Notes under the pieces: model-generated
Databases searched by the model: none
Told to the model about the DNA's origin: nothing
Seen by the model: the letters and a program-made list of their open reading frames with translations, nothing else
Source: Minisyncoccota bacterium
GTDB taxonomy: Bacteria; Patescibacteriota; Minisyncoccia; JAHIHE01; JAGLIN01
Direction: 5' to 3'
Assembly: GCA_023142995.1 (NCBI GenBank)
Contig: JAGLIM010000032.1
Location: 1-41,346 of the forward strand
Length of the DNA stretch: 41,346 nucleotides
Position numbers and translations under genes: made by a program
In this document: positions 1 through 41,346 of the stretch, piece after piece
How the letters are laid out: every line of letters starts with the position of its first letter
How positions within the stretch are numbered: position 1 is the first letter of the stretch

Positions 1-31
1 TATTTATTTAGTTAAATGGTTTATTACTATA

Positions 32-157
32 TATACTCCTTTATTAATATAATTTTGTATAATACGCCGTAGCTCTAATTAAGAATCAACTAATCTTTAG
101 ACAAAGAAATATTATCTTAAAATAATAAGATTAGAATTTTAAAAGCGGAGGAGTATA
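32..157. repeat. Direct-repeat element, copy A, with terminal inverted repeats
   Basis: About 126 bp bounded by a perfect 9-bp inverted repeat, TATACTCCT at 32-40 and AGGAGTATA at 149-157. It contains a TATAAT box (58-63), the conserved string ACGCCGTAGCTCT, an 8-bp inverted repeat CTAATCTT/AAGATTAG (91-98 and 128-135) and a near-palindrome at 110-127. The right arm doubles as a GGAG ribosome-binding site just before a 27-codon frame. A second copy lies about 190 bp downstream. Whether this is a small mobile element, a structured leader or an ncRNA gene cannot be decided from the window. Confidence 0.6.
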
Positions 158-158
158 A

Positions 159-242
159 ATGTCAAACTTAAAAAACAAAACAATAATATTGTTTATTTGT
201 TATTTCAAAAAGTATGATATCTATATTCCTTTGCTAAGATAA
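159..242 (+). CDS. Possible 27-residue leader-type peptide
   Basis: A short frame of 27 codons starts with ATG seven bases after a good GGAGGAG ribosome-binding site, which is rare in this window. The peptide begins MSNLKNKT and continues with a hydrophobic stretch (IILFICYF). It fills the spacer between element copies A and B. Copy B has the same ribosome-binding-site-like end but no ATG after it, so the frame may be chance. No family recognised. Confidence 0.2.
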   Translation: MSNLKNKTIILFICYFKKYDIYIPLLR

Positions 243-351
243 TTTCATATAATACGCCGTAGCTCTATAATTAAGAATCAACTAATCTTAAATAAAGATA
301 AATATTATCTTAAGATAATAAGAATATAATTTTAAAAAGCGAAGGAGTATA
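222..351. repeat. Direct-repeat element, copy B
   Basis: Second copy of the element at 32-157, about 85% alike by eye. It has TATATTCCT at 222-230 opposite AGGAGTATA at 343-351 (one mismatch, G-U compatible), TATAAT at 248-253 and the same ACGCCGTAGCTCT string. Its inner palindrome, TATTATCTTAAGATAATA at 303-320, is perfect here, whereas copy A has one mismatch. No start codon follows the GGAG. Confidence 0.6.
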
Positions 352-412
352 CACAAGTAGAATAACACAAAACTGCATAATAGACAAGTAATAGATTATG
401 TCGTAAAATGAA

Positions 413-437
413 GTTATATCGTTATATCGTTATATCG
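413..437. repeat. 8-bp tandem repeat (GTTATATC x3)
   Basis: Three perfect tandem copies of GTTATATC plus one base, in the spacer between the direct-repeat elements and the recombinase gene. No function is evident. Confidence 0.7.
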
Positions 438-503
438 TCCTACTATCAAAACTATCAAAAAAAACCTTATACTAAGGCTTAAATGCTTGAAAGTATGAAA
501 TGC

Positions 504-582
504 GGAGAACCTACTTTTTTATTTAGTCAAAGAGGTCCTCCTACCATCCAATTATTTTATATCGAGGGGATGTGGATGGTAG
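504..582 (+). other. Two adjacent hairpins upstream of the recombinase
   Basis: The first potential stem pairs GGAGAACCT (504-512) with AGGTCCTCC (533-541), 8 of 9 paired. The second pairs CTACCATCC (541-549) with GGATGGTAG (574-582), 9 of 9. They share one base and end 26 bp before the recombinase ATG. They could be a structured 5' leader or a recombination-site fold. There is no T-tract after them, so a simple terminator is unlikely. Confidence 0.4.
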
Positions 583-608
583 ATAAATATTAACTTAATA
601 ATTAAGAT

Positions 609-1529
609 ATGTCAACAGAGAAAATAAAAAACTTAAAAAATGAATTTCTTGAATATTTGGAAATTGAGAAAGATAGGTCACAATTAACAATTCGAAACTA
701 TGATCATTATTTGTGCTTCTTCTTAGATTGGTCAAAATTAAATTATCCAGAGCAAATAACGGCCTCTATTGTCAGAAAATATAGATTATATTTAAATAGA
801 TATAAGAATAGCAATGAAAAAGGATTGAAAAGGGTTACTCAAGATTATTATATCATTGCTCTTCGCGGTTTTTTGAAATATTTAGCAAAAAGAGACATAA
901 AAACTCTTGCTGGCGAAAAAATTGAACTTGGAAAAAGTCATGATAGAGAAGTTGAATTTTTGGAGACTGAAGAGGTAATGAGGCTAATTCGCGCTATTAG
1001 CGGTAACAAAATCTCTGATCTGAGAGATAAAGCAATTTTAGAATTATTGTTTTCAACAGGTCTTCGTGTTAGTGAAGTCTCAAAACTTGATATAGATAAT
1101 GTTAATCTAAAAAGTGGAGAATTTTCAGTTAGAGGAAAAGGTGATAAAATTCGTTTAGTGTTTATTTCTGATTCTGCAAGAAATGCTATTATAAATTATC
1201 TTAAAAGAAGAAAGGATGTAGATCCTGCTTTATTTGTTCATCTGAAAAGATCAAAAAAGGATGATGATCAAAATGTTTCTCAAATGAGACTTACCCCGAG
1301 AAGTATCCAAAGAATTGTAAAAAAATATGCAATTTCTGCTGGTATTGTAAAAAAGGTTACTCCTCATACTCTTAGACATAGCTTTGCAACAGATTTGTTA
1401 ATGAATGGAGCAGATATAAGGTCAGTTCAGTCAATGCTTGGACATTCAAGCATAACTACAACTCAAATATACACTCATATCACAAATAAACATTTAAAAG
1501 ACATCCACAAAAAGTTTCATTCACGCTAG
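609..1529 (+). CDS. Tyrosine recombinase, XerC/XerD type
   Basis: A site-specific DNA recombinase of 306 residues, the usual length for XerC/XerD. An N-terminal SAM-like core-binding domain spans about residues 5-95 and the catalytic domain about 115-300. All active-site residues are visible: R153 (in GLRVSEV), K177 (RGKGDK), H253 and R256 (HTLRHSF), H279 (LGHSS) and nucleophile Y288 (IYTH). XerC/D homologues resolve chromosome dimers at dif, but CPR genomes often carry several paralogues, and this one sits beside repeated elements with inverted ends, so a role in local rearrangement is also possible. The ATG has no clear ribosome-binding site, as for most genes here. The role as housekeeping Xer or element-borne recombinase is not resolved. 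Confidence 0.9.
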   Translation: MSTEKIKNLKNEFLEYLEIEKDRSQLTIRNYDHYLCFFLDWSKLNYPEQITASIVRKYRLYLNRYKNSNEKGLKRVTQDYYIIALRGFLKYLAKRDIKTLAGEKIELGKSHDREVEFLETEEVMRLIRAISGNKISDLRDKAILELLFSTGLRVSEVSKLDIDNVNLKSGEFSVRGKGDKIRLVFISDSARNAIINYLKRRKDVDPALFVHLKRSKKDDDQNVSQMRLTPRSIQRIVKKYAISAGIVKKVTPHTLRHSFATDLLMNGADIRSVQSMLGHSSITTTQIYTHITNKHLKDIHKKFHSR

Positions 1530-1674
1530 TATTAAGCAACTAGTATTAAGTATTAAGCAACTTATTATGACAGGCTCAGAATAAAAAAGAATTATAAATT
1601 AACCTAATTGACCTAATTTCTAATTAATCTAACTAATGACCAAATCACAATTACCAATAAATAATCATATCTAA

Positions 1675-1741
1675 AATATTGTTCGACCTTGTGAAGAAGA
1701 AAGCCACACACGCATAGTTCTCTATAAAGTCGAACAATATT
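1675..1741. repeat. Dispersed AATATT-ended palindrome, copy 1
   Basis: A 67-bp imperfect palindrome starting AATATTGTTCGACCTTGTG and ending AAAGTCGAACAATATT. It belongs to a family with about ten members in this window. Flanked on the left by ATCATATCT, as is the copy at 6735. Confidence 0.85.
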
Positions 1742-1777
1742 ATTATCTAGCGATACAGCAATATTCTTCAAGCAACA

Positions 1778-1844
1778 AATATTCTTCGACCTTGTGGAGA
1801 AGAGAGCCACGTGCGTATAGTTCTCCATAAAGTCGAACAATATT
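1778..1844. repeat. Dispersed AATATT-ended palindrome, copy 2
   Basis: A 67-bp member of the same family. Its left arm begins AATATTCTTCGACC and its right arm ends GTCGAACAATATT, so it is inverted relative to the copies at 6735, 34207 and 39845. Confidence 0.85.
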
Positions 1845-1960
1845 TTTTAAATATCTTTACACTTTGTATTTCAAAACAAACAAATAAAAAATCTTGTTAA
1901 AATGTTAAAATGTTAGTATGTTAACATGTAATGTGCTATTGATTTTTTATAATAATTAAT

Positions 1961-1985
1961 CTATACTTCTGTAGTAGAAGTATAG
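1961..1985. other. Perfect 10-bp hairpin
   Basis: CTATACTTCT and AGAAGTATAG flank a five-base loop. The stem is AT-rich and is followed by only a weak T-rich stretch on the + strand, so it is a poor terminator candidate. It lies 47 bp upstream of tRNA-Leu. Confidence 0.4.
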
Positions 1986-1992
1986 AATTGTT

Positions 1993-2020
1993 TTCTAAAT
2001 TCTAAATTCTAAATTCTAAA
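1993..2020. repeat. Period-7 microsatellite (TTCTAAA x4)
   Basis: Four perfect tandem copies of TTCTAAA end 12 bp before the tRNA-Leu gene. Other period-7 repeats occur in this window, some inside genes. Confidence 0.8.
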
Positions 2021-2032
2021 TTCAAATATTAC

Positions 2033-2112
2033 GCAGGCGTGGCGGAATTGGCATACGCGCATGGTTTAGGACCATGTTCTTCGGATTGTGGGTTCGACTC
2101 CCACCGCCTGCA
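2033..2112 (+). tRNA. tRNA-Leu (anticodon UAG)
   Basis: Full cloverleaf by eye. Acceptor stem GCAGGCG (2033-2039) pairs with CGCCTGC (2105-2111). The anticodon stem is CATGG/CCATG with loop TTTAGGA, giving anticodon TAG at 2067-2069. The T-arm contains GGGTTCGACTCCC. The variable region is extended, as in class II leucine tRNAs. The discriminator is A2112, and the following CA shows that CCA is not encoded. Confidence 0.93.
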
Positions 2113-2148
2113 CATAAAGAATATAGATTACCATAAAATAATAATATT

Positions 2149-3480
2149 ATGAATTTAATGTCTGATTTTAAGTCAAACTATAGAAAATTGGAAGAATTCG
2201 TAAGTGTACTTGTGGTAATATTTTCTGGGTTTATGATTGTGTCCTTGTTTAAGATCAATAATTTCTGGACGTTTGCAAGCTTAGATGAAATGTTGTGGCA
2301 TTTTAGATCAAGGATATTTTGGGATAAAATGGCAGTATTAGATTTTTCAGGGTTAATTCAATCTGCTCAACCAGGGATAACCGTCTATTGGTTCACTGGA
2401 TTTTTGATGAAATTTATTGATTTTGATTTTTGTGATGTTCAAAGAAGAATTACCGAAGCTCAAGCAAATGGTTTAGATTTTAACGAAGTTACAAATGCAA
2501 ATAATCTTGAAACATATAGAGTTTATGAAACCATAAGTTTTGCTTTCAATGTGCCATTATTTATTCTAATGGTGATTTTTTTTATATCATTTTATTATTT
2601 GTTGAGAAAATTAAAGTTTAATCAAGTTATTTCAATATTTTCTTTGTTTTTTCTTTCAACTAGTATTTGTTTGCACTATTGGATCACTCCAAGTGATAAA
2701 ATGTTAAATATCTTCTTAACTCTAAGTCTTTTGACAATATTGGTGCATCTCTCAACAAGAAAAGATAAAAAATATTTAGCTCTTTCTGCGGTTTTTGGAT
2801 CTTTGGCAGTACTTTCAAAGTTATCAGGGTTATTCATTGTTCCATTTTTAGTGTTGTTGTTCATATATTACAGGTGGCCTTTGAATAAGAAAAAAATCAT
2901 TATAATAATTAAAAGCTTATTTTTGTGGTTACTTATATTTATTTTGATTAGTATTATTTTTTTACCTACGATTATTACTAATCCTTCTGAAGTTCTGGCA
3001 TTATTTTCTAACTCAAATCATATTTTTGAACAAAATCATAATATTAGCAATTATACAAATAAAGTAGTTTTTAATTATACAAAATTATTATCACTTGCAG
3101 TAATGGGATATATGACGCAGGTTTCTTTCTTATCTTTCTTATCTTTCTTATTTCTAAAATTAAATAAAAAGTATAGATCTGTTTTTGACACTTTGCCGAA
3201 GAAACATATTAATGCGATCATAGCTTATATGATATTATTTGTTTTTATGGTTGTAGTCGTAAGTAAAAATCATGAAATAAGGTTTATGTCACCTGTTTTT
3301 GTTATAATTAACATAATTTCAGCGATAGGATTATATGGTGCGGTAGAGGTATTATTAAGTAAAACTAAAATTGCAGAGAAATTTAAGCCACTATTTTATA
3401 TTAGTATCTATTTCATTGCAATAATCTTTCAAACATTATACATTATTTCAAGCGGTTTTTTAATCAAAGAAATCTTTTAG
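2149..3480 (+). CDS. GT-C-type membrane glycosyltransferase (first of tandem pair)
   Basis: A polytopic membrane protein of 443 residues, probably a GT-C glycosyltransferase (ArnT/PMT-like, polyprenyl-phosphate sugar donor). After the first membrane span (about 17-37) comes an extracytoplasmic loop with LDE at 45-47, where GT-C enzymes keep their catalytic acidic residue, followed by SAQPG near 72-76. About ten further hydrophobic segments follow. Residues 45-80 closely match the next gene (LDEhLWhhRSRhF, then hDFSNLIQS), so the two are paralogues in tandem. A 9-bp in-frame repeat near 3122-3150 encodes SFLSFLSFL. It starts 36 bp after the tRNA. Substrate unknown. Confidence 0.65.
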   Translation: MNLMSDFKSNYRKLEEFVSVLVVIFSGFMIVSLFKINNFWTFASLDEMLWHFRSRIFWDKMAVLDFSGLIQSAQPGITVYWFTGFLMKFIDFDFCDVQRRITEAQANGLDFNEVTNANNLETYRVYETISFAFNVPLFILMVIFFISFYYLLRKLKFNQVISIFSLFFLSTSICLHYWITPSDKMLNIFLTLSLLTILVHLSTRKDKKYLALSAVFGSLAVLSKLSGLFIVPFLVLLFIYYRWPLNKKKIIIIIKSLFLWLLIFILISIIFLPTIITNPSEVLALFSNSNHIFEQNHNISNYTNKVVFNYTKLLSLAVMGYMTQVSFLSFLSFLFLKLNKKYRSVFDTLPKKHINAIIAYMILFVFMVVVVSKNHEIRFMSPVFVIINIISAIGLYGAVEVLLSKTKIAEKFKPLFYISIYFIAIIFQTLYIISSGFLIKEIF

Positions 3481-3493
3481 AAATCATTTCTAT

Positions 3494-3556
3494 AATATTT
3501 TTCAACCTTGCTCCGAAAGCAGACGCGCAGAGTTTTCCATAAGGTCAAACAATATT
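3494..3556. repeat. Dispersed AATATT-ended palindrome, copy 3
   Basis: A 63-bp family member with arms TTCAACCTTG and AAGGTCAAAC, in which the usual TCGA is TCAA on both sides. This is a compensated change that keeps the stem paired. Its loop shares CTCCGAA and CGCAGAG with the copy at 34207. Confidence 0.8.
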
Positions 3557-3589
3557 TATACAATATTTATACAATATTTATCTTACAAT

Positions 3590-3656
3590 AATATTCTTCG
3601 ACCTTGTGGAGAAGAGAGCCACGTGCGTAGAGTTCTCCATAAGGTCGAACAATATT
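3590..3656. repeat. Dispersed AATATT-ended palindrome, copy 4
   Basis: A 67-bp member almost identical to the copy at 1778-1844, in the same orientation, including the loop AGAGAGCCACGTGCGTA. Confidence 0.85.
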
Positions 3657-3730
3657 TTTTAAATATATTTAAAACACTTTTTAGGTTCTTAAATAAAATT
3701 TATACGCTAACTAAGCGAATTTAAAAATAA

Positions 3731-3801
3731 AATTGTTGTATTGCTAAATTGATAAATTGTTCTAGATATTAACAATTTAGCAATATAACAATTTAGCAAT
3801 T
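3731..3801. repeat. Inverted repeat with tandem AACAATTTAGCAAT
   Basis: The right half carries two copies of AACAATTTAGCAAT (3771-3784 and 3787-3800). The left half (3731-3751) is their near-perfect reverse complement, giving a stem of about 20 bp. It ends 9 bp before the ATG of the next gene, so it could fold in that mRNA leader. Confidence 0.6.
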
Positions 3802-3809
3802 TATATTCT

Positions 3810-5192
3810 ATGTTTAACAAAATAAGAGCAAAAATTAAAACAAAGACAGAAAAAGTAAATTTCAATGATTGTTTGGCAGTATTTATGATCGTTTGTATTG
3901 GAATATTATTTACGTTGTATTTTAAAATAAAAAATTCAATGAATTTTTTAAACCTAGATGAACTTCTTTGGATGTATAGATCAAGATTCTTTATTGATGG
4001 AATTTCAAATCTAGATTTTTCAAATCTAATCCAATCTTCTCATCCTGGGATTATGGTGATGTGGGCAGTTGGACCGTTTATGAAGATCATAAATTATGAT
4101 TTTAATTTGATTGTAAATCTGATTAATGAATTAAATAGTTCTGGAATTGGTTATAATATAATTAATAGTACTGAATATAATCAGCAAATATATCATAATC
4201 ATAGAAGTATAAGTATATTATTCAATATTCCAATAATTACGATTGTTATTTCATTTGTTCTTTCTTTATACTATCTTCTCAAAAAGCTTTTGTTTAACAA
4301 ATGGCAAATAGCATTCTCATTAATACTTGTTGTTACAACTCCGTACTATATATATTTCACAACGCCGACTGATAAGTTTGTCGGTATGTTTTCCGTAGTT
4401 AGCATTCTATGTTTGTTGATATATCTGAGTAAAAAAGGTGGTAAATTATTTTTTATAGCTTCGGCTATTTTTGCATCATTTGCAGTTCTTTCAAAGATGT
4501 CTGCGCTTTTTTTACTTCCATATGTTCTTTTTGTTATTGTATTTTATAGTAAAATATTAAATATATTTCTAAATAGAAATGGCAGTAGTTTGAAATTAAA
4601 TAATATAGTTGTTGAAACCAAATATATATTAAAATTATATTTTTCTTATATAGCAATATTTATTGTTACAAGTGTTGTTTTCTTGCCTACAATACTGTCA
4701 GACCCTAGATCTATATTGGCGCTATTTGTAAGAGAAAGTTCACAAAGAATTATAACTGAAAATCAAAATTCATTTGTTTGTGTTAGTGTTAGCTATGCGT
4801 ATTTAACTGATAATTTTCTGTTATCATTTAATATTTTTGTAATGATCATCTTTTTAGTTTTCTTTTTCTTGATTTTAAAGAAAATTAGAGATAAAATATA
4901 TATAGAAAAAGAAATTATTGTTCTTTTTGTTTATTTTATATCTTTTTTTGCATTTATCGTGATGTTTAGTAAAACTTATTCATTTCGATATTTAGTGCCA
5001 ATATTAATTATATTTCAAATAATTTCTGGTATTGGAATTTATGAACTAATAAATTCATTTATTGAGAAAAATAAAATAAAAGATAAAAAAGTAATATATT
5101 ATTGGGCAATTGCCTGTATATTAATATCTCAGGTGCTTTTAATATATTATTCTGAAATTGAACACATTGAGAATTTACCATCTTTTTATTAA
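3810..5192 (+). CDS. GT-C-type membrane glycosyltransferase (second of tandem pair)
   Basis: A polytopic membrane protein of 460 residues and a paralogue of the preceding gene. The first span is about 22-40. The following loop carries LDE at 49-51, then RSRFF and SSHPG at about 76-80, the arrangement expected of GT-C enzymes that use lipid-phosphate sugars on the outer face of the membrane. Ten or so further hydrophobic segments follow. The repetition suggests gene duplication with divergence in acceptor or donor. The exact sugar cannot be told from sequence. The ATG directly follows a hairpin, with no ribosome-binding site. Confidence 0.65.
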   Translation: MFNKIRAKIKTKTEKVNFNDCLAVFMIVCIGILFTLYFKIKNSMNFLNLDELLWMYRSRFFIDGISNLDFSNLIQSSHPGIMVMWAVGPFMKIINYDFNLIVNLINELNSSGIGYNIINSTEYNQQIYHNHRSISILFNIPIITIVISFVLSLYYLLKKLLFNKWQIAFSLILVVTTPYYIYFTTPTDKFVGMFSVVSILCLLIYLSKKGGKLFFIASAIFASFAVLSKMSALFLLPYVLFVIVFYSKILNIFLNRNGSSLKLNNIVVETKYILKLYFSYIAIFIVTSVVFLPTILSDPRSILALFVRESSQRIITENQNSFVCVSVSYAYLTDNFLLSFNIFVMIIFLVFFFLILKKIRDKIYIEKEIIVLFVYFISFFAFIVMFSKTYSFRYLVPILIIFQIISGIGIYELINSFIEKNKIKDKKVIYYWAIACILISQVLLIYYSEIEHIENLPSFY

Positions 5193-5197
5193 TAATT

Positions 5198-5343
5198 AGG
5201 ATTTCCTCACTTTTGTCATTTCGAGCCCTTTAAGGCGAGGAATCTAAGAATAATACTATACAGAAATAATGTTTATATTGAGATAGTTTTTAGATCTCTC
5301 AATCGCTTCGCTCATTTCGAGATGACAGAAGTGAGGAAGTCCT
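5198..5343. mobile_element. 146-bp MITE-like element with ~27-bp terminal inverted repeats
   Basis: The left end begins AGGATTTCCTCACTTTTGTC and the right end is its reverse complement with about three differences over 27 bp. The inner part is not protein coding. The ends include GTCATTTCGAG and CTCATTTCGAGATGAC, resembling the GTCATTCTGA-type ends of the elements near 14264 and 38905. It sits between the GT-C gene and the UDP-sugar dehydrogenase. Classified as MITE-like from structure only; no target duplication was identified. Confidence 0.6.
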
Positions 5344-5367
5344 AAATAATAAATTATAATATTTAAT

Positions 5368-6666
5368 ATGAGAATATCTATATTTGGATCTGGTTATGTT
5401 GGTCTTGTTACCGCGGTATGTTTAGCCAAACTTGGTAATGAAGTTATTTGCTATGATATTGATAGAGAGAAAATTGATAAATTACAAAAAGGCATAGTAA
5501 CTTTTTTTGAACCAGGGTTGAAAGATCTGATTATTAAAAATTTAGCAGAAAAAAAGATCTTTTTTACAGTTGATCCTCTTTTTGCTGTTAGAGATAGAGA
5601 TATAATATTTATTGCTGTAGGGACTCCACAGAAAAAAAGTGGAGAAGCTGATTTGAGTTATGTGAAAAACGCAGCAAATGAAATTGGAAAAAATCTTAAA
5701 AATTATACAGTTATTGTTAATAAGAGCACTGTTCCTGTTGGAACTGGTTTACTGGTTGAAAATATAATAGAAAAAAGAAATAAACATAGTTTTGATGTTG
5801 TTTCCAATCCAGAGTTTTTAAGTGAAGGAAGAGCATTGTATGATTTTATGAATCCAGAAAGAATTGTTATTGGTTCTAGATCTCTTAGACCAAAAAAAAT
5901 AATGAATAAATTATATGAATCTTTTTCTTGTCCAATGATTAATACAAAAGTTGAAACTGCAGAGATGATAAAATATGCGAGCAATGCATTTTTGGCGACT
6001 AAAATATCTTTTATTAATGAAATAGCGAATATTTGTGAAAGAGTAGGTGCTGATATTGAAGAGGTGTCTTATGGAATGGGACTTGATTCTCGAATAGGAA
6101 ACAAATTTTTAAATGCAGGTGTTGGATATGGAGGAAGTTGTTTTCCAAAAGATGTCAAAGCGCTCAACAATATTGCTGCTGTTAATGAATATGATTTTAA
6201 ATTGCTAAAATCTGTAATTAGAGTCAATAATGATCAGAGGAAATTAATAGTTGAAAAAGCTGAGAGATTATTAGGAGATCTAAAAGAAAAAAAAGTGTGT
6301 GTTTGGGGATTGTCGTATAAACCAGACACTGATGATATCAGAGAATCAGCAGCAATTGATATAATCAAGTTATTTCATAAAAAAGGAGCGATTATAAATG
6401 CTTATGATCCGAAGGTTAATTATGATCAACTCAACAAAGAAGTTAAATTTAAAAATAAAATTGTTTTTTATATGAATAAGTATGATGCTTTAAAAAATTG
6501 CCATGGTTTATTTATTGCTACGGAATGGAATGAATTTCGTAAGGCTGATCTAAAGAGGATTAAATCAAACTTAATTGAACCTAATGTCATTGATGGTAGA
6601 AATATCTTCGAAATTAAAAGTGTGAATAAACATGGCTTTAATTATTTAAGTATTGGAAGATCTTAA
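5368..6666 (+). CDS. ugd: UDP-glucose/GDP-mannose dehydrogenase family enzyme (Ugd-like)
   Basis: An NAD-dependent enzyme of 432 residues that oxidises C6 of a nucleotide sugar to a uronic acid, most likely UDP-glucose to UDP-glucuronate. The Rossmann motif GSGYVGLV is at residues 7-14, the active-site lysine is in ATKISFINE (K212), and the catalytic cysteine is C258 in GYGGSCFPKD. The GLSYKPDTDDIRES motif marks the C-terminal UDP-binding domain. The sequence resembles Ugd/TuaD more than the WbpA-type dehydrogenase also present at 25009, so the locus appears to make two different uronic acids. Cytoplasmic. Substrate assignment is by family only. Confidence 0.85.
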   Translation: MRISIFGSGYVGLVTAVCLAKLGNEVICYDIDREKIDKLQKGIVTFFEPGLKDLIIKNLAEKKIFFTVDPLFAVRDRDIIFIAVGTPQKKSGEADLSYVKNAANEIGKNLKNYTVIVNKSTVPVGTGLLVENIIEKRNKHSFDVVSNPEFLSEGRALYDFMNPERIVIGSRSLRPKKIMNKLYESFSCPMINTKVETAEMIKYASNAFLATKISFINEIANICERVGADIEEVSYGMGLDSRIGNKFLNAGVGYGGSCFPKDVKALNNIAAVNEYDFKLLKSVIRVNNDQRKLIVEKAERLLGDLKEKKVCVWGLSYKPDTDDIRESAAIDIIKLFHKKGAIINAYDPKVNYDQLNKEVKFKNKIVFYMNKYDALKNCHGLFIATEWNEFRKADLKRIKSNLIEPNVIDGRNIFEIKSVNKHGFNYLSIGRS

Positions 6667-6734
6667 TTAAAAATAAATATTAAAATTATACCAAATTAAA
6701 GATACAATAACCAAATAAATTTTAATCATATCTA

Positions 6735-6797
6735 AATATTGTTCGACCTTGTGGAGAACTATTCGCGAATGACTTCTCCACAAGGTCGAAGAATATT
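6735..6797. repeat. Dispersed AATATT-ended palindrome, copy 5
   Basis: The best-paired member. GTTCGACCTTGTGGAGAA faces TTCTCCACAAGGTCGAA across a short loop containing TTCGCGAA, itself a palindrome. Ends AATATT at 6735-6740 and 6792-6797. The left flank ATCATATCT is shared with copy 1. Confidence 0.9.
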
Positions 6798-6841
6798 GAG
6801 TAGATTTAAACATTTATTGCTTATTGAGAATCAAATGCCAG

Positions 6842-6863
6842 CCTAAGACTGGTCCGTCTTGGG
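6842..6863. other. Short hairpin (CCTAAGAC/GTCTTGGG)
   Basis: An 8-bp stem including one G-U pair, with loop TGGTCC, in the 284-bp spacer before the next GT-C gene. No T-tract follows. A second small palindrome, AAGAACAGTTCTT (6917-6929), lies 22 bp before the start codon and could be an operator, though nothing else supports that. Confidence 0.3.
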
Positions 6864-6950
6864 CGGAAAATTTGTTTGTTTATTATCTCTTAAAATATAG
6901 TTTATAGTTATTTGTAAAGAACAGTTCTTGTTCGTTTTTAAGTAAATATT

Positions 6951-8585
6951 ATGTATAAAATAACAAATAAAAAGAATATAAGCATTGCAATGTTTTTTTT
7001 GATTATGGTAGGTGCTTTTGTTTTGAGGCTTTATTTTTTTCTGCAGGAAGGATTTATTACAACTGATGGATATTATTATATGATGGCTGGAAAAAATTTG
7101 TTAGAAACTGGAAAATATGAAATTTTTGGAATTCCACAATTAATATTTTCTCCTGGCTATCCGATTCTAATTGGTATTGCTGATATACTTTTTAATGATC
7201 TGTTGTTTTCCGCAAGATTTGTTTCTCTTGCTTGTGGAACTACTGGGGTCTATCTGATGTATCTAATAGGAAAAAAAATGTTTAATGAAAGGGCGGGTCT
7301 TTTTGCGTCTTTTCTCGCAGCTATAAATTATTATTTGATCATAATGTCTCAGAAAACTTGGTCTGAATCAAGCTATATCTTTTTTATGTTGTTAACACTA
7401 TATATTTATATCAAGATAGTTGAAAAATATAAAACATATTTAGTTTTTGCCTTAGGTCTATCAATTGGTTTTTTATATTTAATAAGAATAGAGGGTATAA
7501 TATTTTTGCTTTTGCCATTTATTTATTTTTTTAATGTTAAAAATTATAATAGATTCTTTCGTAGTTTAATAGTTGTGATGTTTTCATTCTTTTTGATCGC
7601 TGGACCTTATGTCAATTTTTTATATCAAAATACAGGAATATTATCTTTTTCAAATAAATCAGATGCAAACATCAGAGCAGGATTGATTACAAATGGAAAA
7701 AGCTTTGGCAATGTTAGTAGCGAAGATATATTATTATACGAAAAAGTGAATTCAAATTATAACGAAGAAACTAATAGTGTTGAAGTTCCAGAGGAATATA
7801 AGAATAACAGTTTAGTTGGTTTATTTATACAGGATCCAAAATATTTTTTAAATAAATATTTTACAGCTTTAAAATCTGAATTTAGAATATTGATCATTGA
7901 TTACCAAGCAAGTTCATTTATTATATTATTATTTGTTTTTCTAATAAACAGAAAGACAATAATGTATTATCTAAAGAGAAATATATTTTTACTAATCTTT
8001 CCACTTATATTTTTACTGGTTTTTCCTTTGTATCATATTGAAAGCAGATATATGCTTCAAATTTTAGTTTTTATAATATTATTATGTTCTCTGATTATTA
8101 CAGTTCCTTTGAAATTAAATCATCTGAAACAAAATAAATTAAAAGATATTGCAATATCTTCATCAAAAATGATCATTTCTATGGTCGTATTCATTATAAT
8201 TGTTCAGTTTTTTGCAAATCTGGTTATTAGTACTTTTATTCAAAGACCAGATTATCCTATTGAACATAGAATTGCAGGACAATATCTTATAAATTATAAA
8301 GACTATAATTCAAAAGAAAGTGTAATTATGTCAAGAAAACCTTTCGTTTCTTTTTATTCTGACAGTGAAAGATTTTGGGTTACTATACCCTATACTAGCG
8401 TTGATAATGTATTAAAATTTGCTAAATCAAGAAATGTAAACTATATTATAATTGACCAGAGATATATTGGAATCAGAGATAATTATGAGAGATTAAAGAG
8501 TCTAAATGATCATTCTGATGATGTTGAATTAATATTTGAAGATAATTTTGTTAAAGAGATCAAAGTTTTTAAATTAATTAAATAG
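6951..8585 (+). CDS. ArnT/PMT-like GT-C glycosyltransferase
   Basis: A membrane protein of 544 residues from the GT-C superfamily, which moves a sugar from a polyprenyl-phosphate donor on the extracytoplasmic side. The first span is about 10-31. The next loop carries TTDGYYYM with D39 as the likely catalytic aspartate, then SPGYP at about 67-71, both typical of the PMT_2/ArnT family. About ten more spans follow, with a soluble C-terminal tail of about 100 residues. The next gene encodes a polyprenyl-phosphate sugar synthase, starting 11 bp after this stop, so the two probably work as donor-maker and donor-user. Confidence 0.75.
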   Translation: MYKITNKKNISIAMFFLIMVGAFVLRLYFFLQEGFITTDGYYYMMAGKNLLETGKYEIFGIPQLIFSPGYPILIGIADILFNDLLFSARFVSLACGTTGVYLMYLIGKKMFNERAGLFASFLAAINYYLIIMSQKTWSESSYIFFMLLTLYIYIKIVEKYKTYLVFALGLSIGFLYLIRIEGIIFLLLPFIYFFNVKNYNRFFRSLIVVMFSFFLIAGPYVNFLYQNTGILSFSNKSDANIRAGLITNGKSFGNVSSEDILLYEKVNSNYNEETNSVEVPEEYKNNSLVGLFIQDPKYFLNKYFTALKSEFRILIIDYQASSFIILLFVFLINRKTIMYYLKRNIFLLIFPLIFLLVFPLYHIESRYMLQILVFIILLCSLIITVPLKLNHLKQNKLKDIAISSSKMIISMVVFIIIVQFFANLVISTFIQRPDYPIEHRIAGQYLINYKDYNSKESVIMSRKPFVSFYSDSERFWVTIPYTSVDNVLKFAKSRNVNYIIIDQRYIGIRDNYERLKSLNDHSDDVELIFEDNFVKEIKVFKLIK

Positions 8586-8596
8586 TTTTATATAAT

Positions 8597-9547
8597 ATGG
8601 AAAAAGAATATACAAAAAAGATATCAATAGTTATTCCAGCTTTCAATGAGGCTGAAAATCTTCCTTTTCTATGTGATGAGATAACTGAAGTGATGAGTCC
8701 AATTACTGATGAATACGAAATTATTATTATAAACGATGGTAGCAGTGATAAGACTCAGGAAACGGTTGAAAAGCTTTTCAACAATGATAGCAAACATATT
8801 GTTGGAATTAATTTTAGATCGAACTTTGGAAAGGCATCTGCATTTTCAGCAGGATTTATTGAGGCACAAGGAAAGATTATTTTTACAATGGATGCGGATT
8901 TACAAGACGATCCGAAAGAAATTCCAAACTTTCTTGCAAAAGTTGAAGAGGGATTTGACCTAGTGTCTGGTTGGAAAAAAAACCGAAAAGATTCATTTAT
9001 AAAAAATACTAGTTCGAAATTTTTTAATTTTGTAACATCTCAACTTTCCAGAGTAAAGCTACATGATTTTAACTGTGGATTTAAAGCATATAAAGCTGAA
9101 GTAGCAAAAAGTCTTGATCTGTATGGTCAGCTTCATAGGTATATACCTGTTATGGCAAGAAATAAAGGCTATAAAATCGGTGAAATCCCAGTTCATCATC
9201 GAAAAAGGAAATTTGGAAAATCAAAATATGGTCCAGTAAGGTTTGTTAACGGCTTTTTAGATCTTTTAACTGTTATGATGCTTACAAAGTATTTTAAAAG
9301 GCCTGCTCATTTTTTTGGAGGTATCGGTTCGGTGGCACTTGGATTTGGCTTTATTATTAGCTTATATATTACATTTTTGAGATTGTTCACTGGATCTATC
9401 CAAAATCGTTTGCCTTTGTTTATCGCTGGGATATTACTTGTAATGGTAGGTGTTCAGCTTATTTCATTAGGTCTTATAGGTGAAATGTTCGCTAATAATT
9501 ATAAAAAAGAAGACGAATATTCTAAAATTAAAAAGATTATTAAATAG
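8597..9547 (+). CDS. Polyprenyl-phosphate glycosyltransferase, GT2 (DPM1/GtrB/ArnC-like)
   Basis: Makes a polyprenyl-phosphate-linked sugar from a nucleotide sugar at the inner face of the membrane. 316 residues, the usual length. The GT-A domain begins ISIVIPAFNEAENLP. The first acidic cluster is INDGSSD (46-51), and the metal-binding MDADLQDDP motif has D99 and D101. Two membrane spans near residues 235-300 give the GtrB-like architecture. It lies in an apparent operon, 11 bp after the GT-C gene and 5 bp before the next gene. Sugar not predictable. Confidence 0.85.
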   Translation: MEKEYTKKISIVIPAFNEAENLPFLCDEITEVMSPITDEYEIIIINDGSSDKTQETVEKLFNNDSKHIVGINFRSNFGKASAFSAGFIEAQGKIIFTMDADLQDDPKEIPNFLAKVEEGFDLVSGWKKNRKDSFIKNTSSKFFNFVTSQLSRVKLHDFNCGFKAYKAEVAKSLDLYGQLHRYIPVMARNKGYKIGEIPVHHRKRKFGKSKYGPVRFVNGFLDLLTVMMLTKYFKRPAHFFGGIGSVALGFGFIISLYITFLRLFTGSIQNRLPLFIAGILLVMVGVQLISLGLIGEMFANNYKKEDEYSKIKKIIK

Positions 9548-9552
9548 TAAAT

Positions 9553-10737
9553 ATGAAAGTTTGTTTTTTTGGAACTTATGAAAAAGATTTTCCTTCTAAT
9601 CGTATTGTTATAAAAGGATTAAAGAAAAATAATATAGATGTCATTGAATGTCATATTCCTTTATGGGAGAAATATAGGAATAAACATGGAAGTTTTTTGA
9701 AACTATCTTCTATGTTTAAATTGGCTGTTGGCTTGATATCTGCTTATATAAGACTTGGTCTTATGTTTTTTTCTAAATGTAGGAATGTTGATGTATTCAT
9801 TGTTGGGTATATAGGGCAACTAGATATTTTTTTTCTTAAAGTATTATTATTTTTCAAAAAGAATAAGCCTAAAGTATTGTTTATTCCTCTTGTATCTCTC
9901 TATGACACGGCGATTGCTGATAGAAATCTTGCTAATAAGAATAATTTATTCGCTAAGTTCTTATTTTATATTGATAAGTTTTCTTTTAAAATAGCTGATC
10001 TGATCGTTTTTGATACAAATGAGCATATAAATTATATAAGTAACTTATTTAGTTTAGATAAGAACAAATTTGAGAGAGTTTGGGTCGGAGCCGACGAAGA
10101 TATTTTTTATCCTAAACACTTCTCTCCTGATAAGGGGATAAATTATTTCCAACCTGATAAGGGGGGGTCAGGGGGGGTTGTTTTCCAAGTCCTTTTTATC
10201 GGAAAATATATTCCTCTTCACGGACTTGCGTATATTATCAAAGCGGCTAAATTATTAGAAAGTGAAAAAGATATAAAATTTAAAATAATTGGAAGCGGAC
10301 AACTTGACGAAGAGATAATGAATCTAAGAAAAGAATTAAATATTAAGAACATTGATTTTATTGATTGGGTAAAGTACAATAAATTAATAGACCAGATCAA
10401 TAAATCTGATGTAGTTTTAGGAATCTTTGGAGGTACGAATAAATCGTTAAGAGTCATTCCGAATAAAATATTCCATGCAGTTGCTTGCAGGAAGCCTGTA
10501 ATTACAGGTGATTCTCACGCAATAAGAGAATTATTTATAGATAAGGAAAATATATTGCTTTGTGAAAATAGAAGTTCAGAATCATTAAAAAATGCTATTT
10601 TGAAATTAAAAGATAATAGCGAATTAAAAAATAAAATAGCTAAAAACGGTTATTTTTTGTTTAAAAACAATCTTAACTCTGAAAAAATAGGGAAAATGAC
10701 TGCAGAGACAATTATTGATTTGAAAAAAAATAATTAG
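9553..10737 (+). CDS. GT4-family glycosyltransferase with in-frame repeat insertion
   Basis: A probable GT-B retaining glycosyltransferase of 394 residues. The N-terminal half starts MKVCFFGTYEKDFPSNR, and the C-terminal half has VLFIGKYIPLHGL, FIDWV and PNKIFHAVACRKPVI, the last matching the GT4 donor-binding region. Between the domains, around residues 191-212, there is a low-complexity stretch (HFSPDKGINYFQPDKGGSGG) encoded by a G-rich repeat. It looks like a later insertion that kept the reading frame. It starts 5 bp after the previous gene. Cytoplasmic or membrane-associated; acceptor and donor unknown. Confidence 0.7.
   Translation: MKVCFFGTYEKDFPSNRIVIKGLKKNNIDVIECHIPLWEKYRNKHGSFLKLSSMFKLAVGLISAYIRLGLMFFSKCRNVDVFIVGYIGQLDIFFLKVLLFFKKNKPKVLFIPLVSLYDTAIADRNLANKNNLFAKFLFYIDKFSFKIADLIVFDTNEHINYISNLFSLDKNKFERVWVGADEDIFYPKHFSPDKGINYFQPDKGGSGGVVFQVLFIGKYIPLHGLAYIIKAAKLLESEKDIKFKIIGSGQLDEEIMNLRKELNIKNIDFIDWVKYNKLIDQINKSDVVLGIFGGTNKSLRVIPNKIFHAVACRKPVITGDSHAIRELFIDKENILLCENRSSESLKNAILKLKDNSELKNKIAKNGYFLFKNNLNSEKIGKMTAETIIDLKKNN
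10126..10177. repeat. G-rich repeat inside a gene: CCTGATAAGGGG twice and two G7 runs
   Basis: CCTGATAAGGGG occurs at 10126-10137 and CCTGATAAGGGGGGG at 10153-10167, followed by TCA and a second G7 run (10171-10177). Base composition is strikingly unlike the surrounding AT-rich sequence. It lies in frame inside the GT4 gene, at the inter-domain region. Confidence 0.8.
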
Positions 10738-10763
10738 AATTGAAAGGTAAATAAAACATAATT

Positions 10764-11924
10764 ATGAAAGAACTAAATATATGTTATTTAACTCAGCAAT
10801 ATGGTAACTTTGTAAGCGGAGTAGGAACCTATTCTACAAACTTAATAAATTCAGTCATAAAGGAAGGACACAAAGTTACTGTTATATGTCCGAAAGAGAA
10901 AAAAAGAGAATTTGCAATTCCAGCTATTAGATTAATAGAAATACAAAGGAAAAACTGGGATCCATCTCATGGAAATTGGTTTACTTTATCTTTTCAGTTT
11001 TTTCTTAAGCTGAAAAAGCTAATGAAAGAAGAAAAAATTGATATTATTCATTTTACTGATGCAAGAGAATGTTTTTTTTGGAATTATTTAGGAAAAAATA
11101 AAAATATTTTAACTATAGGAACTATGCATGATTATATTTTTATGGAAGCTAATTACAATCCGTTTTTTTATAAAAATATATACAATGATTGGATAAGAAG
11201 ATATGTTTACTATAATAGTGTTAAGGCTTTGGAAAAAAGATGTCTAAAAAAAATAGATTTTATAATTTGTGTTTCTAGTTTCGTAAAAGGAAAACTTGTT
11301 AGTTGTTATAAAATAAAAGAAAGAAATACTACAAATATTTATAACGGAATTAATTTTGTGATTAATAAATTGGAGAATAAGAGAAAAGAAAGAGTTATTC
11401 TAATAATAGGAAATAATTTGCAAGGAAAAGGGATTAAGATTTTGTTTAAAGCATTTCTTTTGATAAAAGAAAAATATTCTGATTTAAAAATAATAGCAAT
11501 CGGATATGATGTAAATCAAAAACATTTAGAAAATTATGCTTTGAAATTGGGAATAAGAGATAGGGTGGAATTTAAAGGAGCAAGAACGAATAAATATGTT
11601 ATTGAAGAGATGAAAAGATCTTCCTTGTATGTTATGTCTTCCCTGAGAGAGGGTTTTGGTATAACATTTTTAGAAGCAATGGCCTATGGAACTCCTGTTA
11701 TTGGAGGAAATGTAGGAGGAACAAAAGAATTGATCAAAAGCGGTGAGAATGGATTTTTAGTAAATCCTGGTGATTATGAAGATTTGGCTGATAAAGTCTC
11801 TATTATCCTTGATAATGATCTAATAAGAGAAAAATTTATTAATAATGGTTTTAAAACTGTAAGAAACTTTTCTGTAAAGAATATGGTTGATAAGACTTTA
11901 AGGGTTTATGCGAATATTTTTTAA
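10764..11924 (+). CDS. GT4-family glycosyltransferase
   Basis: A GT-B glycosyltransferase of 386 residues. The N-terminal domain starts with ICYLTQQYGNFVSGVGTYS, the glycine-rich acceptor loop seen in GT4 enzymes. The C-terminal domain has LIIGNNLQGKGIKIL and the conserved EGFGITFLEAMAYGTPVI, whose two glutamates contact the nucleotide-sugar donor. The stop is followed after 7 bp by the next gene. A weak GAAAGG lies 20 bp upstream of the ATG. Donor and acceptor unknown; a role in the polysaccharide repeat unit is inferred from its neighbours. Confidence 0.8.
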   Translation: MKELNICYLTQQYGNFVSGVGTYSTNLINSVIKEGHKVTVICPKEKKREFAIPAIRLIEIQRKNWDPSHGNWFTLSFQFFLKLKKLMKEEKIDIIHFTDARECFFWNYLGKNKNILTIGTMHDYIFMEANYNPFFYKNIYNDWIRRYVYYNSVKALEKRCLKKIDFIICVSSFVKGKLVSCYKIKERNTTNIYNGINFVINKLENKRKERVILIIGNNLQGKGIKILFKAFLLIKEKYSDLKIIAIGYDVNQKHLENYALKLGIRDRVEFKGARTNKYVIEEMKRSSLYVMSSLREGFGITFLEAMAYGTPVIGGNVGGTKELIKSGENGFLVNPGDYEDLADKVSIILDNDLIREKFINNGFKTVRNFSVKNMVDKTLRVYANIF

Positions 11925-11931
11925 TAAAAAA

Positions 11932-12987
11932 ATGGAACAATCCAAAGTATCGATAATTATAGTCAATTGGAATGGTAAGCATTTACTAAAAGAATGTTTA
12001 AGTTCTGTTGAAAAACAAGATTATGATAATTTTAATATTATATTTGTTGATAATGGCTCTAAAGATAAATCAGTTGAATTTGTAAGAGAAAACTTTTTGG
12101 ATGTAAACATTATAGAATTAAAAGAAAATACAGGTTTTGCAAAAGGTAATAATATTGGTATGCACAAGGCTTTTGATGATTTGGAAGTAGAATATATTGC
12201 AATTTTAAATACTGACGCAATGGTAGAAAGTCAATGGCTTTCAGAAATGATGACACTAATAGATAATGATGACAAAGTTGGTTCAGTAGCTCCTAAGATC
12301 AAAAAATATTATAAGAGAAATATTATTGACAGTATTGGCAATGCGATTCATCTTGATGGAGGGGGCGTTAGCAATCATATAAATAAAGTTGATAATGGGC
12401 AATATAACAGTATTAAAGAAGTATTTGGTCCAAGTGGGTGCGCAGCTTTGTATTCCAGAGAAATGCTTGAAGATATTCAAATGGGAGATGATTTTTTTGA
12501 TGATGATTTTTTTGCTTATTTTGAGGATATAGACTTAAATTGGCGAGCAAGATTAAGAGGTTGGAAAAGCCTATTTGCCTCAAATGCCGTTGTTTATCAT
12601 AAACATTCAGAATCAGTTGGTTTGTATTCTCCTTTTAAAGCGTTTTATACAAATAGAAATAGATATTTCGTTATTATAAAAAATTATTCTTTATTTTTAT
12701 TTCCAAAAGCTATTCTTTATTTGTTTTTAGGATATTTTTATTCAGTTTTTAGCATTGCAGGAAATAAAGGACCAAGCGCTCGGCTATTAGAAAGATCAGG
12801 GTTTTTTGAAGTTGTAAAAATAGTTATTAGAGGATGGATTGATATAATAAAATATTTGCCAGCAATGTTTAAAAAGCGATCTTATATTATGAAAAATAAA
12901 AAAATTTCAAATAAAGAAGTTAAAAAATTTACAGGAAAATATGTGGTAAATTTGAAAGAGATTATGTATAGTGAGCATATTAAATAG
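11932..12987 (+). CDS. GT2-family glycosyltransferase (WbbL-like)
   Basis: A GT-A inverting glycosyltransferase of 351 residues resembling rhamnosyltransferase-type GT2 enzymes. It begins VSIIIVNWNGKHLL, has VDNGSKD (39-45), NTDA (93-96) and the acidic EDIDLNWRARLRGW motif near 185. A hydrophobic segment near 240-265 may anchor it. An upstream ATG at 11908 would overlap the previous gene and add eight residues (MRIFFNKK) that are not part of the fold, so the ATG at 11932, 7 bp past the previous stop, is preferred. Its TAG stop is the first three bases of an inverted-repeat element. Confidence 0.8.
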   Translation: MEQSKVSIIIVNWNGKHLLKECLSSVEKQDYDNFNIIFVDNGSKDKSVEFVRENFLDVNIIELKENTGFAKGNNIGMHKAFDDLEVEYIAILNTDAMVESQWLSEMMTLIDNDDKVGSVAPKIKKYYKRNIIDSIGNAIHLDGGGVSNHINKVDNGQYNSIKEVFGPSGCAALYSREMLEDIQMGDDFFDDDFFAYFEDIDLNWRARLRGWKSLFASNAVVYHKHSESVGLYSPFKAFYTNRNRYFVIIKNYSLFLFPKAILYLFLGYFYSVFSIAGNKGPSARLLERSGFFEVVKIVIRGWIDIIKYLPAMFKKRSYIMKNKKISNKEVKKFTGKYVVNLKEIMYSEHIK

Positions 12988-13145
12988 ACTCATTGCGTAA
13001 TTAATTTCATTACGAAATTTTTATATTTTGAGGCAAATTTTCCAAATAATTTTTGAAGTTTAGCCTAAGCTAAGCTGAAAAGATTTTTGGAAAATTTGAC
13101 TAAAATATGGGAATTGCAGTAGGAATTAATTACGCAGTGAGTCTA
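12985..13145. mobile_element. 161-bp inverted-repeat element overlapping a stop codon
   Basis: Ends are 22-bp inverted repeats with one mismatch: TAGACTCATTGCGTAATTAA at the left and its complement ending GCAGTGAGTCTA at the right. A second inner pair, ATTTTGAGGCAAATTTTCC and GGAAAATTTGACTAAAAT, extends the symmetry, with AAGCTAAGCT near the centre. Nearly the whole element can fold into one hairpin. The left end supplies the stop codon of the GT2 gene. No coding capacity. Confidence 0.7.
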
Positions 13146-13166
13146 ATTAACTAAATTTATATTTTT

Positions 13167-14120
13167 ATGAAATTAGGACTAATTGGTGCTGGTTATTGGG
13201 GAAAGAACTTAGTGAGAGTTTTTTGTGAGCTTGGCGTTCTTGATATAATATGTGATTTGGATGAAAATGTTTTAAAAGAAAGAAAGAAAGATTATCCAAA
13301 GCTAAGGACTACTAAAGAGCTAAATGATATATTAAATGATAAAGAGATAAAAGGAGTGATAATATCTTCTCCTGCAGCTATTCACTATGATCTTGTAAAA
13401 AAGGTTCTTTCTTCTGGAAAGGATGTTTTTGTTGAGAAGCCTTTGGCATTAGATGTAAAGCAAGGAAAAGAACTTGTGAAAATTGCCAGAGAAAAAAAAC
13501 TTATCTTGATGGTTGGTCATTTATTGCTTTTTCATCCAGCAGTTATTAAACTTAAGGAAATAATCAAAAGCGGTAAATTAGGTGAAGTTGATTATATCTA
13601 TTCTAATCGATTGAATTTTGGTAAACTTAGAAAAGAAGAAGATGTTTTATGGTCATTTGCTCCTCATGATATTTCAGTTATAGTGGATATTATGGGTATG
13701 CCAAAAAAAGTTTCATCTACGAGCAAGGCATATCTTCAAAAGGATATTGCGGATATCTTTTATGGAAGTTTAGAGTTTTCAAAAGGTAAAGCTGCTCATA
13801 TTTTTGTTTCGTGGCTAAATCCATTTAAGGAGCAAAAGCTAGTTATAGTAGGATCAAAACAAATGGCTGTTTTTGACGATCAGGCAGAAGATAAATTAGT
13901 TATTTATTCTCGTAAAGTAAAATGGCAGAAAAATAAAAATCCTGAAGCGATTAAGTCTGATGGAAAAATAATTAGGATTTTGGAGAAAGAACCGTTATTA
14001 GAAGAAGCAAAACATTTTCTACAGTGCGTTAAAGAAAGAAAGAAACCAATAACGGATGGAAGTTCAGCTTTGAATGTTTTGAAAGTATTAGATGATTTTC
14101 GAAACGTCTCAAAGAATTGA
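13167..14120 (+). CDS. wbpB: Gfo/Idh/MocA oxidoreductase (WbpB-like)
   Basis: An NAD(P)-dependent sugar dehydrogenase of 317 residues. The Rossmann motif LIGAGYWGKN is at 5-14, VEKPLALD at 89-96 with lysine 91, and the FAPHDISVI motif near 165-172. Both length and motifs fit WbpB, which oxidises the C3 hydroxyl of UDP-N-acetylglucosaminuronic acid. WbpD- and WbpE-like genes follow, which strengthens the assignment over other family members. It ends with TGA, evidence for the standard code. No ribosome-binding site. Confidence 0.75.
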   Translation: MKLGLIGAGYWGKNLVRVFCELGVLDIICDLDENVLKERKKDYPKLRTTKELNDILNDKEIKGVIISSPAAIHYDLVKKVLSSGKDVFVEKPLALDVKQGKELVKIAREKKLILMVGHLLLFHPAVIKLKEIIKSGKLGEVDYIYSNRLNFGKLRKEEDVLWSFAPHDISVIVDIMGMPKKVSSTSKAYLQKDIADIFYGSLEFSKGKAAHIFVSWLNPFKEQKLVIVGSKQMAVFDDQAEDKLVIYSRKVKWQKNKNPEAIKSDGKIIRILEKEPLLEEAKHFLQCVKERKKPITDGSSALNVLKVLDDFRNVSKN

Positions 14121-14548
14121 TTTTTTTTGTTGATATTCCTTAATTGGTAATCTTTCTGATATTGAGGCAATAAAACTTGCGCCCAATCCTAGATCTGTTG
14201 GCTTATATGCAATTTAACCCTATTTTAATTTTCTTGTTCTATTTTTCTATTCTCAAAAAATTCTGTCATTCTGAATTTAGTTCAGAATCTATTATATATT
14301 ACACTAAATTAACCTATAAATCATTGAATGTTCTATTAAAGCGAAAACACAATTATTGTCTTTAAAATAAACAAAAAAGGTAATTCGTTGTAGCCGAAAG
14401 GTAATATTAAATAGGATAAGTTAAACCAAAAACAACAAAGATTCTGAAACAAGTTCGCAGTGACAAATCATAACGAAGTTCTCATTATTAGAATAGGGTT
14501 AAATAGGGTTAAATTGACTATTCTTCTTTAATAGATTAGAATAAATAC
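14121..14548. other. Intergenic spacer filled by nested inverted-repeat element
   Basis: No credible gene; a 62-codon open frame here overlaps the repeat element and has no support. The spacer is mainly the nested inverted-repeat element described separately. It separates the WbpB-like gene from the WbpD- and WbpE-like genes. Confidence 0.55.
14211..14515. mobile_element. Nested inverted-repeat element with TGTCATTCTGAA-type ends
   Basis: The outer pair is a perfect 14-bp inverted repeat, AATTTAACCCTATT (14211-14224) and AATAGGGTTAAATT (14502-14515). The inner element runs from TGTCATTCTGAATT (14264) to a diverged GTTCGCAGTGACA (14465), about 202 bp. The inner ends match an element of similar size at 38905-39110. 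It resembles a small non-autonomous element that has landed in, or carried along, a larger palindrome. No coding capacity. Confidence 0.6.
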
Positions 14549-15142
14549 ATGGAAAATAAATTTTGGTCACATAAAACAGTAGAAGTTTCAGATAAAGCAA
14601 AAATTGGAGAGGGAACAAAAATTTGGCATAATTGCCAAGTTTTAGATAACGCTCAAATTGGTAAGAACTGTGTTATTGGACATAATTGTCTTGTTGATGG
14701 TGGAGCGAAAATTGGTAATAATGTAAAAATAGAATCAAACACTGATGTTTGGAACCTTGTTGAATTAAAAGATTATGTTTTTATCGGTCCGTCTGTTGTT
14801 TTTACAAATGATCCAAATCCAAGAGCAAAATATTCCAAAAAAGACTATCCTCAATATGGAAAATGGGAAGCTACTATTATAGAAGAAGGCGTGTCAATTG
14901 GGGCTAACGCAACTATAGTTTGTGGGAATAAAATAGGTAAATGGGCTTTTGTAGGCGCTGGAAGCGTGGTAACAAAAGATATTTCGGACTATGCTTTAGT
15001 CGTGGGAGTGCCAGGGAAAATTATTGGATGGGTATGCAAGTGTGGTAACAAACTTAATTTTGATAGTAATGATAAGGCAATATGTAAGATTTGCGATAGA
15101 AAGTACAGTGAGAAAGAAGAAAAAGTTAATCAATTGAAATAA
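14549..15142 (+). CDS. wbpD: Left-handed beta-helix N-acetyltransferase (WbpD-like)
   Basis: An acetyl-CoA-dependent transferase of 197 residues. The body is made of hexapeptide repeats (KIGEGTKIW, AQIGKNCVIG, AKIGNNVKIE, GVSIGANATIV), the signature of left-handed parallel beta-helix trimers. A C-terminal zinc-ribbon-like tail has the pattern CKC...CKIC, also seen in WbpD-type proteins. WbpD acetylates the 3-amino group of UDP-2-acetamido-3-amino-2,3-dideoxyglucuronate. The aminotransferase that makes that substrate starts 6 bp downstream. Confidence 0.8.
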   Translation: MENKFWSHKTVEVSDKAKIGEGTKIWHNCQVLDNAQIGKNCVIGHNCLVDGGAKIGNNVKIESNTDVWNLVELKDYVFIGPSVVFTNDPNPRAKYSKKDYPQYGKWEATIIEEGVSIGANATIVCGNKIGKWAFVGAGSVVTKDISDYALVVGVPGKIIGWVCKCGNKLNFDSNDKAICKICDRKYSEKEEKVNQLK

Positions 15143-15148
15143 CTTGTT

Positions 15149-16279
15149 ATGCAGTTTTTAGATTTAAATAAACAGTATAGATCAATTAAAAAAGAGATTG
15201 ATACAGCAATTAAGAGAGTTTTGGATAATAATATTTTTATCGGTGGACAAGAAGTTGAAAATTTTGAAAAAGAAATGGCAAAGTTTTGCGGATCAAAGTA
15301 TGCGATTGGTGTTAATTCTGGGACAGATGCTTTATATTTATCTCTTAAATCTTTTGATATTGGGTATGGAGATGAGGTGATTACTACTCCTTTTACTTTT
15401 GTTGCTACTGCTGAGGTAATCGCAAATTGTGGAGCAAAGCCTGTTTTTGTTGATATTAATCCCAAAACCTTTAATATAGACATTGCAAAAATAGAAGAAA
15501 AGATTACTAAAAAAACAAAAGCAATTATTCCTGTTCATCTTTTTGGACAAATGGCAGATATGGATGGTATAATGAGAATCGCTAAAAAGTATAAACTATA
15601 TGTTATAGAAGATGCGGCGCAGGCAATAGGAGCTGAAACAAAGCCAAAAGCCAAAAGCCAAAAGCCAAAAGTTTTTAAAGCAGGATCAATTGGAGATTAC
15701 GGGTGTTTTAGTTTTTTTCCTTCAAAGAATCTAGGAGCTTATGGAGATGGTGGAATGATTATAACTGATAATAAGAAATTGGCAGATAAAATTAAATCAT
15801 TGAGAAATCATGGTTCTTCGCCAAAAGAAAAATATAAAAATCTTGTTTTGGGAACAAATTCTCGATTGGACGCGATACAAGCAGCTATTTTAAAAGTGAA
15901 ATTGAGATATTTAAATAAATGGAATGAAGAAAGAAGAAAAAAAGCTGATTATTATTCAGAGAATCTAAATGAATTGAAAAATATAACAACGCCTTTTATT
16001 GAAAGAAATAAGACTCATATATTTCATCAATATACGATTAGAATTAAAAATGGAAAAAGAGATAAGTTTAAAGACTTTTTAGACAAAGAAGGTATTCCGA
16101 CTATGGTTTATTATCCCCTACCCTTACATATTCAGCCAGCTTTTAAATATTTAGGTTATAAAAAAGGTGATTTTCCAGAAACAGAAAAAGCTGCGAAAGA
16201 AGTTTTGAGCTTGCCGATTTATGCGGAGATTGGGAAGAAGAATCATAACTTAGTGATAAAAAAAATTAAGGGTTTTTAA
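15149..16279 (+). CDS. wbpE: DegT/DnrJ/EryC1 sugar aminotransferase (WbpE-like)
   Basis: A PLP-dependent aminotransferase of 376 residues that acts on keto-sugar nucleotides. It begins with FLDLNKQY, has SGTDAL (57-62), IEDAAQAIGA (153-162) and the PLP lysine K193 in FFPSKNLGAYGDGG. In the WbpABDE pathway it puts the amino group on C3. Residues 165-175 (KPKAKSQKPK region) are encoded by a period-7 microsatellite that appears inserted in the loop before the GSIGDYG strand. It sits 6 bp after the WbpD-like gene, so the two are probably co-translated. Confidence 0.85.
   Translation: MQFLDLNKQYRSIKKEIDTAIKRVLDNNIFIGGQEVENFEKEMAKFCGSKYAIGVNSGTDALYLSLKSFDIGYGDEVITTPFTFVATAEVIANCGAKPVFVDINPKTFNIDIAKIEEKITKKTKAIIPVHLFGQMADMDGIMRIAKKYKLYVIEDAAQAIGAETKPKAKSQKPKVFKAGSIGDYGCFSFFPSKNLGAYGDGGMIITDNKKLADKIKSLRNHGSSPKEKYKNLVLGTNSRLDAIQAAILKVKLRYLNKWNEERRKKADYYSENLNELKNITTPFIERNKTHIFHQYTIRIKNGKRDKFKDFLDKEGIPTMVYYPLPLHIQPAFKYLGYKKGDFPETEKAAKEVLSLPIYAEIGKKNHNLVIKKIKGF
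15643..15670. repeat. Period-7 microsatellite inside wbpE (GCCAAAA x4)
   Basis: Four perfect copies of GCCAAAA in the coding sequence. The unit is not a multiple of three, so gain or loss of one copy would shift the frame and truncate the enzyme. Confidence 0.9.
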
Positions 16280-16380
16280 TGTCAAAAAGCTTGTGTTGGT
16301 ATTTATGAAGTACTCTTTGGATATGAACGTTAATTTTGTTAGTGTTTGTTGTTTTGAAATTAATTAAGCTATAAAAAATA

Positions 16381-17682
16381 ATGAGACAAGAAACGCTAAG
16401 ATTCGCTAAAAATTCTTGTGAAACTTTTCTTGCAAGAGTTCTAACTATTTTATTTGGATTCATATTTTCCATTTTGGTTGTAAGAGAATTTGGATCTTCT
16501 GGACAAGGTGTGATTGCTTTTTTAAGTACAATTGTTGTCTTAGTAGTTAATTTCAGCAATCTTGGCTTTCCGTCGGCAAATGTTTATTTTACTTCAAAAA
16601 AGAATAATTTTCTTCCCAGTATTATTACCAATTCCTTATATATCTCTTTTGTAGGAGGTATTCTATTTTCTGCTTTTGGTATTATTTTTTTAAAATATTT
16701 TGCAGAGGAATCTTTAGGTAAAGTTAATCCTTTACTCGTTTATGTTTTTTTATTGACTGTTCCTCTTAATCTTGTTATCTCTTTATTCTCAAGCATTCTT
16801 TTGGGAAGTAAAAAATACAGGATATTTAATATTTTTGCAATAATTGGAAGCTTTTTAAATTTGTTGGCGATAATTGTTGCGTCTTTTTCTAAAAAAAGCT
16901 TGGAAGATTTTTTAATAATGCTAGTTTTAGTTAGTGTGCTTAATAGCATAATGTATATAAAATATTACTGGCGTTTTGTAAAATTATCTCGCGTGTTTAA
17001 TTCTGGGTTGTTCAATAAAATGATCAGATATGGTTCCAAATCTTATGTCGCAAGCTTTTTGGGTTTTATGATCATTCGCTCTGACATTTTCTTTGTTAAT
17101 TATTATTTAGGAACTTCCGAAGTAGGTGTTTATTCTATCGATGTAAAGTTTGTTGATCTTATTTATCTTTTACCTGCAATAATCGGAACAATCTTATTCT
17201 CTGAGGTAGCATCTCAATCAAATGAAAAAAAGGAGTTAACTAAGAAAGTGTTTCGTTTAACATTTTACTTTTTAATTACACTTTGTTTTTTTGTTGGCTT
17301 AATCTTTGAGCCAATGATTTTGTTTCTTTACGGTGAAGAATTTATTAAGGCAATTACTCCGTTTTTTTATTTAATTCCTGGAATTATTGCTTTAGGTCTA
17401 AGTACGATATTAATGCAGGATCTCGCAGGTCGTGGATTGCCTGCAATAGTTTATATAGCACCAGCTGTATCTTTAGTGGTTAACGTTGTTTTAAACATCA
17501 TTTTAATACCCAAAATGGGAATTAGTGGAGCAGCAATTTCATCTTCTGTTTCTTATATTCTAATGATGATGCTTATGATGTATTATTTTGTCTCAATATT
17601 AAAAATAAGATTGTCGGATTTAATAATAATTAAAAAAAGTGATATTGGTTTTTTTATCAATTTATTTAAAAGAAATGGATAA
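16381..17682 (+). CDS. Polysaccharide flippase, Wzx/MOP family
   Basis: A membrane protein of 433 residues with about 12 predicted spans, the layout of the MVF/MOP exporter superfamily (Wzx, RfbX). The N-terminus (RFAKNSCETFLARVLTILFG) and VREFGSSGQG match the start of Wzx-type flippases, as does the later RGLPAIVYIAPAV section. It would move the lipid-linked repeat unit across the membrane. The 101-bp upstream spacer has no evident gene. Its stop overlaps the start of the next gene in ATGGATAA. Confidence 0.8.
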   Translation: MRQETLRFAKNSCETFLARVLTILFGFIFSILVVREFGSSGQGVIAFLSTIVVLVVNFSNLGFPSANVYFTSKKNNFLPSIITNSLYISFVGGILFSAFGIIFLKYFAEESLGKVNPLLVYVFLLTVPLNLVISLFSSILLGSKKYRIFNIFAIIGSFLNLLAIIVASFSKKSLEDFLIMLVLVSVLNSIMYIKYYWRFVKLSRVFNSGLFNKMIRYGSKSYVASFLGFMIIRSDIFFVNYYLGTSEVGVYSIDVKFVDLIYLLPAIIGTILFSEVASQSNEKKELTKKVFRLTFYFLITLCFFVGLIFEPMILFLYGEEFIKAITPFFYLIPGIIALGLSTILMQDLAGRGLPAIVYIAPAVSLVVNVVLNIILIPKMGISGAAISSSVSYILMMMLMMYYFVSILKIRLSDLIIIKKSDIGFFINLFKRNG

Positions 17683-18490
17683 TTACTTTAAAAAAAATCT
17701 TTGTTGCGTTGAGTGCGAAGGAAAGCTAGAATTTAAAGACGACTGTATTAAATGTTTAGATTGTAGTAGTGAATTTAAAATTAAAAACGATATTCCGCTT
17801 ATGTTTTCTTCTCAAGATTGTTCTAATAATTTAATGAAAGAATATATTGAATGTTATGAGAAGATTGCTAAAGATGATCTTAATGATTCCGTGACGGAAA
17901 TAGAAACATTAAATGAAAGATATAAGGATTTAAAAAACTTTATCGGAAATACTAAAGATAAAGCAATACTTGATATTGGTTCTTCTCAGGGGCTCTTTCT
18001 AAAAACTATGGAAGGTCAGAAAGTTGCTTTTGATATTTCCCTTAATTATTTAAGAGAGGCTAAGAAAATAAATTTATTAGCTGTAGGTGGGTTAGCAGAG
18101 GCTTTGCCATTTAAAAGCGAAACATTTGATATTGTAATTTGTTCTGATATTCTAGAACATGTTTTAGCTCCTGAAAAAGTTATAAAAGAAGTATATAAAA
18201 CATTAAAATCAGATGGATCGTTTATTATTGAAGTTCCATTTGAAGAAGATTTGTTAAAATATAAGATATATGAAGGTAAATATAAGTTTACTCATTTAAG
18301 AAATTTTAATGATAAGACTTTATTCAAACTATTAGATGATAATAACTTTAGGATCGTTAGGAAAAAATATTCGATGTACAAAGCGTCACTATCTTTGCCA
18401 ATAATTAGAAGACTTTTAAATGCATTGCCGATCAAGAGTTTTAAAAAGCCAATTTTTGTTCAATTAGAGGCTAAAAAGAAGAATTTATAA
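17675..18490 (+). CDS. SAM-dependent methyltransferase with N-terminal zinc ribbon
   Basis: A class I methyltransferase of 271 residues. The N-terminus has a zinc-ribbon pattern, C11-x2-C14 and C27-x2-C30, like Trm112/YbaR-type ribbons. The methyltransferase domain follows, with motif I ILDIGSSQGLF and CSDILEHV, of the Methyltransf_11 type. The longest frame starts at a GTG (17639) inside the flippase gene. The ATG at 17675 overlaps the flippase stop (ATGGATAA) and is preferred because the zinc ribbon begins right after it. Its context suggests a sugar or chain-end methyltransferase, but that is inference. Confidence 0.7.
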   Translation: MDNYFKKNLCCVECEGKLEFKDDCIKCLDCSSEFKIKNDIPLMFSSQDCSNNLMKEYIECYEKIAKDDLNDSVTEIETLNERYKDLKNFIGNTKDKAILDIGSSQGLFLKTMEGQKVAFDISLNYLREAKKINLLAVGGLAEALPFKSETFDIVICSDILEHVLAPEKVIKEVYKTLKSDGSFIIEVPFEEDLLKYKIYEGKYKFTHLRNFNDKTLFKLLDDNNFRIVRKKYSMYKASLSLPIIRRLLNALPIKSFKKPIFVQLEAKKKNL

Positions 18491-18564
18491 AAGTAAAAGT
18501 AGGTATTGTGTATTTATGCGTGAGGTAATAAAAAGTATTTTAACTAAATATAAGACTGTTAGTT

Positions 18565-20643
18565 ATGTTCAATTTTTTGAAAAAAGTAAAGATTTTTATG
18601 TATATGCCGTTAAATCAGTCTCTTTGCTTTGCTTTGAGAAAATTTAAAAAAGTAAATAAAGAAAATGTAGAATTTAAAAAAGGTAAACTCTACAAATTGT
18701 TACTAATAGAAGCTAAAAATAAGGATACCTTGATTAAGCATTTCCGTTCTCGTAAAGGTCCAAACCTTTTTTTTGATAAAACTGATAAAAAAGATGTATG
18801 TTCAATTATAAAAAATAAATTTCCAAGTTCATCTTCTATAACTATTAAAGAAGCTGACGATTCTTGTAATCATATTTTCAATCTTTTAGGTAGCGGTCGC
18901 GTTAATTTAGGTAATCCCATTAATTGGCACTCTGATTTTAAGAATAAAACATGGAAGAACGATTACTATGAGGATCTGAATAGTTTGTTATTTAAAAATA
19001 ATTTTGATAATAAAGATTATATAGGTGATATTAAGTTTCCATGGGAATTAAATAAACATTTGCACTTTGTTAGCTTAGGAAAATCCTATCAGTTAACGGG
19101 AGATGAAAAATATGCAAAGGAATTTATTTCTCAAATTAGTAGTTGGATTGAAGAAAATCCATATAAAGAAGGAGTTGCCTGGATGCAAAATTTGATTGTT
19201 GCTCAAAGAATTATTTCATGGATTTTTGCAATGGAGCTTTTTATTGATTCTAGGCATATGACTTCAGATATATATGAGAAAATATTTGAATCCCTTTATC
19301 AGCATGCTTGTTTTATTTCAGAACATTTTGAGTTTACTCCTAGGAGTTCTAATCATCTTTTTGGAAACGCAGCGGGTCTTTTTCTATTTTCTTTTATGTT
19401 TCCTGAATTTAAACAGTCAAAAAAATGGCTTTTGTGGTCTTTAAAAATCATAAATAGTGAATTAGAAAACCAAGTATATGATGACGGAGTACAATATGAA
19501 AAGTCTACAAATTATCATAGATATGTTATTGAATTTTGTTTGTTACCATTGATGCTGAGCAGGAGAAATAATGTAAAATTACTTTCTAGCAAATCTGAAA
19601 CAATTGTGGAAAAAATGATAGAATATATTATGTTTATGACCCAACCAGATGGTAGAATACAACCAATTAGTGATGCAGATGGAGCGCGCGTTTGGAATTT
19701 AGGAAATTATAATATAAATGATTGTCGCTCTTGTTTGTCCATAGGATCTTTGATATTCAAGAGGAGTGATTTTAAGTTTGTTTCTGAAAATCATAGCGAG
19801 GATCTTATATGGTTTTTTGGAAAGGCAGGATTAGAGAAATATAAAGAAATTCAGTCAATAGTTCCGAAAGAAACAAGTAAAGCATTTAATAAAGGAGGAT
19901 ATGTTGTTTCGAGAAACGGTTGGAACAAAAATTCTGCGTGGCTATTTTTCGATCAGGGAAATATTGGTATGGGAGACTGGCCAGATAATTTGAATGTTGG
20001 ACTCCATGGACATATTGATTTATTGAATTTAGGAATCTATGCTAATAATTCTTCTATAATTACTGATATTGGTTCATATACTTATACTGGTTCTAAAAAA
20101 TGGCATGATTATTTTAGAGGTTCAAAAGGACATAATCTTGTAGTCGTGGATAATGAAGACCAAGCCGTACTAACTAATTTCTGGTCTTCCGTAAAAAGAC
20201 CACGGCCAAAGAATAAGAAGTTTAGGTTTTCTGATGATATAGATTATTTTTCGTGTGGTCACGATGGTTATAAAAGATTAAAAGACCCTGTTTTGCATAA
20301 AAGAGAAGTAACTTTTTATAAAAAGAAGAAACAAATAGTAATTAAAGATATTATAAAAACAAAGGGTGAACATTCCGTAGATATATATTTTCATTTAGGT
20401 CCAGGAGTTGAAATAGTTAAAAAAGAAAAGATGCCAGATAGTATAGCGGTTTTTACAAACAAGAATGTTATTATTTCTTGTTTTCACAAAGACATAAGAG
20501 AAACAATAACAAAAGGAGATGAAAGTATTCCTTTGGGATGGTATGCAAAAGATTATGGAGTTAAGGTTCCAATAAATGTTATTGTTTTTTCATCAAAAAT
20601 CTGTCACACCTCAACTTTTAAAAGTGTTATTCAAATAAACTAA
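18565..20643 (+). CDS. Heparinase II/III-family protein
   Basis: A 692-residue protein with the two-part heparinase II/III architecture: an N-terminal alpha-toroid (roughly 110-370; NWHSDF, FPWELNKHLH and RSSNHLFGNAAGL are recognisable) and a C-terminal beta-sheet domain (roughly 430-690; HGHIDLLNLGIY, FRGSKGHN). Members cleave uronic-acid polysaccharides by beta-elimination, but homologues inside biosynthesis loci are thought to trim or modify the polymer made there. No convincing signal peptide is seen, which is odd for a lyase acting outside the cell. A second in-frame ATG at 18598 is an alternative start. Followed 10 bp later by a GT4 gene. Confidence 0.75.
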   Translation: MFNFLKKVKIFMYMPLNQSLCFALRKFKKVNKENVEFKKGKLYKLLLIEAKNKDTLIKHFRSRKGPNLFFDKTDKKDVCSIIKNKFPSSSSITIKEADDSCNHIFNLLGSGRVNLGNPINWHSDFKNKTWKNDYYEDLNSLLFKNNFDNKDYIGDIKFPWELNKHLHFVSLGKSYQLTGDEKYAKEFISQISSWIEENPYKEGVAWMQNLIVAQRIISWIFAMELFIDSRHMTSDIYEKIFESLYQHACFISEHFEFTPRSSNHLFGNAAGLFLFSFMFPEFKQSKKWLLWSLKIINSELENQVYDDGVQYEKSTNYHRYVIEFCLLPLMLSRRNNVKLLSSKSETIVEKMIEYIMFMTQPDGRIQPISDADGARVWNLGNYNINDCRSCLSIGSLIFKRSDFKFVSENHSEDLIWFFGKAGLEKYKEIQSIVPKETSKAFNKGGYVVSRNGWNKNSAWLFFDQGNIGMGDWPDNLNVGLHGHIDLLNLGIYANNSSIITDIGSYTYTGSKKWHDYFRGSKGHNLVVVDNEDQAVLTNFWSSVKRPRPKNKKFRFSDDIDYFSCGHDGYKRLKDPVLHKREVTFYKKKKQIVIKDIIKTKGEHSVDIYFHLGPGVEIVKKEKMPDSIAVFTNKNVIISCFHKDIRETITKGDESIPLGWYAKDYGVKVPINVIVFSSKICHTSTFKSVIQIN

Positions 20644-20653
20644 TTTTTATTTT

Positions 20654-21937
20654 ATGAGTTCAAAACGCAAAAAGATATGTATGTTTGCTACTAATGATAT
20701 AATTAATGATCCTAGGGTGCAAAAAGAAGCGGAAATAGCTGCTAAAGCGGGATTTGAAGTGGTTGTCATAGGTATTCTTTCTGAAAGAAGCAAGGTAATA
20801 GAAAAAAAAGATGGTTATACTATTGTTAGAGTTAAAGTAAAAATAAAAGCATTTTCAAATATAAGAAAGGCTATAACCAAAAAAGTAAGACAAGCTTTAG
20901 AATGTAAAAATGAAGAATTGGTTGCAGGGAAAGATAAAATACACGTTAAGAAAAAGAGAATTATTTTAAAGCAAAAAATAAAAATGATAATGAGAGAAAC
21001 TAGTATGTCTTTAAGGTTACTAATTCATAATAATATTCTATTTAGAGAAGCTAAAAAACATAAATTCGATATATGTCATTGCAACGATCTAGATTCTTTA
21101 TTAGCTGGTTATTTACTTAAAAAGAAAACAAATTGCAAAATAGTTTATGATGCACATGAATTATGGGTAGAACAAGAACCCGATTCTTCAATGTTATGGA
21201 AATACTTTTTTAGTAAATTAGAACAATTTTTAATCAAGAAAGCTGATCAGGTTATTTCTGTAAATTGTTCTATTTGCAGAATATTAGAGGAAAAATATAA
21301 GATAAATAATGCTATTGCTGTTTATAATGCGCCATTTTTGGAAAAAAGCTTCGTACATAAACCCAAAGATTTAAGAAAGAAGTTTGTGAATAAGAAGATT
21401 GTTCTTTACCAAGGCAGATATACTTTTTTTAGAGGATTGGAACAGCTTGCTAAAAGCTCTGAATATTTTTCAGACAATATTGTTCTCGTTTTTCGTGGTT
21501 ATGGAGAAGCTGAAAAGAAAATTAAAGATATTGTTAATGATCTTAAATTGCAAGATAGAGTATTCTTTGTTGATCCTGTGCCAATGGAAGAAATGGTGCT
21601 TTTTGCTACCGATGCAGATATAGGAGTTATTCCTTACTTGCCAGTTTCTGCTAATAATCTTTACTGTACGCCAAATAAGATCTTTGAATATTTAATGGCA
21701 GGACTCGCAGTTGTTGCAAGTGATATTCCTGAAATGAAAAAAATAATTGTAGAAAACGAATTAGGTTTAGTCTTTGATCCATTTTCTCCCTTGGATATTG
21801 CTGAAAAAATAAATTCATTGGTTAAAGATCAAGACAAACTATATAATATCAAAAAAAGATCATTAAGTATTGCAGAGAATAAGTACAATTGGAATATGGA
21901 AGGTAAAAAATTAATTAAAATTTATAATAATATATAA
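20654..21937 (+). CDS. GT4-family glycosyltransferase
   Basis: A GT-B glycosyltransferase of 427 residues. It begins ICMFATNDIINDPRVQKEA, typical of one GT4 subfamily, and carries a basic Lys-rich segment near residues 75-120 that may bind membranes. The C-terminal domain has LYQGRYTFFRGLE, then PYLPVSANNLYCTPNKIFEY and LMAGLAVVASD, the donor-binding region. It lies between the heparinase-like and radical SAM genes, with gaps of 10 and 5 bp, so probably one transcript. Specificity unknown. Confidence 0.8.
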   Translation: MSSKRKKICMFATNDIINDPRVQKEAEIAAKAGFEVVVIGILSERSKVIEKKDGYTIVRVKVKIKAFSNIRKAITKKVRQALECKNEELVAGKDKIHVKKKRIILKQKIKMIMRETSMSLRLLIHNNILFREAKKHKFDICHCNDLDSLLAGYLLKKKTNCKIVYDAHELWVEQEPDSSMLWKYFFSKLEQFLIKKADQVISVNCSICRILEEKYKINNAIAVYNAPFLEKSFVHKPKDLRKKFVNKKIVLYQGRYTFFRGLEQLAKSSEYFSDNIVLVFRGYGEAEKKIKDIVNDLKLQDRVFFVDPVPMEEMVLFATDADIGVIPYLPVSANNLYCTPNKIFEYLMAGLAVVASDIPEMKKIIVENELGLVFDPFSPLDIAEKINSLVKDQDKLYNIKKRSLSIAENKYNWNMEGKKLIKIYNNI

Positions 21938-21942
21938 AAACT

Positions 21943-23064
21943 ATGAAACATAAGTTAAATAATAAAATTAATAAAGTAAATTATGTTGCAAAACGGGTAA
22001 TAACTAAAAATGTTTTAAGCAAAACTGAATATGCTTTATATCCGAATACAATATATTTATCAGTAAATAGTACTTGCAATGCTCGATGCAAAATGTGTGA
22101 TGTTGGTCAAAAAGTTACTTCTTCTCAGTTTTACCAACATATGATAGGTAGTGGAGAAAATAGAGAATTATCTATGGAAAAGCTAAAAGAGCTTGTTGAT
22201 GAAGTAAAGGAATTTAATCCTCTTATCGCTGTTATTTCTACAGAGCCATTATTATATAGAGATTTATTCAAGTTTAGCAAATATGTTGTGGATAATGGAT
22301 TAGAAATTCAAATAACAACAAATGGGTTACTTTTAGAAAACTTTGCTTCGGATATTATACAATCAGGGATACAAAATCTTTATATTTCTATAGATGGGCC
22401 ACCAGCAGTTCATAATGAGATAAGAGGAGTTCCTGGAATTTTTGAGAAAGCAATTGCAGGAATTAAAAAAATTCAAGAATTAAAAAAAGAAACTAATAGT
22501 AATTTTCCAAGGTTATTTGTTAATTATACGATTTCTCCTCTAAACTATTGGACATTGTATGATTTCTTAGAAGAGGTTAAATCTTTAGAATTAGATAATA
22601 TTGTCTTTTCTCATTTAAATTTTGTCAATGGAGAAATGGCAGAAAAACATAATAGATTATACAAAACCATACTTGGAGAAGCAACTTCTAGCTGTGTCTC
22701 TATGATAGACCCTACTAAGATTAAAATTGATGTTTTAGCTGAACAAATAAAATTAGTTAAAGAAAAGTATGGTAAACTATGTAGTTTTTCTCCTGATTTA
22801 GATATAAACCAATTATATGATTTTTATAATGTACCAGAAAAGATCATTGCCCAAAAAAGATGCATTGTGATGTGGAATAGTACTCAAATAATGGCTGATG
22901 GTAGTGTTATTCCTATGACGAGATGTTTCAAAATATGTCTAGGAAATATTAATGATAATGATTTTAAGGAAATTTGGAATGGGGCTAAAATGAAAACTTT
23001 TAGAAGAAAAATGAAAAAGATTAAGTTAACCCCTGCTTGTACTCGTTGTTGCGCAGTTTTTTAA
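21943..23064 (+). CDS. Radical SAM protein with SPASM-like C-terminus
   Basis: A radical SAM enzyme of 373 residues. The [4Fe-4S] motif C45-x3-C49-x2-C52 is in TCNARCKMCD. ISTEPLLY stands where the GGEP motif is usually found. The C-terminal part has further cysteines (CIVMWN, TRCFKICLG, and C366/C369/C370 in ACTRCC) and the IWNG sequence usual in SPASM domains, which hold auxiliary clusters. Such proteins modify peptides, sugars or other small substrates. No precursor-peptide gene was found next to it, so a sugar or lipid substrate is equally likely. It lies 5 bp after a GT4 gene and 33 bp before asnB. Confidence 0.8.
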   Translation: MKHKLNNKINKVNYVAKRVITKNVLSKTEYALYPNTIYLSVNSTCNARCKMCDVGQKVTSSQFYQHMIGSGENRELSMEKLKELVDEVKEFNPLIAVISTEPLLYRDLFKFSKYVVDNGLEIQITTNGLLLENFASDIIQSGIQNLYISIDGPPAVHNEIRGVPGIFEKAIAGIKKIQELKKETNSNFPRLFVNYTISPLNYWTLYDFLEEVKSLELDNIVFSHLNFVNGEMAEKHNRLYKTILGEATSSCVSMIDPTKIKIDVLAEQIKLVKEKYGKLCSFSPDLDINQLYDFYNVPEKIIAQKRCIVMWNSTQIMADGSVIPMTRCFKICLGNINDNDFKEIWNGAKMKTFRRKMKKIKLTPACTRCCAVF

Positions 23065-23097
23065 TGTGAGTGATCTTAAAATGTTACTGAGTTAATT

Positions 23098-24993
23098 ATG
23101 TGTGGTATAACAGGAATTTACAATTTAAATGGAAACAGTGTTAATAGAGACACTATAAAGAAAATGACTGATCTTATAGCTCATCGTGGTCCTGATGGTG
23201 AGGGTTTTTATGTTAAAAAAAACATTGGCTTTGGTCATAGGAGGCTTGCAATTATTGATTTATCAGAAACGGGTCATCAACCAATGCACAATGAAGATGG
23301 TAGTATCTGGATTACATATAATGGTGAGATTTATAACTATATTGAATTAAGAAAAGAACTTAGACAAAAGGGACATATTTTTAAATCAGAAACAGATACG
23401 GAAGTTATAATACATGCCTATGAACAATGGGGAGAGAAGTGTCTTGATAAATTCAACGGAATGTTCGCTTTTGCAATTTGGGACGAGAAAAAAGAACAGC
23501 TTTTTTGTGCCAGAGATCGTTTTGGAATAAAGCCTTTTTATTATTTTTTTGACGGAAAGAGATTTGTGTTTGCTTCTGAAATAAAGGCTATAATATCATT
23601 GCCTTTTTTTAAAAAAGAACCAAATGAAAAGCTTATTTATGATTATCTCACTTTTGGTGTCTTAGATCATACGGATAAAACTTTCTTTAAAAATGTAAAT
23701 CATTTAAAATCAAGCCACTATTTGATTTTGGGAAAAAATCGTTTTAAAATTAAAAGATATTATCAACTTCCTCTTAACACAAAGCTTGGTAAATTTAAAG
23801 AGGAGAAGTGTCAGGAATATTCTCAGAGATTTCTAGAGCTATTTGAAGATTCTGTGAAATTAAGATTGAGAAGTGATGTTTCTGTTGGTTCTTGTCTCTC
23901 TGGTGGATTAGATTCTTCGTCCATTGTTTGTATTGCAGATAAAATATTCAGAGGGAAAGAATTTGATAAAAATACAATTGAAAAACGCCAAAAAACTTTC
24001 AGTTCTTGCTTTGAAGATGAAAGATTTGATGAAAGAAAATATATTCAGGAAATAGTTAAAAATACAAAAGTTCAAAAAAACTTTGTGTTTCCTTCAGGAG
24101 AAAAGTTGTGGACAGAAATTGATAATTTAATTTGGCATCAAGAAGAACCGTTTGGATCAACTAGTATTTATGCGCAGTGGAACGTAATGAAAGCGGCAAA
24201 AGAAAATAATACCAAGGTGTTACTAGATGGACAAGGAGGAGACGAATTGCTGGCTGGTTATCTTCCTTATTTTGGTCCGTATTTAAATCAATTGCTTATT
24301 AATGGAAGATTTTTTAGATTGTTTGATGAAATTTTAAAAGCAAAAGATAATTCACAGCAATCGTTTAAAAAACTTGCATTTTATCCTTTGAAAGGAATGG
24401 GAATGTTTTTGCCACATTTTTTTCGATTATTTCTAAGAAAAAGAATGTTGCAGGAGCTAAATTTTATAAATGCAGATTTTGCAGATCTTTATAAAGAAAG
24501 AGAAAATATAAATGTAAAAAAGGGTAATAGAATAAATCTTCAAAAAATGCTTTGGGAAAATGGAGTAAATATAGGGTTGAAGTCTCTATTACGTTATGAG
24601 GACAAAAATTCAATGGCTTTTTCTGTAGAAACGAGACTTCCGTTTTTAGATTATCGTGTTGTAGAATATGCTTTTTCATTGCCAGCTTGTTATAAAATTC
24701 ATGATGGATGGACAAAATATTTATTGAGAGTAAATTCTAAAAATCCGATACCTGAGAAGATCAGATGGCGTCGTGATAAAATGGGTTTTGTTACTCCTGA
24801 AATAATTTGGCTTAGAAACAATAAAAGTAGAATTAAAGAAATTTTTAAGTCAAAGGATTTTAGAAGTAATGATTATGTTGATCAAAAATTAATATTAGAT
24901 AAAATTGATAATTTTCTTTATAATAAGGATGTAGGAGTTTCTGAGCTTTGGAGATTCATAAATCTGGAGCTTTGGTTAAAAAGGTTTTTTTAA
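23098..24993 (+). CDS. asnB: Glutamine-dependent asparagine synthetase-like amidotransferase
   Basis: A class II glutamine amidotransferase fused to an ATP-pyrophosphatase-type synthetase, 631 residues. The mature N-terminal nucleophile is C2 (MCGITGIY), followed by AHRGPDGEG and NGEIYNY. The synthetase part has the PP-loop SGGLDSS at 268-274 and the ETRLPFLDYRVVEYA motif. AsnB makes asparagine, but homologues in polysaccharide loci (WbpS-like) amidate the carboxyl of uronic acids. Two uronic-acid dehydrogenases in this locus make the second role attractive. Sequence alone does not separate them. Confidence 0.85.
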   Translation: MCGITGIYNLNGNSVNRDTIKKMTDLIAHRGPDGEGFYVKKNIGFGHRRLAIIDLSETGHQPMHNEDGSIWITYNGEIYNYIELRKELRQKGHIFKSETDTEVIIHAYEQWGEKCLDKFNGMFAFAIWDEKKEQLFCARDRFGIKPFYYFFDGKRFVFASEIKAIISLPFFKKEPNEKLIYDYLTFGVLDHTDKTFFKNVNHLKSSHYLILGKNRFKIKRYYQLPLNTKLGKFKEEKCQEYSQRFLELFEDSVKLRLRSDVSVGSCLSGGLDSSSIVCIADKIFRGKEFDKNTIEKRQKTFSSCFEDERFDERKYIQEIVKNTKVQKNFVFPSGEKLWTEIDNLIWHQEEPFGSTSIYAQWNVMKAAKENNTKVLLDGQGGDELLAGYLPYFGPYLNQLLINGRFFRLFDEILKAKDNSQQSFKKLAFYPLKGMGMFLPHFFRLFLRKRMLQELNFINADFADLYKERENINVKKGNRINLQKMLWENGVNIGLKSLLRYEDKNSMAFSVETRLPFLDYRVVEYAFSLPACYKIHDGWTKYLLRVNSKNPIPEKIRWRRDKMGFVTPEIIWLRNNKSRIKEIFKSKDFRSNDYVDQKLILDKIDNFLYNKDVGVSELWRFINLELWLKRFF

Positions 24994-25008
24994 TTATAAC
25001 AATAAATT

Positions 25009-26343
25009 ATGTCATTTGTAGAACTAATAAAAAACAGAAAAGCAAAAGTAACGATTATTGGTATGGGCTATGTTGGTTTGCCTCATGCTGTTGAAATTGC
25101 TAAGGTTGGATTTTCTGTGTCAGGAATTGATGTTCAGAAAAAAAGAGTTAATAGCTTAAACAAAGGAGTATCCTATATTAAAGATGTAAAAAGCGGTGAA
25201 TTAAAGAAAGTTATCAAAAACAAAAAATTTAAAGCTTATAATACTTATAAATCATTAAAAAAGGCTGATATTGTGATTATTTGTGTTCCTACTCCGCTTG
25301 ATGATTATAGAATTCCAAATCTGTCTTATATTAAATTCTCTGTTAAAGAAATTAAAAAATATCTTCATAAAGAACAACTAATTATTTTAGAAAGTACTAC
25401 TTATCCAGGGACGACTGAAGAAGTTATTTTGCCTATGCTTAAAGAAACGGGGCTAGAAGTTGGAAAAGATTTCTATCTTTCTTTTGCGCCAGAAAGGATT
25501 GATCCTGGGAATAATATGGCGTTTTCTGATATTACAAAAGTAGTCGGTGGAATTACTAAAAAATGTACAAATTTGACGGAACTTTTTTATAGTCAATTTA
25601 TTAAAAATGTTCATCCTGTTTCATCTTCAAAAATTGCTGAAATGACGAAATTGTTGGAAAATATTTATCGATTGATCAATATTTCTGCGATTAACGAACT
25701 TGCCCTCCTGTGTGGAAAGATGCAAATTGATATCTGGGAAGTAATTGATGCTGCTAAAACAAAACCATATGGATTTCAGGCGTTTTATCCTTCTTCTAAA
25801 GTGGGCGGACATTGTATTCCTCTTGATCCATTCTATCTTTCCTGGAAAGCGAAAGAATATAATTTTTGGACAAGGTTTATTGAACTTGCTGGCGAAATTA
25901 ATGAACAAATGCCGCATTATACTGTTACTACGGTAAATTATGCTTTAAATCAACAAGGAAAAAGCATTAGAAATTCTAAGATCTTGATTTGGGGTGTAGC
26001 ATATAAAAAAGATATTGGAGATAGTAGAGAATCTGCTTCTTTTGAAATAATTCCTGATCTCTTGAAAAAAGGAGCTATAATAGATTATTTTGACCCTTAT
26101 ATTCCTAAAATATCAATTCAAAAAAAATCAGCTTCTATAAAAAATAGTACTGAGCGAACATTAGAACTTAAATCCATTGACTTTTCTTTAAGGTCTTTGA
26201 AAAAATATGACTGTGTTTTGATTCTGACAGATCATTCTAAGTTTGATTATGAAGAAATTGCGAAAAATGCTAGATTGGTCATAGATACTAAAAATGCTAT
26301 TAAATCAAGAAAACATAAAAATGTTTTTAGGATTGGTGGGTAA
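25009..26343 (+). CDS. wbpA: UDP-N-acetylglucosamine 6-dehydrogenase (WbpA-like)
   Basis: A nucleotide-sugar dehydrogenase of 444 residues. The Rossmann motif GMGYVGLP is at 18-25, PTPLDD at 94-99, SFAPERIDPGN at 158-168 and the catalytic cysteine C269 in VGGHCIPLDP. The APERIDPGN and GGHCIPLDP signatures fit the WbpA/WecC group, which oxidises UDP-GlcNAc or UDP-ManNAc, rather than Ugd. With WbpB, WbpE and WbpD homologues upstream it would supply UDP-GlcNAcA. It is the last + strand gene; the convergent gene ends only 2 bp away. Confidence 0.85.
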   Translation: MSFVELIKNRKAKVTIIGMGYVGLPHAVEIAKVGFSVSGIDVQKKRVNSLNKGVSYIKDVKSGELKKVIKNKKFKAYNTYKSLKKADIVIICVPTPLDDYRIPNLSYIKFSVKEIKKYLHKEQLIILESTTYPGTTEEVILPMLKETGLEVGKDFYLSFAPERIDPGNNMAFSDITKVVGGITKKCTNLTELFYSQFIKNVHPVSSSKIAEMTKLLENIYRLINISAINELALLCGKMQIDIWEVIDAAKTKPYGFQAFYPSSKVGGHCIPLDPFYLSWKAKEYNFWTRFIELAGEINEQMPHYTVTTVNYALNQQGKSIRNSKILIWGVAYKKDIGDSRESASFEIIPDLLKKGAIIDYFDPYIPKISIQKKSASIKNSTERTLELKSIDFSLRSLKKYDCVLILTDHSKFDYEEIAKNARLVIDTKNAIKSRKHKNVFRIGG

Positions 26344-26345
26344 AG

Positions 26346-27668
26346 CTAATTTTTGATCATAGACCTATCAAGTAAAGCAGATAATTGACGAGTAAGTTCT
26401 TCTCTTTCATATTTCTTTAAAAATTTATCATTATTTATTTTGAATTTATCATTTGAAACTTGGTCAATAAAAGAAGAGATCTTTTGAGTCATCTCTTCTT
26501 TTTTTTCTGTTTCATAATCAATAATAATTCCCCTTTGATATTTTTTAATGGCTTTTCCAGCTGCTCCATCTTTAGGACCAAGACAAATTATAGGTTTTTT
26601 TGCTCCAAAATATTCAAATAATTTTCCAGAAAAAATAACTTTATTATTTGGAGAAGAATCTATCAGAAGTAAAAGAATATCACTGTTTTTCATAAGAGTT
26701 AGAGCTTCTCTATGGGGAGCAAAACTAATTTTCTGAACATTATTCTGTAGATTATTTCTTTTAATGACCTCTTCTAATTTTTGTGGTAATGCCCCTGTGA
26801 ACATTACTTTTAAGTTAGATGTACTCTCTCTCTTTTTATCTAAAATGTTTTTTATTATTTCTAAAAACATAGATGCAATAGGCTCTCTGTTTTTATCGCA
26901 ACTTCCAACATACGATATGGTGATTTTATTATCATCTTTTTTCTTGGAATCTGAAATATTTAAAAAATCTTTATGGTCAAATCCATTTGTTATGACAATA
27001 GATTTATCTGCAATAAATTTAAATTTATCGCAGTATTTCTTGAGCATTTCATCTGAAACAAATATAACTTGAGAAGCACGTTTGGTAACTGTTTTTTCTA
27101 TTTGAATGTTTATAAACGATTTGACAGTGTTATATTTTAATGCAAATTCGTCTGTATTAAAAAACCAACCGTCGCGATAGTCCAATACTAATGGAAGCTT
27201 TGATCTTTTACTCAGAATATAGCCAACTATAAAGCTTGTAAATGATGGTCCTGAGCAAAAGATCACATCAATCTTATTTTGTTTAATTACTTTATTACCA
27301 GTAAATAATGCAAAAGGAAGCCAGCCGATCCATATATCAGGAATTACTATTTCTTTTTCAATGAATTTTAGAATCAAATTTAATATATTTTTAAAATAAT
27401 TATTGTTTTTTCCTTTTGCAGTATCGAATTTGATCCATGATAAATTCTTTTGTTTTGGTTTCAAGCAGTTTGTTCTATATATTTTTGTTTTTTTAGGTAT
27501 TTCTTTTAAGAGATTTTCGTCTTTTAAAAGCAGATATGACGATTTTATCGTTAATACAAAAGATTGCCAGCCGAATTGCGGTAAGTATTTTACAAATTTC
27601 AAATTTCTTTGAACTCCTGTTCCTCCTATGGGCGGAAATATATTGGAAATGATTAAAACCTTTTTCAT
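26346..27668 (-). CDS. GT4-family glycosyltransferase
   Basis: A GT-B glycosyltransferase of 440 residues. The N-terminus KVLIISNIFPPIGGTGVQR holds the glycine-rich acceptor loop. The C-terminal domain has ISYVGSCDKNREP and SGKLFEYFGAKKPIICLG, the donor-binding region. It follows the 2-epimerase gene on the same strand after a 1-bp gap, so the two are probably co-translated. It is convergent with wbpA, with stops 2 bp apart and no room for a terminator between them. Confidence 0.8.
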   Translation of the reverse strand: MKKVLIISNIFPPIGGTGVQRNLKFVKYLPQFGWQSFVLTIKSSYLLLKDENLLKEIPKKTKIYRTNCLKPKQKNLSWIKFDTAKGKNNNYFKNILNLILKFIEKEIVIPDIWIGWLPFALFTGNKVIKQNKIDVIFCSGPSFTSFIVGYILSKRSKLPLVLDYRDGWFFNTDEFALKYNTVKSFINIQIEKTVTKRASQVIFVSDEMLKKYCDKFKFIADKSIVITNGFDHKDFLNISDSKKKDDNKITISYVGSCDKNREPIASMFLEIIKNILDKKRESTSNLKVMFTGALPQKLEEVIKRNNLQNNVQKISFAPHREALTLMKNSDILLLLIDSSPNNKVIFSGKLFEYFGAKKPIICLGPKDGAAGKAIKKYQRGIIIDYETEKKEEMTQKISSFIDQVSNDKFKINNDKFLKKYEREELTRQLSALLDRSMIKN

Positions 27669-27669
27669 A

Positions 27670-28737
27670 TTATAAATTGTCTATTATGTTTGTAATTTCT
27701 TTTGCAGCATTTCCATCTCCAAAATAGTTATGTTGCGCTGTTTTTGTTTCGAAACTTTCAATTGCGTTTAATATTTTTGTTTTATCGTTTCCAACTAAAA
27801 TATTCCATTTATCTTTTACTGTCTCAATCCATTCCGTTTCATTTCTTAAAGTGATGCAAGGTGTTTTAAGAAAATAAGCTTCTTTTTGAATTCCACCTGA
27901 ATCCGTAATTATTTTTTCTGCATTTTCTTCTAGTTCTAACATATCCAAATAGCCTAAAGGTTTGATCATTATAATGTTCTTTGCTGATATTATTTTATCA
28001 TATAATTTATATCTTTTTATGAATTTTTCAGTTCTTGGATGCAATGGTATGATTATCTTTTTGTTGCTTAAAATAAATGCGTCAAAGATAGATTCTAAAT
28101 TTTGTTTATTATCAGTATTTATTGTTCTATGTATAGTTGCTAAAATGTATTTCTTACTTTTAACTTTTAACCTTTTTAAAATACCAGAAGTATTTTGGGA
28201 TATTTTTATGTTTTGTTTAACGGAGTCATACATAACATCTCCAGTGAAATAAACTTTTTTGGTTATTCCTTCTTTTTTTAATAGATTTATAGCATTTATT
28301 GTTGGACAGAAAAATAGATCAGATATATGATCTGTAACTACCCTGTTTATCTCTTCTGGCATAGTTTTTTGGAAGCTTCTAAGTCCAGCTTCTATGTGTC
28401 CAATAGTAATATGAAGCTTAGATGCAGCTAGGGCTCCAGCTAAGGTTGAATTAGTATCGCCGTAAACTAGCACTAGATTTGGTTTTTCTTTAATTAATAT
28501 CTTTTCTATTTCTATTAACATCTTACCTGTTTGCTGTCCGTGATTTCCAGAGCCAACTTCTAAATTATAATTAGGTTTACTGATCTTTAGTTCATCAAAA
28601 AATAACTGTGACATTTCTGTGTCATAATGTTGTCCTGTATGAATTGTGATCTCTTTATGTTTCTTTCTTAATTTTTTGGATAATGATGCAATCTTTATAA
28701 ATTGAGGTCTGGCTCCGACAATAGATATAATCTTCAT
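27670..28737 (-). CDS. wecB: UDP-N-acetylglucosamine 2-epimerase (WecB/WbpI-like)
   Basis: A non-hydrolysing 2-epimerase of 355 residues. Visible motifs are GARPQFIK at 8-15, TGQHYD, YGDTNSTLAG, GHIEAGLRSF, PEEINRVVTD and TDSGGIQKEA, all diagnostic. WecB turns UDP-GlcNAc into UDP-ManNAc; WbpI acts on the 2,3-diacetamido-glucuronate made by WbpABDE. The presence of those genes favours WbpI, but the two cannot be separated by eye. The longest frame begins at a GTG (28758); the ATG at 28737, directly before MKIISIVGARPQ, is the better start. Confidence 0.88.
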   Translation of the reverse strand: MKIISIVGARPQFIKIASLSKKLRKKHKEITIHTGQHYDTEMSQLFFDELKISKPNYNLEVGSGNHGQQTGKMLIEIEKILIKEKPNLVLVYGDTNSTLAGALAASKLHITIGHIEAGLRSFQKTMPEEINRVVTDHISDLFFCPTINAINLLKKEGITKKVYFTGDVMYDSVKQNIKISQNTSGILKRLKVKSKKYILATIHRTINTDNKQNLESIFDAFILSNKKIIIPLHPRTEKFIKRYKLYDKIISAKNIIMIKPLGYLDMLELEENAEKIITDSGGIQKEAYFLKTPCITLRNETEWIETVKDKWNILVGNDKTKILNAIESFETKTAQHNYFGDGNAAKEITNIIDNL

Positions 28738-28797
28738 TTGATTTTTTATTAATGTCACTGAATTAGCAAATATTTATAGTGATAGCAATCTAATACT

Positions 28798-28826
28798 ATT
28801 TTAGCTTAATTATAATTAAAAATCAA
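28798..28826 (-). promoter_or_regulatory. Candidate promoter for the epimerase-GT4 unit
   Basis: On the - strand, TTGATT and TAAAAT are separated by exactly 17 bp, with the start codon about 60 bp downstream. Because the region is very AT-rich, a chance match is possible. Confidence 0.35.
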
Positions 28827-28836
28827 TAATAAACAA

Positions 28837-28864
28837 AAAAAAGAGACATTTCTGTCTCTTTTTT
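28837..28864 (-). terminator. Rho-independent terminator of the pilin operon
   Basis: An 8-bp stem AAGAGACA/TGTCTCTT with a four-base loop and A-run and T-run on both sides, about 20 bp after the last pilin stop. On the - strand the stem is followed by eight T. The symmetry could let it act on both strands. Confidence 0.75.
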
Positions 28865-28883
28865 AAATAGTGTAATAATAATA

Positions 28884-29243
28884 TTATCCAAGAATAACAG
28901 TTGAAACAACAATAACCATTGCGTAAGCTAGACCTGCGATAACAACTCCTATAATTCCAAAACCAATAGTTTTCTTAGCAGTTGCAACATTGTCTTCGTT
29001 TCCAGCAGCAGTAAGATATAGTACACCACCATAAATAATAACAAGTGTAGCAACAATAGAAATGAAACCTAAAATCCAGTTTGTAAGGTTCATAATAGCT
29101 TGTCTAATATCTGTTGGAACGCCTGATGGAGCTTCTTTAGTTCCCCAGCCTGAAATATCTGCTGCTAAAGTTATACTTGCAGTACACATTAATGTGTAAG
29201 CGGCAACAGAAGAAGCAGTAATTGCTTTGATGAATTTTGTCAT
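28884..29243 (-). CDS. TrbC/VirB2-like pilin, array member 1 (strong ribosome-binding site)
   Basis: A small membrane protein of 119 residues with a signal peptide (cleavage probably after ITLAA), a short extracytoplasmic segment and two spans (WILGFISIVATLVIIYGG and IGFGIIGVVIAGLAYA) around a polar loop AAGNEDNVATAKK. This matches the CPR T4SS-pilin/TrbC-VirB2 type. The longest frame begins at a GTG that lies within an excellent ribosome-binding site (AGGAGG at 29252-29257, 8 nt spacing), so the ATG at 29243 is the real start. It is the only gene here with such a site, suggesting high expression as a major subunit. Confidence 0.8.
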   Translation of the reverse strand: MTKFIKAITASSVAAYTLMCTASITLAADISGWGTKEAPSGVPTDIRQAIMNLTNWILGFISIVATLVIIYGGVLYLTAAGNEDNVATAKKTIGFGIIGVVIAGLAYAMVIVVSTVILG

Positions 29244-29303
29244 TTTTTTCACCTCCTTTCAATATTAAATATAAATTTAGAAATCTATTTATTATGTGTA
29301 AGT

Positions 29304-29870
29304 TTATGCTAAAATTGTTGCGACTATAACATTTACAATTGCAAATGCGATGCCAGCGATAAATAAGCCAATTAATCCATAACTAATTGTTTTTTTACCG
29401 TTTTCTGCTTTACTTTCATCGCCAGCTGAAGTCATATATTGGAAGCCTCCCCAAACTAAAGCCAAAGTTGCGATAGATGCTGCAAATCCTAAAACCCAAT
29501 TTATAATTTTTAATAAAGCATCATCAAAATCTGTTGGCGCATCATCAGGAGCAGTTCCAATATTGTACCCGCCAAAACATACATTTCCAACATGATTTGT
29601 GTCAATCGTACAATCAGCAGTGCACCATAAAACAGTGGCTGCGGCAGTGGCTGAAGTGTCTCCAAGGTCTGCGCATGTCATTGCTCCTCCTCTTGCCTGA
29701 ACATTGGTTGTAATAGCAGCGGCAGCAGCGCCTACATCGCATATTTCTATCTTTTCAAGTGTTCCTACTGTACTGCCACATTCTGCCTTAACTAATGAGG
29801 TGCTAAAAAACGAAAAACTAAAAATAGTAAACGAAATTATCAGAACATTGCTGAAATATTTTGAATTCAT
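29304..29870 (-). CDS. TrbC/VirB2-like pilin, array member 2 (Cys-rich ectodomain)
   Basis: 188 residues, the longest member of the array. After a signal peptide (ending near LVKA) there is an added region of about 80 residues, rich in Ala and Thr, with six cysteines (ECG, ICD, TCA, WCTADC, VCF). The conserved pilin core follows: DFDDALLKIINWVLGF, a first span, WGGFQYMTSAGD, KAENGKKTI and a second span. Six cysteines on the outer side suggest disulfides or a ligand. The Cys-rich insert is shared in part with member 5. Confidence 0.75.
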   Translation of the reverse strand: MNSKYFSNVLIISFTIFSFSFFSTSLVKAECGSTVGTLEKIEICDVGAAAAAITTNVQARGGAMTCADLGDTSATAAATVLWCTADCTIDTNHVGNVCFGGYNIGTAPDDAPTDFDDALLKIINWVLGFAASIATLALVWGGFQYMTSAGDESKAENGKKTISYGLIGLFIAGIAFAIVNVIVATILA

Positions 29871-29888
29871 ATTTTTGTTGTTTAATAT

Positions 29889-30248
29889 TTATACTAAAAT
29901 TTTTGTAACTACAATATTTACAATAGCATATGCCAAACCTGCGACAATTAGGCCGATTACAGCGTAGCTAATTGTTTTTTTACCAGTTTCTGCTTTGGAC
30001 GTGTCACCAGCTGAAGTCATATATTGCATACCACCCCAAATTAAGGCTAAAGTCGCTACTGCGGCAGTAAATCCTAAAATCCAATTTATACCTCTTAGCA
30101 AAGAGTCGTCAAAATCTACAGGGGCTCCAACTGGAGGGGGTCCCATATTCCATCCTGATGCTTTTACTGTTTTTGAAGCAAATGCTGAACAAACTGTTAG
30201 GATTGAAAACAAATTTGTGTACATGAACAATTTTATTTTTTTTGACAT
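29889..30248 (-). CDS. TrbC/VirB2-like pilin, array member 3
   Basis: 119 residues with a signal peptide (about 1-29), a short Pro/Gly segment (GPPPVGAP) and the two-span core: INWILGFTAAVATLALIWGG, MTSAGDTSKAETGKKTISY and a second span. The core is nearly identical to member 2, so these two are the closest pair and probably a recent duplication. No cysteine lies in the mature part. No clear ribosome-binding site. Confidence 0.78.
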   Translation of the reverse strand: MSKKIKLFMYTNLFSILTVCSAFASKTVKASGWNMGPPPVGAPVDFDDSLLRGINWILGFTAAVATLALIWGGMQYMTSAGDTSKAETGKKTISYAVIGLIVAGLAYAIVNIVVTKILV

Positions 30249-30258
30249 AAAGATTAAG

Positions 30259-30609
30259 TTAAGCTAATAATTTTGTTGCGATCAAGCTAACTAATGCATA
30301 AGAGACTCCAGAAATTATTATTCCTATGGTTGCGTAATAGATTATTTTTTTTGAAAGATCTGCTTTTTGAGCATCTCCTGATGAGCTAACATAATTTAAT
30401 CCTCCCCAAATAATTGCAAGGACTGATAATGTTACTGTAAAAGCAAGAAGCCAATTTGATATTCGAAGAACGCTTCCCATAAAATCATCTGTTAATCCAA
30501 AAACATTGGCAGGCAAAACCCATTGCGCATATGTGTAATTAACATTTGTGATGAATAATAGTAACGAACTACAAAAAATAAAACTAATTTTTGATATATT
30601 TATTTTCAT
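30259..30609 (-). CDS. TrbC/VirB2-like pilin, array member 4
   Basis: 116 residues. The longest frame would begin at a TTG (30645) and add 12 residues before the signal peptide; the ATG at 30609 gives a normal signal peptide MKINISKISFIF...YAQW and is preferred. The core has ISNWLLAFTVTLSVLAIIWGG, SSSGDAQKADLSKK and a second span IGIIISGVSYALV. It shares SSGDAQKA with member 5 rather than TSAGD as in members 2 and 3, so the array has two subgroups. Confidence 0.78.
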   Translation of the reverse strand: MKINISKISFIFCSSLLLFITNVNYTYAQWVLPANVFGLTDDFMGSVLRISNWLLAFTVTLSVLAIIWGGLNYVSSSGDAQKADLSKKIIYYATIGIIISGVSYALVSLIATKLLA

Positions 30610-30690
30610 TATGATAATTATCTCATTATTTTGATAGATAGTCAAGTATTTTTATTTTTCTTGCATAGGAATTTCAATGTCTATAGCATT

Positions 30691-30719
30691 GTAGAGACGA
30701 GGCAGTGCCTCGTTCCTAC
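30691..30719. repeat. GC-rich palindrome between pilin genes 4 and 5
   Basis: GTAGAGACGAGGC faces GCCTCGTTCCTAC across loop AGT, a 13-bp stem with one mismatch and one G-T pair. It is far more GC-rich than its surroundings and has no T-tract, so it is a REP-like palindrome rather than a terminator. It could affect processing of the polycistronic pilin mRNA. Confidence 0.6.
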
Positions 30720-30747
30720 GTGTCTGTGTTGTAAAACCTAATTTATT

Positions 30748-31170
30748 TTAAGTGAAAATAGTATTAAGTACTGTAATAATTGCATATGAAATTCCGATTA
30801 CTAAAACTCCAAGAATAGAATATTTCATTACCTTTTTTGCATTTTCAGCTTTTTGAGCATCGCCAGAAGATGCAGTATAGGTAACTCCTGACCAAATGAG
30901 GAATGTTACGGCAATTGCAAGGCCAAATCCAAGTGTCCACTCAATAAGTCTTTCTAAGATTGTGTCAAAAGGTACTCTTGGAATTCCTGGATCCAGACAA
31001 TCATCTGTGCAATTAAATATAGTTTCTCCTGCAGCTTCGTCACAACTTGTATCAGGAATACCTCCCACACATCCTGCTGTTGATCCTTGAGCTTTTTGAA
31101 TATTTAGTGGCAAAGAGAACGAAATAGATATCAATAATATAATAGATACTATAAAACTTGTCTTTTTCAT
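30748..31170 (-). CDS. TrbC/VirB2-like pilin, array member 5 (four cysteines)
   Basis: 140 residues. After a signal peptide (1-29, ending KAQG) there is an extra segment with four cysteines (GCVGG, TSCDEA, NCTDDC), then the two-span core LIEWTLGFGLAIAVTFLIWSG, SSGDAQKAENAKK and SILGVLVIGISYAI. It is the first pilin of the operon and starts 1 bp after the stop of the iscU-like gene, so translation of the two is probably coupled. Confidence 0.78.
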   Translation of the reverse strand: MKKTSFIVSIILLISISFSLPLNIQKAQGSTAGCVGGIPDTSCDEAAGETIFNCTDDCLDPGIPRVPFDTILERLIEWTLGFGLAIAVTFLIWSGVTYTASSGDAQKAENAKKVMKYSILGVLVIGISYAIITVLNTIFT

Positions 31171-31171
31171 T

Positions 31172-31552
31172 TTATTTGTTAGATAAATTAAGCTTATTTT
31201 GATATTTTTTTATAGCATCATGCAATGCGTCAGCAGCTAAGTTTGAACAATGCATTTTAATTGGAGGTAATCCTTCTAGACTATCTGCGACGTCATTATT
31301 GCTTATATTTAAGGCTTCATTCAGTGTTTTACCCTTTGCCAGATCTGTGGTCATTGATGAAGTTGCAATAGCAGCTGCGCAACCCAAAGTTTCAAACTTA
31401 ATTTCTTTGATAATATTATTTTGTACTTTGATATAAATTTTCATTAGATCGCCACAAACTGGATTTCCTGCTTTTCCAATCGCATCTGCTTTAATAAGTT
31501 TACCATAATTATGTGGTTTCGTAAAATGTTGAATTACTTTTTTTGAATACAT
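31172..31552 (-). CDS. iscU: IscU/NifU-type iron-sulfur cluster scaffold
   Basis: 126 residues, the normal size for IscU or SufU/NifU N-domain scaffolds. All three cluster-binding cysteines are present: C33 in NPVCGD (with the adjacent D35), C58 in LGCAAAIATSS and C102 in KMHCSNLA, together with the LPPIK motif (95-99) that IscU uses to bind the HscA chaperone. No cysteine desulfurase or ferredoxin gene is nearby. It is the first gene of the unit that continues into the pilins, an unexpected partner. Cytoplasmic. Confidence 0.88.
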   Translation of the reverse strand: MYSKKVIQHFTKPHNYGKLIKADAIGKAGNPVCGDLMKIYIKVQNNIIKEIKFETLGCAAAIATSSMTTDLAKGKTLNEALNISNNDVADSLEGLPPIKMHCSNLAADALHDAIKKYQNKLNLSNK

Positions 31553-31638
31553 AGAGAAAAGCTTTATAATTAGATTTATTGTGTGATTAGTTTTGTGATA
31601 TTTTTCGATATCTTCATAATATTCCTTGATCTTTTCAT

Positions 31639-31766
31639 AATATTTTTCGACCTTGTGGAGAAATCAATCGCATTTAGTTCTCCACAAGGTCGAACAATAT
31701 TTTAACATAGTTCTCCACAAGGTCGAACAATATTTTAACATAGTTTTTCACAAAGTCGAACAGTAT
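31639..31766. repeat. AATATT-ended palindrome, copy 6, followed by 33-bp tandem half-copies
   Basis: A full 63-bp palindrome (31639-31701; TTCGACCTTGTGGAGAA ... TTCTCCACAAGGTCGAA) is followed by two tandem 33-bp units (31701-31733 and 31734-31766). Each begins TTTAACATAG and carries only the right arm of the palindrome. The last unit has four or five substitutions. The array fills most of the 290-bp spacer between the iscU-like and DUF4012 genes; no other gene is seen there. Confidence 0.85.
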
Positions 31767-31842
31767 TAGTCAATACTATTTGTTTATATACTTTTATTAA
31801 TTTTAAAACAATCTATATTTATGTCAACGAATTATTTAGATA

Positions 31843-34110
31843 TTAATTCACGATTTCTCCTGTAAATACAATGCCATAAGATTTATCTGTTTTTAATTCG
31901 GTTTCTATATAACTTTTGGATTGTTCTTCAGTTGATAAGCCTGTAGATTCCCAAGCAATATTCCATTTTTTTGGTATTGATATTGATCCAAAATAACGGC
32001 TACCCTTACTACCAAGTTGTTTTTGTACAAGGACATTATATTTATCAGCAGGTTTTGTAAATGAATCAAAATCAATTTTATAAGGAAGTTTGTATTTATA
32101 TATAAGCTCTGTAGTTTCTTTGGGGCTTACATAGACCCAATTGCCAAAAACTGTTTTTCCTGACTCCTCAAATATATGAGTTTTTGAAGTTGGATCAATT
32201 TTTATTGAATTCTCAATGCTTTTGACATCTGGATCAATTTTAAAATCGTCATAATCTATTGGAGGTTCATAGGTTTGTACGGTATGACCTTTAGCTTCCA
32301 GTAAAGTACTTCCAAGAGGTACATAAACTCGCAGGTAATTTGAATTAACACGGTTATACCAATTATAGTCACTATTTCCACCATTATGTGTTCTTATGAT
32401 TCTCACAGTATTAATAATAGATCCATCTAGTAAAATATTTGCACTATGATGTATTTGTTCATCAATTACTTTATCTGTTTTATATCCATTAATGTTGCTA
32501 TTAACGATACTTAAATAATCTCCGCTAGAATTTAGAAGTTGTCCTCCCCATCCTCTTTTTATTATCATATTCTCTATACTTTGATTTCTGTGGTAGAAAA
32601 TAATATGTTTTTCTGCAATACTTTCTTCAATAATGTTTATCAAATCTAAGTATCGTTTTATTTTTTTCTGAGTATTTAAAGAATCTGTATTTAAAAGATT
32701 TTCTAGAATAATAGGAGCAATGTCAGAAAGAAACTTTTTAGGTTTGTTTTCTTCTTTATCATAAAGTTCTTCAACTTGAAGTTGAGTATTTTCAAGAAAA
32801 TTATCTTTTGTGATTATAATGTTGTATTCTTCTATCTTAATTGGTCCTGTTACTGCGAGCATCTTTTCAATTACATCTGGAGTCAGAGAAATTACACCAT
32901 CAACTGTTGGTCCTCCTGTTTTTTCATAGAAGAGGGCAATTTTTTTTGCGCTTGTAGGGAAATCAGCAAACCAATTTGCGTCATGCATACTCCAAGCAGC
33001 ACTTATTTTTTGAATTGGCATTGGAGGAACGATTTTTTCTTGTAATTGTCCGTCTGGATTGAATATTCCATCTATGAATAAATTTGTCATTTTTCCGTTG
33101 TTTATATCTAAAATACCATAACTTCCGATAAATCCTCCAGTCGCTCTGATTTCACTGTTATTTTGAAATATCAATAAATACTTTTGAGGTCTATCCTTAC
33201 CAAGCATTTGGCAAATAAGGTCATAGTCTTCTGACAGGTTTTTTAGATTATTGGCAATTATAGAAAGACCGTTTTTGCTTAATAATATTTTTGATCTATA
33301 TTCATCTGGAACATAATCAAGATTTATATTATTGATATTACTTTCAGCGTTTGATAGATATTTTGCAATAATATTAATATCATTTTTATAAGTATAAAGT
33401 AAACTTGCGGAGAGATCTTTTCTTTCTACTTTCAATATGTTATCTAAAAGATTGGTGATATTCTCTCCAGCGGAAGAAATGTTTTCTCCAGCTTGAGCAA
33501 GATTTGTTGCTGTTGATATTGGAGTATCTATAGGTAAGTTACTGATAATACCAGAAATACCGAAACCAAAACTTTCAATTTGCTCTTCTATGTTTGAAAA
33601 TTTTGAGCTAGCAGAGCTGAAGTCACTTATACTATTTTCAAAGTTTTCTTTTGAAACTGAAAGCCCAGCTGATTTTAATTCATCATAGGCTTGTGTGCTT
33701 ACGCCAAGAATCTCTCCTTTTTTCTCAATGCTATTTTGAATAAATGACAATGAAAAGACTGAAAAAGAAATAATTATAGAAACAAGAACAAAAGATAAAT
33801 ACGATCTTTGAAAAAGTAGTGAAAGTTTTAATTTAGGGAAGGTTGTTTTTTTCTTTTCTAATATTATTTTCTTTTCATTTTCTTTTTTATGCTCAGAATA
33901 GTTAGTAACAGGCTCTTTATTCTCAATTAAGGCTTTTTTTGAAACATTATTATTCGAAATGATCTCTGTAAAAACTTTTCTATTTTTAGAAACAGTATTC
34001 TTATTCTGTTTTTTCTTATCAGAAAACTGGCGTAAGTCAATAACGCCTTTATTTGCTGCATCTCCTTTTTGATAAAGAAGCTTTGATCTTTTATTCGGGA
34101 TTATGTCCAT
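31843..34110 (-). CDS. DUF4012-family membrane-anchored protein
   Basis: 755 residues. A basic, Lys/Asn-rich cytoplasmic N-terminus of about 100 residues precedes one membrane span (105-124). A long extracytoplasmic part begins with helical, Ser-rich sequence and then the DUF4012 region, recognised by YLLIFQNNSEIRATGGFIGSYG and AAWSMHDANWFADFP. The function of this family is unknown; it is common in CPR and Gram-positive genomes near surface-glycan genes. The longest frame starts at a TTG (34185) and its first 25 residues come from an AT repeat, so the ATG at 34110 is preferred. Flanked by palindromic repeats on both sides. Confidence 0.8.
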   Translation of the reverse strand: MDIIPNKRSKLLYQKGDAANKGVIDLRQFSDKKKQNKNTVSKNRKVFTEIISNNNVSKKALIENKEPVTNYSEHKKENEKKIILEKKKTTFPKLKLSLLFQRSYLSFVLVSIIISFSVFSLSFIQNSIEKKGEILGVSTQAYDELKSAGLSVSKENFENSISDFSSASSKFSNIEEQIESFGFGISGIISNLPIDTPISTATNLAQAGENISSAGENITNLLDNILKVERKDLSASLLYTYKNDINIIAKYLSNAESNINNINLDYVPDEYRSKILLSKNGLSIIANNLKNLSEDYDLICQMLGKDRPQKYLLIFQNNSEIRATGGFIGSYGILDINNGKMTNLFIDGIFNPDGQLQEKIVPPMPIQKISAAWSMHDANWFADFPTSAKKIALFYEKTGGPTVDGVISLTPDVIEKMLAVTGPIKIEEYNIIITKDNFLENTQLQVEELYDKEENKPKKFLSDIAPIILENLLNTDSLNTQKKIKRYLDLINIIEESIAEKHIIFYHRNQSIENMIIKRGWGGQLLNSSGDYLSIVNSNINGYKTDKVIDEQIHHSANILLDGSIINTVRIIRTHNGGNSDYNWYNRVNSNYLRVYVPLGSTLLEAKGHTVQTYEPPIDYDDFKIDPDVKSIENSIKIDPTSKTHIFEESGKTVFGNWVYVSPKETTELIYKYKLPYKIDFDSFTKPADKYNVLVQKQLGSKGSRYFGSISIPKKWNIAWESTGLSTEEQSKSYIETELKTDKSYGIVFTGEIVN

Positions 34111-34115
34111 AAGCT

Positions 34116-34146
34116 GGATATTAAGATATTGGATATTAGGATATTG
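34116..34146. repeat. Imperfect tandem repeat of GGATATT(A)
   Basis: Four degenerate units of 7-8 bp directly upstream of the preferred DUF4012 start codon. In the longer open frame they would encode the doubtful NIQYLNIQ section. Confidence 0.6.
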
Positions 34147-34206
34147 AAGACGAAATTTTAGTTGTTTTAAAAATACAATAATCAAATATTTTTATGGTAC
34201 AATCTT

Positions 34207-34269
34207 AATATTGTTCGACTTTATGGAGAACTCTGCGCATTTAACTTCGGAGCAAGGTCGAAGAATATT
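34207..34269. repeat. Dispersed AATATT-ended palindrome, copy 7
   Basis: A 63-bp member reading GTTCGACTTTATGGAGAACTC on the left and GCAAGGTCGAAGAATATT on the right. Its loop (CTCTGCGC, CTTCGGAGC) is related to copies 3, 8 and 9. The left flank AAATATTTTTATGGTACAAT is shared with the copies at 37664 and 39845. Confidence 0.85.
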
Positions 34270-34355
34270 GTATCTATAACAAACATTTTGTAATTTGATT
34301 ATTGGAATTTGTTTGATTATTGTATATTGTGTCCTTGTATCTTATGTTTTGTCTC

Positions 34356-35492
34356 TTAATTTTCCAATACTTTCCCATACAAATCCATCGTTTCCTCTCC
34401 CATTTTCTTCCAATTATATTTTTCAATTTGTTTAAATCCTTTTTCTGTAAGTTCATTATACAATTTTTTATCAGTTAGAACCAGTTTTATTTTTTCAGCC
34501 ATTTCTTTTGGACTGTTTGGATCAAAGTATATTGCTGCATTTCCTAGTATTTCTGGCAGACTTGTGGTATTAGATGAAACTACAGGAGTTCCACAGGCCA
34601 TTGATTCAAGTCCGATCAGTCCGAATCCTTCATAAAAAGATGGAATAATAAATGTTTCTGCAGCATTATAGAATAAAGGAAGATCTTTTTGATCTATGAA
34701 GCCAGTTCTTATGATCTCATTTTCCAATTTTAACTTTTCCCATATTTCTCTTACTTCTGGGTAATATGGATCTTCCTTACCACCAAGTACAAGCTGATAA
34801 TCTAATTTATATTTATTTCTTAAAATGTTGAAAGCTTTTATAAGTCCAACTAAATTTTTATGGTTTCGCCATACACCAGTATAAAAGATAAAAGGCTTGA
34901 CTATATTATATCTTTTTTTGATTTTTACTAGTTTTTGATTATCAATAATTATTTTAAATTGGCTATCAGCTCCTTCGTAGATCACATTGATCTTATCTTT
35001 TTTAATTTTAAAATAATTAGCAATATCATTTTTTGTATTTTCTGAAACTGATATTACTTTTGATGCTTTTTTAACTGATGAAAAAAATACTGCCTTAAAT
35101 CCAACTTTTCTGATGATAGATCTCATTTTATGTCCTGGAAAAAAATATGGAGTTATATCATGAATTGTGACAATTGATCTTTTAAGGTATAAAATCGGAG
35201 AATTAAAATGTGTAAAATGCATTAAATCTAGATTTTCTTTATATAATTGAAATGGAAATAACAGTTGCTCTTTCCATCCATACCATTTTGAGGAAACTTT
35301 GACTTTTCTTATCCTTTTATTAGGCAATTCAAAGTTATCAAACTCTTCGCTCATTAGAAAGATGACATAATTATTTTCTTTATCTAATTCAAAGATAAAT
35401 TCTAAAAGATGTCGAATATAATTTCCGATTCCAGTTTGCGCATAGCCATACATTCGTGCGTCTATTCCGATTGTGTATTTTTGGTTTGACAT
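34356..35492 (-). CDS. GT4-family glycosyltransferase
   Basis: A GT-B glycosyltransferase of 378 residues, resembling mannosyltransferase-type GT4 enzymes. The N-terminal GIDARMYGYAQTGIGNYIR is the acceptor loop. SVSENTKND and VIYEGAD mark the middle, FIFYTGVWRNHKN opens the second domain, and SFYEGFGLIGLESMACGTPV is the donor site. The next GT4 gene (35713) is clearly related in all these blocks, so the pair are paralogues separated by 220 bp of repeats. Confidence 0.85.
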   Translation of the reverse strand: MSNQKYTIGIDARMYGYAQTGIGNYIRHLLEFIFELDKENNYVIFLMSEEFDNFELPNKRIRKVKVSSKWYGWKEQLLFPFQLYKENLDLMHFTHFNSPILYLKRSIVTIHDITPYFFPGHKMRSIIRKVGFKAVFFSSVKKASKVISVSENTKNDIANYFKIKKDKINVIYEGADSQFKIIIDNQKLVKIKKRYNIVKPFIFYTGVWRNHKNLVGLIKAFNILRNKYKLDYQLVLGGKEDPYYPEVREIWEKLKLENEIIRTGFIDQKDLPLFYNAAETFIIPSFYEGFGLIGLESMACGTPVVSSNTTSLPEILGNAAIYFDPNSPKEMAEKIKLVLTDKKLYNELTEKGFKQIEKYNWKKMGEETMDLYGKVLEN

Positions 35493-35510
35493 AACGTAAG
35501 ATGGAATAAT

Positions 35511-35647
35511 GAATTTCGAATTTCGAATTTCGATTCAATTTTGAATGTTTAAATTTCGAATATCTAAACGTTTATTTTAAGCTAAGTTTAAAGATTAAGT
35601 CATTAAAAAATTAGATATTCAATCAAAATTCAAAATTCAAAATTCGA
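35511..35647. repeat. Inverted arrangement of period-7 repeats (GAATTTC x3 ... AAAATTC x3)
   Basis: GAATTTC in three tandem copies (35511-35531) lies opposite AAAATTC in three copies (35625-35645), which is nearly its reverse complement, with partial inner symmetry (GAATATCTAA and TTAGATATTC). The spacer between the two GT4 genes is thus an imperfect ~137-bp palindrome. No gene seen in it. Confidence 0.65.
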
Positions 35648-35712
35648 AACCATTTTTAGGCAGGTTTCGCAATTCTAAGTACAATAGACAACAGAGCTAA
35701 TAAATGTAGTAC

Positions 35713-36855
35713 TTAGCTTAATACAAATTTCAACGTTTCTTCTGCACAATTTTGCCAGGAGAATTTTTTTGTTTGTTTAAGTCCCCTTTTGATTAGAATA
35801 TCTCTTAATTTTTCATCAGTTAAAATCATTTTCATTGCTTTTGCAAGTTCATCTAAATTATATGGATTAACCATAATAGCCGCATTTCCAACTGCTTCTG
35901 GCAGAGATGAAAAATTTGAAGTGATAACTGGTGTTCCAGTGGCCATTGCTTCAAGAGGCGGAAATCCAAAACCTTCATAAAAAGATGGATAAACAAAAAG
36001 ATCGGCTAGATTATATAAAACAGATTTATCTTTATCTTCAATAAATCCAGTAAAAATTATATCATCTTTCACAGGAGAATTCCGAACTGTTTTAAAGATA
36101 TCTTCATAAAGCCAACCTTTAGATCCAGCAATCACTAATTTGAATTTTGAATTTTGAATTTTGAATTTTGAATTTAATATTTCAAATGCTTTAATAAGTC
36201 CGATAATGTTTTTTCTCGGTTCCAATGTTCCTAGATATAAAATATAATTCTCTGGCAAGTTATATTTCTTTTTAACCTCCAAAATTCTAGATTCCATATT
36301 CCATATTCCATATTCTAATCCAATTCCCGAGTAAATAACTTTTATTTTTTCAGTTTCTATCTTATAAATTTTTGTTAAGTCTTTCTTTGTTGATTCTGAA
36401 ACTGCAATTATCTTGTTAGATCTTTGAGCTTGCGATTTAGGATTCATTGAAAAATGCCAATAATTTTTTGAAGTAGAGTAGAACTTTTTATGATTTTCAA
36501 AACTTAGATCATGAAAAGTTGTTATAACCTTGCAATTTTTTGAAACAGGTGCAGAAAATATATGTGGTGAGAAAAAAATATCTACTCCACCTAGCAATTT
36601 ATCTATTTTGGGATAGTGAAAATATTGAGAAAAAAAATCAAATAATCGATTTGGAATTTTGAATTCTTTTAATGTGACATTAGAAAGTTTTAAAAAATCA
36701 TATTCCAATTCAACTTTTTTGTATCCGTTATAAAAAAGTTTATATTTAATATTATTATCCAATCTTAGCATATTAGAAAGCAGATTGATAATATATTCTT
36801 CAATGCCAGATTTTGTTCCACGAGCTAGCATTCTAATGTCAATCCCGATTATCAT
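35713..36855 (-). CDS. GT4-family glycosyltransferase carrying two coding microsatellites
   Basis: A GT-B enzyme of 380 residues. It begins IIGIDIRMLARGTKSGIEEY, has AVSESTKKDL and VIYSGIG in the first half, NYILYLGTLEPRKNIIGL at the domain joint and SFYEGFGFPPLEAMATGTPV at the donor site. Two parts look inserted: YGIWNMESRILEV after VIYSGIGLE, encoded by ATTCCAT repeats, and NSKFKIQNSKFK, encoded by TTTTGAA repeats. Both lie at the domain joint or in surface loops, where insertions are tolerated. Paralogue of the gene at 34356. Confidence 0.85.
   Translation of the reverse strand: MIIGIDIRMLARGTKSGIEEYIINLLSNMLRLDNNIKYKLFYNGYKKVELEYDFLKLSNVTLKEFKIPNRLFDFFSQYFHYPKIDKLLGGVDIFFSPHIFSAPVSKNCKVITTFHDLSFENHKKFYSTSKNYWHFSMNPKSQAQRSNKIIAVSESTKKDLTKIYKIETEKIKVIYSGIGLEYGIWNMESRILEVKKKYNLPENYILYLGTLEPRKNIIGLIKAFEILNSKFKIQNSKFKLVIAGSKGWLYEDIFKTVRNSPVKDDIIFTGFIEDKDKSVLYNLADLFVYPSFYEGFGFPPLEAMATGTPVITSNFSSLPEAVGNAAIMVNPYNLDELAKAMKMILTDEKLRDILIKRGLKQTKKFSWQNCAEETLKFVLS
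36139..36175. repeat. Period-7 microsatellite in GT4 gene (TTTTGAA, about 5 copies)
   Basis: 37 bp with perfect period 7 inside the coding sequence, encoding the NSKFKIQNSKFK segment on the - strand. Copy-number change by one would shift the frame. Confidence 0.9.
36291..36315. repeat. Period-7 microsatellite in GT4 gene (ATTCCAT, 3.5 copies)
   Basis: 25 bp with perfect period 7, encoding the GIWNMES segment on the - strand. It lies about 115 bp from the other microsatellite in the same gene. Confidence 0.9.
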
Positions 36856-36917
36856 AGTTTTTTAAAATTTATTTTAGTGCAATGACTCCAACTTTACACT
36901 TTGCGTTTTAATATCAC

Positions 36918-36954
36918 GGAGTCTTCATACTGAACTAAATTCAGTATAAACTCC
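36918..36954. other. Hairpin between Wzz-like and GT4 genes
   Basis: ATACTGAA faces TTCAGTAT across a five-base loop, with outer GGAGT/ACTCC extending the stem. No T-run follows on either strand, so it is more likely a remnant of a palindromic element than a terminator. Confidence 0.45.
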
Positions 36955-36990
36955 AGTGAGGGAGAAATATTGTTAGTGCTTTTTGTGATA

Positions 36991-37614
36991 TCAATTTTGC
37001 ATAGAATCTGTTTTGAGATATCTTTTGAAAAATACAAAGAATATTCCTAATATCATACCTGAGATTAGTCCAATAATTAAGTTTAGAAAAATATTCTGTT
37101 CCTTTTTGATTGTTATAGGGTTTTCATTACTTATTAAAAAAGCGATTTCTCCTTCGCTATCTTCTTGTATTTTTTGAATCTTACTATTTATTTCATCAAT
37201 GATTGCAACAGAAATTTTGTTTGCTTGATCAGTATTGTTTGTTTCAAATTTTACCTCAATATATTGAGGAGACATTTTCTTTGCAGTGATTTTTTTTGTA
37301 TAGCTTTTTAAGTTTTTAAAGTTTCCATCAATTTGCGCTTTTTGATAGACTGAATCCACAAGTTCAGGGCTTTTTATCCATTGTACGATTGAATCAGCAA
37401 TAATTCCGCTTGTTTCTAGGGCATAATAACCATCATATTTAAAATCATCTGTCATTTGAGATTTATCTTTGCTTAAAAACAAAGATAAGGATGTTTCATA
37501 TTTGACTATTTGCAAAGATGAAAATAGGAACGCTGAAAATGATGTTATAAGAGCTATAACAAATATTAACTTTAGATCGTTTTTAATGATTTTTATATAT
37601 TCTTTTAATTCCAT
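36991..37614 (-). CDS. Wzz-like chain-length/co-polymerase protein (short form)
   Basis: 207 residues with the Wzz-domain layout: N-terminal MELKEYIKIIKNDLK, a first span (about 14-36), an extracytoplasmic middle domain and a second span (about 175-197; IFLNLIIGLISGMILG) before a short basic tail. No fused tyrosine kinase domain, so it resembles a YveK/CapA-type membrane subunit. It would set chain length or help export of the polysaccharide. It ends with TGA. Probably co-transcribed with the flanking GT4 genes. Confidence 0.7.
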   Translation of the reverse strand: MELKEYIKIIKNDLKLIFVIALITSFSAFLFSSLQIVKYETSLSLFLSKDKSQMTDDFKYDGYYALETSGIIADSIVQWIKSPELVDSVYQKAQIDGNFKNLKSYTKKITAKKMSPQYIEVKFETNNTDQANKISVAIIDEINSKIQKIQEDSEGEIAFLISNENPITIKKEQNIFLNLIIGLISGMILGIFFVFFKRYLKTDSMQN

Positions 37615-37663
37615 AGGTTTGTTTTAGAAATTTAATAATCAAATATTTATATGGTGTGATTAT

Positions 37664-37699
37664 AATATTGTTCGACTTTATGGAGAACTCTGCGCTAAT
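37664..37699. repeat. Dispersed AATATT-ended palindrome, copy 8 (truncated)
   Basis: Only the left arm and loop are present (AATATTGTTCGACTTTATGG, then AGAACTCTGCGC). The right arm is missing and the sequence runs directly into the end of the GT4 gene at 37702. The left flank AAATATTTATATGGTGTGAT matches copies 7 and 9. Confidence 0.75.
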
Positions 37700-37701
37700 G
37701 G

Positions 37702-38814
37702 CTAGGCAGGAAATCTATTTTGATTGAATTTTATATATTTTTCTTCAACAAATTCTTTAATCTTTTTTTTAAAAATTTCTTTATCAAATTTCATTGCATG
37801 ATCTCTGATTTCCTTTGGATCAAAATTTTTATGATCAAAATTTTTTACAGCTTCTTCAACTGAAAGAGCTGTTTGTTTGTCAAAGAATATCCCTGTTTTA
37901 TTTTCAAGTACGGTTTCAAGCGCTCCTCCCCCTTTGAATGCGATCACAGGTCTTCCGCAGGCCATTGCTTCAAGTGGTGTTATTCCAAAATCTTCTTCTG
38001 GAGGAAAGATAAAAGCTTTACATCTTGAGAAATATGAACTTGTTTGTTCATCAGAAAGATATCCAAGAAATTCAACATTACTTTTAGCGATTTTCTTTAA
38101 TCTGTCTGTTTCTGGTCCTTTACCAATTATTTTCAATGGCAATTCTAAGTTATTAAATGCTTCAATGACTATATCAAACCTTTTGTAAGGGAGAGCTCTG
38201 CCTGTCATTAAATAATAATTTTCAATTTTCTCTGAAATATGAAAATTATTCATATTTACAGGAGGATTGATCACAAAAGAATCTTTGTTATAATATTTTT
38301 TAATACGCATTGAGACAAAATTTGAATTCGCAATATATTCATCAGGTCTGTCTGCAGAGATCTTATCCCACAATCTAATATAGTTCATAGCGAAAGGAAC
38401 AAGTTTTTTGGTAAGTTTTGAATATTTGAATTCGCGTAGGTATTTATGGCAATCATCCCAGGCATATCTCATCGGAGTGTGGCAATATGTAACGTGCAGT
38501 GTATTCGGATTTGTAATAACTCCTTTAGCATAACTGTTTGAATCTGAAAGAACAATGTCAAACTCTGATAGATTAAATTGTTCGATTGCCATTGGCATTA
38601 GGAGAGGAAAGACTCTGTGATGAGATCCAATAAAAGGAATTTTTTGCAAAAAAGAAGATTGAATCTTTTTATTTTCAAAAGATCCGTTCATCAATTTTTT
38701 ATCATAAACCATTGTAAAGATCGGAGCTTTAGGAAAAATCTCTGTGAATGCTTCTAAAACTCTTTCTGCTCCTCCATATTGAACAAGATAGTCATGTACT
38801 AAGGCGATTTTCAT
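37702..38814 (-). CDS. GT4-family glycosyltransferase (WbaZ-like)
   Basis: A GT-B glycosyltransferase of 370 residues. The N-terminus KIALVHDYLVQYGGAERVLE and YCHTPMRYAWD are typical of the WbaZ-type mannosyltransferase branch. The donor site is PPEEDFGITPLEAMACGRPV, where EDFG replaces the usual EGFG, a known variant in this branch. Its 3' end abuts a truncated palindromic repeat, which may have altered the last codons. Confidence 0.83.
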   Translation of the reverse strand: MKIALVHDYLVQYGGAERVLEAFTEIFPKAPIFTMVYDKKLMNGSFENKKIQSSFLQKIPFIGSHHRVFPLLMPMAIEQFNLSEFDIVLSDSNSYAKGVITNPNTLHVTYCHTPMRYAWDDCHKYLREFKYSKLTKKLVPFAMNYIRLWDKISADRPDEYIANSNFVSMRIKKYYNKDSFVINPPVNMNNFHISEKIENYYLMTGRALPYKRFDIVIEAFNNLELPLKIIGKGPETDRLKKIAKSNVEFLGYLSDEQTSSYFSRCKAFIFPPEEDFGITPLEAMACGRPVIAFKGGGALETVLENKTGIFFDKQTALSVEEAVKNFDHKNFDPKEIRDHAMKFDKEIFKKKIKEFVEEKYIKFNQNRFPA

Positions 38815-38904
38815 ATATCTCAGGTGATTAATATATTTAGGGAATCTTTGAAAATGCAGTTTTTGTCATTTCTGTAGATATTTACTAGTTCAGTGACAAA
38901 ATTC

Positions 38905-39110
38905 TGTCATTCTGAACTTGTTTCAGAATCTATTTTCTTTTACATCTAACCAATCCTATAGATCACAAAACTTTTGAATAAATTGAAAATACAATAAATG
39001 TATTATTATAGTAAAGATAGTTGTATTTGCATCGCATAAAAAAGTATAGTGTAAATAGCACAGGTCAAAACCTAAGATATAAAAGATTCTGAATCAAGTT
39101 CAGAATGACA
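38905..39110. mobile_element. 206-bp MITE-like element with TGTCATTCTGAA ends
   Basis: The left end starts TGTCATTCTGAACTTGTTTC and the right end is its reverse complement over 27 bp with one or two differences. It has the same ends and similar size as the element at 14264-14465. The interiors share only short patches such as CCTATA(A/G)ATCA. No coding capacity. Confidence 0.65.
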
Positions 39111-39257
39111 ATTTTTTATCAACGAATTACCTAATATCTATAATTCTTTTGAAGAAGGGAATCTAGGGTATGAAACAAAATATGACTTTTGATAGTTTTT
39201 CAGAGCTTTCTTAATAATAGCATATGAATATTTTAAAGCAATTTTAAATTTTATATC

Positions 39258-39280
39258 AAAAAACCGATTCGTAAGAATCG
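39258..39280 (-). terminator. Candidate rho-independent terminator downstream of rnhA
   Basis: On the - strand the 6-bp stem CGATTC/GAATCG with loop TTAC is followed by G and six T. It lies about 90 bp after the rnhA stop. The stem is short, so confidence is moderate. Confidence 0.5.
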
Positions 39281-39370
39281 ATGCTTTGAAGAGAGATTTT
39301 TCCCAAAGATAATCTAATATTTATTTTCTAGAGTTCAAACTCCAAAATTAAAATTTTATCACTATTTTTT

Positions 39371-39790
39371 TTATCTTATTTTATCTAGCTCTATATTCAC
39401 AAGTTTGTCTGCTAATTTGTTTTCTTCACGAGGGATATGGAAAAATTTTACAGAATGGAAATTTAGAATTAGGTCACAAACTTGATAGAAAAGTGGCTTT
39501 AGACCTGCATTTTTCATTCGATATTCTTTTTTTAATTGTTTGACAACCAGTTCACTGTCAAGATAGCATTTTAGGTCAATATTTTTATTCTCATCTTTAT
39601 AAATTTCTAACAATTTCTCAAGTGCTAAGATCAAAGCCCCGTATTCTGCCTGATTATTTGTTGCTTTACCAATATATTTTGAGCTTTGAAAAAGTACTTC
39701 TCCAATTTCGCTTTTAATAACTGCTCCGCATGCAGCAGGACCTGGATTTCCACGAGATCCTCCATCGGTGAATGTGATTAGTTTGATCAT
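39371..39790 (-). CDS. rnhA: Ribonuclease HI
   Basis: Cleaves the RNA strand of RNA-DNA hybrids (R-loops, Okazaki primers). 139 residues, close to the standard length. All four catalytic acids are visible: D9 (TDGGSRGNPG), E49 (NQAEYGAL), D78 (LDSELVV) and D128 (NKLADKLV). The basic handle region is reduced, as in RHL1/YpdQ-like short forms. A housekeeping gene that appears unrelated to the glycan locus, marking its edge. Confidence 0.93.
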   Translation of the reverse strand: MIKLITFTDGGSRGNPGPAACGAVIKSEIGEVLFQSSKYIGKATNNQAEYGALILALEKLLEIYKDENKNIDLKCYLDSELVVKQLKKEYRMKNAGLKPLFYQVCDLILNFHSVKFFHIPREENKLADKLVNIELDKIR

Positions 39791-39844
39791 AGTGTTTTTG
39801 GATAAGTTAAACGTGCTATTAAAATATTTATATGGTATGATCTC

Positions 39845-39907
39845 AATATTGTTCGACTTTATGGAGAACTCTGCGCGAATGACTTCTCCACAAGGTCGAA
39901 GAATATT
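39845..39907. repeat. Dispersed AATATT-ended palindrome, copy 9
   Basis: A 63-bp member with GTTCGACTTTATGGAGAA on the left and TTCTCCACAAGGTCGAA on the right. Its loop combines features of copies 5 (CGAATGAC) and 8 (CTCTGCGC). The left flank AAATATTTATATGGTATGAT matches copies 7 and 8. Confidence 0.88.
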
Positions 39908-39939
39908 ATAGTAAGATTAAAGTATTATATTTTACTATT

Positions 39940-41346
39940 TTACTTAAGACTCTCAATTTTCCCAACAGCCTCCTCAATTATTTCATCAATCCTATTTCGA
40001 TCTAAAGCTATTTTATCAAGCATATCAACTAAGATGTTATCGATCTGGTCGTTGAATTTGTTATAAGAAACAGCACTATCAACTTGAGATGCGAAAGCAC
40101 TGATATTATTATTGAGATTTATTTGTTGACTGATCAGATCTTTTCTTGCTGCAGCTTTTTTTGTTGAATCAAGATATATTTCTGAGTTTTCTTTTTCTGT
40201 AGCAAAGCTTAAAAAACTCCACGAAAGTTTTGTACAATCAATTTCGTTTGCAAATTCAATTGGCTCTACTTTACAATTATTTACTTTTGAAATTACTGGA
40301 AGCCAAACATTAGAGAAATTTACTTTAGTTGAATTTTCTAATTGAGGCATTTGAGATATTCCATAATTTAAATCAGGGTTAATTGCTAGTAAATTATTTG
40401 TATGATAATTATAACCAAACATTATTGCTGTCTTTTCATTTGCAAAGTTCTCAATAGAATGAGATTGCTCATTATTCCATGAGTATATTTCTTTTTTGGA
40501 ATTTGAAAATTCACTATAAAATTCAATGGCTCTTTTCCCTGGTGATCTTACTTTAGTTCCGCTTGTTGTATCTATTTCAATATCATTTCCGATATCTATA
40601 TTACCTTGTTTGTCAATAACGTTTCCTCCTCCTTGCATAATAAGAAGCGAAAGAATATCAGAAGAACGATTTATATTTGTTCCTGTTCCAAGTGATGTTC
40701 CAGCTTGAGAAATTTCATCATACCCTTCCAGAATAGTTAGCTTTTTTACATATTTTTTAAATTCTTTCCATGATTTTGGTGCAGTTTCAATTTCAGCTTC
40801 TTCGAATAGATCTTTATTATAATATAGTACCAATGAATCTGAATATAGCGGAACTGAATAGACTAGTTCTTGATGGACAATATCAGTGATAGCTCTTCTT
40901 GGAAAAATTATTGGAATATCACTATAGCTTAGCAGGTCATATTCTTTTGAAATAGCGTTATTATTATTTAGCGGTTCTATCTCTTCTAAATAATTTGCGA
41001 ACCAATTATTATTTATAATAAAGATATTAGGTCCATTTTCTTTCTCTTTGGATTGATTAACTTCTTTTTCGTATGTAGCGTAATCTTTTTTTGTATAGTT
41101 GACAGAAACATTGATCTTTCTGCCATTAAGTTGAAAGGTTTTGTTTTCAAATTTATCTATAATTTCATCCCAGTTATCAGAATTATCCCAAAGACCCCAA
41201 TATTCAAGAGTGACTTTGATTGGTTTATCATTTTGTATGTGTGAATATGGCGTTGTAAAATTAGGATATGCCATTGCTAATACATATCCAGTAATGGAAA
41301 TTATCAAAAATAAAAATATAATTAAGAAAATTGATTTAATCGACAT
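39940..41346 (-). CDS. ABC-type sugar transporter solute-binding protein (family 1)
   Basis: 468 residues. It begins with a hydrophobic segment (4-26, IFLIIFLFLIISITGYVLAMA) without a lipobox cysteine, so it is probably anchored by an uncleaved signal or secreted. The body has VTLEYWGLWDN, DEIIDKFE and VYSVPLYSDSLVLYYNKDLFEEA, features of family 1 extracellular sugar-binding proteins. The ATG is at the very edge of the window, so a longer start beyond it cannot be excluded. No permease or ATPase gene is visible; they may lie past the edge. Confidence 0.75.
   Translation of the reverse strand: MSIKSIFLIIFLFLIISITGYVLAMAYPNFTTPYSHIQNDKPIKVTLEYWGLWDNSDNWDEIIDKFENKTFQLNGRKINVSVNYTKKDYATYEKEVNQSKEKENGPNIFIINNNWFANYLEEIEPLNNNNAISKEYDLLSYSDIPIIFPRRAITDIVHQELVYSVPLYSDSLVLYYNKDLFEEAEIETAPKSWKEFKKYVKKLTILEGYDEISQAGTSLGTGTNINRSSDILSLLIMQGGGNVIDKQGNIDIGNDIEIDTTSGTKVRSPGKRAIEFYSEFSNSKKEIYSWNNEQSHSIENFANEKTAIMFGYNYHTNNLLAINPDLNYGISQMPQLENSTKVNFSNVWLPVISKVNNCKVEPIEFANEIDCTKLSWSFLSFATEKENSEIYLDSTKKAAARKDLISQQINLNNNISAFASQVDSAVSYNKFNDQIDNILVDMLDKIALDRNRIDEIIEEAVGKIESLK

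Follow-up and report, generated by a model that had tools for sequence, protein, structure and literature searches.

ERIC, one of the MITEs (non-autonomous DNA transposons moved in trans), is about 127 bp long. According to passages of PMC2229807, bacterial MITEs measure 100-200 bp, carry terminal repeats with TA at the termini and give rise to stem-loop transcripts, and effects on transcripts are reported for Correia and ERIC elements in parts of that source and of PMC10969869. A limited literature search found no paper linking MITEs with Patescibacteria or Parcubacteria. The DNA analysed here (the window, a stretch of 41,346 nucleotides) begins at base 1 of contig C26 in a genome (G000) of 1,483,497 bases and 95 contigs. 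Near its left edge, two repeats lie on the plus strand (copy A, 32-157; copy B, 222-351), followed on the same strand by a gene for a tyrosine recombinase of 306 aa (609-1529; XerA/XerC/XerD-like, NCBIfam NF040815 above cut-off and Pfam PF00589; xer below). Both repeats belong to a dispersed family, M1, which is very probably a MITE like RUP, Correia or ERIC and is a previously undescribed family within this known kind of element.

The two tandem elements had already been recognised in the preliminary description, and the sequence bears them out. Copies A and B, both of subfamily 1, are direct repeats whose first 50 nt are 86% identical, as against 92% for an inner block of 38 nt. Copy A ends in TATACTCCT (32-40) and AGGAGTATA (149-157), copy B in TATATTCCT (222-230) and AGGAGTATA (343-351); the 9-bp terminal inverted repeats that had been ascribed to both are exact in A but carry one mismatch in B. 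Copy A proper would be 34-155 if the terminal TA is a target duplication. Inside each copy, on the plus strand, a TATAAT is followed by the core ACGCCGTAGCTCT, together spanning 58-76 in A (TATAAT from 58, core from 64) and 248-266 in B (from 248 and 254). The core was thus found in both copies as described. The TATAAT box is present in both as well, but it is internal to the element and has no obvious -35, and the segment is promoter-like by prediction. The core also looks like a second, diverged copy of the element end (TACTCCTTTGCT). Folding of the single copies is uneven (z -1.8 for A, z -4.0 for B). A 27-codon frame (159-242, plus strand) begins at the right end of copy A, with its ATG at 159 where that end meets the flank, and no ATG lies directly past the right end of copy B, both as first reported; by eye, the aligned stretch of the relative G007 has no counterpart of this frame, which is judged to be an accident of the junction. 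The likeness of the ends to a ribosome-binding site is coincidental, the AGGAG of the right end being terminal-repeat sequence.

How far does the repeat extend beyond the window? Positions 1-600 give 67 matches in the own genome (E up to 10), the best of them outside the window at E 2.9e-46, and the similarity of A and B is therefore not due to chance; queries from two other subfamilies give 31 and 26 matches, mostly at the same places. Further copies and the core, whose complete absence elsewhere the preliminary description would have held against its array, were sought in the genome and found, which points to a transposable repeat: M1 has 25 near-complete copies, besides fragments and a copy truncated at the end of a contig. 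Before the count, partial copies were set aside (seven from the set used for ends, flanks and lengths, eight from that used for subfamilies), and a MAFFT alignment of 27 copies omits fragments and the copy C6. The ends of the 25 copies read TATACTCCTTTGCT/AGCGAAGGAGTATA with variation, sequence conservation stops at these termini, and the terminal inverted repeats enclose no transposase ORF. End to end, 23 of the 25 measure 126-130 bp; the longer copies are C47 (145 bp, with an internal tandem repeat) and C6 (286 bp), which is one of the 25 and contains a nested insertion of 150-odd bp. Three subfamilies have both ends and the core ACGCCG(TA/CA)GC in common, and also TATAAT except in subfamily 3, where the two ends can pair with each other along about 24 bp (by eye; the fold of one copy agrees). 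Among the 27 aligned copies, nearest-neighbour identity is 0.86-0.94 (gaps not counted) and no pair is identical, so recent activity is unlikely and M1 has probably not been mobile of late.

Other repeats occur together with M1. One M1 copy has a different element, with TAGGACCACTACACAAATAAT as its inverted ends, inserted in it (L021, 2587-2872), and a third repeat, terminated by sequences similar to GGAAGCTCTGAAAAAC / GTTTTTCAGANGTTCC, adjoins M1 copies in the flanks of L023 and L030, one copy being truncated. A gene-poor stretch of about 3 kb (L061, 3700-6600) holds several full and partial M1 copies.

Among 37 genomes searched, the own included, six yield matches at E of 0.001 or lower. In G005, of the same family and another genus, there are three M1 matches at E 1.4e-13 or better, while each of the four other genomes has a single short match (about 40-60 nt) that is doubtful; G007 and G003 have no M1 anywhere in the genome. 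The exact M1 pattern is matched once among genome contigs, in a MAG (L065) whose label reads Candidatus Parcubacteria, and not at all in viral contigs. Phages and plasmids searched with the window sequence returned only matches that were short or to the recombinase gene.

The best evidence that M1 was inserted comes from relatives, in sites at which the element is missing. The gap between rpoA and rplQ is 155 nt in G000, with M1 (C21); in G007, whose RplQ is the most similar among the relatives, it is 29 nt and the flanks align without M1. The gap is 19-40 nt in all 12 relatives measured (five by script at plus-strand loci, seven from tblastn coordinates; the contig of G001 ends there), none of them with M1. 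Rows for mreB on the minus strand were left out of the script's results. The second clean pair sets G005, with M1 upstream of a DUF4012-type gene (C44), against G001, where the left flank is 84% identical and M1 is absent. Less exact alignments likewise lack M1 between idi and Nif3 (C80) in G003, between ftsZ and nrdD (C68b) in G007 and G003, at the C36 site in G007 and G003 and at the C8 site in G007. At the window locus itself (rpsO-xer), G007, G003, G001 and G005 have xer and similar upstream landmarks, by eye, without A and B.

The preliminary description had placed the array beside the recombinase as possible recombination sites. Adjacency, tandem arrangement and palindromic ends in the window do suit an att-, attC- or dif-like role of A and B, or one as regulatory sites of the neighbouring enzyme, but 23 of the 25 near-complete copies lie on contigs other than that of the recombinase, the genes next to copies are diverse (rpoA, mreB, ftsZ and idi among them) and all four relatives just named have xer without M1 copies. 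Only A and B of the 25 are known near this gene. As xer stands without M1 in relatives and M1 is mostly found elsewhere, the neighbourhood is coincidental, and a role as sites of the recombinase is most improbable. The adjacent xer gene would accordingly be a bystander, with no part in the mobility of M1.

Other features lie near this edge. A likely xer promoter, TAGACA-17-TAAAAT (381-409, plus strand), is outside M1 and has similar counterparts in relatives. Two hairpins on the plus strand (504-541 and 542-581; -25.6 kcal/mol, z -2.8, and z -2.4 over a wider stretch) are present before the recombinase gene as had been described, but form no part of the tandem repeat, because the region 470-600 has no match elsewhere in the own genome. 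Paired stems with GGGGATGA or a similar sequence stand upstream of xer in three of the four relatives (G001, G003 and G005; not G007); against shuffled sequence the fold in G003 shows no advantage (z -0.65) and that in G005 only a slight one (z -1.6). The segment 504-581 may be an xer leader RNA, a lead drawn from four sequences, and Rfam at gathering and E-value thresholds gave no family for these hairpins. The name "xerDC" RNA motif was considered for them and dropped, as the passage of PMC2864571 in which the word stands concerns the STAXI motif. An element reaching past the left edge, also envisaged earlier, disagrees with synteny: xer is directly preceded in G007 and G003 by the gene of ribosomal protein S15 (rpsO), on the opposite strand, and therefore rpsO probably lies just beyond the left edge of the window.

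Could M1 instead be kept for a function in RNA? The preliminary description had counted regulatory RNAs among its options, and the element would then be a transcribed structured RNA or a cis-regulatory leader made of promoter, hairpin and ribosome-binding site. TATAAT and core are indeed kept across subfamilies 1 and 2 and, with small changes, in two other genomes; some copies precede a gene by 16-50 nt in the sense orientation; and many fold better than shuffles (z is below -2 for 19 of 27 copies when the plus strand is folded and for 13 when the minus strand is), most strongly those of subfamily 2 and C47. However, there is no consistent position upstream of genes: the downstream gene, as judged from ORFs of at least 80 aa by a mechanical caller, is on the same strand as M1 in 13 cases and on the opposite strand in 12, which amounts to random orientation. 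In addition, no -35 is clear, TATAAT is lost in subfamily 3, and M1 is absent at the xer locus in 4 of 4 relatives and at rpoA-rplQ in 12 of 12. Structure conservation, the proposed check, does not help this reading either, as RNAalifold on the 27-copy alignment returned no pairs and hence neither consensus structure nor covariation, the left ends of subfamily 3 being misaligned there. Rfam, at gathering and E-value thresholds, gave nothing credible for M1. A retained RNA is thus very unlikely, and nothing found requires a host function for M1, though passive effects on transcripts are possible. The copies are intergenic, apart from one of the 25 (C36) that overlaps a 138-aa ORF judged spurious. 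At L014, around 2008-2024, the last codons and the stop of idi (isopentenyl-diphosphate isomerase) come from the left end of M1.

With M1 taken as a MITE, the insertion sites bear on the kind of enzyme that moved it. An ungapped boundary scan of the two clean sites ends in a four-way tie in which each boundary is the element plus 2 bp. The tied boundaries fit a duplication of TA or, with a shift of one base, an insertion that duplicates nothing, and a target duplication longer than 3 bp is absent at both sites; at the C21 site the TA reading requires one extra substitution beside TA. In the flanks of the 25 copies, ATT to the left and AAT to the right of TA are one motif read from both sides (counts beside TA: left, read back, A15 A21 T21; right, A22 A12 T11), with a stronger preference on the left. 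The boundaries of element plus 2 bp and this two-sided motif favour a MITE of the IS630/Tc1-mariner type, and we lean towards a helper of the DDE (IS630-like) class. The ends of M1 (about 14 bp, imperfectly extending to about 24-30 bp) would serve as binding sites for a transposase acting in trans, which would insert the element, in either orientation, into AT-rich ATT-TA-AAT sites between genes, and TA would probably be duplicated in an IS630/Tc1-mariner-like manner. A search for PF13358 (DDE_3) found nothing in either G000 or G005 and a match in one of 14 family genomes. No pair of M1 ends encloses a longer element among the matches listed (about 100 of 296 places, with at most 3 mismatches). 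The helper would be lost or absent, and may also have gone undetected.

Alternatively, a Y1 (HUH) tyrosine transposase or a RAYT might move M1 as single-stranded DNA, in which case the long imperfect hairpin would be cut out and would re-enter on the 3' side of a target resembling ATNTA, with no duplication. ATNTA is present already in both clean empty sites, the boundary without duplication ties with the TA boundary, and the left flank of M1 is the more conserved. The enzymes are also at hand, with three Y1_Tnp matches in G000 and five in G005, and the Y1 gene of C6 exceeds the NCBIfam cut-off for RAYT (88.6 versus 80 bits). Yet 13 of 14 family genomes have Y1 matches, clear M1 is missing from most of these genomes, and none of the three Y1 genes in G000 is flanked by M1. 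According to parts of PMC2817692, moreover, RAYT genes are always found between two inverted REPs and IS200/IS605 elements have no terminal inverted repeats, whereas M1 has such repeats and a target consensus that is symmetric with respect to direction. Transfer by a Y1 enzyme is therefore considered unlikely. A Y1_Tnp (RAYT-like) gene lies at L154, 1215-1871, between two ORFs that we take to be pheS and pheT.

A mixed origin is slightly less probable again. M1 would in that case be a long hairpin element that depends for its mobility on a domesticated Parcubacterial Y1/RAYT enzyme acting on single strands and that carries a promoter-like core (TATAAT-ACGCCG) and a duplicated internal end, in effect a MITE/REP hybrid, for which a small literature search found no precedent. 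If it were true, M1 would bring promoters or processing hairpins with it where it has inserted between essential genes of the same direction (rpoA-rplQ, mreB-mreC, ftsZ-nrdD).

The window also contains another, more densely spaced hairpin repeat, about 67 nt long (AATATTGTTCGACCTTGTGGAGAA ... TTCTCCATAAAGTCGAACAATATT), which is REP-like, and the genome has a RAYT-type gene. It occurs at 1675-1741, 1778-1844, 3590-3656, 6735-6797, 31639-31734, from 34207 onward, from 37664 onward and at 39845-39907; the pattern of one arm has 12 matches in the window. Two copies fold with z -5.5 and -6.1, and the repeat adjoins the M1 copies C8 and C63 as well.

As a MITE, M1 is of a common kind; the bacterial group that carries it has received little study. 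Genomes of Patescibacteria and Parcubacteria are small, and the presence of M1 within the pairs rpoA-rplQ and mreB-mreC indicates that small repeats shape intergenic regions even in such genomes. It also calls for caution, in that sequence resembling promoters, ribosome-binding sites and hairpins next to a recombinase may not belong to the recombinase.

Among described repeats, REP/BIME with RAYT resemble M1 in being palindromic and intergenic and in the presence of a RAYT-type gene in the genome; unlike them, M1 is bounded by terminal inverted repeats, measures about 128 bp and flanks no Y1 gene. ERIC/IRU of enterobacteria are of similar length to M1 and likewise palindromic and intergenic, and TA stands at their termini (PMC2229807); they belong to a different host phylum and are likened to M1 by features, not by sequence. 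Correia/NEMIS of Neisseria, at about 107-155 bp, share with M1 terminal inverted repeats with TA, and they also carry promoter-like sequences and give folded transcripts (parts of PMC2229807 and PMC10969869); in M1, promoter function and RNase III processing would be hypothetical. M1, in contrast, has only about 25 near-complete copies and again a host of a different phylum. RUP has a resident IS630-Spn1 with matching ends, whereas no partner was found for M1, and here too the comparison is drawn on features, not on sequence. Like M1, RUP of Streptococcus pneumoniae and other IS630-type MITEs, as portrayed in sections of PMC2229807, are short and non-coding, have terminal inverted repeats and use a TA-containing target without a long target duplication.
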